Source: Spiroplasma taiwanense CT-1
GTDB taxonomy: Bacteria > Bacillota_I > Bacilli_A > Mycoplasmatales > Mycoplasmataceae
Direction: 5' to 3'
Assembly: GCF_000439435.1 (NCBI RefSeq)
Contig: NC_021846.1
Coordinates: 434,001 to 498,000 of the forward strand
DNA length: 64,000 nt
Under the pieces are notes generated by a model that did no database searches, was not told the DNA's origin, and saw only the letters and a program-made list of their open reading frames with translations. Below, piece by piece: positions 1 to 64,000 of this stretch; positions within the stretch are counted from its first letter, which is position 1; each line of letters begins with the position of its first letter. The position numbers and the translations under genes were made by a program.

Positions 1-452
1 AATATTTCTTTTTTATAAATTTCGAAATTTTTAAAAATAATACTATTAAGTAATAGAAGTGCGTACTCTTTTTTATTTGAAATTTCTTTTTTTTGAATGT
101 CATTCAAAAAAGAACAAATAAACTCAATAAAATTAGTTCAACCCAATAATGAAACATAATCTCCGATTAATTTATAAAATTTTCTTAAAATTTTAATATT
201 TGATTTTATTAAGTTAATTTTTTGATTATAAAAATGAATTCAATTATCAATTTCTTTAAATAATTGATTATATTGATCATAATTTACAGGAAAATTTATT
301 TTAAAATCTTCAGGGTTTTTTTTAAATTTAATTAATCAATTTTTTAATTTTTTAATTAATTTATTAACATTTTTATTTCAGAAAGGATTAATATTTTTCA
401 AGTTTTGAATATCTTCTTTTGAAATATTAAAAGACTTATAATTTCTTATCAT
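1..452 (-). CDS. Unknown helical protein, C-terminus outside window
   Basis: The reverse strand stays open from an ATG at 452 down to base 1 with four TGA codons read as Trp, so at least 150 residues are present and the end lies outside the window. The product is Lys/Asn/Ile-rich and looks mostly alpha-helical. There is no signal peptide and no motif I recognise. It diverges from the gene starting at 520, with a 67-base shared spacer. The upstream AGAAAGA is only a weak ribosome site. The coding call rests on the consistent frame and natural amino-acid composition; function unknown. Confidence 0.6.
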
Positions 453-519
453 TTTATCAATCTTTCTATGAAAAACTATTTTTATTATATATGATAAATA
501 TAGAAAAAAGGTAGTTAAA

Positions 520-1215
520 ATGCTAGGTAAATATGATTTTAATGATAACGATATTAAAAAAATAATGAAATTCTTTGAACCATCATTACATACAATTAAA
601 GTTTTATTAGAAGAAACTAAAATTGATTTACAAAAATTTAATCTTTTAAATGATAACTTTTTAAAAATTTATCATAATTTTGAAAATTTAGTTTTCTTTG
701 ATAACTTTTTAGAATTTAAGGATAGTTTCATTTATTTTTATGAATATATATTAAATACTTTAATTATTAAAAATAAAACAGAAATTATTGATCGACATAT
801 TGTAATGCCAAATATTGTTCAATTATTAGAAATAGTGCTATTAGTAGATTATTTAATTAAAAAGTCTTTTGAAAATGTAAGAAATAATAATAATGTACTT
901 GATATTAAAGAAATAAAAATAATAATTTTAGAAAAAATTAATACTTATTATTTTCAATTAACTGAACTTAATAAAAATTATTCACAAATGTTTTGTCAAC
1001 AAATAAAAGATTTACTTCTATTTTTAGAAAAAAAAGATGATTTTAAAATATGAGAACAATCTTGTGAATTAATGCTTGCACTACTTGAGGATATTAGTTT
1101 ATTAAATGAGAAAATTCATGATATCTTTGAAGAAGGATCCAATATATATTGAAAAGTTTTTAATTATTTGAATAAAATTTTTATATTATCTAGTTTTTCT
1201 ATTTTTCTAGAATAA
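520..1215 (+). CDS. Unknown helical protein (231 aa)
   Basis: The frame runs through one internal TGA (1051, Trp) to a TAA at 1213. An AAAAGG ribosome site lies about 10 bases before the ATG. The 231-residue product is Asn/Lys/Ile/Leu-rich, predicted almost wholly helical, with a hydrophobic stretch around residues 90-105 and near the C-terminus but no clear membrane topology. It diverges from the gene ending at 452, and the two products have similar composition. I do not recognise the family. Its place at the left of the mobile-element block suggests an accessory protein of that element (inference). Confidence 0.65.
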
Positions 1216-1365
1216 AATTAATTTATAAAATATAGTTTTTGGCAAAAGTTTAATGGTAGATGGTTGTTGATTTTTAAAAAAATAAAATAAAATCTAACAA
1301 AATTTAATAATAAAAAAACTATGATATTATTAAGAAATGAGGAGTATTTGAAGGAGAAATAAGGT

Positions 1366-1557
1366 ATGGAAAGTTTTTTAATTACTTTAGGAGCATTCTT
1401 TATGGTTTTACCTTTTTTTATTTGATCGGGAATGGCATTTTACTCAAGAAAAAATAGAAAACCTATTAATAATTTTACAAAAATAGTACTTCTATTAATT
1501 ATTATTGGTTTTATTCTTGGAATTTGTTGCATTGTTATGGTAGTATTTTTATTTTAG
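1366..1557 (+). CDS. Small two-TM membrane protein (63 aa)
   Basis: Two hydrophobic segments (about residues 4-22 and 36-61) flank a short basic loop SRKNRKP, so a small membrane protein with both ends on the same side is likely. One TGA is read as Trp. A GGAG-containing ribosome site (AAGGAG at 1351-1356) lies about 9 bases upstream of the ATG. Small membrane proteins of this kind are common in conjugation loci, but there is no specific family match visible. Confidence 0.6.
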
Positions 1558-1575
1558 AAAAGTGAGATTTATAAT

Positions 1576-2186
1576 ATGAAATATGATTTAAAAGATAAGG
1601 CTATTATTAGTGATGAAAATGAAATAAAAAATTTAAATAGTGAATTTGAAAAATTAAATGAAAAATTTAGAGAAAAAAACATGCTTCATTAACAGAAGAA
1701 ATGCATAGAACAATTAGTACTAATCTTAAAGCAGTTTTAAATTATAATGTAGAAACTGTTTTTAATAAATTTTTACAATTAGCAGCAAAAGACATTAATA
1801 GAAATTTAACAAATGATGATTTAATTGAAGATGCGTATTTTTATTCAAAAAGGGGTGGAAAACAAATATTATTGTTAAGTGAATTAACAAAAAATGAGTC
1901 TATTACAATTGAATGATTTGCAAATGATCATAAATTTACAAGAAAAGTAGAATTTAGAAAAAAAGGAATTGAAAAGACAAAAATTAAATTTTTTGATTCT
2001 GCAAAAGGTATGGAAGCTGTTTGGGGATTTATGAGTAATTATAGAAAAGCCACTTATCAATTAGAAGTAAAAAAAACATTTAATATTCAAATTCTACAAA
2101 TACGTATAAATCTTGAAGAAGATGAAAACAAAAAACAAAAATTTATAGGTCGCGTAAAATTTTTGGGGGGTAAGAAAAACAAGTAA
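1576..2186 (+). pseudogene. Unknown mobile-element gene split by a frameshift
   Basis: A 38-codon frame starts at 1576 (charged, coiled-coil-like) and stops at 1690. The next frame, open from 1671, carries the rest of what looks like one protein, with an internal ATG at 1701 and a stop at 2184. Removing or adding one base in the A7 run at 1673-1679 would fuse them into about 200 residues. The second part (162 aa from 1701) is soluble, mixed alpha/beta, with one TGA Trp and one TGG Trp. A functional shorter product from 1701 is possible, but no good ribosome site precedes it. Family not recognised. Confidence 0.55.
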
Positions 2187-2197
2187 ATATGGTATTG

Positions 2198-2219
2198 AAC
2201 TGCTGAAAAGCAGTTTTTA
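2198..2219 (+). terminator. Rho-independent terminator
   Basis: AACTGCT-GAAA-AGCAGTT forms a seven-pair hairpin with a tetraloop, followed by TTTTAT. It sits 12 bases after the stop of the preceding gene. Confidence 0.75.
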
Positions 2220-2561
2220 TTTTGATTGGTTATAAAAATGAACATGGAGATGATAGATTATTTGCAAATCCGCAATTAAAATTTTAAATAAGCTAAGTGC
2301 TTAAATATTTACCCTTAAACAAAAAACAGTCATGACAAAATAAAACTTTAGATTTTAAAAATGTAGTAAAATTAACATTTATATTTTGTTATGAAAAAAT
2401 CAAAAAAAAAAAAAAAACTGATGATTATAATCAGCGATTATTATCTAAAATTAACAAATTTATAAATTATATAAAAATAAAATCAATAGTCTCTATATTT
2501 TAAATTAACTCTATATCAATATAATCTAAGTTTATAATCTAGGACTATAAAGTTATCTATA

Positions 2562-2577
2562 TTTTCCCCAGGGAAAA
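2562..2577. promoter_or_regulatory. Palindrome TTTTCCC-CA-GGGAAAA (site 1)
   Basis: Perfect seven-base arms around a CA centre, 27 bases before the ATG of the 118-aa gene. The left flank GTTATCTATA is repeated, inverted, next to site 3 (5822), giving a 26-base extended element. Candidate operator or ParB-type binding site of the mobile element. Confidence 0.6.
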
Positions 2578-2604
2578 CTCAAAATAGAAGGGATTTTCAA
2601 ACTG

Positions 2605-2961
2605 ATGGGAAAAAATCAAAAAGTATGACTTTTAAATGCATGATTTCATGGATGAAACGCTAATAAAACAGCATTTGCAATTAAAAGTCCATATAATACG
2701 AAGGGCTTAATTTGAATTCATAAAAATTATTATTTATCAAGCAAATATAAAGGTAGATTTGGAATAGAATTTAATATTCTAAATTACAAAACAAGCAAGC
2801 CGCATTATTATCAAGAAGTAATCTATACTTTGAATTCTAAAATTGTGAATCAAATTTCGGGTGAACAAATTGCAGAATGATTTGAAAATTACAATTCAAA
2901 AAATTCTGAAGAGTATAGATCATTGGTAAAAACTTTAAATGGAGAAAAAATATATGACTAA
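2605..2961 (+). CDS. Unknown protein before DnaC-like loader (118 aa)
   Basis: The frame uses six TGA-Trp codons and ends at 2959, overlapping the next gene by eight bases (ATGACTAA), a sign of translational coupling. The product is aromatic-rich (many Trp/Tyr) with a mixed fold and no membrane segment; an AAGGGA ribosome site lies about 11 bases upstream. Being first in a run with a helicase-loader-like ATPase, it could be a replication accessory or initiator partner. That is inference from position only; I do not recognise the family. Confidence 0.6.
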
Positions 2962-3553
2962 AAGTAATGTTAATATTGATCATGATTTAGAATATAAAAA
3001 TTTTGAAAAATTGTATCCATATTTTATAAATAAAAACCTAAGCAATTTAAAAATTAAAGGTATTTATATTTATGGAATTTCAGGAGTTGGAAAGACTATG
3101 TTTTTGAATAAACTAAAAAAAATTTCAACAAAATCAATTGAATGAATAAATATGGTTGATTGGATTAAATCTCATCAACAAGCTTGAGGAAATTTAGGTT
3201 ATGAAGGAATTCATGTGATTTCAGCAAATAGAGCTGCAATAAAAGAAATTTTATTTATAGATGATTTAGGAGCAGAATTTTTTCATCCATCAACAATGCA
3301 TTATATTTATGAATTATTTGAAAAAAGATTTTCATATAAAAAACAAGTTCCAAATATAATTACTATTTTTACTTCAAATTATTCGCTATTACAATTAGAA
3401 CAAAAATATACTAAACAACTTGGTAAAACAGACACAGAACGAATTATTTCAAGAATTAAAAGTTTAGTTGATTGTGAAATATTGTTTGAAGGAATAGATA
3501 AAAGATCAACTTCGACTATTAATACTAAATTTATTAATGAGATAGAATTTTAA
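2954..3553 (+). CDS. DnaC/IstB-like AAA+ ATPase
   Basis: AAA+ ATPase of the DnaC/DnaI/IstB type, 199 aa. Walker A is GISGVGKT (residues 41-48) and Walker B is ILFIDDLGAE, followed by an aromatic-rich segment and a TSNYS sensor-1-like strand. DnaC family proteins load replicative helicase onto DNA; IstB relatives act with transposases, but no transposase is near. The ATG at 2954 is preferred over an in-frame ATG at 2939 because GGAGAA ends seven bases before it and the gene overlaps its upstream neighbour there. Two TGA codons are Trp. Most likely part of the element's own replication module. Confidence 0.75.
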
Positions 3554-3568
3554 TTTTCCATGGGAAAA
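3554..3568. promoter_or_regulatory. Palindrome TTTTCC-ATG-GGAAAA (site 2)
   Basis: Variant of the element-wide palindrome with six-base arms, lying exactly in the 14-base gap between the DnaC-like gene and the ThiF-like gene. Its GGGAAAATG end contains the start codon of the next gene, so binding here could also affect translation start. Confidence 0.45.
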
Positions 3569-4293
3569 TGAATAAAATAATATTTTTAGTAGGGGTCGGG
3601 GGAACTGGTGGATTATTAGCAGGAAAACTTGCAAAATTTTTAGCACAAGAAGATAAAATTTATCTAATTGATGGTGATAAAGTAGAATATAAAAATGTTG
3701 TACGTCAACCTTTTCAAATTCATGATATAGATGCTTTTAAAGCTGAAAGTTTGGCAAGAAAGATTAACAGCATAAGTCAATTTAAAAATTGTTATTCAGT
3801 CAATAAATTTTTAAATAAAGAAGATTCACTCTTTAAAATAGTAAAGTCAGTTCAAGAACAAACAAATAGTTTAGTAATTATAAGTTGTGTTGATAATCAT
3901 AAAACAAGACTTTTAATTGAAAAATCTATTCAATTATTAAAAGAATTTTTAAAAAAAATGGATTATTCCTATGTAGGTTATCCTAAACCATCTGATTTAT
4001 TTTATATTGACTCAGCTAATGAAGATGATTATGGAGATATTTTAATAAATGAGTTCAGAAGTAAAATTTATAAATTAAAAATTGAGAAAACTGATGAGTT
4101 ATTACTAACAGAAGACTCATGTGAAAACTTAATAAATGATGGAGTCATTCAACAATTTGCTACAAATGATCAAGCAAGTAATTTAATTTTAAGATTTTTA
4201 TTTGATATTGAATATTTTAAGAATAAAAAATGTCATATTAAGTTTGATAAATATAACTCTAAAATTGATATTTTGAAAGGAATTAACAAATAA
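3568..4293 (+). CDS. PRTRC-type ThiF family E1-like adenylating protein
   Basis: ThiF/E1-like Rossmann protein, 241 aa. Visible are the nucleotide loop GVGGTGG (residues 9-15), the E1 signature D35-G-D-K-V-E-Y-K-N43-V-V-R46-Q47 and the ISCVDNHKTR segment (Cys107, Asp109). A later YIDSANEDDYGDILI stretch matches the region that PRTRC ThiF proteins end with (LDLGN...GQV-type). E1-like enzymes adenylate the C-terminal Gly of ubiquitin-like proteins. The gene overlaps the next by one base (TAATG) and sits in a block with E2-like, Ubl-like and ParB genes, which is the defining neighbourhood of PRTRC systems. Family call is firm; the PRTRC assignment is from motif memory and context. Confidence 0.8.
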   Translation: MNKIIFLVGVGGTGGLLAGKLAKFLAQEDKIYLIDGDKVEYKNVVRQPFQIHDIDAFKAESLARKINSISQFKNCYSVNKFLNKEDSLFKIVKSVQEQTNSLVIISCVDNHKTRLLIEKSIQLLKEFLKKMDYSYVGYPKPSDLFYIDSANEDDYGDILINEFRSKIYKLKIEKTDELLLTEDSCENLINDGVIQQFATNDQASNLILRFLFDIEYFKNKKCHIKFDKYNSKIDILKGINK

Positions 4294-4796
4294 TGGAAAT
4301 ACATCATCTAGAATATTTTTTTCAAGGTTTAGAAATTATAAATAATGTTAATCTTGATAGAATTAAAACTTTAAGACGAGAAATTTTGACAAGCAATATT
4401 TATTTGTTACCTTATCAAAGAAACAGATTAATTAAAAGAATAGTGTGTTTTAATGAAATATTTCCAAAAAATGAGGATCGCTTTCATTTACATGAAACAA
4501 TTTTATTAAATTTTTATAATTATCAATTTGAACCAAGATTTTTATTTAAAAATACTTTTGTTAGTTCAACACATCTTCAAAAATTACCTAAATATAAAAA
4601 AAGATATATATTAGAAAAATTTAAAAATACAAAAAATATTGTAATTCATAATATTGATAATGAAGTATATTTTGAGATTAATTATGTTTTAGAAATAACT
4701 AATAATAAAGATTTACTTTTTTTAAAGGAACTAGCAGTTAAATCAAAGGAAATTTTATTTTTAATCAATGAAGCTAAAAATATTAGAAGAACTTAA
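4293..4796 (+). CDS. Unknown PRTRC-block protein (167 aa)
   Basis: Begins at an ATG overlapping the stop of the ThiF-like gene by one base, so it is probably translated by coupling. The product is basic and aromatic-rich, with an RFHLHE segment near residue 65 and a beta-rich half around residues 105-130. I looked for the JAB/JAMM metal motif expected of PRTRC protein A and did not find it. No TGA codon occurs. It may be a mollicute-specific partner of the E1/E2 pair. Family not recognised. Confidence 0.6.
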   Translation: MEIHHLEYFFQGLEIINNVNLDRIKTLRREILTSNIYLLPYQRNRLIKRIVCFNEIFPKNEDRFHLHETILLNFYNYQFEPRFLFKNTFVSSTHLQKLPKYKKRYILEKFKNTKNIVIHNIDNEVYFEINYVLEITNNKDLLFLKELAVKSKEILFLINEAKNIRRT

Positions 4797-5187
4797 TTTA
4801 TTATCTGAGAATCCTTTAAAAAGTAAAAAAATTGATAAAAAAGAATATGATGTTTTTCTTGAAAAAAATAAAGAAAAACAATATTTGTCAGATCAAATTA
4901 AAAAAATAAGAAGTATTTCTAAAACTTGATATATATATGAAAAAATTAGTTCAGACTTAATGAGCTGATCAAAAGATGAAGTTGATTTTGCATGAATTAT
5001 AGAAATAAAAGAATTGATTTCGAAAAATGGTGCTTTATTGAAAATAAAACCTATAGATTTTTATAAATTTTGAGAAGAAAAAAATAATATTGAGAAAAAA
5101 TTGAAAATTACAAAAACACCAGAAAAAGAAATAAAATGTTCGAACTTAAAATTTGAAAGGACTGATAACTATGAAATCCTTTTCTAA
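4768..5187 (+). CDS. Unknown charged PRTRC-block protein (139 aa)
   Basis: The ATG lies 26 bases inside the 3' end of the preceding gene and the stop (5185) lies inside the start of the next, so the frame is locked into a chain of overlaps. Four TGA codons are Trp. The product is highly charged and helical, with possible coiled coil around residues 27-50. The ribosome site is weak (AAAGGA 16 bases upstream), suggesting coupling. Family not recognised; position suggests a role with the E1/E2 proteins. Confidence 0.55.
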
Positions 5188-5716
5188 ACTAAAATTAAAT
5201 TTTGATAAAAATGATAAAGGTTTTTGCCAAGTGGAAATTATTAATAAAAGTGGAATTAGTAAATCTGGTTGAATTAAATTCAATGAATTTCTAAATTGAT
5301 TGTTCTTAAATACTAAAAATAATGAGAGTAATATAGGCTCAATAGATTTTTCCAAAAATCTATTGACTACTAAAACTAATGGAAAAATAACATCATATTA
5401 TTTTTTGTATAATCCCTCAATTAGAGATATTTACGCCTATCAAAAGGGAAAGTATTCTCATAAATCAATTTTTTTACCACCATTAATAACTGAAGTTCAA
5501 ATATCGAATGAAAATATTAATTTTTGAAATATTAAATTATTTGCATTTAATGGGGAATTAAATGCAAATACAAAATTTTATGCATTAAAATTACCTCATT
5601 TTTATAATGATGGAAGTTTATGCTTAGGGAATTTAACAAACTTAAAAAAAGTACAAACTATAAGTCAATTTGATAATTTACTAAACTATATTTTTTCAAC
5701 AAAATTTAGTCATTAA
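5171..5716 (+). CDS. PRTRC protein B-like (prokaryotic E2 family D), truncated by TAA
   Basis: 181-residue product starting at an ATG with GAAAGGA eight bases upstream. Its second half reads like PRTRC protein B: a FLPPLI segment, a hydrophobic strand IKLFAF, T-K-F-Y-A-L, then P142-H143-F-Y-N-D-G-S-L-C151-L-G-N and FSTKFSH. The P-H...G-x-x-C-L pattern recalls the active-site strand of ubiquitin E2 enzymes, making Cys151 the candidate catalytic residue. The TAA at 5714 comes directly after FSH, where family members continue; the same frame stays open for 34 more codons (to 5821) with compatible sequence, so the protein is probably cut short by a nonsense change. Partner of the ThiF-like E1 at 3568. 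Confidence 0.65.
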
Positions 5717-5821
5717 TGAACAAAAGAAAATGAAGAATTTACAAAACCCTTACATTACAATAATGGATTTGAAGGCTTGAAAAATTATACATTTATAAAA
5801 ACTAAATTATTTTTTGAATAA

Positions 5822-5837
5822 TTTTCCCCAGGGAAAA
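5822..5837. promoter_or_regulatory. Palindrome TTTTCCC-CA-GGGAAAA (site 3)
   Basis: Identical core to site 1. The right flank TATAGATAAC is the reverse complement of the left flank of site 1, so the same 26-base element occurs in opposite orientation. Lies 28 bases before the start of the Ubl-like gene. Confidence 0.6.
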
Positions 5838-5864
5838 TATAGATAACAAATAGAGGAGAAAACT

Positions 5865-6305
5865 ATGAGTATTTTTAATCAAGAAGAAAATAATAAAAAA
5901 ATAACATGACCTGAATTTAAGTTTAAAACAGGTAAACAAATCGAAGAAAAAATTGAACAAAAGTTAAAGAAAACAACTACAACTGATGAGCAAGTTTCTT
6001 CAATTGAAATGATTTCAACGCAAGAAAGCAAAGATAAAGTTTTAAAAGAAAATAAAGTAGAAAAAACTAAAATTGATGAAATTTTAAATATTCCAGCGGG
6101 AAGTATATTGAGAATTGATGGTGAAGAATATCAAATTCATATATCAATATCACCAGGTCAAGAAGTTACAAAAGATTATATTCATAAAAAAGTAATTGAT
6201 CCAAATGGATTAATTAATAAATGGGAATATAAGAATGCAAGTCTTTCATATGATAAAGAGGATAATATTTTCTATTATGTAATTGAATCACCGAAGAAAG
6301 GATAA
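5865..6305 (+). CDS. Ubiquitin-like protein, PRTRC protein C-like (146 aa)
   Basis: A charged, helical N-terminal half (residues 1-75) leads into a compact domain (about 79-146) that begins SILRIDGEEYQIHI, continues SPGQEVTKDYIHKKVIDP and ends IFYYVIESPKKG. Length, strand pattern and the terminal Lys-Gly resemble PRTRC protein C, a small beta-grasp protein classed as prokaryotic ubiquitin. The C-terminal residue is Gly146, so no peptidase trimming would be needed before adenylation. GGAGAA lies five bases before the ATG and palindrome site 3 lies upstream. The N-terminal extension is longer than in the usual ~70-residue family. Assignment is by pattern, not alignment. Confidence 0.55.
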
Positions 6306-6311
6306 ATTAAT

Positions 6312-7073
6312 ATGTTTAAAACAGAATTAATTGAAATTGCTAGAATACAACCTAATCCTTCTCAACCAAGAAAAACAATTAATAGAGATTCGATTATTGA
6401 ATTAGCAAATTCTATTTTAAAAGTAGGTTTACTTCAACCAATTATAGTTAATATTAATACCAAAAATGAGGTAAGTTTAATTGCTGGGCAAAGAAGGTTA
6501 GAAGCTTATAAATATTTAAATAAAAAACATATTGAATGTATTTTAGTTCCAGGAGATGCCAGTCAGAAAGATTTTAAACAAGCATCCATAATAGAAAACG
6601 TTCAAAGAGAAGAAATGACTAATTATGATACTGCATTACCCTTAAAAGAACTTAGAAATGACGGTATGAATTTAGAAGAAATTTCAAGTCAATTGGGTAA
6701 ATCAATAAGTTGAGTTTCAAAAATGTTATCGGTTTTAGAATTAAATAATGATGTTCAACAACAAGTTATAGATGGTAGTTTAGACATTTCAAAAGCAGTA
6801 ATTATAGCTAGTCAACATGATTTATCCGATCAAGAAAAAACAATTTTAGCTAATGATGTAGTAGAAAATAAAATTACTAAAAAAACATTGGAAGATAAGG
6901 TTAAAAAAATCAAAAATTATATAGACCCTGAAATTATTCAAATGCAAAATCATATTCAACAGAAATTAGGAACTAAAATTGAAATTAAAGAAAAAAAACT
7001 AATAATGCATTATTTAGGAATTGAAGATTTGAACAAAATTCTTGAAGTTTTAAATTTGAATTATAAGGATTAG
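6312..7073 (+). CDS. ParB-family DNA-binding protein
   Basis: 253 aa, six bases after the Ubl-like gene. The N-terminal ParB/Sulfiredoxin-type nuclease-like domain shows NPSQPRK, ELANSI, GLLQPIIV, LIAGQRR (GERR box with Gln for Glu) and ASIIENVQRE. The helix-turn-helix follows (LEEISSQLGKSISWVSKMLSVLEL). ParB proteins bind centromere sites and slide on DNA as CTP-dependent clamps; the PRTRC cassette is named for a ParB-related member. No ParA is in the window. The TTTTCCC-nn-GGGAAAA palindromes are the obvious candidate binding sites (inference). One TGA is Trp. Confidence 0.85.
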
Positions 7074-7106
7074 AAGTAATAATGAATAAAAAAGAAGGTG
7101 AAACTT

Positions 7107-7358
7107 ATGGGATACAATTTGCTATCAAGAGAGCATTATTTGTGATTAGTAAATATTTCAAAAAATAATAATTATGATGATATACATGAAGCAATGAAAA
7201 TTATAAAGTATCAAAAAAAAGAAGCTGAAACATTGAAAGAAAAATGGATTAATACATCAAAATTAAGTAGAAACCAATATTGAATATTATCTAGTTTATT
7301 GGAAAAATATAAATATAATGACATATTAAATGCTTTAACAAATATCTTTAGTAAATAA
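7107..7358 (+). CDS. Unknown small helical protein (83 aa)
   Basis: Follows parB by 33 bases with GAAGGTGAAA as ribosome site. Two TGA codons and one TGG are Trp. The product is helical with a basic middle; no motif recognised. It closes the parB transcription unit: an inverted repeat AATAACATA/TATGTTATT (7377-7405) follows and overlaps the next promoter repeat. Confidence 0.6.
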
Positions 7359-7398
7359 AGAAACTCAAAAATAATTAATAACATACTTTTTAAAGATA

Positions 7399-7499
7399 TG
7401 TTATTATATTTATAAGGTAAATAGAGCACTAGTTTTGTAGCTAGACTCTATTTTTTTATATTTTGTGTAACTAGTTATAAGGCTAGTTTTTTATTTACC
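7399..7499 (+). ncRNA. Promoter plus structured leader RNA, copy 1 (before ssb)
   Basis: Starts with an extended -10 box (TGTTATTAT) and continues as a folded leader. GGTAAAT can pair with ATTTACC at its end; between them AAATAGAG pairs with CTCTATTT, CTAGTT with AGCTAG, and AACTAGT with GCTAGTT, the last hairpin followed by a T run like a terminator. Compared with copies 2 and 3 every change inside a stem keeps a pair (A-U to G-U or the reverse). The four CTAG-containing strands can also pair differently, as in attenuators. Cis-regulatory leader or small RNA. Confidence 0.6.
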
Positions 7500-7539
7500 T
7501 GATATTTATTTTCTCATTAGAGATGAAAGGAAAACAACA

Positions 7540-7929
7540 ATGAATTCAGTAAATTTAATAGGAAGAATAACAAAAGATCCTGAACTAAGAAAATCTTCAG
7601 GAGGTAAAGACTATGTAGCCTTTACTGTTGCAGTAAATGAATTTTCAGGAGGGAATCAATTTACACAATTTGTTCCATGTTTTGCTTGGGAAAAAACAGC
7701 AGAAAATATGGCAAAATATGTAAAAAAAGGTGCACAAATTGCAGTTGAAGGAAATTTAAATGTTAGACAAGATAACAACAATGGACAATTTTCTACAGTT
7801 ATTTCTGTTAGAGCGAATAGAATCCAATTTTTAGCATCAAGACATAATGATGAGAATCAACCACATGATTATGAATTAGTTGAAGAAGATACTTGAACTA
7901 ATGATGATTCTATTTTATGAGAGGACTAA
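7540..7929 (+). CDS. ssb: Single-stranded DNA-binding protein
   Basis: 129-residue SSB with the OB-fold start MNSVNLIGRITKDPELR, the FTVAVNEF strand, FAWEKTAENMAKYVKKGAQIAVEGNL and a short acidic tail ending WED. SSB coats single-stranded DNA in replication and transfer; mobile elements often carry their own copy. The tail ends in W-E-D rather than the classical D-D-x-P-F. GAAAGGA precedes the ATG, and leader RNA copy 1 lies just upstream. One TGA is Trp near the end. Confidence 0.92.
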
Positions 7930-7931
7930 TT

Positions 7932-8077
7932 ATGAAAAAACATTGGTTAAAATTTGTACAAAATGTCTTTTAAAAATTAAAGAAAATCAAAGAATTAATT
8001 CATTTAAAAATATTGATATTTTTGGGAATGACATTTATGAATATGTTCATGAAAGTTGTACTAGCATTATTGACTAA
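7932..8077 (+). pseudogene. Small Cys-containing protein, frameshifted near start
   Basis: An ATG at 7932 with GAGGA ten bases upstream starts a frame that stops after 13 codons. The neighbouring frame, open from inside ssb, continues as KICTKCLLKIKEN...VHESCTSIID to a TAA at 8075. One extra A in the A6 run after the ATG would join them into a ~49-residue protein with C-x2-C. Either a one-base deletion broke the gene or translation starts at a non-standard codon. Function unknown. Confidence 0.45.
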
Positions 8078-8105
8078 AAAACATTTAAAAAAGGAGGATT
8101 AACAA

Positions 8106-8306
8106 ATGATCAACAAAATTATTAATAAAACTTTTATTAAACTTAATAAAAAAGCAAAACTTAAATTATTAAATGCTCATGGAAATTATAGAAAAACTTT
8201 AAAACATAAAGTACAAAATCAAAAGATGCATAAGATAAATTTTAAGGTAAAGAAAAATATTCAAAAGAGTTATGGTATTGCACGTCAAAACTGAACTTTC
8301 TTTTAA
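8106..8306 (+). CDS. Small basic protein (66 aa)
   Basis: Has the best ribosome site of the region (AAGGAGG nine bases before the ATG). The product is strongly basic (many Lys, Asn, several Arg/His) without Cys or membrane segments, so nucleic-acid binding is plausible. One TGA is Trp near the C-terminus. Last gene of the ssb unit. Family not recognised. Confidence 0.6.
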
Positions 8307-8362
8307 CTATAAAAACTATTTAAATAAGTTAATTGTTAATATTTCTATGATTCTAAAAACAA

Positions 8363-8391
8363 TTATATAAAAAATAACCTGAGAGGTTATT
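8363..8391 (-). terminator. Terminator of the reverse gene ending at 8387
   Basis: AATAACCT-GAG-AGGTTATT hairpin (8373-8391). On the reverse strand it is followed by TTTTTTATAT, and it overlaps the stop codon of the reverse gene. Confidence 0.7.
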
Positions 8392-8641
8392 CTAAATCAG
8401 TTAAGTTTAAATTTATAATTTTTTCTCTATCTTGGAATACCGCCAGATTTGAATTATTTTTTCCACTAAATGTTCATATAGTTTCAATAGTTTGGTCTTC
8501 GTTTGTCTTATTAAATAATATCTGTGTAATTTTAAGAGTATCCTCATCAAAAATTGGTTCTAATTCTTTAAATTTTTGTAATACTTTTTTCTTAATATCT
8601 TTTTTTACTCTATTTAATAAATTTTCTTTTTCTGTAAACAT
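8387..8641 (-). CDS. Unknown small protein (84 aa)
   Basis: Reverse-strand frame from ATG at 8641 to TAA at 8387, with one TGA-Trp and GGAAAAAG just upstream. The N-terminal half is helical and charged (ENLLNRVKKDIKKK), the C-terminal half looks beta-rich (TIWTFSGKNNSNLAVF). One of only two reverse genes in the mobile block, with its own terminator, so independently expressed; a small regulator is possible but not shown. Confidence 0.6.
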
Positions 8642-8697
8642 TTTCTTTTTCCTTTATTTATTTAATTATACCTTATTAAGAAAGAAAGAGAGATAAG

Positions 8698-10512
8698 ATG
8701 ACTAAACTAGTTATATTGGAATCGCCAGGAAAAATTAAAAAAGTAAATCAATTTTTAAATGAAATTGATAAAAACAATAATTATATTGTAAAGGCTTCTG
8801 TAGGACACGTTAGAGAACTATCACAAGAGAATGAATACAATATGGGATTAAAACTTAACTCAATGGAACCTATTTTTAAAGTTTCTCTTGATAAAAAAAC
8901 TATTGTAAATCAATTGATTGAATACTCTAAAAAAGCAGAACAAATAATAATTGCTACAGATCCTGATAGAGAAGGAGAGGCAATCGCTTGACATTTATAT
9001 CAATTATTAAAACCATATAATCAAAATTTTAAAAGAATGAAACTTAATGCAATTACAAAAGAATGTGTACAAAAAGAAATTTTAAATTTGGGATCTATTG
9101 ATCAAAACTATGTTAAAAGTGCATTAACAAGACAAATCATTGATAGAATAGTTGGCTTTAGAATTTCTCCTGTTTTGCAAAAAACTATTGGGGCAGCAAG
9201 TGCTGGTAGAGTTCAAAGTGCTGTTTTAAGAATTTTATGTGATAGACAAAATGAAATTGATAATTTTAGTAAAAAACAATATTTTTATTTGCAAGATGAA
9301 GTAATTGATCAATTAATATTTAAGAATTGCATTTATAATGAACATAATAAATTAGTTATTAATAAAATATATGATAAATCAAAGATATTAGAACTAAAAA
9401 ATAATTTAGATATTAAATTTTTAATCCAAGATATAAAAGAAACTAAATTTGAAGAAAATCATTATAAACCTTTTTCAACAGCTGACATGTTAAAAGCTTC
9501 AAAATCTAAATTAAAGTTAAAAGCAAATGTAACAACGAATATAGCTCAGAGTTTGTATGAAAAGGGATTAATTACGTATATTAGAACAGATTCAAATAAT
9601 TTGGATAAAGAAACAAAAAATAGTTTAATTAATTTTATAATTTCCTATTATGGAGAAAATAAATTAGGAAAATTAATTAAAACTCAGATAAAGGAAACCG
9701 ATCAAGAAGGACATCCAGCAATTACTCCAACTCATTTTGAATGATTGCCAGGAGAAATTGAAAAATATTGTACTGAATCATTATCTAAAAATGAAAAGTT
9801 GTTATATTGATTAATATGGCAAAATACAATTAATTCAATTTATCAAAAACCATCTGGAATAAGAAAAGAAATATTTTTAGAAAATAGGAAAAATTTATTT
9901 TATACTACAATTAAAAGCTATAATGTTCTTGGATATTATGAAATTGATGAATCATTAAACGTGGAAGAAAATATTAAATTTAATTATTCAAAGAATAGTT
10001 TTATTAATGTAAATAATATAAAAATCGTTGAAGATTATGATAAACCACCAAGTAAATTAAATGAGATAACTTTGATTGAACAATTACAAAAACTAGAAAT
10101 TGGCAGACCAAGTACATATAAAAATGCTATTGAAATAAATGTCTTAAGAGGTTATGTTGATGTAGAAAAAAATAAATCAGAATCAATGACTGTAAATGAT
10201 TTAGGATTAAAGGTTAATGATTTTTTAGTAAAAAACTTTATTGATGTAATAAATTTAGACTTTACAAAAAATATGGAAAAGGATCTAGATTTAATTGCAA
10301 CAGGCCAAATAAGTGATTTTAAGGGCTATTTAAAAACGTTTTATACTAAATTAGATAAAATAACTTCGGATTATAATTATGATGGAATGAAGTGCTTAAA
10401 ATGTAATAAAGGCTATATGATTGAACGTTCGTATATAGATAAAAAAACTAAGAATACAAGAAAATTTTTAGGATGTAGTAATTATCCTGAGTGTAAAAAT
10501 GCAGAATTTTAA
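8698..10512 (+). CDS. topA: DNA topoisomerase I (mobile-element copy)
   Basis: Type IA topoisomerase, 604 aa. TOPRIM starts VILESPGK (residues 5-12) and has DPDREGEAIAWH (D88, D90, E92 region); ALTRQIIDRIVGF and SAGRVQSAVLRILCDR follow. Catalytic Tyr294 lies in LITYIRTDS. HPAITPTHFE and EIGRPSTY complete the core, and a single C-terminal four-Cys zinc motif (C-x2-C...C-x7-C) closes it. It is shorter than typical chromosomal TopA with several zinc modules. Conjugative elements of Gram-positive bacteria and mollicutes often encode their own copy, probably to manage supercoiling of transferred DNA. Three TGA codons are Trp. Confidence 0.93.
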
Positions 10513-10538
10513 AATACCTTTATTATAGGTATTTTTTT
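10512..10538 (+). terminator. Rho-independent terminator after topA
   Basis: AATACCT...AGGTATT hairpin directly after the topA stop, followed by TTTTTTTG. Confidence 0.8.
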
Positions 10539-10572
10539 GTTATTATTAAATTATTAGTAAGGACAAATTGGT

Positions 10573-11262
10573 ATGAGTTGATTAGATGTTTTACAATATA
10601 TAATTTCTCCAATAATTGGTGGATTAATCGGTTTTTTAAGTACTTATTTTATTTTTTTGATAACCAAAAAATCTGAAAATAACTGAAAAGAAACTTTAAA
10701 ACTAAATTTAGAGTCAAGACATAATAATGAACATTTACTAAAACTGTATTTTCAAAAATATTTTATTAACTTTGTAAATGAATGTACAATAAATCAAAAT
10801 CATTTTTGAAAAAAAATAAATAAACTTTATATTAAATTATATAATTTGCAAATGGAAATATGGAATTTAAATCCTGAATATATTTATAAGGAATTTAAAA
10901 TTCATTTACTTCTAGAACTTAGACCAAATTTTGTAGAATCATATAATTTATTTGAATATTCTATAAATAAAACCCAAAATTATAAATTGACACCTTCGAT
11001 TTTTATTAAACAATTAGAAGTATTTAACTTAGAGTATAGTTTTGGAATTAGAAATGAAAATACAAATACTTATATAAAATATCCTGATTTATTTCATCTC
11101 AGCGCTATAAAGATTTTACAAAATAAAAATTGGAAATCTCCGAAAATTCTTATGAAATCAACTAAAAAGTATTTAACTAAAATAAATAAATTATTAAAGA
11201 ACAATAAAGATATAAAACAAAACTATATAAAAATATGCATTGAATTTAAAAGTCCAATATAA
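10573..11262 (+). CDS. Membrane-anchored unknown protein (229 aa)
   Basis: Starts MSWLDVLQYIISPIIGG, giving one N-terminal membrane helix (about residues 5-33), followed by a ~195-residue soluble, helical and basic domain. AAGGA precedes the ATG by ten bases. Three TGA codons and two TGG are Trp. The protein stops eight bases before leader RNA copy 2. Anchored accessory proteins are common in conjugation loci; the family is not recognised. Confidence 0.6.
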
Positions 11263-11269
11263 ATTATTG

Positions 11270-11404
11270 TGTTATTATATTTATAAGGTAAATAGAGCAC
11301 TAGTTTTGTAACTAGCGACTCTATTTTTATATTTTGTGTAACTAGCTGCAAGGCTAGTTTTTTATTTGCCAAGATAATTTTCCCTGGGGAAATAGAAAGG
11401 TAAA
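11270..11404 (+). ncRNA. Promoter plus structured leader RNA, copy 2 (before relaxase operon)
   Basis: 135 bases identical to copy 3 at 17761. Extended -10 TGTTATTAT, then GGTAAAT/ATTTGCC closing stem, AAATAGAG/CTCTATTT with inner CTAGTT/AACTAG, and AACTAGC/GCTAGTT followed by T6. Unlike copy 1 it ends with palindrome site 4 and the ribosome site of the next gene (AGAAAGG). Confidence 0.62.
11378..11392. promoter_or_regulatory. Palindrome TTTTCCC-TG-GGGAAA (site 4)
   Basis: Same element as site 1 in the opposite orientation (TG centre). Located 16 bases before the ATG of the 72-aa gene, at the ribosome site, inside repeat copy 2. Confidence 0.55.
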
Positions 11405-11407
11405 AAT

Positions 11408-11626
11408 ATGAGTAAGTTTGAAAAATTAAAAAAAGTTATTTTAGATATGTGAGATGAAGATGAACTTAAGGAATATGAAGAACTTTGTCAAGATATTGAA
11501 AATGAAGTAGTTTTTTCATATGAAGAAAATGAAAGACACACTCAATTAGAAGAAAAATATTCAATTTTAAGCATTTTAAAATCAGAAATAAAAAGCATCG
11601 AAAATAAATTAGAAATGGAAATATAA
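11408..11626 (+). CDS. Small coiled-coil protein before relaxase (72 aa)
   Basis: Acidic, fully helical, probably coiled coil. AGAAAGG is eight bases upstream. Ends one base before the start of the relaxase, so co-transcribed and perhaps coupled. Small helical proteins in this position can be relaxase accessory factors; that is inference. One TGA is Trp. Confidence 0.65.
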
Positions 11627-11627
11627 C

Positions 11628-13142
11628 ATGATCAAAGATGCACCAGGAGTAATTTTTAAGGTTTTAAAATATAATAAATCAACAAATAGTAATCAATCTA
11701 AGAAGTCACGTGATCATTATTATAAAAATGGAAGTTATTTAGATTATATTTTAAGACCTGATGCAATTTTCAATTTGGATTTAACAGACGAAGAAGTAAC
11801 TAAACTATATAATTTGAGAAATGGTAATAATTCTCAAAAAAATGAATATCGAAAAATATTAAAAGGAATTAATTCAAAATTTAAGTCAACGGGATTATAC
11901 GGAAAAAACGGAATTATGAATGAAGATCAAGTAAAAGATTTAAGAAAAAACATGAAAAAATTAGATGATAATCAAATCATTTGAGATACTATAATTTCAT
12001 TTTCAGAAAAATTTATCAAGAACAATAGTTTATACACTCCTGAAAAGATTGAAAAAGCTTTAAGTAAAGAAATTCCAAAATTTTTAAAAAATAATGGAAT
12101 GAATCCAGAAAAAATGGAATGATTTTATACAATGCATACAAATACTGATAATAATCATATCCATTTAGGTTTTTATGAAAAGGAACCAACAGATTTTGAT
12201 TGAATACGAGATAAGGATAAAAATCAAGTTTTAAATAAATATGGTAAGCCAATTGGTAAAAGAATTTATAAACGAACTGGAGTATTAAAAAGTAAAGCAG
12301 AGTTTAGAGCAGGAATAGATTTAGAAATTCAAAAGGAGTTTATTAATAGTCAAAAATTTAATAAAGATAAATCCCATTTAAGAACACAATTTAAAGAATC
12401 ATGATTTGAAATAGATAAAATAGATAATAAAATATCGTGAAATGAGTGTAAACAAATTTATGTTGATATAAATAAATCTAAAGTTGAGTTATTAGATAAA
12501 ATTGAAATGTTTTCATATTCTTTAAAAGAAAAATTACTCTTAAATTTTGAAACTTTTAAAGATATTCCTATAAAAAAAATAGGATATGGAAGTAAATTTT
12601 TAACAGAAACTGATAGAGAAATGATAGATGAAATTACAAAAGATTTTATTAATAGTGATTTAAATTTGAAAAATACATACGATTCTTTTATTAATGAGAA
12701 TAATGAAAGGGCGGATAAAATTTCAAAAATATATGCAATGTATGAATTTGATGAACTCAAAATTGAAGAACAGCCAATATCATTAACAACTGAAGATTTA
12801 CTAAAAAATGAAAAAGATTGAAATTTAAATGATCCTATTGATAAGTTAAAATTTCAAAGATTAAAATTTAGAAATCAACATATAAAATCAAAAAATATTG
12901 ATGGATATTATCAAGGTGTACTTCCTGAATTTGGACAAAAGCTATTAAGAAAAATAATTAATAAATGAAAAGCTGATGAATGAAAACCAAAACCGTGACT
13001 TGAGTTTAACCCTAGCGGCTATAAACGTAATAAAAAATATTTCAGTAGTTTATTATATTTACCCAAAAATTTGTTCAAATTAATTCAAAAAGAAAAACAA
13101 AAAGCAATAAAAACTGCTAATAGAATTGAACATGACATTTAA
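11628..13142 (+). CDS. MobP/MobL-type relaxase
   Basis: 504-residue protein with the relaxase metal-binding signature H170-T-N-T-D-N-N-H177-I-H179 followed by LGFYE. Relaxases nick at oriT and lead the strand into the recipient. The N-terminal region has YILRPDAIFNLD and a Tyr-rich segment (HYYKNGSYLDYI) that may supply the nucleophile; I cannot say which Tyr. The C-terminal part is helical and basic. The gene is the second in an operon with the VirD4-like coupling protein. Nine or more TGA codons are Trp. Family level is well supported; the exact Mob subclass is not. Confidence 0.82.
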
Positions 13143-13192
13143 ATTTATAAAGAAAAACAAATTCAAAAAAATGAAAGGGAGCTGAAATAAAA

Positions 13193-13444
13193 ATGTTTTT
13201 AACAATAATAGTATCAAGATACTTATCTGCCTTTGCAACATTATTTTTATTATTCATATTTTTCTTTAGTTGAAAACTAATCAGATTAAAATATAAATTA
13301 AAGAAAGATATAAATGTTGAAGCTGAATCCAAATTTAAAGTAAGAGCAATTAAAATAAAGAAAAAAATAATAATTGGGTTAATAATTTCTATTTGCTTAT
13401 TTGTAATTTTTACTATAGCAACCTATTTAATGGTATATGCATAA
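13193..13444 (+). CDS. Two-TM membrane protein (83 aa)
   Basis: Membrane helices at about residues 2-26 and 61-81 flank a basic 34-residue loop. GGGAG lies about 11 bases upstream. The stop overlaps the next start by one base (TAATG), coupling it to the VirD4 membrane part. Probably a conjugation channel component. Confidence 0.65.
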
Positions 13445-13827
13445 TGAAAGATACTAAATGATTTAATTCAAATAGAAAAATCTTATTATTTATTTTATTA
13501 TTTGTTTCTGTAATATCAATTCCTTTAACTTTTATAATTTTTGTTTTTATAATTTTATTGTTCAAATATAGATTTGATTATAAAAAAATTATTGATGTAG
13601 TATTTAATTTGAATTTTGAAAATGAAAGCACGTTGCTGATTTTAGTGGCAATAATTATTATTGCAATCCACATTATTGCTATATTAGTATTAATTCATCT
13701 TAAAGGAAAAGTAAAGGATACAAGATTAATTAGAGAAGCCAAAGAAAAAAGTTTTGGTAAAGCTAGTTGAATTTTAAATGAGTTTGAAAAACCATTGTCT
13801 AAGTCAGAAAGGAGAGGAAAAAACTAA
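13444..13827 (+). CDS. VirD4/TraG-like N-terminal membrane part (127 aa)
   Basis: Two long membrane helices (about residues 12-38 and 61-85) followed by KSFGKASWILNEFEKP, which resembles the G-x-A-x-W-A segment that links the membrane region of VirD4 proteins to the ATPase. The stop overlaps the start of the ATPase part by one base, with GGAGAGG in the right place for re-initiation. So the coupling protein seems made as two chains by coupled translation, not broken by a mutation; a nonsense-plus-restart origin cannot be excluded. Two TGA codons are Trp. Confidence 0.7.
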
Positions 13828-15941
13828 TGAATCGATTATTGCAATTTGAAAATACATTTACAAGAAATTTCACTGAACCAAGTTTCATAACAAGAACTGA
13901 ATTTGATCATAAAACTAAAAAAATATTATTTTGAGGAATACCTGTAAAAAAAGCAGTACATACTATTACGATTGGTTCAACGGGTAGTGGAAAATCCCAA
14001 AGAGTAATTATTCCATCAGCAGTTATTAATGCTCGCTTAGAATTCGAGAAAAAACCATGTATGGTATTTTCAGATCCAAAAGGTGAGTTACAAACAGAAT
14101 TATCTTCAAAACTGATAACAGAAGGATATGAAGTGTTAATTCTAAATTTACGTGAACCAATGTATTCAAATTCTTGAAATCCCTTAAACAATGCTTATAA
14201 TTTATTAATATCAAGTATTAATTATGTAAAAGAACATGTTAATGAAAAAACATTTAATACTAAAATTCTTTTCAATGATTATGTTAAAAACTCATTATGT
14301 AAAAAACATAAGAAAAATAATTGTGATACTTGTATTAAAGAAATATTAACTATCTCAGATAATATTGATAATGAACAAACAAACAAAAATAGTAATTTAA
14401 ATAGTGTTAAATATCCATTGATATTAACTTTTAAACCAGTTACTATTTTTGAAATTGATGGTTTTTGATTGGTTGATCCAAATTTGGCTAAGGAACTTAT
14501 ATCTGGTGAAATTAACAAACTAAAAAATTTAGCTTATGGTGAAATTAATGATTTAGCCGCGACCTTATTGAATCCTGGAGCTGATGATAAAAATAAGCAA
14601 TGATATGATGGTGCACAGGGAATATTTAAGGGCGTAATATTTGCAATGATGGAAATGATCGAAGAAGATATTGATTCAATTAAAGAAAATCAATTTAATA
14701 TTGTAACTGTTACAACACATTTATCGAACAAAGATAATTTACAAAAATTTTTTAAAAGTTGAAGTGTAGGAAGAGAAACAAATCAATCAGTAATTGCTGC
14801 AAATAAAGTGCTTACCTCTTCTCCACAATCTATTGGTAATTTCTTTTCTATTGTATCTACTGCTTTATCTTTATTTGAGGGAAATGAATTAAGAAGTTTA
14901 TTATGTAAAAATGATATTAATTTATTTGAATTTATTCAAGAAGAAAAACCAAAAGCAATATTTATGGTTGTTCCAGATGATCGAACAGAAAAACATCCTT
15001 TAGCAAGTTTATTTATTTCACAATTATATAAAGCGGGTGTTTTTTGTGCGAGTAAAAATTTAGTTAAAAGAGGTAAAGATGCATTAGATAGAGATGTAAT
15101 ATTTTATTTAGATGAATTTGGTAATTTTCCTCCAATTGTAAATTTTTCAACTATCTTGACTGTCTCTAGAGGAAGAAGAATGTTCTTCAATTTAGTTGTT
15201 CAAAGTTTTGAACAACTAGAAAAAAAGTATGGAAATAGCGATGCAGAAACAATCAAAGCTAACTGTTTATTGACAGTTTATTTAAGATCTGCAAGTTCAA
15301 AAACACATGCTACAATCAGCGAAATGTGTGGTCAAACTACAGTAGAAGTCAGAAATAGTGAACCATCTATTGGAAAAGATGGAAGAAAATATTATCCATA
15401 TCATTTACAAAAAAAGCCTTTAATTGAACCAAGTGACATAAAGCATATATTTCCAGAGCCCAAACCAGGTGAAACAATATTTAATAAATATGCAATAATA
15501 ATTTACCAAGATTCAAATCCAAGTATTGTAGAACTTGAATATGCTTTTAAAATGGATTTAACTTTAAAAGAAAATGAAGTTACAGATTTACCCATTAATA
15601 ATGCTATTGATTTTGAAAATAATTATTATGTTAATTTATTTAAATTAACTATAAAACCTAAGATTCATGACATTGAACAAATAACAGATGATGTTAATTT
15701 AAATGAAGTTAATTTAGAAGAGGAAAATCATAATAAATTTAAAAATAGATTGTTTAAAGATTTATCAAATGCAACAGAAAAGGACATTGATGATTTACTT
15801 GAATTAAAAACTAAAGAACGTCAAATTAGAAATGATTTATATGTACTTCAGTCACGTAGTGAAGATTTATTAAGTACAGATGAAAAAGAACAAATTAAGA
15901 AGTTACAAAAAGAATTAAAATTATTGCTCAAAAAATTATAA
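13827..15941 (+). CDS. VirD4/TraG-type conjugative coupling ATPase
   Basis: 704 aa. Walker A GSTGSGKS (residues 50-57), VFSDPKGEL, and Walker B VIFYLDEFGNFP (D429, E430), followed by SRGRRMFFNLVVQSFEQLEKKYG and a late MCGQTTVE segment, all typical of VirD4/TraG proteins that deliver relaxase-bound DNA to the type IV channel. A loop with four Cys (SLCKKHKKNNCDTC) near residue 155-170 could bind zinc. The C-terminal 120 residues are acidic and coiled. It lacks membrane helices, which are in the gene at 13444. Several TGA codons are Trp; no break in frame. Confidence 0.88.
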
Positions 15942-15967
15942 ACACTTATTAATAAGTGTTTTTTTGA
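15942..15967 (+). terminator. Rho-independent terminator after coupling protein
   Basis: ACACTTATTAATAAGTGT hairpin followed by T7, immediately after the stop codon. Confidence 0.82.
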
Positions 15968-16006
15968 TATTATTTAATTAGATAGAAATAAAGGAGAAAA
16001 TTAATA

Positions 16007-17752
16007 GTGAAAATTAAATTTTGGATTCAAGATTTTAGATCTATAGTTGAGTTAACAGAAATAGAATTTGATTTTAATAAACCTTCACATATTTTTGGAT
16101 TAAATAACTCAGGAAAAAGTAATTTATTTAGTGCAATATCTTGATTTTTTGGAAAATTAGGTAATAAAGAAAATATATATACTTTTTTAACTGAAGATGG
16201 GATATTAAAATTTGAGGGGGATTATCTAAAATATAAACTTAATCATCTTCCAACTGTAAGGGCAAAATTACCAATGAATGGTTTTAAAATAAAAGGAAAA
16301 TTTGAAAGAGTTAATAATATAATTAAAGATTATGAACTTAATATTTCTTTTAAAAATGGTTTTTCTTTTGAAGCGACAAAAAAAGAAACAAAAGGTTATA
16401 TTGATATTTTTTATAATAATTTCGAAAATTACGAAACAGATATTTCAAAATTATTTAATGAAGGTTATAAGAAATTTGAATCATTTTGACCTCAAAATTT
16501 TTTTACTGAAGTAATAAGTAATGAAACATCTACTTTTATTCCTAATTTGAATAACTCAAATTGAATAGAAAAATTGAAAAATTACAAAAAGGAAAAATTA
16601 GTTAAGGAAATTAAAGAAAAAATGATAAATCTATATGATTTATTATATGAATTATATAATGTTTTAAAAAATGATCGAAAAGGGTTTATTGATATTGAAT
16701 GAACATGCGACTACATTTCAAATTTAGAGACCGAGAATAAAGTGCTATCTAAGTTTTATTTAGATGATTTTTTCAATGGTACTCTTGATGAAAATTCTAA
16801 AACTTTAAAAAGAATTTTAAAATCATTAAATGACGATAATAATATAGAAGAATTACTAGAAAAATATTATAAAACTAATGTTGAAACAGTCAAAGATCAG
16901 ACATTAAAAACTGGTTATAAATCAAGTTTTGTAAAATTATTTAATAAAAGTTATTCAAAAATATTTAGTAATATGGCAATGTCAAAAGTACCAATTTGTG
17001 ATATAGATCAAAATACATTAACTATATTAATAAATGAAATTGAAAATAATGGGGATGAGATAATATATGGAACTCCTGAGCCTGAAGAACAAAGCTCTGG
17101 TTATAAGGCTATTATTTGATTTTTAATAATGTTTATTTCTTCAATTAAAAGTTCAGATTTTAATCTTATTTTGTTAGATGAACCAGATAAGAATTTACAT
17201 TATAAACTCCAAAAAAAATTATCTCATTATATGCAAACAGTTTCACAGGATAAAAATGATTGGAAAACATTTATAGGTATAATTTCTCATTCGCCTTTTA
17301 TGTTATTAAATTTTGATCATGAAATTATTTATGTAACAGACGTTAAAAAAGATGGTTCAACAACATTAACTAAACCTAACGGTAATTTTGATAATATTTT
17401 AGAAGAATCATTAACTCCAATTGTTACAGGGTCTATATATAGAGAGTGATTAAACCACTATCTAAAAGAGTACAATAATCCTGAATTATTTTATTTAATT
17501 TTAGAAAGTGATTTATATAGTAAAAATATTCAAGACATTGAAACAAATATTAAGAAACAATATAATGAATTGGGAATTAATATTAAAGTTGTTGAAAAAA
17601 ATTATATATTAAATCCTTTAGAAATTATTGCAGTTAAAGTTGAGGATTCACTACAATTACATAATATTTTAACTACATCGTTTAAAGGAAATACTTCTAA
17701 AAAAATCTTAATTTCAACCAAGTTTATTGAAGATATACTAGATATAAAATAA
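16007..17752 (+). CDS. ABC/AAA15-type ATPase (RecF/OLD-like), unknown role
   Basis: 581 aa starting at GTG with AAAGGAG 10 bases upstream. The N-terminus MKIKFWIQDFRSIVEL and Walker A GLNNSGKSN (31-39) are typical of RecF/SMC-like ATPases of the AAA15/AAA21 type. EEQSSGYKAII (signature-like) and LILLDEPDKNLH (D391, E392) follow. The C-terminal 150 residues do not show a clear TOPRIM domain, so it is not a plain OLD nuclease. It has its own unit between a terminator and leader copy 3. Such ATPases in mobile elements are often defence or abortive-infection genes; that is inference from family and context. Many TGA-Trp codons. Confidence 0.7.
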
Positions 17753-17760
17753 AATTTTTA

Positions 17761-17895
17761 TGTTATTATATTTATAAGGTAAATAGAGCACTAGTTTTGT
17801 AACTAGCGACTCTATTTTTATATTTTGTGTAACTAGCTGCAAGGCTAGTTTTTTATTTGCCAAGATAATTTTCCCTGGGGAAATAGAAAGGTAAA
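17761..17895 (+). ncRNA. Promoter plus structured leader RNA, copy 3 (before VirB4-like gene)
   Basis: Identical over 135 bases to copy 2 (11270), including extended -10, both hairpins, T run, palindrome and ribosome site. The two copies flank the relaxase/coupling/ATPase block as direct repeats, so recombination between them could excise that 6.5-kb block. Confidence 0.62.
17869..17883. promoter_or_regulatory. Palindrome TTTTCCC-TG-GGGAAA (site 5)
   Basis: Same sequence and position relative to the next start codon as site 4, within repeat copy 3. Confidence 0.55.
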
Positions 17896-17900
17896 TAAAA

Positions 17901-18506
17901 ATGAATGGAATAATTCCAAAAAAATTAGGTAGTCAAAAATTAAAAGTTAAAGGAAATGTAACAATAATTGATCTAGTTTGTATATTAGTTTTTATTGTGA
18001 TTGCTGTAGCTGTGGCCGCACCATTAACAATTATTGGATGATTAGGACAAACTATAATAGGAGTCGCAATTTTTCTAACATTAACAGTCTTATTAATTCC
18101 AAATAAGAAGACTGGAATGAGGCTTTATAATTTAATCTATTTTATGTTTAAATTTAAATCTTCAAAAAAAGAATTTTTAAAAGAATCAAGTGAGAATAAT
18201 ACTGCTTTATTAATGCCTTATAAAGAGTTAGTGGACAATAACGATGATTTGGGAATAATAAAAACTGACTTTTTATATGAGAATACTGCTTTTTATATTG
18301 CAGCAATTGAAATCGAAGGTTTTAATATATTAAATATGTCCTTTGAAGAACAAGAAAGAAAAATTAATGCAATTAAAAACTTATGAGCAAATCTTGAAAT
18401 AAACTGTTCTTTGATAAAAATTGAAAAAACTTAAAATTGAAATTTATAGAACATCAATACAATGATCAAGAATGTATATTGATAAAGAATTTAAACAAGT
18501 ATCTAA
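17901..18506 (+). pseudogene. VirB4/TraE-like N-terminal fragment
   Basis: 177 residues are readable from the ATG at 17901: a basic N-terminus, two membrane helices (about 22-42 and 47-65), then a domain with GIIKTDFLYENTAFYIAAIEIEGFNILNMSFEEQERKI, which resembles the N-terminal part of TraE/VirB4-type conjugation ATPases of mollicute and Gram-positive elements. A stop comes at 18432; adding one A in the preceding A6 run would extend the frame (NLKLKFIEHQYNDQECILIKNL) into the junction. The Walker motifs and all later VirB4 sequence are missing because the gene is joined here to a glycosidase gene. Family call is moderate. Confidence 0.6.
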
Positions 18507-19595
18507 GATGCAATTAATTTTTATAGAAATTACTTTTCAGAACTAAAAAAAGCAAAAGTTAGATTAGTTGTAAATTTATTTCATTTTGATATTCCAATCG
18601 AATTTTTGAAACAAAAGGGTTTTGAAAATAAACAAATTATTGAAAAATATGTTGAATATGCTAAAGTTTGTTTTGATAATTTTAATGATCTAGTAGATGA
18701 TTGAGCAACTTTTAATGAACCAATGGCAAATGTTGATTCACAATATTTAAATGGACATCATTATCCAAAAGAAAAAAATTTATATAAATCAGTTCAAGTA
18801 TTTTACAATATGATGGTTGCTCATGCAAAAGTTGTTAATTTATTTAATAAAAATTATAAAAAACTAAATCAAAAAATAACAATAATTATTTCATTAAATC
18901 CAGCACAAGTAAGAGACAAAAATAATCCATTAGATGTTCTAGCTGCAAATAAATGTGATTTACTTGTAAATTTTTCTCAATTAGATCCTGTTTTAAATGG
19001 AAAATTTGATTCTCAATTAATTTCAATATTAAAGGAAGAAAATTTATTACCAATTTATAATCAAAATGAATTAAATGAGATTGCTAATGCAAAAATAGAT
19101 TATATATCTTTAAATTATTACCAACCAATAAGAGTAAAGGAAATTAAAAAAAATTCAAATCACATTATGTCAAAATTTTTTGACTTTTATGATTGACCAG
19201 AAAAAAGAATTAATCCATCAAGGGGTTGAGAAATTTATCCAAAAGCAATTTATGATATTGCGATTATTATAAAAAATAAATATAACAATGTTGCTTGAAT
19301 TATTTCAGAAAACGGAATAGGTGTTCAAAATGAAGATCAATTTAGAGACAAAAATAATGAAATAAATGATCAATATAGAATTGATTTTATTTCAGAACAT
19401 CTTGAAGGATTACAAAAAGCAATTTCTGAGGGTGCAAATTGTTTTGGTTATTCACTTTGAACTTTTATTGATTGTTGAAGTTGAAGTAATGCATATAAAA
19501 ATAGATATGGTTTAATTGAATACAATTTAGAGAATGATAAATTTATAAATAAAAAATCAAGTTATGAATTTAAAAAATTAATAGAAAGTAAGTAA
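18507..19595 (+). pseudogene. Glycoside hydrolase family 1, 5' end missing
   Basis: 362 codons of a GH1 (6-phospho-beta-glucosidase type) enzyme, starting abruptly at AINFYRNYFSELKKAKV without start codon or ribosome site. The acid/base motif TFNEP (Asn at fragment residue 70, usually ~165) and the nucleophile motif ISENGIG are both kept, as are LFHFDIP and the WSWSNAYKNRYGLIEY end. About 100 N-terminal residues are lost. A restart at the ATG at 18723 would remove the TFNEP motif, so an active enzyme is unlikely. Followed by a broken ROK kinase gene eight bases later, consistent with a former beta-glucoside operon. Confidence 0.85.
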
Positions 19596-19602
19596 AAATA
19601 AA

Positions 19603-20470
19603 ATGAGAGTAGCAATTGATATTGGAGAAAAATCTACCAAAATTTGCATTTTAAAGGAACTAGAAATATTAGATAGAGAAGTTATTGAATATAAAGAATT
19701 GATTAGTGCTAAAAAATTATATGAAAAAATTTTGCCAATTCTTGAAAATAAATTAACTAAATTTGATATTTAATATATAGGATTTGGAATTCCTGGAATA
19801 ATCAATCCAAAAACAGGAGAAGTTTCAGGAATTAGTGCAATACTTGAAAGAGAAAAAATTAACTTTAAATTTTTAATTGCTAGTAAATTTAATATCCCTG
19901 TATTTGTTGAAAATGATGCAAACTGTGCTGGAATAGCTGAAATGATCTATGGACATGGTAAAAATTATCAAAATGCGGCATTTTTAATTGTGGGTACAGG
20001 AATTGGTGGAACTATTTTTTTGAATAATAAAATTTTTAGAGGTCAAAATTTTCTTGCAGGGGAATTGGGGGTGCATGCTTAATTCTTCAATTGATAATGA
20101 GCAGTATTTAAATATGTCTTCATTTTGTGGAATGAATGCTCTTGAAAATAATTATTTTCAAAAAATAAATAACAAAAAAACTGGTAAGAAAATTTATGAT
20201 TTGTATGAAATTGATAATGAAGCTAAAAAAGCAATTGACGAACAAATTTTTAATTTGGCAAAACTAATTATAAATACATCTTTTGTTATTGACCCACAAA
20301 TATTTATAATTGGAGGAGCAGTTTCTAAAAATTCCTTATTTATTAATTTATTAAATGAAAAAATTACAAAATTGTATAAAATGTCAGCTATTGAACAAAA
20401 GTTTAATGTAGTTGTTTGTAAGTTTTATAATGACTCAAATATAATTGGAGCAAGTGTTTTGGATATGTAA
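19603..20470 (+). pseudogene. ROK-family sugar kinase, broken
   Basis: N-terminus MRVAIDIGEKSTKICIL (phosphate loop), GFGIPGIINPKTGEV, FVENDANCAGIAE and FLIVGTGIGGTIFLNN identify a ROK glucokinase/regulator. Two lesions are visible: TAA at 19771 where a coding residue is expected, and one extra G in the G5 run at about 20066-20070 that shifts the frame within GELG. The rest (FGMNALENNYF..., QIFIIGGAVSKN) is in the other frame to 20470. The usual zinc motif after GELG is not obvious. Inactive in its present form; partner of the truncated GH1 gene. Confidence 0.85.
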
Positions 20471-20505
20471 AATATTTTCATTTAATCAAATAAAAATATT
20501 TTACA
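20466..20505. terminator. Inverted repeat after ROK gene
   Basis: TGTAAAATATTTT and AAAATATTTTACA are perfect 13-base complements spaced by 14 bases, overlapping the stop codon. There is no T run after it, so termination is likely but not certain. Confidence 0.5.
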
Positions 20506-20566
20506 AAATTAATAAAATTAGTTTTATTTTAAAAGAATGAGATAATATTGAAAAGGAATTAAAGTA

Positions 20567-21817
20567 ATGAAAAAAGCAATATATCAGATAGTTTTTATTT
20601 CAATTATGGCATTTCTTTATTATTTTTATAGTGCATGAATTAATGAACTAGAAAAAGATAAAGATAACAATACTTTGTATCAAATTTTTAGTCCATTTAA
20701 ATTAATAATTTTGGGGATGATTTTTACAATTATTTATGCTTCAATAAAAAATTTAATGTTTTCACATTTTATTAATTTAAAAAAATACAGAGCAAGTTTA
20801 AGGGATAATATTTTATTTGAATTTGACAATACATTAAATTATTTATCAGCATTAAAAGTTTTTATTGAAAATAATGATAATAAAAATATTAAGCTTAAAT
20901 TAAAAGAATTTTCATCAATTAAATATGCACCAGTTTACTTAAATGATTTTATGGAGCAATTAAGTAATAGTTTATTAAAAGAGGAAAAAATTAATTATTT
21001 AGTGCAGCCTTGTGAAATAATAATAAAAAATATTGAATATAATTTTGAATCAGAAAAAAGTAAAAAAATTTCAAATAAAAATGAAAGTTTTTATGAAATA
21101 AAAATGGTAAACAACTATTATTCTTTAAGTAGTTGACAATCAATTAATTATTTTTTATCTTTAGAAAATGAAAGAGAAAATAACAATAATAAATGAAAAA
21201 TTACTGGTTTATATATTTCTAGATTTTCAACATCTTTATATTTATCAACATTATTTACAACAATTTTATTTGTAATTATTGGTTTGACATTAAATTTTAA
21301 TAATATTTCATTAAATAATTTATTTTATGGAGTATATATTTTTGGAATGTATATTTTTTCAATGCTTTTCTATATTTTATTATTATTTAATTTTTCAAGA
21401 AAACATAAGATAAAAGTTTATTGATTACAAATATTAACATATTTTATATTTATATTTTTAATATTTTTGAATATATTTTTGAATATAATTTTATTTCCAC
21501 ATGTAAATGCAGGCCAACATTGATATGAATCTACTTTAATTAGATTTTTATTAGCGGGATTATATATAATTCTTTCAACAATGTTACTAGCATTTGTTTT
21601 ATCAGGAATATTAGAATTATTTGAAACTAAAAAAGTAAATGTATGAAATATTATTAATACTTTTATATTACCTTTAATAATATACATTCTTTCATTTACA
21701 ATGTATTTATTTTCAATTAAAGAAGGCAATTCAAATGAAATTTATCTAACAAATTTTACAATTATATTTATATATTGAACATTTTCTGCTATTTTTAATA
21801 AATTATTGTCTAAATAA
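20567..21817 (+). CDS. Multi-pass membrane protein, unknown (416 aa)
   Basis: GGAATT ribosome-like site before an ATG; several TGA-Trp codons. Two membrane helices in the first 70 residues, a soluble charged middle (about 75-205), then five or six further helices to the C-terminus. No transporter motif is recognised. It stands alone between the decayed sugar genes and a separate promoter at 21857. Conserved hypothetical membrane protein at best. Confidence 0.7.
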
Positions 21818-21893
21818 TAACTACCAATGATGATTTAATTTATCCTCTTTTTTTGATATAATTAATATAATAAAAATGTGGGAGAAATTATTT

Positions 21894-23015
21894 ATGAAAA
21901 TTAAAAAAATTATATTAAAAAATTTTATTGTCCCAGGAGAACAGATATTTGAATTTAATGATCAAAATATTTTAAAAAGCGGTATTTTTCATGATCAAAA
22001 TGATCTAAAAATAGTAAATCAATTATTAAATGGTAATTGATTTGATTCTTCATTAAGTTTTGAAAAATACTATCCTAAATTTGCAAAAAAATTAGATAAT
22101 GAGAAAATGAATTTTCAAATTGATGCGTTATTTTATATTTCTCAAGAAGAGTTAAAAATTTTAAATAGTTATGTAAAAAAACTAGAAATTTTAATACCAC
22201 TAAAATCTCAAATTTATTATTATTCTATTAAATGTATATATCCCTATATTTTTCCAATAGTTTCTATTATTCCAGCTGAAAAAAATGGAGATAAACCATT
22301 TGGTTTAGGTATTCACTATGATAAATTTTTTAAATCAAATTTAACAAAAAAAGACATCTTAACAATTGCAGGAATTAGTGCAGTTGGTCAACTAAGAGAT
22401 AAATATTTTAAATATAAAGATGCAGAAGTTAATGGAATGTCAAAAGAAATTTATAATCGTTATTTGGAACTTATTAAGTCAGTGTTTAGATATAGTGAAC
22501 AATTTATTGCAAAATTAGGACAAACTATATTTAATATGGATGATGGGGACATAATTAATTATGGCGAACAAAAAGAATATTTTTTTAGAAATGAAAAATT
22601 CATTGAATTTTTAGATAATATTCCCTTATTAAGTGAAGATAAAGTTGTAAGAGAGGATTTTTGCAATTTACTTTATGAAATATATTTAAAGGACTTGCAA
22701 TGAATTTACTCTGTTAAGTCTGCTAATGATATTATTGAAATTAGAGAAAATATATATAATAATTTTTGTGAAAAAGCCATCTATTCAAAAGAATTAATTA
22801 ATTTTTTTAGAACAGAGTTAATTTTAGATAATAAAGTATTTGATTTTAATTCAGCAATTAATGAATTTAAAAAGAAAATTGATGAATCATTAGTTTTTAA
22901 AGGTGAATTAAAAGTTACTAAAGCTTTTGAAAAAGGATCTTCTGATGTTACTTCAACAGAAGAGGTAAAAGAAATTATATTAAATAAAAAAAGAAAGAAA
23001 AAGAAATTTAAATAA
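21894..23015 (+). CDS. Unknown protein with SMC/RecF-like N-terminal strand (373 aa)
   Basis: Starts MKIKKIILKNFIVPGEQIFEFND, a pattern like the first strands of ABC-type ATPases (KIxxIxLKNF), but no P-loop follows, so ATPase activity is not claimed. The middle is helical with a GLGIHYDKFF segment; the C-terminal tail is very basic (KKRKKKKFK). GGGAGAAA lies nine bases upstream and a TATAAT (21857-21862) precedes it. With the next two genes it forms a same-strand group ended by a strong terminator at 25827. Family not recognised. Confidence 0.65.
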
Positions 23016-23107
23016 AATACTTTTTCTTTTTTATTTTATTTGAAATATTTTATAATTTAACTACTTTATTACTTAGTTTTTCCTTATAATTAATAAGAGG
23101 TAACATT

Positions 23108-24424
23108 ATGGGCATCAAAAATAATCAAGAAACTAAAGATTTATTAGAACTTGTTGATAAACAAGCACTATATAAGGAAATTAAAAATAATAAATTATCT
23201 GATAGTGAAACACAAAAGTTTGTTGAAGCAATTTTTGAAAATTATTTTTTAGATAATGATAATATTAATTTTTTAGTTAATAATGGAATTAATTTTTTTA
23301 ATTTTGAAGAAAATGAATTATGCTTTTGTCTAAGCGGAATTAAATATAGTGAATGTTGTTTTGCAAATTTATCAGATAAAATCGATGAACAATATATTCC
23401 GTTTTTAAAAGCAATTTTAAATAAAAAAGATTATGATAAGTATTTAAGTTTTTCAAATAAGACTTTTCAAAATGCATATAAAGATTTTGCTAAATTAGAA
23501 AAATGTAATTATTCAAATTGTATATCAAAAGCTGTAGAAAATAGATTGTATAATTTTGATTTTGAAAAAAATATGTATGTATCAACAAATAATACTAATC
23601 CATTTAACAATAATTATAAAATGGGGGATAATTTTTTTAATAAAGTAGATAATAATAATTTTAAATTTTTTGGTTTTTGTACTAAACATTATAATGAAAT
23701 TAATAAAATTGTTATTAATAAAGAGAGCTCTGATAAAGATATTTTATTATCAAATTTTTCAATAATTTTATATAAATTATTTATAGCTAGAATTCAACTT
23801 TTTTGCTTAAGAGAAGAATATAGAAATTATTTTAATAGTATTAAAGATGAAAATATTAAACCATTATTTATTTATAATTTGAAAAGAATTTCGAATCATG
23901 TTTCTTCACTTGTGGATACTTATAATTTTATTAAAAAAAATATAAATCAAGAATTAAAAAATTATAAAATTCTTAAATTTAATTTACCGAAAACAGATAT
24001 TTTTACTATTTCTGATTTGATTTATCCTCAAATTTGTCCTGAAGATTTTAAATTAGTAAATTCAATTAATAATATATTTATTACTGAAAATAGTGCATTC
24101 TTAAAAATGTGAGTGAATAAAGATAGTACACTTATTACAATTATTTTTAATAATGATAATAAAATTTTGAATAATTTTTTTAATCAATATAAAAAAATTA
24201 TTCATGCAAAATCAAAATATGAGGCTGCATTCATTTCAAATTGTGCATTAATTTTAGCCGATAATATTTTATTTGATAAAATTTGATTTGATAAATTAGA
24301 AAATAATAATAAAGCATTATTTTCAGCTCTTAATAAATTTAGGTTTGAGCACCCAAATATGGGTCAAGAATATTTAAAAATGAAATTTTTTGCAGGTTTT
24401 AATAAGGGAAATAACTTTTTTTAA
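23108..24424 (+). CDS. SEC-C motif protein, unknown (438 aa)
   Basis: Residues 72-84 read CFCLSGIKYSECC, the SEC-C zinc motif (C-x-C-x-S-G-x-K/R-Y-x-x-C-C) known from the SecA tail and many proteins of unknown function. A second Cys pair (KCNYSNC) and FGFCTKHYNE may bind metal too. The rest is helical. AAGAGG lies about six bases before the ATG. It is followed 15 bases later by a P-loop ATPase gene; the pair is probably co-expressed. The function is not known; involvement in nucleic-acid or stress/defence processes would be a guess. Confidence 0.7.
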
Positions 24425-24439
24425 GAAAGAGTAAAATTA

Positions 24440-25819
24440 ATGAATTTAAATATAAATTTTGAAAATACTGTTAAAAGTATTGAAAATTCACTAAATAATA
24501 AAGAAGTGAATTCAATTTTATTAAATGGGCCAACAAAATCTGGAAAAACATCAGTGTTAAATCAATTAAAATTAAAAACTGATTCAGAAGGGTGAAATAC
24601 AATTTATTTTAATATTTCAGAGTTTGATCAATCAAAAGATTATTTGGAATATTTTTTAGCTAGACTTTTATCATATTTTAAGGATATTATTGGAAAAAAG
24701 GCAATTTCACTTTTTTTAAAACAAAGAGATATAAAAGGAATTATTAAGAAAAAGATTAAAACTAATAATAGAGCTTCAGAATTTAGATTTCAATTTAAGC
24801 AAAAATTTAAGAAAGATGAAGTAGATAAGAAAAAACTTAATAATATTCAAACTCTTATAGAATTAAATAAAACACTAGCAATTTCCCAATTTAAATGAAT
24901 TATTATTTTTGATGAAATTGACAATTCAGAAATTTACAATATTAAACAATTTTATGATACTTTAACAATTGTACAAACATATTTAAAATCCTTTAAAATA
25001 ATTATTTCCGCAAACTTATCTAAAATTGAAAATGAATATGAAAAAGCAAAAAGTATTAATACTTCATTTGATGCAAAAATGGATTTAGAATTTGCACTAG
25101 ATAATGCTAAACATGAAAATATTCAAGTGAATTTGTTTATTAAGCAACAAAAGGTAACAAATTTATTTTTAATAAATTCAATTGATACTTCATTAATTGA
25201 ATTTGAAAAATGGATTAATAAATACTACAATTTCAATTATAATGAAAAAGATAAGAGATATTATTATGATGAAATTTACTTCTTGGCTTGATTTTTATTT
25301 TATTTAAAGAATGAGAATAATTTATTATTTAATATTCTTAAAAATAATTTTAATTTATATATGCAAATTATAAATGAAATTGATGTAAGTTTAATTTTGG
25401 AAAATGATGAAAAAATTGCAAATTTAAGATATATTGAGTTATTGTTAAAAAATAAAGAATTTAAATTTCAAACAAAATTAAAATATTTAGAAATTATAAA
25501 TTTAATAAAAGATCCTTTTAATTTAAAAATACCTATTTTTCTTACAACAGCTATAAAAAATGACTTTTTAAACATTATTAATGAATTATCATCACTAATA
25601 CTTTTTAAATCTACATTACTATATTCTCAAAATTTAATTGAAAATTATGATTCATTAACTTTTCAAATTTCTGTTGAAGATTTTGAACCTGAATTAAAAA
25701 GCTTTATTAAGTATTTAAATCCAAGAAGTATAGAGCAATTAAAAAATTCAAAAGTTAAATCTTCATTTGATAAGAATTTAAATACTATTATTGAAAAAAT
25801 TTTTTCATTAATTAATTAA
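24440..25819 (+). CDS. P-loop ATPase of AAA/STAND type (459 aa)
   Basis: Walker A is GPTKSGKTS (about residues 34-42) and Walker B is WIIIFDEIDN (about residues 154-163); SFKIIISANLSK fits a sensor strand. The C-terminal 250 residues are helical and repetitive, as in STAND or KAP-like ATPases. The gene follows the SEC-C protein gene after 15 bases and ends at a strong terminator. Three TGA codons are Trp. Family beyond P-loop ATPase is not certain. Confidence 0.7.
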
Positions 25820-25826
25820 ATATAAT

Positions 25827-25855
25827 AAAAAATGACATTTTAAATGTCATTTTTA
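25827..25855. terminator. Strong bidirectional terminator
   Basis: AAAAATGACATTT-TA-AATGTCATTTTT: twelve-pair hairpin with A run before and T run after, between convergent genes. Confidence 0.85.
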
Positions 25856-25883
25856 ACTTTTAAATTTATATCAAATAAGATTA

Positions 25884-26075
25884 TTATTCATTTTCTTCAT
25901 ATACTGAGTGACTTCAATCAATATCATTTTCCTCTTTTTTTGCATTAGTATAACAATTATCGCAAACTGATAAAGGTATTTCATCTTCAATTTTATCGTC
26001 ATAAACATAAATTCTTTTTGGATCAATTGAATTTAATTCTTTATTACAATTTTGCATTTCACAATATTTTTTCAT
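25884..26075 (-). CDS. Small zinc-ribbon-like protein (63 aa)
   Basis: Reverse frame from ATG 26075 to TAA 25884. Four Cys in two pairs (YCEMQNC and VCDNC) are consistent with one zinc site; the tail is acidic. TAGGAG lies nine bases upstream; an in-frame ATG nine bases earlier overlaps the ribosome site and is less likely. One TGA is Trp. Convergent with the ATPase gene. Family not recognised. Confidence 0.65.
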
Positions 26076-26372
26076 TTTATTCATCTCCTAGAACTATTTT
26101 ACTAAAAAATGATGTCATTATGATTAAAAATGCTTTTAAAAGTAAAATAGCTTAGCTAAAATAAAGTAGGATAAATAAATTTCAGACTTTAATAAATAAA
26201 ATTATTTTTAATTGTATTTGATTGAAAATATATTATTCTATTGCAATTATCTATAATTAATTTTGATATTATTTTTTAATCGCATCACGTAATTTATATT
26301 TGTTATAAGTTTTTATAACAGGTATTTATTACTTAATATTTATTTCTTAGTGCTAAAATAATGAACTTTTTA
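26076..26372. other. Intergenic region with a small palindrome
   Basis: No gene seen on either strand. TGTTATAA-GTTT-TTATAACA (26301-26320) is a perfect eight-pair hairpin without T run. It lies downstream of guaC (reverse) and upstream of the reverse zinc-ribbon gene. Confidence 0.4.
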
Positions 26373-27335
26373 TTAAAAATTACTTGTTTTTAAAATTACA
26401 TAATCTACTTTTTTAATATCTTGGATAGTTTTACCCCCAGAATATGAAATTGATGATTGTAAATCTTCTTGCATTTCTTTATATGTTTCTGCTAATTTTC
26501 CTCGTACTTTAATTAATTCTTTCTTTCCTTCCACATATCGCTTTTCGCCTTTATTATATTCACTTGCACTACCATAATATTCTTTAAATAAAACGCCATC
26601 TACTTCAACATTTTTACCTGGTGATTCTTCATGAGCTGCAAAAAGGCTTCCTATCATACAAATAGTTGCTCCAAATCTAATTGATTTGGCAATATCTCCA
26701 TTAACTCTTAAACCACCATCTGCAATTATTGGTTTATTTGCTGCTTTACTACATCACTTAATTGCTCCCAATTGTCATCCACCAGTTCCAAAACCTGTTT
26801 TTAGTTTTGTTATGCAAACTTTTCCTGGACCAACTCCAACCTTAGTTGCATCTGCTCCTCATTGTTCTAAATCTCTTACTGCATGTGGTGTTCCTACATT
26901 CCCAGCAATTATAAAAGTATCATATTTCATAAATTTTCTAATATGTTCAATCATTTTTTTAACATTAATTGAGTGGCCATGTGCAATATCAATTGTAATA
27001 AAATCGGGAATTAATTTTTCTTTTTCAAGTTTTTCTATTAATTCATAATCCTCTTTTTTAACACCAACACTAATTGATGCAATTAATTTTTTTTCTTTCA
27101 TTTTTTTTGTAAATTCTAGACTATCAACATTAAATCTATGCATTACATAAAAGTAATTTTCTTTTGCGAGTTTTTCACATAATTCTTCATTAATAACAGA
27201 TGCCATATTTGCAGGTACAACAGGCATTTTAAATACATATTTTCCAAGTTTAACACTAGTATCACATTCACTTCGTGAATTAACTGTACATAAACTTGGA
27301 ACAAGTTGTATATCATCATAATCAAAAGCGTACAT
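26373..27335 (-). CDS. guaC: GMP reductase
   Basis: 320-residue IMPDH/GMPR-family protein. [28 protein letters not shown] at the N-terminus, [45 protein letters not shown] with the catalytic Cys, [21 protein letters not shown] and [14 protein letters not shown] are typical of GMP reductase; there is no CBS insertion, which separates it from IMP dehydrogenase. It converts GMP to IMP with NADPH in purine interconversion. Four TGA codons are Trp. Single-gene unit. Confidence 0.93.
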
Positions 27336-27364
27336 TTATAAATTCTCCATTTCATAGGTGATTA

Positions 27365-27401
27365 TAGCAAAAAAATAAAAAAAATTCACAAATGTGAATT
27401 T
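27365..27401 (-). terminator. Terminator of the azoreductase gene
   Basis: AAATTCAC-AAAT-GTGAATTT hairpin; on the reverse strand it is followed by a long T run. It touches the stop codon at 27400. Confidence 0.75.
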
Positions 27402-28002
27402 AAAATTTTTTAGCAACTTCAATAATTTTATCTGCAATTTGACCAATTGCTTCATCTGTGTTCATTGTTGAAACTGGCGCAATTTTTGTTCCAGCAAATA
27501 ATATTGGTTCATTCACTGTTGAACCAACAAATTCTCAAGTTCCTTTTAAGAATTCTGTGTGATTACCTCATGGATATCATCCAAAAGGGGCACCTTGTGT
27601 TGTTAAAATTTGAACTTTCAAGTGATCTAATAAACCAATTGCGTCACCTTTTTTAACATATTTATATGAAAATGTTTGATCTGCAAGTAAAACATGATCT
27701 AAATAATTTTTAATTAGTCCACTTACATTAAAATTATTCATTGGACTTGAAATAATTACTTTATTCACTTCTTTTAATTGATTAATATATTTTAATGCAT
27801 CAGCTTCATTAAAATAATTTCCAAAATTATCCCTTGAAATTGTTTTTTGTGCCATTGGTTCGTTATTTAAATCCAATCTAATAATCTCATCATTAGGATT
27901 TAATAAACTATATTCTTTTATAAATCTATTTGTTAATGCCACTGAAAATGATTTTTCCAGTGGACTTACAGTACCTGTTATTACTAATACTTTATTTGAC
28001 AT
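27400..28002 (-). CDS. azoR: FMN-dependent NADH-azoreductase / quinone reductase
   Basis: 200-residue flavodoxin-fold protein: VLVITGTVSPLEKSFSVALTNRF (FMN phosphate loop), DLNNEPMAQ, ISSPMNNFNVSGLIKNYLDHVLLADQTFSYK and ILTTQGAPFGWYPWGNH match AcpD/AzoR enzymes, which reduce quinones and azo compounds. AGGAGG lies about six bases before the ATG. Several TGA codons are Trp. Single-gene unit. Confidence 0.9.
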
Positions 28003-28132
28003 ATTATTTTTCCTCCTGATAGTTTTATTTTATAACTAAATTATTGAAAAAAATTTTTATTATTTTAGAAAATTCTATTTATATTTTCAAAAAAAGTTAT
28101 AAAATAAAAATTAGTAATAAAGGAAATAAGAA

Positions 28133-28792
28133 ATGCAAAAAGTAACTATTATTACGATTGCTGGGGGAAGTGCTAGTGGTAAAACTACTGTTGCACAAGC
28201 CATTGCAAATCAAATTTTTAAAAATGAACCAATATGCCATATTTCAATGGATAATTATTATAAAGATTTTAGCAACCTTTCTTTTGAAGAAAGGCAAAAT
28301 TTAAATTTTGATCACCCAAATTCTTTAGATATTGATAGACTTTGTAAAGACTTAGATGATTTAAAAGAGAATAAGTCAATCGATGTTCCGCAATATGATT
28401 TTAAAACTCATTCTCAATCAGGGAATTTTACGACATTGGAACCATCAAATATTGTAATTTTAGATGGAATTTTATCATTACATATTGAAGAAATAAGAAA
28501 ACGAAGTGATATTAAAATTTTTATAAAAACAGATGATGATGTTAGATTTATTAGAAGATTGTTAAGAGATGTTAATGAAAGAGGGCGTCAATTAAATGAT
28601 GTTATTGCTCAATATTTAGAAACTGTTAAACCAATGCATAAATATTTTGTTGTTCCTTCAATTGATTATGCCGATGTTATAATTCCATATTATGAAGGAA
28701 ATACAATAGCAATTGATTTAATTGCTTCTAAAATTAAAAATTTACTAAAAATAAATTCAACTACAAATTTAAATGTAGCAATTAACAAATAA
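28133..28792 (+). CDS. udk: Uridine/cytidine kinase
   Basis: 219 aa. Walker A GGSASGKTT, SMDNYYKDF, NFDHPNSLDIDRLCKDL, VPQYDFKTHSQ and RRLLRDVNERGRQLNDVIAQYLETVKPMHKYFV are the complete udk signature set. Phosphorylates uridine and cytidine in pyrimidine salvage. AAAGGAAA precedes the ATG. Followed by a terminator. Confidence 0.95.
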   Translation: MQKVTIITIAGGSASGKTTVAQAIANQIFKNEPICHISMDNYYKDFSNLSFEERQNLNFDHPNSLDIDRLCKDLDDLKENKSIDVPQYDFKTHSQSGNFTTLEPSNIVILDGILSLHIEEIRKRSDIKIFIKTDDDVRFIRRLLRDVNERGRQLNDVIAQYLETVKPMHKYFVVPSIDYADVIIPYYEGNTIAIDLIASKIKNLLKINSTTNLNVAINK

Positions 28793-28802
28793 TTATTTAT
28801 TG

Positions 28803-28830
28803 AAATATACAGAAATGTATATTTTTATTT
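28803..28830 (+). terminator. Terminator after udk
   Basis: ATATAC-AGAAAT-GTATAT hairpin followed by TTTATTTTTT. Confidence 0.7.
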
Positions 28831-28900
28831 TTTCAAGTTTTAAAAATGTTAAAATTATTATTAGTTATAAAGAAATTTTGTTTTATAAAAAATATTTGAG

Positions 28901-30084
28901 GTGAGTTATATTAAAAGGGGTTTAAATATTAAAAAATTTTTAATTATTCCTGCAATATTATTTCTTTTTTATTCTATAATAACATTTTTTATTTCTTGAA
29001 AATGAGACTGAGAAATTCAATCATATGTGGGAAAAATGAATTATAGTGTTTTTGAAAAAATATTTGAAAATTTTTATGATGTTTTTGGAATTTTTCCATT
29101 GCTTGTAGTAATTTTTATTCTATTAGCAGTAATTTGAGAGTCATTTATCTTTTATAGTAAAAATAATGCAAAAAACAATATAATAAGAAATAATCGATGA
29201 ATTTCTTATTTATTTTATATTTTTACTTAATTTTGTTGAGTAATTGTAACCGCAACTTATATTTTTATTAAATTAACAATGGATAATGGATAATGGATAA
29301 TGGATTTGGAATTGGAGTAGATACTAGAATTTTAGATACAATTTGGTATCAAATTGGAGTAACAATAGCTATTAAATTAATTGAATTGGCAATTATTACT
29401 TATACAACTTATTACTTAAGAGTGAAATTTTCAAAAAGAGAAGATGTTTTGCAACAAGAATTTTGAATCGATAGTATGAAAGGTTTAGTCTATATAATTA
29501 TTTGTTATATTATGATTGGTTTGTTTAAAACTATTTTTGGTCACCCATTTTATTACTCAACAATTTTTGATCAAATATTAGTGCAAGCAAAAAATCTTGG
29601 TTATAATTACACAGTTTCAGTTATTTGAGGTTCTGGACCAGAAGGAACAGAAGCTGTAAAATATTATGAGTGATGACAAGTGAATAATTTTTTGGATAAT
29701 ATAAAATATTGATTTGATTTTGACAGCTCAACTAAAATGACAGAAGGATGATGAAATCGAGATTTTCCATCTGGCCATACAGTATCAACATTATCAATAC
29801 TTAGTGTTATGTTTTTATTTATAAATCCAAGTAAAAATAGAGTTTTAAATAAAAATAAAATAAGTTTTATATATTTTATTGTTTTTATTCATCTCACTCT
29901 AATGAAATATGCTTTAATGTTGTATAAAGTTCATTGACCAACAGATTTAGAATTTTCATCAATTTATGGAACAATTGCTTTTTATTTTGCTATTTTATTT
30001 ACAGATAAAATTTTAAGATTAGCTATTAATAGTTTTAAGACTAAAAGATTAAAACAATCTTTAAAAGGAACAATAATTTTTTAA
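28901..30084 (+). pseudogene. PAP2-family phosphatase, broken
   Basis: Membrane protein with the PAP2 motifs PSGHTVST and KVHWPTDL near the C-terminus and about five membrane helices. The likely start is GTG 28901, in frame with the N-terminal helices. Lesions: TAA at 29228, and a 7-base unit (ATGGATA) present three times at 29279 that shifts the frame; two copies removed restores TMDNGFGIGVDTRI. The third conserved PAP2 segment (KxxxxxxRP) is not obvious. Intact homologues dephosphorylate lipid phosphates; this copy cannot be made as one chain. Confidence 0.75.
29279..29305 (+). repeat. 7-bp tandem repeat (ATGGATA)
   Basis: Three full units and a partial fourth within the PAP2 gene. The unit length is not a multiple of three, so copy number changes switch the reading frame. 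Confidence 0.85.
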
Positions 30085-30107
30085 TTCTAGAGTTGGATAT
30101 TTTTTAT

Positions 30108-30218
30108 ATGGTAAAAATAAAGAAAAAAATTACAAAAATTTTAAAAAAATATAAAATTATAGAACATGAAACTAAAAAACAACACTTCAAAAGAAAAGCT
30201 TGAATAACTAATATTTAA
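30108..30218 (+). CDS. Possible very small basic protein (36 aa)
   Basis: ATG to TAA with one TGA-Trp; Lys-rich. The ribosome site is poor (GGAT) and the length is short, so this may be chance. Confidence 0.2.
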
Positions 30219-30426
30219 TTTTTTAATTAAAAAAGTTCTTTTTTTGAGTAAATTTGAGATAAAAAAAACATTTTTGAACAAAAATGGTTAAAGTATTTAA
30301 TGTTTTTTTACAAAAAAAAACATTTTTCTATGTATAAAGCTAGTTTTTATGGGGCTTTTTCAATAAAATTTATTTTTCCTAGAAATTATGATATATTTAT
30401 TTTACTATATATAATGAGGTAGAGAT

Positions 30427-32361
30427 ATGGCAGAAAATAGTAATTTAAATTATACAGAAGATAGTATACAAATTTTAGAGGGTCTTGATGCTGTAAGAAA
30501 AAGACCAGGAATGTATATTGGTTCAACAGACTCAAGGGGATTACATCATTTAGTTTGGGAAATAGTGGATAACTCAATTGATGAGGCACTTGCAGGAATT
30601 TGTACTGAAATTAATGTATCAATCGAAAAGGATGGTTCGATTACTGTTAAAGATAATGGTAGAGGAGTTCCAATTGGAAGCTATAAAGGGACAAATCAAT
30701 CAACGCCTGAAATTATTTTTTCAGTTTTACATGCTGGGGGAAAATTTGGTGGAGATGGTTATAAAACTTCAGGAGGCTTACACGGAGTGGGCTCTTCTGT
30801 TGTAAATGCATTATCAAGTAAATTTAAAGTAATTATTCACAGAGATGGTTTGATCTCACAAATAAAATTTGCAAATGGGGGAAAACTTGTTCAGCCTTTA
30901 AAACAAACAGGTAATTCAAAACAAACAGGAACAACAGTTAATTTTTTACCAGATGAAACAATGTTTTCAACTGTTAAATTTTCTTTTTCAACAATTTCTG
31001 AGAGATTAAAAGAATCTGCACTTCTAAATTCAGGATTGAAAATAACTTTAAGAGATAATAGAAGTGATAAATATGTTGAGTATATTTATGAAAATGGTCT
31101 TACTGAATTTGTAAAAGAACTAAAAGGTGATCAAAAAGAAATAATTAGTCAGCCAATTTTAATTAAGGGAAATGAACAAGAAATTGATGTTGAAATTGCC
31201 ATGACTTATACAAGTGATTTTTCAGAAACAGTTTTAGGTTTTGCAAATAACGTTAAAACAAGTGATGGAGGTACTCATATTACAGGTTTTAGAACTGGAT
31301 TAGTAAAAGCATTAAATGATTATGGTAAAAATCAATCAATTCTAAAAGAAAAAGATAAAAAATTGGATTCTACAGATATAAAAGAAGGTTTAATAGCAAT
31401 TGTAACTGTAAAAATTCCAGAAAATTTAATTCAATATGAGGGACAAACAAAAGGTAAACTTGGAACTGTGGAAGCCAAAACAGCATGTGAAAGAGTTACA
31501 GAAGAAAGCATTAATTTTTGGTTGCAAGAAAATAAGATAATTGCAATTTCGATTATTGAAAAAGCATTACTTGCTCGTAGAGCGCGTGATGAAGCACGTA
31601 AGGCTCGTCAAGCAGTAAGAGATCAAAAAAATAAATTAAAATCTAGAACAATGCTTGGAAAATTAACTCCAGCACAAGGAAAAAATAAAACTTTAAACGA
31701 ATTATATTTAGTTGAAGGTGATTCAGCTGGTGGTAGTGCTAAATCGGGTAGAGATAGAAAATTTCAAGCGATCCTGCCATTACGTGGTAAAGTAATAAAT
31801 GCTGAGAAAACTAAATTAATAGATTTACTAAAAAATGAAGAAATTACAACAATTATTAATGCAATTGGTGCAGGAATTGGTAGTGATTTTGACATTTCGG
31901 ATGTTAATTATGGGAAAATAATAATAATGACCGATGCTGATACAGATGGTGCTCATATTCAAACATTACTACTAACTTTTTTTTACAGATATATGAAAGA
32001 ATTAATAATTAATAAAATGATTTATATTGCTATGCCTCCATTGTTCAAAATTACAACAAGTTCAAATAAAAAGGATTTTATGTATTTGTGAACTGAAGAA
32101 GAACTATCACAACATATGAAAAAATCTAAATCTAAAATAGAAATTCAAAGATATAAAGGTTTAGGTGAAATGAATGCAGATCAATTATGGGAAACAACAA
32201 TGGATCCAGAATATAGAAAATTGATTCAAGCAACAATTGATGATGCTCTATCTGCTGAAAATGCTTTTAGAACATTAATGGGAGATAATTCTGAAAAAAG
32301 AAAAGAATGAATTGAAGAAAATGTGAAATTCACTTTAGAAGAAAATGTTGATTTTATTTAA
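30427..32361 (+). CDS. parE: DNA topoisomerase IV subunit B
   Basis: 644-residue GHKL-type topoisomerase subunit: [34 protein letters not shown] (ATP site), [37 protein letters not shown] and [21 protein letters not shown] (TOPRIM), [18 protein letters not shown]. It supplies ATP hydrolysis for chromosome decatenation together with ParC. ParE rather than GyrB is chosen because a ParC gene follows on the same strand and no dnaA region is near. GAGGTAGAG precedes the ATG. Intact over its whole length. Confidence 0.92.
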
Positions 32362-32392
32362 TATAAAATAAAATTGGAGGGTAATTCAAATT

Positions 32393-33364
32393 ATGCAAGT
32401 TTTAACTTTTCAAAAAAAAATTAATTATATTTTAGAAAAAATTGCAGAATATAATAAGATAAATAATGATATTAAACGTTTTGGTATTTTTAATAGTTTT
32501 AATATTTTTCATGAAATTGATGGTGAAAATTTGTATTTTGATATGAAAAATACAGACGATGAAGGTGGTATTTCATTAGCTTCTATAATCTCAGAACAGT
32601 GGATTCAAATTAATACTTCATTAGATAATGAAATTAATTGATTGATAAAAACAATTAATCGTTTTATTGAAAAAGCAAAAGAATCAATGAAAAAAGCAAG
32701 AGAACTTGCAAAACCACATGTAGGAATATTGATTTATGATGAATTTACCGATTCCTATTATTTAAATCCAATTACAGGTCCAATTTTATTAAGATCTAAA
32801 GAAATTGCAAAAGAAATTTCTTCAACAAGAATAGATATCTTCAATATTTTTATCAATTTGAAATCAATTTTTCTGGAAGATCATCAATTGGGAGAGATTA
32901 TTGGAAAATCTTCAGAATTCATTATTGAAAAAATACATAAATCTTTAAAATTTATTAAAGAATCAGAACTAAAACTTGCAAGAATTGAAGGAATACCAAG
33001 ATATGTTGCCAACTTAATACAAAATAATGATAAATTATTATTTAATTCATATGCAACTGTTGATTTTGGTCTAGAAATAATAAAAATAAATAAAGTAAAT
33101 GAAGTTTTAATAGAAGCTGAAAAACTCAAAATTGATCAATTAGAAAAAATATATCTTCAAGTGAGAAGAGATGAGGAAGTATCAAAAATCATGATTGATT
33201 TAGCTAGAAGTTTAATTTCAAAAAATGATCCTAAAATGTATTTTCAAGAGGGGTCATCAGGGTTATGGTTTCTTTCAAAAGAAGGAAAAAAAACAATTCA
33301 AAATTTAAATATCATTGATTTTATTGATAATGATATTAATGAAATTAATTTTGAGATTAACTAG
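32393..33364 (+). CDS. Unknown protein between parE and parC (323 aa)
   Basis: GGAGGG lies 11 bases before the ATG; spacing to parE is 31 bases and to parC 12 bases, so the three genes form one unit. The product is soluble, acidic and mostly helical, with probable coiled coil, and no motif I know. One TGA codon is Trp. A gene inserted between the two subunits of topoisomerase IV is unusual. It may modulate the enzyme or simply be carried along; no evidence for either. Confidence 0.75.
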
Positions 33365-33376
33365 GAGGAATGAAAA

Positions 33377-36031
33377 ATGTCAAATAATAAGGAAAAGGGA
33401 ATTTTAAATTACTCACTTGAGGATTTGATGAGTGATAGATTTGGAAGATATGCAAAGTATATTATTCAAGAAAGAGCACTTCCAGATGTAAGAGATGGCT
33501 TAAAACCTGTTCAAAGACGTATTTTATTTACTATGAATGAATTAAACTTAACTCATGATAAAGCATATAAAAAATCAGCACGTATTGTTGGGGATGTAAT
33601 TGGTAAATATCACCCACATGGAGACACTTCTGTTTATGACGCATTAGTGCGTATGTCTCAACATTGAAAACTTAATGTCCCATTAGTGGATATGCATGGT
33701 AATAATGGTTCAATTGATGGTGATAGTGCAGCTGCTATGCGTTATACTGAAACAAGATTATCAAAAATAGCAAGTACTTTACTTGCAGATTTACAAAAAA
33801 ATACAGTATTATTTGCTCCCAATTATGATGATAGTGAAAAAGAACCAACAGTTCTTCCAGGTTATTTTCCAAATATTTTAGTAAATGGTGCAACAGGTAT
33901 TGCAGCAGGTTATGCAACAAATATGCCACCTCATAATATTGGAGAAGTAATTGACGCTACAATTGCAACAATAAAAAAACCAAATATTAAACTTGATGAA
34001 ATTTGTAAAATAATAAAAGGGCCAGATTTCCCAACAGGAGGAATTTTAATGGGCCAAGAAGGAATAGAATTTGCTTTTGAAACCGGTAAGGGAAGAGTTA
34101 TTCTTCAATCAAAAATGCATAAAGAAGAAAATAAAATTGTAATTGATGAAATTCCTTATGAAGTAGTAAAACAAGATTTGATCAGAAAAATTGGAGATGT
34201 AATTGATGCAAATCAACAAATTGAAGTAAAAGAAGTTAGAGATGAAACAGATAGAACTGGTTTAAGAATTGTTATTGAGTTATCAGAAAAAGCAGACTAT
34301 GATTTAACAAGAAAATTTTTATTAAAAAATACTCCTTTGCAAATTTCTTATAATTATAATAATGTTGTAATTGTGGATAAACAACCAAAGCAATTGGGAA
34401 TAATTTCAATATTAAAAGCTTATATCAGCCATTACAAGGATGTTTTTACAAAAAAAACTAAATTTGATTTAGATAAAGCAGAAAAAAGATTAGAAATAAT
34501 TGATGGTTTAATTAAAGCAATTTCTATTTTAGATGAAGTAATTAAAATAATTAGAGAATCTTCAAACAGAAGTGATGCTATTTTAAATTTAATTAATAAA
34601 TATCAATTTACAGAAACACAAGCAATTGCAATTGTAGATTTAAGATTATATAGATTAACTTCAACTGATGTTGTTAAATTAGAAGAAGAAAAAAATGAAC
34701 TTGTTAAATTAATAAGTGACTTTAAACAAATTCTTGGAGAGCCAAAAGTTTTAGATAATAAAATTATTAAACAATTAACAGAAACTAAAAATGAATTTAA
34801 TGTTGCAAGAAGAAGTGAAGTTGTAAAAGAAATCGAAAATATTGAAGTAGAATTCAAAAAAACAATTGTTGAAAAAGATTATACAATTTGAATATCACAA
34901 GATGGATATTTAAAGGCAATTGAAGATTCACAATTAGGAAAACATCCAATGAGTGATTTTAAAAGGAAGCCAAATGATATTTGAATATCGCAAGTTCCTG
35001 CTTCAAGTTTAGATTTTTTATTGCTTGTTTCAAGTGCTGGAACTTACTATTCAATTCCAGTTTATAAAATAACTCCAAGTAAATGAAAAGAAACAGGAAT
35101 GCATATTAATCAAGTAGCAACAATATCAGGACAAGAAAAAATTTTGGCTGCTTTTGTTGTTCATAAGTTTGCAAATGCTAAACAAGAAATTCTTTTAGCA
35201 ACAAAAAAAGGAATGATAAAACGTACTCCTATTGAGGATTTAGAAACAAAAATGTTTTCAAAACCTTTTAGAATTATGAAATTACAATCAGAAGATGAAT
35301 TAGTATCTGCATCATTGGTTACTTCAAAAACAAAAACAGTTACAATGTTAACAAGAACTGGTTTTGCTGTTAGATATGACATTTCTGAAATTCCAAGTGC
35401 AAGTGCAAGTGCAAAAGGTGTCAAATCAACAGTGGTAAAAGATGAAGATATTGTTGCAGGAAAAGCATTTTCAGAAGGTAATATTTTAATTATTACAAAC
35501 AAAGGAAATGTTAAAAAAATTAAACAAGATCATGTTCCAATTATGAATAGACCAAAACGTGGTGTAAGATTGTATCCTTGAAATAAAAAACGAGATGAAT
35601 TTGCTACTTTTTTATATAATGTACAACAAAATGATATTTTAAACATTTTAGATGAAGAAGATAATTTAACTCAGTTACATGTTAAAAATTTTAAATTTGC
35701 AGATTCAGAAGATGTTCCTGAGGATTTGGATATACCTGAGATTATAACTTCAACTTTGGAAAAATCATTTATAATTAAAAATGGTGATATTCCACCTGCT
35801 CCAAAAAGTGGTGATGATGAAAATAATGGAAGTAAGGGACATTCAACACCAAGTTCAAGTAGAAATTTAAAACTAGAGAATAAAGAAAAAACTAATCAAC
35901 CAAAAGGTGATAAAGTTTTAAAATCAAAAACAGAAGAAATTGTAAATATTGTATCAGAACAAAAAGAATTAAAAACAATAAATGATGAAGATACAAGTGA
36001 ATTGAAAATTGATGTAGAAGATTTAATATAA
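33377..36031 (+). CDS. parC: DNA topoisomerase IV subunit A
   Basis: 884 aa. [29 protein letters not shown], the winged-helix region [22 protein letters not shown], and [11 protein letters not shown] with catalytic Tyr123 define the breakage-reunion subunit; beta-propeller blades follow (for example [28 protein letters not shown]). The last ~100 residues (from about PEDLDIPEI) are a low-complexity charged tail absent from most ParC proteins. Intact; several TGA-Trp codons. AGGAGG precedes the ATG. Confidence 0.93.
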
Positions 36032-36057
36032 AATGACAAATAATTGTCATTTTTTTG
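36030..36057 (+). terminator. Terminator after parC
   Basis: AAATGACAA-ATAA-TTGTCATTT hairpin followed by T5-G-T6, at the parC stop codon. Confidence 0.8.
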
Positions 36058-36295
36058 TTTTTTAATAAATAAAAATTTTTAATTATTTTAAAAAGATAAT
36101 TTACAAATAAAATGGTATAAATAATATGGACTAAAAATAGCACATAAAAAAAGAAAGACTTTTGTCTTTCTTGCCTAAAAGATCACGTACTTAACATACG
36201 TTTAAAATTCAAAGTTTATTTGATTCTCCCTAAAAATCTTTAAATAATAATAAATAGAATTTCAAAAAAAGTCAATAGAAAAAGGTGTCAAAGAA

Positions 36296-37016
36296 ATGTA
36301 TATTTCAATTGATGAATCTGGTGTTGATAATCCTGTTATAAATAATTATATGATTATAGGAGGTTTTTTTGTAAGAGCATTTCTCAAGCTAGATCTATTC
36401 ATAAAAAAATTGAAAAGGAAATTAAATTAAAAAGAGGATGAATTGTTGAAAACTCAAAAGAATTAAAAGCAAAAAATTTGAATTATAAGGAAAAGATATT
36501 TATCTTAAATGAAATTACAAAAATTAAAAACTTTGTCCCATTTTGTATTTATTTTGATACAAAAAATAAAAATTTATTAAAAAATTTAAAAATCCAAATG
36601 AAAAGTATAATTTTTTATTAAACCAATTATTAGATAATTTATACTTTGAACACTTAAAAATTAATAATATTGTTAATTTAATAATTCATTTGGATAATAG
36701 AACAATAAAGACAAGTTTCAAATTATCTGTAAAAAAATATATTTCAAATAATTCAAATTTAGGATATAAAATAGAAATTTTAGAAGCAAAATTTTTAAAT
36801 TTAAAAAATAACAGAGATATTCAAATAGCAGATTATATTGCAATTTATTATTTTGGAAAACTAAATTATCCACTAACAGATAAGGTCTCAAAAGATATTG
36901 ATTCAATTTATAAAAAATTTATTTATAATTATCCATCAAATTATATTAAACATCAAACAATTATAACCAAAAAAGAAGTTGGTAATAATTTTGTAGTTTT
37001 AATTAAAAAAATGTAA
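36296..37016 (+). pseudogene. DUF3800-like protein, frameshifted
   Basis: The start MYISIDESGVDNPVINNYMIIGGFF matches the first strand of DUF3800 proteins (acidic DESG motif). Further pieces in shifted frames are ENSKELKAKNLNYKEKIFIL, LIIHLDNRTIKTSFK and NNRDIQIADYIAIYYFG, where D-R and I-Q-x-A-D-Y/L are also DUF3800 features. At least two frameshifts (about 36380 and 36595-36610) separate them. DUF3800 has an RNase H-like fold and is common in mobile or defence regions. Not functional as it stands. Confidence 0.7.
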
Positions 37017-37211
37017 ATGAATATAGCTAATTTGAATTTGCAAATATCTATAGAAGATATTCAAAAAACAGTGTATAAAATGGAAAATATAACTTTAACA
37101 AAATTTGCAAATAACACTTTATTAATTCAAGGGAATAAATTAAAAATTAAAAATTTTTTTAAAGAAAATTTTAGTGATTTATTAGTAACTTTTAAAAAAT
37201 TATTTTTTTAA
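37017..37211 (+). CDS. Possible small protein (64 aa)
   Basis: ATG follows directly after the TAA of the DUF3800 frame with no ribosome site. The product is soluble with alternating strands and a basic C-terminus. Might depend on coupling to the upstream gene, which is broken. Doubtful. Confidence 0.35.
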   Translation: MNIANLNLQISIEDIQKTVYKMENITLTKFANNTLLIQGNKLKIKNFFKENFSDLLVTFKKLFF

Positions 37212-37276
37212 ATTTATTGTACTTATTTAATAAAAATTAATTAAAATAAAAAAGATGTTATTAATTTGGAGGTATT

Positions 37277-39499
37277 ATGAAAACTTACAAAGGAAAAATT
37301 AATAAATTTCTTTTTAAAGGAAGCAACGGCTATGGCGTTGCTCTTTTTACTTTGTTTGAAAATTCAAAAAAAGCATTAATAATTGTTGGTACAATTTCGA
37401 CAATGGAAAGTGAAGTTATTTATGAAATAACAGGAACAGAAGTTGAAGATTTTAAAAGAAAACAAGTTAACTTTAGTGTAACAAGTTTTAAGCAAACAAA
37501 ATCATTCGATAAAGAAGGGTTAATAAAATATTTAAGTTCACCTTTATTTCCTACAGTTGGTAAAAAATTAGCAGAGCAAATCGTTGAGAAATTTAGCGAA
37601 AATATTTTTGAAGAAGTTCTTGAAAATAAGCAATTATTATTAGAAGTAAGTGGAATGACTGAAGCAAAAGCTGAAATAATTTATGATGTAATTGAAAAAA
37701 ATTTTAGTGATAAAAATATTTTAAATATTTTTATTCAAAATAATTTAAAAATAGAATTTTGAAATGAATTAAAAAATGAGATTAAAGATGAAAATTTAAT
37801 TGAAGATATTTTAAAAACATCATTTTATCAATATGCGTATGATCATAAATTTTTTCCTTTTGAAGAAGTTGACAAAGTTGCCTTACAATTTGGTCAAAAT
37901 ATTAAAGGTGAAGAAAGAGTTGCTTGATATTCACACGAAATAGTAAAAAAAATATTATTTTCTACAGGTAATACTTATACTAATTTTATAAATTTATATA
38001 AAGAATTTAGTTTAAAATTACCATTAAATATTTCTCAAGTAGAATTTGAACAATTTTTAGTTTATGCAAAAACTCAAAAAATATTGTATTTTAAGGATAA
38101 AAAAATATATACAAAAGAAAGTTTTGAAGATGAAGTTTACATTGCAAAAGAATTAGCAAACTTGAAAAAACGTTCTTCTTTTATTAATAATGATTTTGAT
38201 TTTGACAATTTATTACAAATTGTTCAAGAATTTTTTAGTAATAAAATGAATAAACCTGACTTTAAGTATAATGTTGAACAAATTGAAGCAATTAAAAATT
38301 TTGTAAATAATGGTGTTTCAATTGTTACTGGTGGTCCTGGAACTGGAAAAACTACAGTTATTGCAGCTATTGTAAAAATGTATGAATTAATTTTTAAAAA
38401 TGCTGAATTTGCAATAACTGCACCAACTGGTCGAGCAGCTGGAAAAATTAAAGATGATTCAGGTTATAAAACTTCAACAATTCATCGTCTATTACAGTAT
38501 ACAGGAAACGATAATTTTGAGGCAAATGAAACAAAACCAATATATAAGGATTTAGTTATAATTGATGAGTGCTCAATGATTGATAATCATTTATTTGCTT
38601 CTCTTTTAAAAGGAATAAAAGGTATTAAAAAAATAGTTTTAGTTGGTGATGTTGAGCAACTTCCAAGTGTTAGTTATGGGAATCTTTTTGAAGACTTAAT
38701 AAATTGTAGTGAATTTTCTACAACAAAATTGAAAATTAATAATAGACAAAAAGAATCAGATGGAGGAGAAAATTTAATAATTAAGCTTGCAAACGTAGTA
38801 AGAGATGAAGAAATTGAAAATTTCGATTTTATAAATTCATCTAATGTGAATTTTTTATTTAATTCAGAATCAATGGAGTTATTAAAAAAATTAAAAACTA
38901 ATTATTTAAATTTAAATCCGAATTCATTACAAGAACAATTAACAGATATTCAAGTTATTGCTCCAATGTATAAAGAACAGTTAGGAATTACAAATCTTAA
39001 TAAAATTCTTCAAGGTATTGTAAATCCAAATAATTTAAATTCATACAAAAGGTTTGATTATGAATTTAGATATAATGATAAAGTAATGTACACAGAAAAT
39101 GACCCATTTTTAGAATTATCAAATGGTGATGTTGGATTTATTAATAAATTTGAATATTTAAATAATAAATTAAGAGAAGCTGTTTTGACATTTAGTGAAA
39201 GAAAAATTGAAATGGGTTTAAAAGCCTTTAATAATGTAACATTAAATTATGTTTGTTCAATTCATAAAACTCAGGGTAGTGAATATAAAAATGTTTTTAT
39301 TGTTTTAGACAATTCAAATAGAACAACAAATTTTTTTGTAAATAAAAAAATGATTTACACTGCGATCACTCGTGCAAAAGAAAAATTATTTATTCTTTCA
39401 GATAAACAAACTTTTATAAATGCTTGTTTAAAACAATCAATTCAAAGAGAAACAACTCTGAAAAATTTTATCATTGAGGAATTTAAAAATTATTTATAA
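37277..39499 (+). CDS. recD2: RecD2-type DNA helicase
   Basis: 740-residue SF1 helicase of the RecD-like YrrC family. An N-terminal OB-like region and helix-hairpin-helix part (SSPLFPTVGKKLAEQIVEKF, LLEVSGMTEAKAEII) precede Walker A GGPGTGKTT, TAPTGRAAGK, STIHRLL, Walker B IIDECSMID, GDVEQLPSVSYGN, and the late motifs CSIHKTQGSEYKNV and YTAITRAKEKL. RecD2 unwinds 5'-3' and acts in DNA repair without RecBC. TTGGAGG precedes the ATG. Complete; TGA-Trp codons present. Confidence 0.93.
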
Positions 39500-39518
39500 T
39501 AAAGAAGAGGTAAAATAA

Positions 39519-40706
39519 ATGAAGAATAAAAATATTTTCATTACAAATATAATTTTGGCAATATTGATTATTATTACTCTTATAGTTACATTAGTACAAT
39601 TACTTTCAATTGATGTTTCAAAAGAGTTAAATATTTGAAGTTGTAAACTTAATGATTTTTCAAAAAAACTTGAAACAAATATTTCAAATCCAATTGATTT
39701 AGCTTATTTTTTATTTGGGTTTATTGGATTTTCAGAATTAATAGCACACAATTCAATTTCAATGATTTTATTTGCTATTGGGTGAGTTGTATTTTTACCA
39801 ATTTTATTCATATTATTTTCATTTTTTTTAACAACATATATAACATTATTTTGTGTAAAAAGAATAAGAAGAGAAATGGATTATAAAACTGTAAAGACTG
39901 CTGGAAAATGAGGAATGTATGCTTCTTTTTTATCTTCAATATTATTTTCATTAATAGCATTGCTTTTAGTTTCTTTTTTAGAACCTTCTTTTAATAAGAG
40001 TCAACTATCAAGCAATCTGCAATTAACTAAAAATTATGATGCTTTTTCAATAATTACTTTACTAACTTATTTAACAAATTCAACTATTTTTGGAGCAGCA
40101 TCAAATGACTTTTTAGAATTTTTAGGTCAAAATTTTAATCTTCCTTTATTTATTACAACAGTTATATTTTTAGTAATTTTTTTACCAATTAATGGTTTAG
40201 CATTAGTATTCTTTTCTTCAATGTGAGTTTCTACTTTCATTACTGATAGAGGTGGAACACATTCTAAATTTTGATTGTGATTAAAAAATATTAGAATTGA
40301 TTCAAAAAGAGAATATTATGGTCTTGTATTTAAAAATATTTGATTATGACTTCTTGTTGTTAGTTTCTTTATTACAATTTTAATGCCAGGCTTAATACAC
40401 CCATATGAAAATCTAACTCAAATATTAATTGCAGTGTTTTTTATAATAATAGCACCATTAGTTTTTTTACCAATTATGGTAGGAATTTATATGGCTGCAA
40501 AAATTAAAAGATTTAATTATAATTTATTAATGTTTGTACAAATACTTGTTTTATTATTTACAGTTTTGGCATTACAAATTAATATTTGAATTTTTTTAAA
40601 AGCAGATATAAATGTATCAACAACAATTAGTTGTTTAGTACCGTTAATAACTATTTCTTTAGCAATGTTTGGATTTTTTGGATTTATAAAATTTCAAAAA
40701 AGATAA
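39519..40706 (+). CDS. Multi-pass membrane protein (395 aa)
   Basis: Follows recD2 by 19 bases with GAAGAGG as ribosome site. Eight or so hydrophobic segments are spread over the length, with small polar loops and a basic turn (KRIRREMDYK) in the middle. No transporter signature is recognised. Many TGA-Trp codons. Conserved membrane protein of unknown role. Confidence 0.7.
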
Positions 40707-40864
40707 TTAATTTTTAGAAACAATATCATTAATTGTTTTTCTGGTATTAATGAATCTTTACTATTTAAACAAAAATAATATTAAATAAACCTTTTAGGTG
40801 ATTTTTTCTTTTTTTGATCTTTTTAAATTTATTGTCTTAAAATATTAAAGATAGGAGTTTTAAT

Positions 40865-42010
40865 ATGATAATCAAAAATGCAAAAATTGTTTTAGAAAAT
40901 GAAATTATTGAAAAGGGTTGAATTGAAATAGAAAATGAAATAATAAAATCTATTAATAATGGAGAAACTGATTTAGACGGAATTAATGCAAATTTAAATT
41001 GATTAGTTCCAGGTTTTATTGACTGCCATGTTCATGGAGGATATGGAGTTGATTTTGAGACTGGTACTATTGAGGGATATAAAAAATTTGCAAAATTAGT
41101 AGCTCAAGAGGGAATTACAAGTTATGTCCAAGGAAGTGTAACTAATTCTAAAAAAAATAATCATAAATATTTTACTGAATTTAAAAAATTTATGAAAGAT
41201 CAAGAAAAATTGAGTTCAAAATGTTTGGGATGTCATTTGGAAGGCCCATTTATTTCACCAGAAAAAAAAGGTGCTCATGAATTAGAACTATTAGAACTAC
41301 CAAATATTAATTCATTGCAAGAATTAATTGAACTATCAGATAATAATATTAAAATTGTAACTTTTGCACCAGATCTTCAAGATGGTACTTTTACAAAATA
41401 TTTAATAGAGAATAAAATAATTCCAAGTGCAGGTCATACAAATATTAGTTTTTCAGATTGTCGAAAAGATTTTAATTTAGGTGTAAGACACATTACGCAT
41501 TTATTTAATGGAATGAGTGGTGTTTCACAATATGAACCTGGTTTAGCAACATGAGCTTTATATAACGATGAAATTTTGTGTGAATTAATAACAGATGGTA
41601 TTCATATTCACCCAGATACCTTAAAATTAATTTATAAATTAAAAGGTCCTGAAAAAATTTGTATAATAACTGATGCAATGAATGCAAAAGGTTTAAGTGA
41701 TGGTGAATATAAATTAGGGAATTTGGAAGTTATAAAAAAAGGAATGAAAGTTTCTTTAAAAGAAAGTGGTCTTTTAGCAGGTGCTGGGGCTACATATGAT
41801 CATAATATTAGAGTAATGAAAAAAACAATAGAAAATTTATCAATGAGTGATTTAATAAAAATGACTTCAATTAATATTGCCAAACAATTAAATATTTTTG
41901 AAAAAACAGGAAGTATTGAAATAAATAAAAAAGCAGATTTGGTAATTTTGAATAAAGATTTATTTGTTGAAAAAACAATTATTGAAGGTAAAATTTCATA
42001 TGAAAAGTAG
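40865..42010 (+). CDS. nagA: N-acetylglucosamine-6-phosphate deacetylase
   Basis: 381-residue amidohydrolase: metal site DCHVHGG, GCHLEGPFISPEKKGAH, SAGHTNISF, ITHLFNGMSG, DGIHIHPDTLKLIYK and ITDAMNAKG are the NagA landmarks. It removes acetate from GlcNAc-6-P, feeding glucosamine-6-P into glycolysis. ATAGGAG lies eight bases before the ATG. First gene of a tight run with a membrane protein, an oxidoreductase and deoC. Confidence 0.93.
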
Positions 42011-42581
42011 TTCAATAAACCCCAAAAGTTTTTTAATAGTAAAATTTTTATTAACTGTTAGTTTATTTTTAAATTACACTATTAATTTAGTTGTTTTGTT
42101 AAATGTATTAAAAAGTCAATATAATAATTTTTGAATTGATAGAAATCTTTATTTTTCTTTACAAATTGTTCTATTTATATTTTCTGTAATTGCTTTTTTA
42201 TTATTTATACTAATTAGATTTCACTTACACAAGAAAATGCAATATAAATATAACAAAAAGGAACTTATTCAAATATTTTTACTTTGTATATTTGTTTTTC
42301 TTATCATAACAATGAGTCTTATTGTAATTTTTATAGATAGTTATTATTCTATTAATAAACTTGCATTTGTAATTTCATTAACTATAATTGAAATTGCTTT
42401 TGGTATTACTTCTTCAATTCTTGAAAGTTTTTCAAGAATTAATGAACAAGCAATTGTTAATAGAGAATGAAAATTAGAACCAAAAGACAATTTACTTGAA
42501 GAGGAAAAAAATGAAATAAAATCTACACAAAAAAATAAAGTTAAAAATCCATTTTTAGAAGGAGAAGATATAGATGATTAA
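42000..42581 (+). CDS. Four-TM membrane protein (193 aa)
   Basis: The ATG overlaps the 3' end of nagA by eleven bases and the stop overlaps the next ATG, so it is translationally linked on both sides. Four membrane helices (about residues 12-35, 50-74, 87-109, 118-140) are followed by a charged tail. Family not recognised; location suggests membership of the aminosugar unit. Confidence 0.7.
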
Positions 42582-43554
42582 ATTTGCAACTATAGGAACT
42601 TCAATTATAACAGAAGAATTTATAAAATCAGCAATTAAAAATCCAAATATTAAAATAACTTGTTGTTATTCAAGAGATAAAGTAAAAGCAAAAGAATTAA
42701 TCAAGAAATTTCAATTATATGCAAAAGCAGTAGATCAATTTGAAATTTTAGTAGATGAAATTGATGCAATTTATATTGCTTCTCCAAATGGTTTACATTA
42801 TGAACAAGCAAAATACTTTTTATTGCAACAAAAACATGTTTTTTTAGAAAAACCTTTAACATTAAAATATGAACAAGCAATTGAATTATTTGAAATTGCA
42901 AATAAAAATAATGTAATTTTAATGGAAGCTTATAAAACAGTACATGCTCCTCAATTTTCAAATTTAATTGAGTTTGTAAAAAATTTTCAACCTTTTATGG
43001 CAAGTTTTAATTTAAATAAATATTCTTCAAGAATGCAAAAAGTTAAACTTGGAATATATGATTCTGTTTTTGATGCAAATTTAGGGAAAGGTTCAACATA
43101 TGATTTATTAGTTTATCCAGTTGAATTAAGTATTGCTTTATTTGGACCTGTAAAAGAATTAAAAGCAATGGGACAAAAGTTACCAAATGGAAGTGGTTTA
43201 AATGATTATGTAATTATAAAACATGAAAATGATGTAATTGTGAGTATAGTTTGTAGCAAAGCAAGTGAAGGGAAAATTAATAATCAAATTTTATCTGATA
43301 ATGCAACATTAGTATTTAATAATGTAATTCAGTTGGAAAAAGTAGAACTATATAACAATATTGATTCTAGTAAAAAGGTATTATTCGTAAAAGATGAAAA
43401 TCAAAATTTATTTGATTATGAATTATCTGTATTTTGTAAAATGATATTGACAAATAATTTTGATTTAAGAGATTATTTACTTGAGACTTCATGTGAAGCA
43501 GTAAGAGTTTTAAATTTGATTGAAAAAAATCAAGAAGAATTAGGAGAAAATTAA
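42574..43554 (+). CDS. Gfo/Idh/MocA-family oxidoreductase
   Basis: 326 aa. N-terminal Rossmann strand [16 protein letters not shown], then [32 protein letters not shown], which holds the family EKP motif, and [11 protein letters not shown]. Members oxidise or reduce sugars and related compounds with NAD(P). GGAGAAG is seven bases upstream and the gene overlaps the membrane protein gene. Substrate cannot be told; the nagA/deoC setting suggests a sugar derivative. Confidence 0.88.
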
Positions 43555-43555
43555 A

Positions 43556-44218
43556 ATGAATTTAAATAAATATATTGATCATACATTATTAAAAGCTGAT
43601 GCTTCAAAATTTGAAATTGAAAAATTATGTAAAGAGGCAATTGAATTTGATTTTGCAACAGTTTGTATAAATCCTGGAAAAGTTGCATATGCTAAATCAA
43701 TTTTAAAAGATACAAATGTTGGAATAACAACAGTTATTGGTTTTCCACTTGGAGCAACAACAACTGAAGTAAAAGTTTTTGAAACAAAACAAGCATTAGA
43801 AAATGGTGCAACAGAAATTGATATGGTTATTAATATTGGTGCAGTAAAAGATAAAGATTGAGAATTTGTTTTAAAAGATATGAGAGAAATTAAAAATATT
43901 GCACCAAATAATAAAGTAAAAGTAATTTTAGAAAATTGCCTATTAACAAAAGAAGAAATTGTAAAATGTTGTAATTTAGCTCTTGAAGCAAATCTTGATT
44001 TTGTAAAAACATCAACTGGTTTTTCAACTTCTGGGGCAACCTTTGAAGATATAAAATTAATGAAATCAATTGTAAATGATAAGGCAGAAGTTAAAGCAGC
44101 TGGGGGAGTTAGAACTTTTGAAGATGCATTAAAAATGATTGAAAATGGAGCAACAAGATTAGGAACAAGTGGAGGAGTTTCTATAATAAAAGGTCAAGAT
44201 AATAAATCAACTTATTAA
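43556..44218 (+). CDS. deoC: Deoxyribose-phosphate aldolase
   Basis: 220 aa. [73 protein letters not shown] and [14 protein letters not shown] with the Schiff-base Lys are canonical DeoC motifs. Cleaves deoxyribose-5-P to acetaldehyde and glyceraldehyde-3-P in nucleoside breakdown. Starts one base after the preceding stop, with AGGAG upstream. Confidence 0.95.
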
Positions 44219-44247
44219 ATATTTTAAAAAATAAAAGAGGTGAAAAA

Positions 44248-44739
44248 ATGAAAGAAATTATTTTAGCTGCAGGTTGTTTTTGAGGAACTCAAGCATATTT
44301 TGATAGAACAACAGGAATTGTTAAAACTGAAGTGGGTTATGCTAATGGTAATAAAGATAGCATAACTTATCAAGAAGTTTGTAAGGGAAATACTAATTTT
44401 GTAGAGGTATGTAAAGTTATTTTTGATGAATCAAAAATAACTTTTGAAAAATTATTAGAGGATTTTTTTTCAATAATAAATCCCACATTATTAAATAGAC
44501 AAGGCAATGATATTGGAACTCAATACAGAACAGGAATTTATTATAATGGTGATGATAAAAGTTTTTTTGAAGAAAAAGTAATTAGTAAAATTTCTCAATT
44601 AGAAGAGAAATTATCTAAAAAAGTATATACAGAGTTTTTACCATTACAAAAATATGTTAAAGCAGAAGAATATCATCAAAAATATTTGGATAAAAATCCA
44701 AATGGATATTGTCATATTGATATTACAAAAGCAAAATAA
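44248..44739 (+). CDS. msrA: Peptide methionine sulfoxide reductase A
   Basis: 163 aa. Catalytic AAGCFWGTQAYFD, GYANGN, TYQEVCKGNTNFVEVCKVIFD, FFSIINPTLLNRQGNDIGTQYRTGIYY and AEEYHQKYLDKNP are MsrA hallmarks. Reduces methionine-S-sulfoxide in proteins. GAGGTG lies seven bases before the ATG; last gene of the nagA-deoC run. Confidence 0.94.
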
Positions 44740-44842
44740 TTCATAAATGTTTTTTATGTTTAAAGGTCTTTATTTTCTTCAATAAATAAAAGCCATTTTT
44801 TGATATAATTATAGTGATTTTAATCATTTAAGGAGCTTTTTA

Positions 44843-46861
44843 ATGAAAAAAAGTAATAGTGAACATCTAGATTTTGAATTAGATTCATCAATTAGAAAAA
44901 GAATTGATGCTTTAGTTGATTTAAATATAAATCCTTCGACAATTAATTTAATAACTGCTGAATTTGCAACATCAAGTGAAAAAATAAGAGAAAATATTGG
45001 AAGATACATTGCTAGATTACTTGAAATTGAATCTGCTAGATTGACAGAACAATTTAATAGAGATTCAAAAAATAATAACTATATAAATTTAAAACAACAA
45101 ATGAATTTAAAAAATCGTGAAACAAATTTATTAAGAATTCAACAAGTTTTTGTGAGTAAAGATAAGCAAAAAAATGATGAAAGTTTTAAAAATAAATTAC
45201 TTGTTAATAATAATCAAGATAAATTAATAGCAAATATTGATTTTAAAAATGCAATGATTGTAGATAATCAATTAATTTCTGAAGATGAATTGTTAAAAAA
45301 TAAATTACAAGATTTAGCTAATAAGAAAAGAAAAATTGAATTGGCAATTTCAAATCAAAAACAAAATATTATTCTTGCAAAAAAGCAATATGAAAAAGCA
45401 ATAAGTCAAGATGATCAAATAACACAAGAATTAAAGTTAAATGTTATTAAATATGCAAATCAAAAATTATTTGAAATTTCAGAAACTATTAAAAAATATA
45501 GAACAGTTAATGCGATTCCAGATGAGATAATTATGAATTTTACTGCTATGAATAATTATGAGTATAATGATAATCATACAAATATTTTTTCTAGTAATAA
45601 AATAAATTCAAATAATAATCAATTTGAAGAAGTAAAAAATAAAACATATACAAATGAACAACAAACACAAAAAACTTTTGATATTGATCTTGAAACTTTT
45701 TTTGATGTTCCAGGTTTTGATGAAGAATTTGAGAGAATTTTTTCACAAACTCCTGATATAACTTCAAAAAAAACTAAATCTTTAAAAGAAAAAAATATTA
45801 AAGAAACTTCAAAAAAAATAAGTAAAGAAAATAATAAAAAAATATTTGAAAATAAGAAAAATGATTTGTCAATTAAAAAAACTAATGTAGAAACAAAGTT
45901 AACAAATGAGAATACAAATTCTAATATTGAATTAAAGTTAAAAAAAGAAGACCAATATACTGTAGAAAAACCAAAAACAAAAGTTGAAGTTATATCAAAA
46001 CCCAAAAATGTTAAGCAAAAAGAAAATATTTTAATTGATAAAGATAATCATGTTTCAGAGCTAAAAAAACCTTTAAATAATTTAGTTTCAGATGAAAAAC
46101 TTAATGAAATGGATTCAGAAAAAATTATTAAGAAATTCAAGAAGAAAGCTAGAGCAAAAGATAGACAAATTGAAAAGATTACACGTGAAAAAGAAAAAAT
46201 CCTAAAAGAACTAAAGAAATTAAAGGAACAAAATAAAATTGAAGAGTTAAGAAAATTTGAAAATAAGAAAAAAGAGTCAATTGAAAATACTGAAAGAATT
46301 CTAAAAAAAGATAAAAGAAAAGTGGAAACATCATTTCAGATATTAGAAAAAAAATGAAAAGCATTGGGTATTAGTAAACAATTATTTTCAAAACAAAAAG
46401 CATTTAATGCCGTAAAACATATTAAAGAAAAACAAGCATTAATAGAATCAGAAAAAATAAATGAAAATCCTGGTGCTTTGATTAATTTTATAGAAAATAA
46501 TTTAAGTGTTTTAAATGAAACAATAAAATATGATATTGAAAAAAAAGCAGATGAAGATATGCTTATAGTAACAGAAACTTTTGATGATGTTGTTGAATTT
46601 GATAACAATAAAGAAAATAACTCTTCAAATATTAATAATACTTATGAAAAAATTAGTTTTTCAAATAATCTAAATGATGAAGATTTTGAATTTGAAAATA
46701 AAAATAATTGTATTAATGAAAGAATTAATTACTTACAAAAAAGAAAAGATTTAAATATAATTAATTTAGAAGAAATGAAAGAATTAAAAAATAAAAAGAA
46801 AAAATATAATCAACATTCAAAAAAACTTAATTTATCAAAATATAGATTAGTAATTAAATAA
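44843..46861 (+). CDS. Large coiled-coil protein, unknown (672 aa)
   Basis: TATAAT at 44804 and AAGGAG before the ATG. The protein has no membrane segment. The first ~65 residues form a small helical domain, followed by coiled coil (about 75-220), a Ser/Asn/Lys-rich region of low complexity (230-420) with a short acidic patch (DLETFFDVPGFDEEFERIF), another long coiled coil (420-520) and a charged end. One TGA is Trp at about residue 505. Possible structural or cell-shape protein, but no family recognised. Confidence 0.75.
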
Positions 46862-46916
46862 GGAGATTAACCTTGTTTTTTTATGCTAAAATGATTTTGT
46901 AGATTTTAGGTGAATT

Positions 46917-48788
46917 ATGAAAGAACAATTAGAAATAAAAGATTTTAGCTTATCATGATATACAAAAAATAGTATAAAATCATTTTTTAAAAAAGTTGGA
47001 CATTCTTTTGGTTTCGTAATAGTTTTAATGCCCATTTTTGGAGTTATATTTTCAATTGGAAATATAATCGCAAAGTATGAAAGTGAAGCAAATATTTTTG
47101 CCAAATTATTCACCTCAACAGGAAGTATTCTATTTTCAAATATTGGATTGTGATTTACAATTGCAATTATAATTGGTTTTACATCAAATAAGGGTGTTGC
47201 AGTTTATTCAGGTATAATATTTTACTTAATCTTTAATATTTTTATTTCATCTTTTATTTCAATAAAAAATGCGGAAAATAATTTATTTAATATTTGATTT
47301 TGAAAAAATCTTAATCAAAAAACTTTATTAACAAATTTCTTTTTTGGTAATATTAAAGTTTTTAATTCAGGAGTAATTGGAGGAATAATAATTGGTACAA
47401 TAGTTACTATTTCTTATAAAAAATTTAAAAATATTACACTTCCAAAAGGACTAAGTTTTTTTGAAAAAGAACGTTTTGTTTTATTAATTACTCCAATTTT
47501 TGCTTTTATATTAGCATCATTGTTTATAATCATTTGACCATTAATCGGTATTGCTATGTCATTTTTTGGTTCTGCAGTGGCAAAATCCCCAATTGGTCTT
47601 GATGCTTTTATTTTTAGAACAATTCAAAGAATGTTAATCCCATTTGGATCTAGTTTATTGTGACAATCACCAATGTGATACAGTCAAATTGGGGGAGAAT
47701 TAGCAAATTATCAACAAGATTTATTAATTGAATTTTTATTAAGACATTATGGTGAATCTTCATTACAATGAAAAGATATTTTAAAATCATTACCCCAAAT
47801 TGATTGAAATTTAGCAGATTTACAAGAAAGTTTTAGCTTAGCATTAAGTCAAAACTCTATTTCTGTTCCTCAAGATTTTAATGAACAAATTAAAATTTGA
47901 TTTGAAAATACTCAATACATTTGAGATAGAAATCCTGTGGGAGATCAGTTTATTTCAATTGAAGTTTTATCAAATAATTACATAACAATTGATGATTGTT
48001 GAAATGTTGGTCTTAGAGTAACAAGGTTTTTGACAGGAGGATTTGTAAATTCAATGTTTACTTTGCCTGCAATTGCTTTTTCAATGCTTTTAGTAACACC
48101 AAAGGGTCAAAGAAGAGCAGAGGTAGGAATGTATATTACAGCTTCTCTAACAGCATTTTTAATTGGAGTTACAGAACTAATTGAATTTTTATTTTGTTAT
48201 TCATTACCTTTATTTTATTTTGCAATTTATTGTCCTTTTAATGGACTTATAGCTATGATAACTTCATTATTTAAAGTAAAAATAGGAACAACTTTTTCAA
48301 CTGGTTTAATGGATTTTACTTTTAATGGAGTAATTCCAACAGTAAATGGCCAAAATACAAATATATGAATATTGCCAATTATTGGTATATTTTCTGCAAT
48401 ATTAATTTTTATTATTTCGCAATTATATTTCAAAAAGGTCAAGTTTAATCCAAGTAAAATTTTGGATAATAAAAACTCAGATAAGGATAAAGTTTTAGAA
48501 GTTTTATCAATTTTTGATGGAATAAAAAATATAATCAAAATTGAAATTAAAGATAATAATTTATTATTAACTCAAAAAAATCAAAAAATAGATGAAAATT
48601 GATTAAAATGATTTGATAGTATTAAAAATCAAAATCATGAATTGGCTTTGGAATTTAAACAGGATAAGACTAAAATAATTGAACTATTTGTGGTTTCATT
48701 GAATTCAAACTTTAAAATTAGAGAGTATAAGAAACAAGATTTAAATAAGTATAAAGAAATTAAAACAATATTTAAAAATAAGCAATAA
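46917..48788 (+). CDS. PTS EIIC protein of the glucose/GlcNAc superfamily with degenerate EIIB
   Basis: 623 aa. KVGHSFGFVIVLMPIFGVIFSIG, RMLIPFGSSLLWQSPMWYSQIGGE, FLTGGFVNSMFTLPAIAFSMLL and ELIEFLFCYSLPLFYFAIY are EIIC landmarks; about ten membrane helices. The final 130 residues align in position with an EIIB domain (KVLEVLSIFDGIKNIIKIEIKDNNLLL), but the phospho-Cys motif C-x-T-R-L-R is absent, so phosphate transfer would need another EIIB. TAGGTG is the ribosome site. Many TGA-Trp codons. Substrate unknown; nearby nagA hints at aminosugars. Confidence 0.85.
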
Positions 48789-48806
48789 TTTTGCTTATTT
48801 TTAAAT
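48775..48806. terminator. Bidirectional terminator between PTS and coaBC
   Basis: AAAAATAAGCAA-TAAT-TTGCTTATTTTT hairpin between convergent genes, overlapping the ends of both. Confidence 0.8.
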
Positions 48807-49985
48807 ATTTTGATTAATTATTTTTATAATTTCTTTTGCAATATTTGATTTATGCATTTTTGTAATGTTGATAACTTCTTTAGTTTTTGTAATAATAATT
48901 TTTAATTCATTGTAGTCTGATTCAAGAGCATTTACTAAATTTATAATAAGCATATCCAAGTTTTTTTCATTTATTTTCACTCATGCTTTATTTAAGTCAA
49001 ATTCATTTGATAATGAAAAGCCAACAAGAAATTGATTTTTCTTAATTTTACCAAGTTCTTTTAAAACATCGATAGCTTCAACTAAGTCAATTGAATTTAA
49101 TTCATTTTGTTCTCTTTTTTCGATTTTTTTATTTATATAATTTTTAATTTTAAAATCATATAAAGCAGCAGAACAAATAACTACATCAGAGTTGTAATAA
49201 TTTTCTTTCATTTTTTCAAGCATTTGATTATTTGTTTGTACATAAAAATTTTTATCATCACTTTCAATAGGTATTTGAGTATCTCCAAAAACAGTAATTA
49301 ATTCTTTTGAATTAGAAGAAAGAATTTTTTTAAGTTCTAAACCCATTTTTCCACTACTTGAATTTGTTATATATCTAACTTTATCAATATAACTTCGTGT
49401 TTTTCCAAAATTTAATAAAACTTTTTTATCTTTAAGATTTTCAAATTGAGTTTCTTCATTAAAATAATCATTAATTATTTTACAAACATCTACAGGTTCA
49501 ATTGCTCTTCCAATTCCATTATGTCCACTTGCAAGTCTTCCTATTGCAGGTTCAATTCAGTCAACATTACTTGTATTTAAAAGTATTTTCTTATTTTTCT
49601 CTAAAATAGGATTTAAATACATATTTGAGTTCATACTAGGAAATAAAATAGTTTTAATATTTGTTATTGCAAAAATTAAAGAACAAATATCATCTGCAAT
49701 ACCATTTGTGATTTTTCCAATATAATTATAAGTTGCAGGATAAACAACATTTAGATCGCTGTTAAAAGCAATTTTTACATGTTCTGCATAATGGTGATTA
49801 TCAAAATAATATTCTTTTTCAAAAATATTGTCTATATAATTAAAATCTGAAAAATTGACAAATCTTTTTGCGTTTTCACTTAAAATAATATTTATATTAT
49901 AGTTAGTTATTAATAATTGATAAAGTTCTTTTGCTTTGCTTGCAGCAATTCCTCCAGTAATTATTAAATTAATTGTTTTTTTCAC
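48801..49985 (-). CDS. coaBC: Bifunctional CoaBC (phosphopantothenoylcysteine synthetase/decarboxylase)
   Basis: 394 aa on the reverse strand. CoaC half: ITGGIAASKAKELYQLL, AEHVKIAFNSDLNVVYPATYNYIGKITNGIADD and PSMNSNMYLNP. CoaB half: VLLNFGKTRSYIDKVRYITNSSSGKMGLELKK, CSAALYDFKIKNY and NQFLVGFSLSNE. Together they convert phosphopantothenate to phosphopantetheine for CoA. Some usual residues differ (SAALYDF for SAAVADY), so specificity should be treated with care. GAGGTGG precedes the ATG. Two TGA-Trp codons. Confidence 0.86.
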
Positions 49986-50134
49986 TTTTCCACCTCATTA
50001 TATAAGAAAAATATAAGTTTATTTATATAATAAATGAGATTAAAAAAAATTAAAGTTTTTTTCATTTTTTTTAAAAAAATATGGAAACTTTTGAATAATG
50101 TCTTTATAATTACATTGACTAGGAGTTGAAATTA

Positions 50135-50299
50135 ATGGCAAGTGTTGTTGTGCGCGAAGGAGAGCCTATTGAAAAGGCTTTAAAGCGTTTTCAAAAAGTA
50201 GCTGCTTCAAATAAATCTGAAGCAAGAAAACGTGAATACCATTTAAGTAAAAAAGAAAAACGTATTTACAAACAAAAGCAAAATAAAAAATTTGGTTAA
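50135..50299 (+). CDS. rpsU: Ribosomal protein bS21
   Basis: 54 aa: VVVREGEPIEKALKRFQKVA and the basic helical tail EARKREYHLSKKEKRIYKQKQ are bS21. Part of the 30S subunit near the anti-Shine-Dalgarno region. AGGAG precedes the ATG; TATAAT at 50105-50110 fits a -10 box. Confidence 0.93.
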   Translation: MASVVVREGEPIEKALKRFQKVAASNKSEARKREYHLSKKEKRIYKQKQNKKFG

Positions 50300-50320
50300 T
50301 TCCAAATTTTTTATTTTTTA
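50288..50320 (+). terminator. Terminator after rpsU
   Basis: AAATTTGG-TTAATT-CCAAATTT hairpin spanning the stop codon, followed by TTTATTTTTT. Confidence 0.8.
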
Positions 50321-50377
50321 ATACATTTAATTAATATATAATAATATTGTTTAAAAATCTGTACGAGAGGTAAAAAA

Positions 50378-50905
50378 ATGGCAATGAACAAAGAAATATC
50401 AAAAAAAACAAAGAAAAATGTTGTTTTAATTTTAAAAGAAGTTGGTGATGAAAAGAAAATGTTTGTGGGTAGAAAAGTTCAAAGACCATCTGTTTTAAAA
50501 AGCAATTATAATAGAGTTGAATTAGCAAAACAAACAATGTTAAATTCAAAAAAGGGTAAAAATGTTACAGTGGAATTGCCTGTTGCAATTCAAGATTCAG
50601 TTAAAAATAAGGAGAGAATTGAAAACATTTTAAATCTTAGATCTTCAAATTCTCCTGAAGATATTAGAAAAAAATTATCAATTGAAACAAAACCACTTAC
50701 AAAAAAAAGAGCTGAGGAATTAAAAGAAGAAAGAATTGCTTTTTTTCAAGCAAATATTAAAAAAAATCAAAAAGAAGTTTCTTTAACAAATTCTAAGTCA
50801 AAAAGAAGTTCAGTAACTTCACAAAAAGTAAATAAAGAGTCTAAGAAGTCTAAAACTACAAAAGCCAATGTAACTTCAAAAAAAACAGTTGCAAAGAAAA
50901 AATAA
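50378..50905 (+). CDS. Unknown basic protein with Lys/Ser-rich tail (175 aa)
   Basis: GAGAGG precedes the ATG; another ATG two codons later is possible. Residues 10-100 form a mixed domain (VVLILKEVGDEKKMFVGRKV); residues 130-175 are Lys/Ser/Thr-rich low complexity, like histone-H1-type tails. Single-gene unit with own terminator. Nucleic-acid binding is plausible from charge only; family not recognised. Confidence 0.7.
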   Translation: MAMNKEISKKTKKNVVLILKEVGDEKKMFVGRKVQRPSVLKSNYNRVELAKQTMLNSKKGKNVTVELPVAIQDSVKNKERIENILNLRSSNSPEDIRKKLSIETKPLTKKRAEELKEERIAFFQANIKKNQKEVSLTNSKSKRSSVTSQKVNKESKKSKTTKANVTSKKTVAKKK

Positions 50906-50907
50906 TT

Positions 50908-50935
50908 TAAATGAGCTAGCTCATTTTTTTTATTT
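50908..50935 (+). terminator. Rho-independent terminator
   Basis: AATGAGCTAGCTCATT perfect palindrome followed by TTTTTTATTTTT. Confidence 0.82.
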
Positions 50936-50974
50936 TTACTAGAAATAACGATAATACTAATTAAGGAGGAAAAT

Positions 50975-51526
50975 ATGTATTATTTAAAAGCAAAAGTCAT
51001 ATGACAAAATGAAAATGATTTAGTTGTAGAAACAAACAATATTGGTTATAGAGGTAAAAAAATATTTAATGAAAATCTGGAAATAGAAAAAGAATATAAG
51101 CTTTATTTAATAACTTATCATAATGATTTTATTCATCAATTATTGTTTTTTAGTGATAAAAAAGTGAGAAATTTGGCTAAGATTCTTTTAAATATAAAGA
51201 ATATTGGCATTTTAACAATCATAAAAATTTTTAAAAATTTAAACATTGATGAATTTCTTATAATTTGCAAAGAACAAAATATTAATAGTATTATGATAAA
51301 AACAAGAATAAGTGAAGGTCTTTCCAAAAAAATTGTTCAAGAAATAAGAAATAGAATTTTTAATTAAAAATATAGTTCAAAGCAAATGAATATTATTAAT
51401 TCATTGAATAGATTAGGCTACAGAATTTCAGATATTTATAAAGCAATTGATGGAATTGATATAAATTTTAAAGAAGAAATTATTTTAGAAATGGCAATTC
51501 GCAAATTAAATTCATATGAAAAATAA
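50975..51526 (+). pseudogene. ruvA: RuvA, interrupted by TAA
   Basis: AAGGAGG lies six bases before the ATG. Domain I (MYYLKAKVIWQNENDLVVETNNIGYRG, LYLITYHNDFIHQLLFF) and domain II (VRNLAKILLNIKNIGILTIIKIF, ISEGLSKKIVQEIRNRI) are readable, then TAA at 51365. The same frame continues with NSLNRLGYRISDIYKAI...ILEMAIRKL, the helical domain III that binds RuvB, ending at 51524 where it overlaps ruvB. So the loss is one nonsense codon in the linker. A 130-residue RuvA without domain III could still bind junctions but not couple to RuvB. Confidence 0.8.
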
Positions 51527-52459
51527 TTTTTTTAGACCTTATTCTTTTGATGAATTTATAGGACAAAAAAATATAATTTCAAATTTAAAAGTTTTTATGG
51601 AATCAGCCAAAAGAAGAAACAAAAATTTAGATCATATTATTATTCATGAAAATAATGGGCTTGGTAAAACAAGTTTAGGATTATTAATTTCAAAAGTACT
51701 AAATTAAAAAATTTATATTCTAAATGGACCAAGTCTACAAAAACCAAGTGATATTATTTCACCGCTTACTAATCTTAAAGAAAATGAAATTATTTTCATT
51801 GATGAAATTCATGCAGTTTCAAAAGAAGTTCTTGAAGTACTTTATCCTGTTCTGGAAGATAATAAATTAAGTATTATTATAGGAAAAAAATATAATTCAA
51901 AAGTTGTGAATTTAAAAATTCCACCTTTTACATTAATTTGCGCAACAACAGAAATAAATAAATTAACCTCTCCATTTGTAAATAGATTTCCAATTAACTT
52001 TCATTTTCAACATTATAATGAAAAAGAAATTGAAAAGATCATAAAAATAAATTCATTAAAATTAAATATTTTATTGGAAAATGATGTTATTAGTTTTATT
52101 TCAAAGTATTGTCAAAATAATCCAAGAGTTTCAATAAACATTTTAAGAAGAATTTATGATTTTATTATTTTTGAAAATATTTCAAATATTAATATTAATT
52201 TTATTAAAAAAATTAAAAATATATGATTATGGATTAAATTCACAAGAAGTAGAATATTTAAAAATTTTAAGTAAATCAAATTTTTTAGGAATTGAAAGCT
52301 TCAACAAATTTTAGGACTACAACAACAAATTATAATTAATAATATTGAACCAATTTTAATTAGAAATTTATTAATTGTAAAAACATCCAAAGGAAAAAAT
52401 TTAACAGAAAAGGATTAAAATTTTTAGAATCATTAGATAAAGAAACAATTGCTAATTAA
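51516..52459 (+). pseudogene. ruvB: RuvB, multiply broken
   Basis: Starts FFRPYSFDEFIGQKNIISNLKVFM (RuvB N-terminus), then a P-loop that has decayed to ENNGLGKTSLG. TAA at 51705 interrupts; further on are EIIFIDEIHAVSKEVLEVLYPVLED, FTLICATTEINKLTSPFVNRFPINFHFQHY and NNPRVSINILRRI. After about 52222 the frame shifts (YGLNSQEVEYLKIL) and shifts again near 52310 (LGLQQQIIINNIEPILIRNLL), ending at 52457. At least one nonsense and two to three frameshifts; clearly inactive. Together with ruvA this removes RuvAB branch migration. Confidence 0.88.
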
Positions 52460-52499
52460 TGGTAAAATAAATTTATATTTAATAGATAGGGATTTTAAG

Positions 52500-53348
52500 A
52501 TGAAGTTAGCAGTTTTTCATGTTTCAAACTTTATTATGCAAAATGAAATTGAATATAAAAATTCAATTAATTTTTTTGAGGAAAAAGGTTTTAAAGTAAT
52601 TAGGCCAATAGAAGAATTTAAAAAATTTGATAAGGAAATTGCTTTACCATTTGAGTTTAATAAAGTTATAAAAAGAGATTGTGTTTTAGCACTTCCTTCT
52701 TTTTGCGAAAAAGATACAGATTACTTTTTAGATAAAATTGATTATAAAGATATTTCAAAAACCCAAACAACATTTTGTGGAAATTCATTTGTTACGCCAA
52801 TATTAAATGCTATTTCAATTAAAAGTAAAAATCCAGTTTTTTATGGTCCAAATTTTATTACTCAATTTAATTTGGAAACAAAAGAAGAATTATATATTGA
52901 TTTAATTCAAAAATTAACATCAAAAGAACAGTTAAAATACTATAAAGATGAAAACTACTTATTTCATGGAAGTAAAATAATTAAAGGTATTTTAATAGGG
53001 GGAGAAATTAATTCTTTAATAAAATTTTGAAATACTAAGTATAGTTTTAAAATAAATCAAAATTCAATTTTATTTATTGATGGAATTATTAATAATATTG
53101 ATGAATTAACCAAAATATTAACTTTTTTAGATTTAAATAATGTATTTAAAAAAGTAAAGGCAATTATTTTTTGTGAAACAATCTTAGATGATAGAGTTAT
53201 TTTTGAAATGTTAATTAAAAAATTTAAAAATATTAATAAAGCAAATTTGGTAGTTGGATTTTCTGGAATGTTTTCTAGTAAAATATCAATTATAAAATTG
53301 AATTCTGAAATTAAAATTGACTTTAAAAATAAAGTTATTATTCAATAA
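52500..53348 (+). CDS. Peptidase S66-like (LD-carboxypeptidase/MccF family)
   Basis: 282 aa from the ATG at 52500 (GGGATTTT upstream), preferred over 52449 which lies in ruvB. FFEEKGFKVIRP in the N-terminal domain, TTFCGNSFVTPILNAIS at the place of the S66 nucleophile loop (G-x-S-D-x-T in the family; here G-N-S-F-V-T) and the C-terminal IIKGILIGGEINSLIKF...ILFIDGII strands fit MccF/LdcA proteins. S66 enzymes cut LD-peptide bonds or microcin C; mollicutes lack peptidoglycan, so another substrate is likely. Assignment is by pattern; moderate. Confidence 0.6.
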
Positions 53349-53359
53349 TTTTATTTTTA

Positions 53360-53396
53360 AAACTACTTTTATTTTTTGAAAGTAGTTAAATTTTTT
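53360..53396 (+). terminator. Rho-independent terminator
   Basis: AACTACTTT...AAAGTAGTT hairpin followed by AAATTTTTT. Confidence 0.72.
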
Positions 53397-53451
53397 ATTT
53401 TTTTTTTCAAATTAATGTTATATTATTAATTTGTTATGGAGGATGTATAAA

Positions 53452-54255
53452 ATGAAATGATGATTTTCAAATTATGATGGTACTTTAAGAAGGGGGTCGG
53501 GTACTAAAATTGAATCAGAAGATTTGAAATTTATTGAAAAATTTCAAAGTCAAAACAATAAATTTAATATTGCAACAGGAAATATGCTTTGTGATATGAA
53601 GTCAGTTTTACCAGAAAACTTAAATTATGAATTTATAATTACAAATAATGGAAATTGTATTTGAGATAATAATGATAAAATTATTTTTTCAAAATCAATT
53701 GATATTGAAGAAAGAATTAAAATTTTGGAAATATTACAAAATTTAAATGAAAATTTAATTTGTACATTTAATTTATTAAATGAAAGAAAAAGTTTTATTT
53801 TTAAACCAAGTTTAGAAGTAAGCTCAAAAATGAGTAGATCAAAATATTTTAATATATTTTTACCAAAAATTGAAAATGAATCTGAAGCAATTGAGGAATT
53901 TTTGACTAATGAAAATATTAATTGTATTTCAATTTGAGGAGATGATGAGATTGTTAAAAAAATTTTAAATATTTTAAAACCAAATCTTATTAGAACAAAA
54001 GTAATGTATGTGAAACAGAATCTTATAGAAATAATTGATGTAAACACTTCAAAAAAAACAGCTATTGAATACTTGCAAACTATATATAATTTTGATAATG
54101 ATCAAATCATTACTTCAGGTGATGGGGGAAATGACATTGAAATGTTAAAAATGACAAAAAATTCTTTTGCTATGTTGGACGGAAGCAATGTTGCAAAAAT
54201 TGCTGCAAATCATATTATTTCACGAGTTCATGAAATAGATAGATATATGAAATAG
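53452..54255 (+). CDS. Cof-type HAD protein with Asn in place of nucleophile
   Basis: 267 aa. The phosphatase start should read D-x-D-G-T but here is S-N7-Y-D9-G-T-L: the nucleophile Asp is Asn (codon AAT at 53470). NIATGNM, the cap region, NTSKKTAIEYLQ and motif IV SGDGGNDIEMLKM are otherwise normal for Cof/YidA HAD hydrolases of sugar phosphates. Also unusual is MKWW, with two TGA-Trp codons right after the start. ATGGAGG precedes the ATG. Either a non-catalytic binding protein or an early pseudogene. Confidence 0.8.
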
Positions 54256-54331
54256 ATTTTTAAGCAAAGTATATTTATAATTTATATTTACTTTCAAATA
54301 TAAAAGAATACTATATAAAAGAGGTGAAAAA

Positions 54332-54586
54332 ATGTCAAAAAACTTAGATAATGTTATTGAAATTCTAGATTTCACTAAATATGATTTTGATGAAATTAAA
54401 CAATTTTTGAATGAGGGAAAAACAATTAAAATTGCACTTGAATTGGGTGAAAATGTTAAACGTTCTTTAACAAAAGGTTATAGTGATCATTTTGATGCAA
54501 ATATTGAATTAATTGAGGAAAAAGAAAATTGTGGAGTTTGTGGTTGTGGTAAACCAGCAAATGCTTTATTTTATTTTTATAAATAA
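54332..54586 (+). CDS. Unknown small protein with Cys-rich end (84 aa)
   Basis: GAGGTG lies seven bases before the ATG. Helical first half (DNVIEILDFTKYDFDEIKQFL), then a Cys cluster C-G-V-C-G-C-G-K-P near the C-terminus that could bind a metal. No family recognised. Stand-alone. Confidence 0.65.
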   Translation: MSKNLDNVIEILDFTKYDFDEIKQFLNEGKTIKIALELGENVKRSLTKGYSDHFDANIELIEEKENCGVCGCGKPANALFYFYK

Positions 54587-54703
54587 AATAAAAAATATTT
54601 TTTAACATAAAATCTTTTTTATTTTTTTGTTACTATATTAAATATTGAATTTTTTATTTTCTCTATAATAATAAAAAGTGTTATTCATTTAAAGGAAATA
54701 TAA

Positions 54704-57700
54704 AATGAAAAAATAAAGATTTTACTTTTTAAAAATGCATTCAAAATAAGTTGGAGAAGCCCATCACAAATAATTGGTCTTTCTGCATTAATAATGTTAG
54801 TATCAATGATAATTTCTTTATTGTCCTCAACAGGAACAAGAATTACAAATGCATATGAAGAATTGATAGTAAAATCAAATTTAAGAGATGTAGTAATGGA
54901 AATTGATTCAAATACATCACGTTTAAAAGAACCTCTTGACTATAATTTAAATATAAATAGTCAAGAGGTTTATCAACAGTGAATATTAAATAATTTATCA
55001 GATAAATATAATTTTTTTTGATCAAGAACTGATGGTAGAGTTTTTTCAAGTGCTATTTTAAATAATGAAAAACTTTTATTAAAAGTACTAGCAAAATTAA
55101 ATCAAGAAGCTAATAATTCAGTTGATAAAATGATAATTTCTTCCGGAAGTCATTTAAACCCTGATGAAAAACTTGCAAGAAGAGAAATTATTGTTGGAGA
55201 TTCTTTTGCAATTAAAAATAATATTAAAATTGGAGATATCATTAGAGTTCAAAAAGATGAATATGGAAGTGATTTATTTGTGAAATCAAATCCTGAAATT
55301 GCAAAAATAATTAATTAATGAGATTCATTTTATGAAATAGAGGATTCAGAATTTTTGGGAATGAATTGATTTACAGTTGTTGGTTTTGAAACAAGTGCAG
55401 ATTTTACAATTTTAATTATCAATTCTTCAACAGTTTTACCAAATGTTTCAACAGAAGCAATTATGTATGTTCATTCAAGTTTATTTGGATTTTCAAAATT
55501 TAACTATGAAAATAATAATCTTCAAAAAACTTTATATACTTTTGAAAATAAAAATTCATTACTTTCAACTTCTTCTTCATCAGATGAAGAAATTTATTAT
55601 TCTTTAAAATTTGAAAACAAAAATTTAGATGATGATTTAATTTTAAATTTAAATGATGATTTTAAAATTAATGGGGGAATTGAAAAATAAATTTCTTTTT
55701 TCTATTTAAATAATGATGGTGATTATAAATTTAGTTTAAGAACATCAACATTAATTCCAGTATTTAAATAAATCAAATCCCCCCCAAATAATTTACATGA
55801 TCTTAAGTGCTTTTAATTTGACAACAATTGCATTATTAATAATAATATTATTAATATCTGTTTTTACAATTGTTTTAATTACAAGAAAACAAATTGATAA
55901 CATGAAAAGGCAAATTGGTTGTTTAAAATCTCTTGGTTATAAAAAAAATGAAGTTATAATTAGATTTATTTCAACACCTTTAATTGTTTCAATCATGGGA
56001 ACTTTATTGGGTTATTTTATATCTATTTTCATAAGTTCAGTTATTGTAAAATTTTTCTCCAATTATTTTAATATAGCGTTTATTGGATTTAGTTTTAATA
56101 TTTTTGCTTTAATTTTATCAATTTTATTTATTTGAGCATTATTAAATTTTACTGTAGTAATTATGGCAATTTTTACAATAAAAAATTCTGCTTTAAATTT
56201 ATTAAAGGGAAATGCAAGTAAAGGTATTTCAAAATTTGGGTTTTTCATTAAAAAAACTTCACCAAAATGAAGTTTTAATTCTCATTTAAGATCTGCACTA
56301 CTAACAACATCATTGGGAAAATTTTTTGGAGTAAGCGCAACAATGTTGCTTGGTACTTTTATGTTAACAACAACAATCATAGCACCAAAAGTTTTAAAAG
56401 ATAATAAAACTGCAACTTTTAATGGTTTAAATTTTGAAAATTAAATTGAATATACTGCACCAATTTCTTCTAATCCTTTATCTTTTTACAGAACATATAA
56501 TTCTAATTTTGAAAGTGAAGATTGAGGATATAGTGATGAAAAATATGTAGAAACATATGCAGGAAAAGACAAGATTATTGCAAAAACTGCTTCACCAGTT
56601 ACTAATGATGTAATTCCAAAAATTGATAGTAAAAAAATTATTTTTCAAATTTCTTAAGGAAATATACATTCATAATTTTATAATATTGATATTTTTGGTG
56701 ATAAAACTGGTTTAAATAAAAACCCTTATTCTTGAAGTGTTATGAGTTATTTAAATTATAAAAATTTATCAACTTATTTTTTAAAAAATTTAGATCTAAT
56801 TCATTTGGAAGAAGGATTAATAAATAATATCGGATTAAATATTCTTTTAAATCAATGAGTGGATTATGGAATTTTTAAAAGTGAAATACAATTATTAACT
56901 TCTCCTAAAGAATTAGCAAAAATTTTACTTTGATTTTATAAAAAATATACTTCAGGAATTTCAATAACTTTTAATCCAAATTTTACAAATGGTTTTGATT
57001 TATTAAATTGGGATAATTGAAATTGAAAAAGAGAAAATATTGATGATATGTTTAAAAAGAAAATTGATTTATGAAATGGAAATGATCAAGATATTTTTGA
57101 ATTAACAAATAAAAATTTTATTCCTGATTTAAATAAAAAAAATAGGTATGGCTGAAATTAACTTTTATAGCAAAGATATTAAAAATATGTATATTGATAA
57201 TTTTTCAGAAGTAGAAATTTTACAACTAAATCAGGCATTGGTTATGTGATATACAGCAGTTTTTCAAAATAGATTGGGTGTTGTTGTATTAGAAACAGTT
57301 TATTCAAGAGCACTTTATTTTGTGCAACAATATTTAAAACAGGCATATGAGAATGATGAATTATATAATATATCATTTAATTTAATTCCTTATGATCAAT
57401 ATTCAGAAGAAATTGGAACATATTTTGATGCTAACTTTTATAATAGAAACAATATTTTAGAAGATGCAAAAATATATGGAATTAATAGTGATACAAAATT
57501 ACTTGATCTTAGATCAAAAAATGGAGAAATTTTAAATAATAACCTATTTAATCAAAACTTGGAGGAAAATGTTATTCCAATTATTATTAATGAAATAATT
57601 GCAAAAAAGGCAGGTTATCAAATAAATGATATTATTGATATTCAAGTATTGAAAGATGAAGTGTATCAAAATAATAAAAAATTAACAATTGAAGATTTTT

Positions 57701-58862
57701 CAAAAAATAATCAAGATTATTTTAATGAATATAGATCTAAAACAAATAGAACATATTATTCAAGTAGTGGAAAAAGTTTTGTTGATAATACAATACCAAT
57801 AATAGGAAATGTTGAACCATTAAGTAATGTCAATAAAGAAACTGCATTTACTTCAACAAACACTAATCCAATTCATTTAAGTATGCTAGAAGGAAAAACT
57901 TATTTAACCAAAACAAGTCAATTATATAAAAATTTTAAAATTGTTGGAATTCAAAATGGTTATGGAAAGCCTCAAGGTTGAATTTCTAATGATGATGCTA
58001 ATGAAATTTTAAATTACAATAAAATAAAAAAATATAATTTTAAAAATTATTTTATAAATGAGTGAGCTCACTTACCTGAATTTAACTCTATTTTCAATGA
58101 AGAAAAAGTAAAAGATTTTTTTCAAAATTCACCAGAATATGAAGATTTTTTAATAAAACTATCATTAACTCAAAATAACAAAAAAATATTTGAAATAAAA
58201 TTAATGATTTTTTTAATAATTTATATCCTATATTTAATTATAAAAATTCATCAAATTCAGAATTTTTAGATTTAACACAAGGTTTTTCTTCTACTCAAAA
58301 ATTTGCAGATTTCAGTTCTAGGGGTTTAAATGGAACATATTCAGAAGATAATGAGAGAAATATTCTTGAGTTTGTTGAGGGTCTTGGAATTGGTTCATTA
58401 TCAACAATGATGCCATTAGAAAAAACAAGACAAATTTTAGATCAAATTACTCAAATTGTTAATATAACTATGATTCTATTTATGGTTATAGCATTAATTG
58501 TTTCAATTACAATAATCTTGCTGACAACAGGGTTAATAATTTATGAAAATAATCAATTTATTGCTACTATGAAAATACTTGGTTATTCAAACAAATATAT
58601 TGTAAGACAAATTTTAGGAATGTACTTATTGCCAATAGTATTAATGTTTATTTTAGGAGTTACTTTAGGTTGATTTATTTTTGCTTATGTTGCAGATTTA
58701 CTTGCTTTGTCAACTTCTTGGGTATTGCCTGTTACTTTTGTATGATGAATTCCATTAAGTGTTTTTGCAATTATTATGGCAATTTATATAATTAGTTTTG
58801 CAATTGGTTGAAAGAATATTCAAAAAATAAATCCACTTGAGGCATTAAAAATAATAGATTAA
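54704..58862 (+). pseudogene. ABC transporter permease (FtsX/MacB type), heavily decayed
   Basis: A ~1,380-codon gene with two FtsX-like permease modules (LTTIALLIIILLISVFTIVLITRKQIDNMKRQIGCLKSLGYKKNEV near 55800 and the similar EKTRQILDQITQIVNITMILFMVIAL...MKILGYSN near 58450) and large extracellular loops. Lesions: frameshift at A6 in the fourth codon (54707-54712), TAA at 55316, 55688, around 55768, 56443, and frameshifts near 55770-55790, 57150 and 58195. The reading can be followed throughout, so decay is recent. Mollicute homologues export or act on the cell surface; the substrate is unknown. The next gene encodes an ABC ATPase fused to a permease. Confidence 0.85.
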
Positions 58863-58890
58863 TTATTTAATAGATAAATTTTGAAAATTG

Positions 58891-58918
58891 TTTAAAAATG
58901 CTTAAAACTATGTATAAT
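58891..58918 (+). promoter_or_regulatory. Promoter candidate before ABC ATPase gene
   Basis: TTTAAA (58891) and TGTATAAT (58911-58918) with 16-base spacing, about 140 bases before the GTG start. Confidence 0.5.
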
Positions 58919-59058
58919 ATTATTTATTAGAAAAAACTTAAATTTTTCAATATCAAATTATAAAAGAACAAAATATATTCAACATATTGTTTTCAAAGAA
59001 GGGGATAATAATTTAAATTTAACACTATTTTAATTTTTTAAAGAAAAGGAGAAAAAAA

Positions 59059-60877
59059 GTGAAAAATTTAAGTAAAAATTTAGAAAAAAAGAAAATGTCA
59101 TTTCGGTTATTGATTTAAATAAACAATTTAAGTCAGGTTATGGTATAAAAGATATTAATTTTTTAGTAAAAAAAGGAGCAGTTTTTGGTTATTTAGGTCC
59201 AAATGGGGCTGGAAAATCCACAACGATTCGTTCTTTAATGGGGTTTATAAAACCAAATAGTGGAGCATCAAAAATATTAGATTTAAATAAAAAAACAGAA
59301 AATATTGAAGAAATAATTTCTTATGATTCTTGAACTGATAGTGATAAAATTCAAAAAATAATTGGTTATGTTCCTGGGGAAATTGCTTTTCCAGAAAATA
59401 TGACTGGAATTGAATTACTAAAAATGGTTTTTAAACTTAGAAATATGTCAGATTGAAATGATGTAAAAAAACAAATTTATTATTGAAAATTTGACCCAAG
59501 TTTAAAAATTAAAAAAATGTCAAAAGGGATGAAACAAAAATTAGCTTTATGTATAGCATGAATGCATAATCCAGATATTATAATACTTGATGAACCAACA
59601 ACTGGTTTAGATCCTTTAATGCAAGAAAAATTTGTAAATCTTGTTAAGAAATCAAAAAAAGAAGGAAAGACAATAATTTTATCTAGTCATATTTTTTCTG
59701 AAATTGAAAAACATGTGATTATGTTTCAATTGTAAAAAGAGGAGAGATAATTTCAACAATAAATATTTGAAGATATTCAATATAATGATAAAAAAACTTA
59801 TGAAATCAAGTTTAATAATGAAATACCAAGTAATATTTTAAAATCAGATAAATGAAATATTATATCAAATAATAAAAATTCATTATTTATTTCTGTTAAA
59901 AATATAAATGTAAATGAATTAATAAAAGAAATTAATAAAAGTGAAATAGAATTTTTAAAAGAGCATCCATTGGATTTAGAAAAATATTTTATGAAATATT
60001 ATCAAAATGAAATAAAAAAAGATATTGTAAATACTATTGAAAAACATAGTGAAAAAATTTCAAATTCAAAAAAAATTCAAAAGCAATATTTGAAGTAATA
60101 AATAGATCTTACAAATCAATGTTAGTAATGTGATCTTTTTTAACTGCAATTACTTTAATCATGATAGTTGCAATAGTAGTAACTTTAAAAATAAATGATT
60201 CTTTTGTCCCAGTTCCTGATCCAGAAACCGGACAAACAATACCAGTAGATATTTATGTCAATAATTTAGTTCAACAAGTTATTGGAGATATGGTATTTGG
60301 AAGTATGGGTTATGTTTTAATTGTTGTTTTCGTTTTAATGAATTCTTCAAAAATAGTTGCTTCAGAAGTGGAAAAAGGAACATTAGTAAATTTATTAACA
60401 ACAAATTTAAATAGAAAATCAGTAATTTTATCAAAAATGAGTACATTTATTAGTTTAATTTTTATTTCAATTCTTAGTCAATATTTAATAACAATTATTA
60501 GCTTACAAATAGTAAATCAATTACAATATGTTGATTTAGGTATTTTTACTTTAAAAGCATTTGGAGCATTCCTACTTTTACTATTTACTTCAGGGTTTGC
60601 GTTTCTTTTTAGTACATTATTTAATAGAAATTCACAAGCATTAGGATTAAGTGGGGCAATTGTAATAATTTCATGAGTATTTCAAATAGCTTCAAGTTTT
60701 AGAACTCTGGATTGAATGAAATATTTATCTTTAAATTCCTTATTTATTCCAGCTAATATTACAAATATAAGTGAGTTTTCAAATTATCTTGGACAATATT
60801 TAACTCTAGGAATTGGTTCAATTGACTTATATATTGGTGCATATTTTATCTTTATTAAAAAAGATTTACCTTTATAA
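59059..60877 (+). pseudogene. ABC-2 transporter, ATPase fused to permease, frameshifted
   Basis: GTG start with AAAAGGAG upstream. ATPase: YLGPNGAGKSTTIRSLMGFIKPNSG (Walker A), KMSKGMKQKLAL (signature), IIILDEPTTGLDP (Walker B), ILSSHIFSEIEK (switch His). Frameshifts lie near 59095, 59710 (one A short, after SEIEK), 59766 (one T extra) and 60070 (A run). The last joins the ATPase to an ABC-2 permease (KSMLVMWSFLTAITLIMIV..., KIVASEVEKGTLVNLLTTNLNRKSVILSK) ending at 60875. So a one-gene ABC-2 exporter was here. Inactive in this state. Confidence 0.85.
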
Positions 60878-60963
60878 TATAAATTAAACCTTATTAAGTA
60901 GTCATTAAAAAAATTTTAAAAATGATGTATAATATTCTTAATATATTTAATGAGGTAAGTGTA

Positions 60964-61479
60964 ATGGAAAATAAAGTTTATAATTTAAAAAAATCAAGTT
61001 TGGGAAAGATGGAATTTGTAGAAGGTACATCATTTTTAATGATCGCTGGAATTGGAGATAATGATAAAATATTTAGAGAAATTTTAATTGTAAAATCATC
61101 AGAAGATGCAATTAAAAAATTTCCTTCATGATCAATGGAAACTATCTATACTCATATTTCAGATAAATCAAATTTTCATAATTCTGTTGTAAATTGATTA
61201 ATTGAAAATTGATTAGATGAGGGTATTATTACTTTTAAAAATTCAATGTATGAAAATTTTGGATATGATGAATTTAAACAAATGGATCCAATTGAATTTA
61301 TTAAATCAGAGCCTGAAATGGTTCCATTATGTTTAGTGCATATTGCAGTTAGATTTACAAATGGTTATTTAAAAATTCCAGTCAATGAATTGGAAATATC
61401 AATAAGATTTGTAAAAAATGTTTTAGGAATTAATTTTTGAGAAGAGGGAAATCCAAAATCAAATGAACCTCAAATGTAA
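60964..61479 (+). CDS. Unknown soluble protein (171 aa)
   Basis: Preceded by TATAAT (60930 area) and GAGGTAAG before the ATG at 60964; an in-frame ATG at 60922 lies over the promoter and is rejected. The product is acidic, mixed alpha/beta, with six TGA-Trp codons and no membrane segment. Family not recognised. Own promoter and terminator. Confidence 0.72.
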
Positions 61480-61503
61480 GAGATAATATTATCTCTTTTT
61501 TTA
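61479..61503 (+). terminator. Rho-independent terminator
   Basis: AGAGATAATATTATCTCT perfect palindrome followed by T7, at the stop codon. Confidence 0.8.
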
Positions 61504-61533
61504 TTTGTTATAATTAGTTTAAAGGTGAAAAAA

Positions 61534-62652
61534 ATGAAAAAATTATTAACTGCAATATCATCAATTAATATATTTAGTTTATCTTTTTATGTTATTTCTT
61601 GTGGAGTTGATCCAACAGAAGTTAATTATGATAATGCAAATCATAGATATATTTTAGAAAATTCTTTTTTTAATGGAATAGAAGAAAATAAAAAATATTT
61701 TAAACTTTTACCAAATTTAGAAACAATTAAAGAAGAAAGCCAAAGCTCTCAATTAATTTTTAGTGATGATAATTATTTGAAATTTGATTGTAAATTATAT
61801 AATTGCTCACCAGATGATTTTAATGGGGTTAATGTTTCAACTGATGAATATAATTCACCAACAGATTTAACTGATTTTAATCAAATTTTAAAAATTCAAA
61901 CAGCATATGATGAATTAGCTTACTGATTTCAAATTATGCCATTTTCGAGTGAGGAAAAATATATTATTTATGATTTTTCCACATTATCTTTGAATGTTGA
62001 TTATTCAAAAAATTTATATTTCTTTGATAAAACAGAAGAAAATTTTATTAAATTATTTTCTCAACAAATTTTAAATATTTCAAAACAAGCTGAAATAATA
62101 ACTAAGGAATTTAACTTTATTATGGAAGAAAATACTTTAAATGTGGATTTATTTAATAAATACCTTTTAAAATCAACAGCAAAGTTTGATTCTGATTCAA
62201 AAGTTCTTATTTTTCAACCAAAACCAAAAAACCAAATTAATGAATTAAGTGAGCAAGAAGAAATAGAACAGGTTGAATATTACTCACCTTCTGAGATAGA
62301 ATCAGAAATTAAAAGAATTTTATCTTTTTATCAACCAAATTTGGCTTTTAAAACTGAAGAACAAAAAAATAGTGATGAAAGCAATGAAGAAATTCAATTT
62401 TATGTTTCAAAAAAATCTTCAAATTTAGACTTTTTTAATATTAGTGATTCTGAAATTGTAGAAAATATTTGAATTGAAGAAGCAATAATCCCTGATCCTG
62501 AAACACCTGATCCTGAAACACCTGATCCTGAAACACCTGATCCTGAAGTAAATACAATAAGATTAAAAATTCCAAAAGCAAAAGAATTTTTATTTATAAA
62601 TTATGAACAAAAATTTATTTTAAATAAAAAAAGTGATGGGGGAAGTAAATAA
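61534..62652 (+). CDS. Lipoprotein with PDPET repeats (372 aa)
   Basis: MKKLLTAISSINIFSLSFYVISC is a mollicute lipoprotein signal; Cys23 would be lipid-modified. AAAGGTG lies seven bases before the ATG. The mature protein is acidic and Asn/Glu-rich with two TGA-Trp codons, and near the C-terminus has a run of Pro-Asp-Pro-Glu-Thr repeats that could be a flexible spacer. Function unknown. The next lipoprotein starts two bases after its stop and the two are probably co-expressed. Confidence 0.82.
62491..62547 (+). repeat. 15-bp tandem repeat coding PDPET
   Basis: CCTGATCCTGAAACA three times plus a partial fourth. The unit is in frame, so copy changes would vary spacer length, not frame. Confidence 0.9.
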
Positions 62653-62653
62653 T

Positions 62654-63475
62654 ATGAAAAAATTACTACTTATATTTTCTTCATTTTCAATATTTTCATT
62701 TCCAGTTTTAGTTACAGCTTGTGAAGCAATTGAAACTTTTCCTTCAAAAAATTTCTCAACTACAACTAATGTTATTAATAAATTTTTTAGTGAGGAAATA
62801 AATAAAATAAAGCCATATAATTTTAAATATTTACAATTAATAAATAATTCATGAGAACATATTGGATTTGAATCAAATCTTTCAACTCATAAGGCAAATA
62901 ATGTTATTTTTGATTCTAGTAATTTAACTATCGAGGAAAAGTCATTCGTAGATATTTTATCAAGCCTTTATAACCCAATAATAATGGATGATGAAATAAA
63001 TTTTACAGGATTAACTTTTGCAATTGAAAATATTTTTTTAAATTCAATTACTTTGAATAAAGAATTTGAATCAGTTGCACAATCTGAAATTGCAATTACA
63101 ATTAAGAAAGGTTGAAAAATATCTGGAAAATTATTATTAACATTGGAAACATCAAGTAATGATTTAATTCCTAAAGAAGAGACTTTTCAATTTATAAATA
63201 AAATTATTGAAAGTTTGAAATTTAATTTTAAAATTCAAGAAAATTATGAATTTGAGGAAACTGAAGAAATTGCAGATGATTACGATTTTTATATTACTGG
63301 TAACATTGATTCAATAATATTTGATTCTTTTAGAGAAGAACTATTGAAAAAACAATTTATTTTAAATGGTTTAAATTTAAAAAATAGTGATATTCAATAT
63401 GAAGAAATTGAATCAAATGGGGAAGATTTAATAAAAACAATTACAATTGCGGGAATTAAATATAGGTTTGTATAA
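62654..63475 (+). CDS. Lipoprotein (273 aa)
   Basis: MKKLLLIFSSFSIFSFPVLVTAC is a lipoprotein signal peptide with lipobox V-T-A-C; Cys23 is the likely lipid site. GGGGGAAG lies nine bases upstream, inside the previous gene. The mature part is acidic with alternating strands and two TGA-Trp codons. Its N-terminus resembles that of the gene before, so the pair may be paralogues. Surface-exposed protein of unknown function. Confidence 0.82.
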
Positions 63476-63477
63476 AA

Positions 63478-63511
63478 AAAATAAAATATTACAGTAATAT
63501 TTTATTTTTTA
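63478..63511. terminator. Bidirectional terminator
   Basis: AAAATAAAATATTAC-AG-TAATATTTTATTTT hairpin between convergent genes, overlapping the stop of the reverse gene. Confidence 0.8.
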
Positions 63512-64000
63512 AATATTACTTTACTTTCTAACATTTTATTAATTAAACTTAATTTTGAGTATAATTCATCACAGATCATAATTCCTTTATTAAAAATAAT
63601 GATTTTTGAATTGCTATTTAAATTTTGAGGATTTAAATTAGTTATTTCATTTTCATCAATATCTGCACCAATGATTGTATTAAAATAATGTTCAATAATT
63701 TCACTTGCCATTTTTTTCTCTATAAAACTCTTATCTGATTCTAAAATTTCTAACTCATCTTCATAATTTTTGCTTTGAATTGGATTTTGTTTTGATCATA
63801 TTTTTAATTTTTCTAAACTTATTTTATAATTTTCATTAATTATATATTCTATATCTTCAAGTAAAACATCTTCAATTAAAGTATCTTCTCCAATTTTACT
63901 TAATAGTGTTTCTAGAGTATCAACTGAATATTTAATATTTCTTGTTATATTATTTATTTGCATTTTAATTATAATTTCTGTTATTTTTTCTTGAATATTG
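63502..64000 (-). CDS. Unknown protein, N-terminus probably beyond window
   Basis: The reverse frame is open from the right edge to TAA at 63502 (166 codons, one TGA-Trp). An ATG at 63963 could be the start but has no ribosome site, and the frame is open beyond it. The visible part is acidic, with a coiled-coil-like first half and no membrane segment or motif. Function unknown. Confidence 0.6.

Follow-up and report, generated by a model that had tools for sequence, protein, structure and literature searches.

A JAB-less E1-E2 cassette with a candidate ubiquitin-like protein in a conjugative-type element of Spiroplasma taiwanense

To our knowledge, the bacterial E1-E2-ubiquitin-like protein (Ubl) systems whose role is known are anti-phage systems. 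A described counterpart of the locus analysed here is operon type 6d of Iyer et al. 2006, or PRTRC, for example on pMOL28 of Cupriavidus metallidurans (L035). For the E2 of this operon type, that study gave an invariant Cys followed downstream by a conserved His (PMC1779556). We analysed a 64,000-nt window of Spiroplasma taiwanense CT-1 (NC_021846.1, positions 434,001 to 498,000), from a 1.09-Mb genome with 22% GC in which TGA encodes Trp. The window carries a cassette that resembles type 6d/PRTRC in its ThiF E1, family D E2 with Cys and His, small Gly-ending protein, ParB neighbour and carriage on mobile DNA. It differs in having no JAB, E, F or PRTRC-type ParB, in its gene order, in two family-less proteins between E1 and E2, and in a Ubl candidate that is extended at its N-terminus by a long segment and shows no recognisable similarity in sequence. 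The six open reading frames, read with TGA as Trp, are as follows.

3568..4293, +, ThiF/E1-like adenylyltransferase, 241 aa (PF00899, PRTRC_ThiF, hhalign, invariant columns, tree)
4293..4796, +, X1, 167 aa, conserved at 46-47%, no family match
4768..5187, +, X2, 139 aa, overlapping X1 and E2, conserved at 47%
5171..5716, +, E2-like protein (Prok-E2_D/PRTRC-B) with Cys151 and His181 (PF14460, hhalign, Cys conservation)
5865..6305, +, candidate ubiquitin-like protein, 146 aa (KKG end, position, architecture)
6312..7073, +, ParB/Spo0J-type DNA-binding protein, 253 aa (NCBIfam and Pfam profiles)

The order ThiF, X1, X2, E2, C, ParB is identical in the related genomes G106 and G124, and is found in decayed form in G150. 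Cassette proteins of the window are 46-70% identical to those of the three relatives, and dN/dS is 0.19-0.26 for ThiF and 0.12-0.31 for E2. Order, conservation and dN/dS together indicate that all six predicted genes are real. The first-pass annotation had placed them at these positions, and every motif it quoted is present; its range of 3568-7073 holds the six genes, yet omits same-element neighbours on both sides, namely a DnaI-like ATPase upstream, and an SSB, TopA, a MobL relaxase, VirD4 and a VirB4 remnant downstream.

Assignment of the first protein as E1-like is firm, as first proposed: it matches PF00899 at 3e-16 and keeps 22 of 22 invariant ThiF family columns, with Cys185, in a D-S-C-E motif, as the candidate catalytic residue. 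Like the E1 of type 6d, it has no rhodanese domain. The best NCBIfam match is PRTRC_ThiF, although its 48.4 bits (E 7.6e-13) lie below the model cut-off of 144.75; the hhalign profile match is at 98.5%. Identity is 36% to the ThiF of a Bacilli prophage (G329) versus 23% to the PRTRC ThiF of pMOL28. In the ThiF tree, the window protein does not fall within the PRTRC clade of Proteobacteria but groups with the ThiF of Ubl-ThiF-X-E2 cassettes from Bacilli prophages, which have no JAB (support 94/86 and 93/97).

The 5171 product is, judged by its profile matches, a distant Prok-E2_D/PRTRC-B protein, in agreement with the initial reading as an E2-like protein B. PF14460 scores 18.6 bits (cut-off 25, E 0.0016), and hhalign with PRTRC-B gives 92% (E 5e-7) over a region spanning the Cys motif; a search with the PRTRC-B model TIGR03737 gave no match. 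The Cys (Cys151 in the window) is present in 23 of 23 aligned E2 proteins, and the downstream His of the family corresponds to His181. Support in the E2 tree does not suffice to place the mollicute protein, and scanning viral and genome contigs with an E2 pattern gave no match. Structure predictions were obtained for the 5171 and 5865 products, as the first reading had suggested, and both are poor: the AlphaFold model of E2 has a pLDDT of 49, and a Foldseek search with it returned nothing usable.

The two proteins between E1 and E2, initially described as unknown, are both intact and conserved in relatives. X1 has no family match in NCBIfam and Pfam searches and no JAMM motif, and X2 has no family match in profile searches. 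A degenerate JAB was considered for X1 and rejected, the window His pair not being conserved in relatives. Comparison of X1 with F-like proteins of Bacillota revealed no link, and comparisons gave no support for X1 and X2 as split F-like proteins. The G377 prophage likewise has two ORFs (176 and 119 aa) between ThiF and E2, with no significant match.

The 5865 product consists of a charged N-terminal part, a conserved domain of ~73 aa and a C-terminal Lys-Lys-Gly that is invariant in 4 of 4 copies. A similar architecture, with a charged N-terminal part, ~70 aa and a [KT]KG end, adjoins ThiF in G329, G474, G377 and Thermoanaerobacterium. The KKG end, cassette position and architecture make this protein a candidate Ubl. 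It had been likened to PRTRC protein C for its Lys-Gly end. The profiles neither supported nor refuted a beta-grasp fold: comparison with PRTRC C and Bacilli Ubl proteins gave no significant similarity, with scores like those of shuffles. Against 2000 shuffles it ranked 55-71 at best; for the Bacilli model this corresponds to p about 0.03, which we do not count as evidence. The AlphaFold model (pLDDT 39) is too poor for use, with a low-confidence order of strand-strand-helix-strand-strand. Viral and genome contigs scanned with a pattern from the G329 Ubl likewise gave no match.

The Ubl-ThiF-X-E2 cassettes of Bacilli prophages (G329, L040; G474, L052; G377, L053) were found in this analysis, and contain the closest ThiF kin. 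Like the window cassette, they have no JAB, one or two ORFs separating E1 from E2, an E2 that keeps Cys and His, and a Ubl candidate with an N-terminal extension and a KKG/TKG end. They differ in having no adjoining ParB, in their phage rather than conjugative setting, and in the position of the Ubl gene, which lies ahead of ThiF there and behind E2 in the window. Cassettes on Bacillota plasmids (Thermoanaerobacterium, L043; Paenibacillus, L045; Clostridioides, L054; Cytobacillus, L046) also combine a family D E2, ThiF and a KG-ending Ubl-like protein on mobile DNA; by contrast, several have JAB or a tandem or fused Ubl, and the downstream His of E2 is usually absent.

The surrounding element includes these further genes.

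2605..2961, +, conserved 118-aa protein, first gene after a palindrome, 67-69% identical in G106/G124, no family
2939..3553, +, DnaI/DnaC-like AAA ATPase (NCBIfam DnaI, 54 bits), conserved in relatives
7098..7358, +, conserved 82-86-aa protein adjoining ParB, 59-61% identity in three relatives
7540..7929, +, single-stranded DNA-binding protein (PF00436, 8.7e-26)
8698..10512, +, type I DNA topoisomerase (PF01131, 8.7e-84), 71% identical to G106
11628..13142, +, MobL relaxase (PF18555, 7.2e-17)
13827..15941, +, VirD4/TraG coupling protein (PF02534, 5.7e-30)
17901..18434, +, N-terminal remnant of VirB4 ATPase, 177 of about 896 aa, 57% identical to the G106 N-terminus

The three components expected of a conjugative element, relaxase, VirD4 and VirB4, are thus all represented, VirB4 only as a remnant in the window; the 896-aa VirB4 of G106 matches PF19044. 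This agrees with the proposed setting in a mollicute mobile element. Three sister genomes carry the cassette within an element having MobL relaxase, VirD4 and VirB4, and since the neighbours in G106 differ from those in the window and G124, the element has moved.

Palindromic sites in the element are located as follows.

2562..2577, +, TTTTCCCCAGGGAAAA, 28 nt ahead of the gene for the 118-aa protein
3554..3568, +, TTTTCCATGGGAAAA, overlaps the start of ThiF; G106, G124 and G150 have TTTTCCCCAGGGAAAA here
5822..5837, +, TTTTCCCCAGGGAAAA, ahead of the C/ParB operon
11378..11393, +, TTTTCCCTGGGGAAAT, ahead of the relaxase operon
17869..17884, +, TTTTCCCTGGGGAAAT, ahead of the VirB4 remnant

The palindrome TTTTCCCYRGGGAAAA, newly found here, is an element-specific site common to the cassette and transfer operons, lying 0-28 nt ahead of gene starts in three operon groups, those of the cassette, the relaxase and VirB4. 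All four exact sites in the 1.09-Mb genome are inside the element, versus 0 for a reversed control pattern. Across four elements there are 23 sites, each directly ahead of a gene start, and compared with non-coding positions their placement in the window has p about 2e-4. Sites so near the ribosome-binding site could also be accounted for by an RNA hairpin that affects translation, although the asymmetric centre occurs in both orientations.

The element ParB is, by its profile scores and length, of the compact Spo0J type: it scores 118 bits with Noc, 105 with parB_part and 60.3 with PRTRC_parB (cut-off 278.6), and has 253 aa versus about 560 aa for PRTRC ParB. A ParB does accompany the cassette as first annotated, but not one of PRTRC type. 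It contains CTP-motif-like GQRRLEA and ENVQRE, and is 25% identical to pMOL28 ParB in the N-terminal part only. ParA was found on the chromosome and an 11-kb contig only, and not in the element. Noc of Bacillus is a ParB paralogue with scattered 16-bp binding sites (PMC8429893), and has the best NCBIfam score for the element protein. A Noc function was rejected, as the element ParB begins at the ParB core and has no N-terminal region bearing Noc's amphipathic helix. KorB of plasmid RK2 is a ParB-family protein that acts at the operators of plasmid operons (PMC11790492); the KorB domain scores 28 bits in the element ParB, above its cut-off. We take KorB as the model for the element ParB, which probably binds TTTTCCCYRGGGAAAA; a difference is that no KorA was seen here.

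These features lead us to favour, with a probability of roughly 0.55, a minimal module for E1-E2-Ubl conjugation, carried by an integrated conjugative-type element and co-regulated with DNA transfer. In the proposed pathway, ThiF would adenylate the C-terminal glycine of the candidate Ubl and then bind it in a thioester, for which Cys185 is the probable residue. Cys151 of the E2, whose His181 would lie close to the active site, would receive the Ubl and hand it to a lysine of a target protein, with X1 and X2 possibly serving as substrate adaptors. A peptidase would be unneeded because the modifier is encoded already Gly-ended and, with no JAB present, tagging would be one-way. ParB, with no ParA partner in the element, would act at TTTTCCCYRGGGAAAA operators as a KorB-like clamp or repressor; its presence at those of the cassette, relaxase and VirB4 operons would mean that the tagging enzymes are made with the transfer machinery. 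A broader proposal, which we offer only tentatively, is that a stripped-down E1/E2/pre-matured-Ubl lineage without JAB is common to Bacilli prophages and the mollicute conjugative element, where the ParB clamp and operators switch tagging on with DNA transfer, the targets during transfer being host factors or the element's own transfer proteins. If true, it would place an E1-E2-Ubl pathway in a wall-less bacterium with a minimal genome for the first time. An E1, an E2 and a peptidase-independent modifier in a ~1-Mb bacterium would offer a simple setting for target finding. That the cassette has its control site in common with the relaxase and VirB4 operons is a first concrete hint on timing, with DNA transfer.

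The PRTRC label given in the first-pass annotation would imply that a genuine PRTRC system entered a mollicute and that its ParB, E1, E2 and Ubl act jointly in plasmid maintenance. The best NCBIfam match of ThiF, the family D E2 with its match to PRTRC-B, and a ParB adjoining the cassette as in PRTRC loci favour this origin; we nevertheless consider it unlikely, as ThiF groups with JAB-less, ParB-less prophage cassettes and ParB is far under the PRTRC_parB cut-off. Proteins A (JAB), E and F were not found, as first noted: PF14464 was found in 0 of 4 carrier genomes, whose loci have no JAMM motif and no JAB gene adjoining the cassette as in type 6d, and PRTRC E and F models gave no match to X1, X2 or the tested neighbours. 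JAB is missing from some annotated PRTRC loci too. Since ParB is of the short Spo0J/Noc-like type, A, E and F were not found and the ThiF kin are ParB-less, ParB appears to have been added separately. A role in defence against phages or plasmids, comparable to CBASS Cap2/Cap3, Bil or Bub, appears distinctly unlikely: ThiF matches PADLOC E1-E2 models (36 bits), its PDB relatives include Cap2 and BubCD, and cassette relatives occur in prophages and plasmids, but there is no cyclase, effector or JAB, the other five cassette proteins have no PADLOC match, and the control site is common to cassette and transfer genes. We regard as improbable a sulfur-carrier pathway, in which ThiF activates a small ThiS/MoaD-like protein for sulfur transfer and not tagging. 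ThiS-type adenylyltransferases and MoeB are the next-best ThiF scores; against it, ThiF has a dedicated partner of the E2 family in which Cys and His are conserved, and no rhodanese, cysteine desulfurase or thiazole genes are among the identified cassette genes.

Compatible with an active module in sister elements is the possibility, which we hold to be the lesser one, that the window copy is a decayed, inactive remnant. The window E2 gene ends at a TAA (5714-5716), ~35-40 residues before the end point of its relatives in G106, G124 and G150; the missing tail remains readable beyond it. The copy thus looks partly decayed, and may be inactive because its E2 has lost the C-terminal tail that relatives conserve and only a remnant of VirB4 is left. 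Copies in G150, G168 and G118 contain stops and frameshifts. Against this reading, ThiF, X1, X2, the Ubl candidate and ParB are intact in the window, dN/dS is well below 1 for ThiF and E2, and the G106 cassette reads intact with a full-length VirB4.

Reading TGA as Trp, the six ORFs reported by the first-pass annotation were confirmed at 3568-7073, in the order ThiF (E1-like), X1, X2, E2, C and ParB. The window (GC about 22%) corresponds to C2:434001-498000 of a 1.09-Mb genome with two contigs, whose genetic code, size and composition point to a mollicute. The cassette lies within a larger element of conjugative type, which encodes a DnaI-like ATPase, SSB, topoisomerase I, a MobL relaxase, VirD4/TraG and a VirB4 remnant. 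The element is flanked in the window and in the sister genome G124 by aspS upstream (on loci L014 and L023) and by an IMP dehydrogenase gene (26373) on the other side, while in the sister genome G106 it adjoins acetate kinase and related genes; this difference in flanking genes indicates that the element has moved. Also within the element is an AAA_15 ATPase gene (16007-17752, OLD/AbiEii-like), absent from the stretches of G106, G124 and a third sister genome, G150, that were examined. The interval between aspS and the element on L014, about 1.7-2.6 kb ahead of the window start, contains what is left of a second relaxase, diverged to about 31% identity, which may mark an earlier insertion at this site.

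ThiF matched PF00899 (3e-16), and its top NCBIfam match was PRTRC_ThiF (7.6e-13, under the equivalog cut-off). In an alignment with PRTRC and prophage relatives it keeps 22 of 22 invariant columns, including GxGGxG, D-x-x-x-V, N-x-x-RQ, a D-x-x-N pair and one Ser-Cys. A profile built from this alignment matched solved structures that include ThiF, UBA5, UBA6, Cap2 and BubCD. The E2 product matched PF14460 with an E-value of 0.0016, under the family cut-off, and residues 74-181 aligned by hhalign (92%, E 5e-7) with a profile of eleven PRTRC-B-like proteins and the prophage protein of G329. The E2 Cys is kept in all 23 aligned proteins, and a downstream His is shared by mollicute, prophage and PRTRC proteins but mostly absent from those of Bacillota plasmids. 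Exactly such a Cys and downstream His were described in E2 proteins of the fourth operon type of Iyer et al. 2006 (PMC1779556). Eight residues ahead of the Cys, the mollicute proteins carry His and the others mostly Asn. In the window, E2 is interrupted by TAA after residue 181, and the conserved tail is still legible past the stop.

The C product (146 aa) consists of a charged N-terminal part and a 73-aa domain; across four copies this domain shows 77-79% identity and invariably ends in ESPKKG. Only its position, size and C-terminus make the product a candidate Ubl. No match emerged when it was compared with PRTRC C or with six Bacilli proteins, and the AlphaFold model has a pLDDT of 39. On L023 of G124 (15580-15780), a Cys-rich stretch (CLNCISECGGTLCVDCC) precedes the candidate Ubl domain; the window and G106 lack it.

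Among 395 genomes of the class, an E2 profile picked out three besides those of the genus. At all three loci the cassette lies near phage genes (for G329, RecT and YqaJ; for G377, terminase) and comprises a 112-122-aa protein with a KKG or TKG terminus, ThiF, one or two unassigned ORFs and E2; none of the three contains JAB. With the ThiF of G329, that of the window shares 36% identity (97 bits), and with that of the PRTRC plasmid pMOL28 it shares 23% (41 bits). In a midpoint-rooted tree with long branches and skewed composition, the mollicute ThiF groups with G329/G474 (94/86) and G377 (93/97); all belong to a Bacillota clade (100/100), which is apart from the proteobacterial PRTRC proteins. 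The cassette thus belongs to the E1/E2-D class; judged on ParB and on proteins A, E and F, which define PRTRC systems, it is not one of them. Separately, the 217-kb Bacillus phage vB_BauM_KLEB27-3 carries adjacent E2-like, PRTRC_A-like JAB and ThiF genes (L042, 1690-4738).

Modifier maturation was compared across 19 hand-picked, related loci with a recognisable Ubl, the mollicute copies being counted once and the Bacillota Ubls assigned by position and C-terminal KG. Residues past the terminal Gly are encoded at none of the 10 loci without a JAMM motif and at 5 of the 9 with one (Fisher p 0.011), as tails, a tandem Ubl in Cytobacillus and a Ubl-JAB fusion in Niallia. The comparison is no more than suggestive of JAB absence going with a modifier encoded already mature; it is consistent with a peptidase that acts in maturation and becomes dispensable when the gene already encodes the mature form. 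On the Niallia circulans plasmid (L055, 6540-7493), a Ubl-like domain with the terminus AKKNG is fused to a JAB domain (HSHHILSPTPSKID) in a single protein, so that the modifier would seemingly have to be released from its own peptidase. The Cytobacillus plasmid (L046, 553-894) encodes tandem Ubl-like repeats that each end in TKG, with a single additional residue after the last of them, in a cluster with a JAB gene.

The element ParB is compact and lacks the N-terminal helix region of Noc. It contains CTP-motif-like stretches (GQRRLEA and ENVQRE) and scores above the cut-off for a KorB domain. A second ParB in the genome is chromosomal and accompanied by ParA; no ParA was found within the element. 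Contig C1 (11 kb), probably a plasmid, carries a second ParA gene (9108-9647). The palindrome TTTCCCYRGGGAAA occurs four times in the window's genome, always in the element; 9 times within 37 kb in G106 (7 in the stretch examined); 7 times in G124 (6 in the element); and 7 times in G150, where every site is at one of the three ThiF copies. Its reversed control did not occur in the genomes counted. Most cassette-free genomes have no palindrome; one or two occur in G076, in G085 and in G168, which has a decayed ThiF elsewhere in the genome. In G183, also without the cassette, TTTCCCCGGGGAAA occurs four times in a duplicated arrangement (C1, 72465-84748), which may reflect another, related element that encodes a ParB of its own. 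Sites lie 0-28 nt ahead of the start codon of the DnaI-like, ThiF, C/ParB, relaxase and VirB4 operons, tested in the window against a gene list drawn up in this analysis. Their asymmetric centre was found in both orientations, which favours recognition as DNA. By analogy with KorB (PMC11790492) and Noc (PMC8429893), we infer that the element ParB may bind these sites.

The best reading is that the small protein would be activated by ThiF and then conjugated by E2, that no peptidase would be necessary, and that cassette expression would be tied to transfer. Its weakest points are the putative Ubl fold, the target and the present activity of the window copy. In the open-access literature, where most subscription papers are missing, no account of this kind of system was found for a mollicute.

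Of the 198 genomes searched in the order, 4 yielded an E2 relative, and these 4 belong to one genus. Among 20 genomes from this genus, 7 have a ThiF match (weak in G085, decayed in G118 and G168); none appeared in 40 further genomes of the family. Gene order from ThiF to ParB is identical in G106 and G124, the closest pair, with dN/dS values of 0.19 (ThiF) and 0.12 (E2). In G124 the start of the C gene is shifted in an A-run, and in G150 this gene has an in-frame stop. The element start is present in G150 in three copies (C1, about 321, 563 and 630 kb; L021, L019 and L022), each decayed differently and each with palindromes. The ThiF-like gene of G085 (L027, C1 977440-977859) is distant (30% identity) and lies outside this cassette type.
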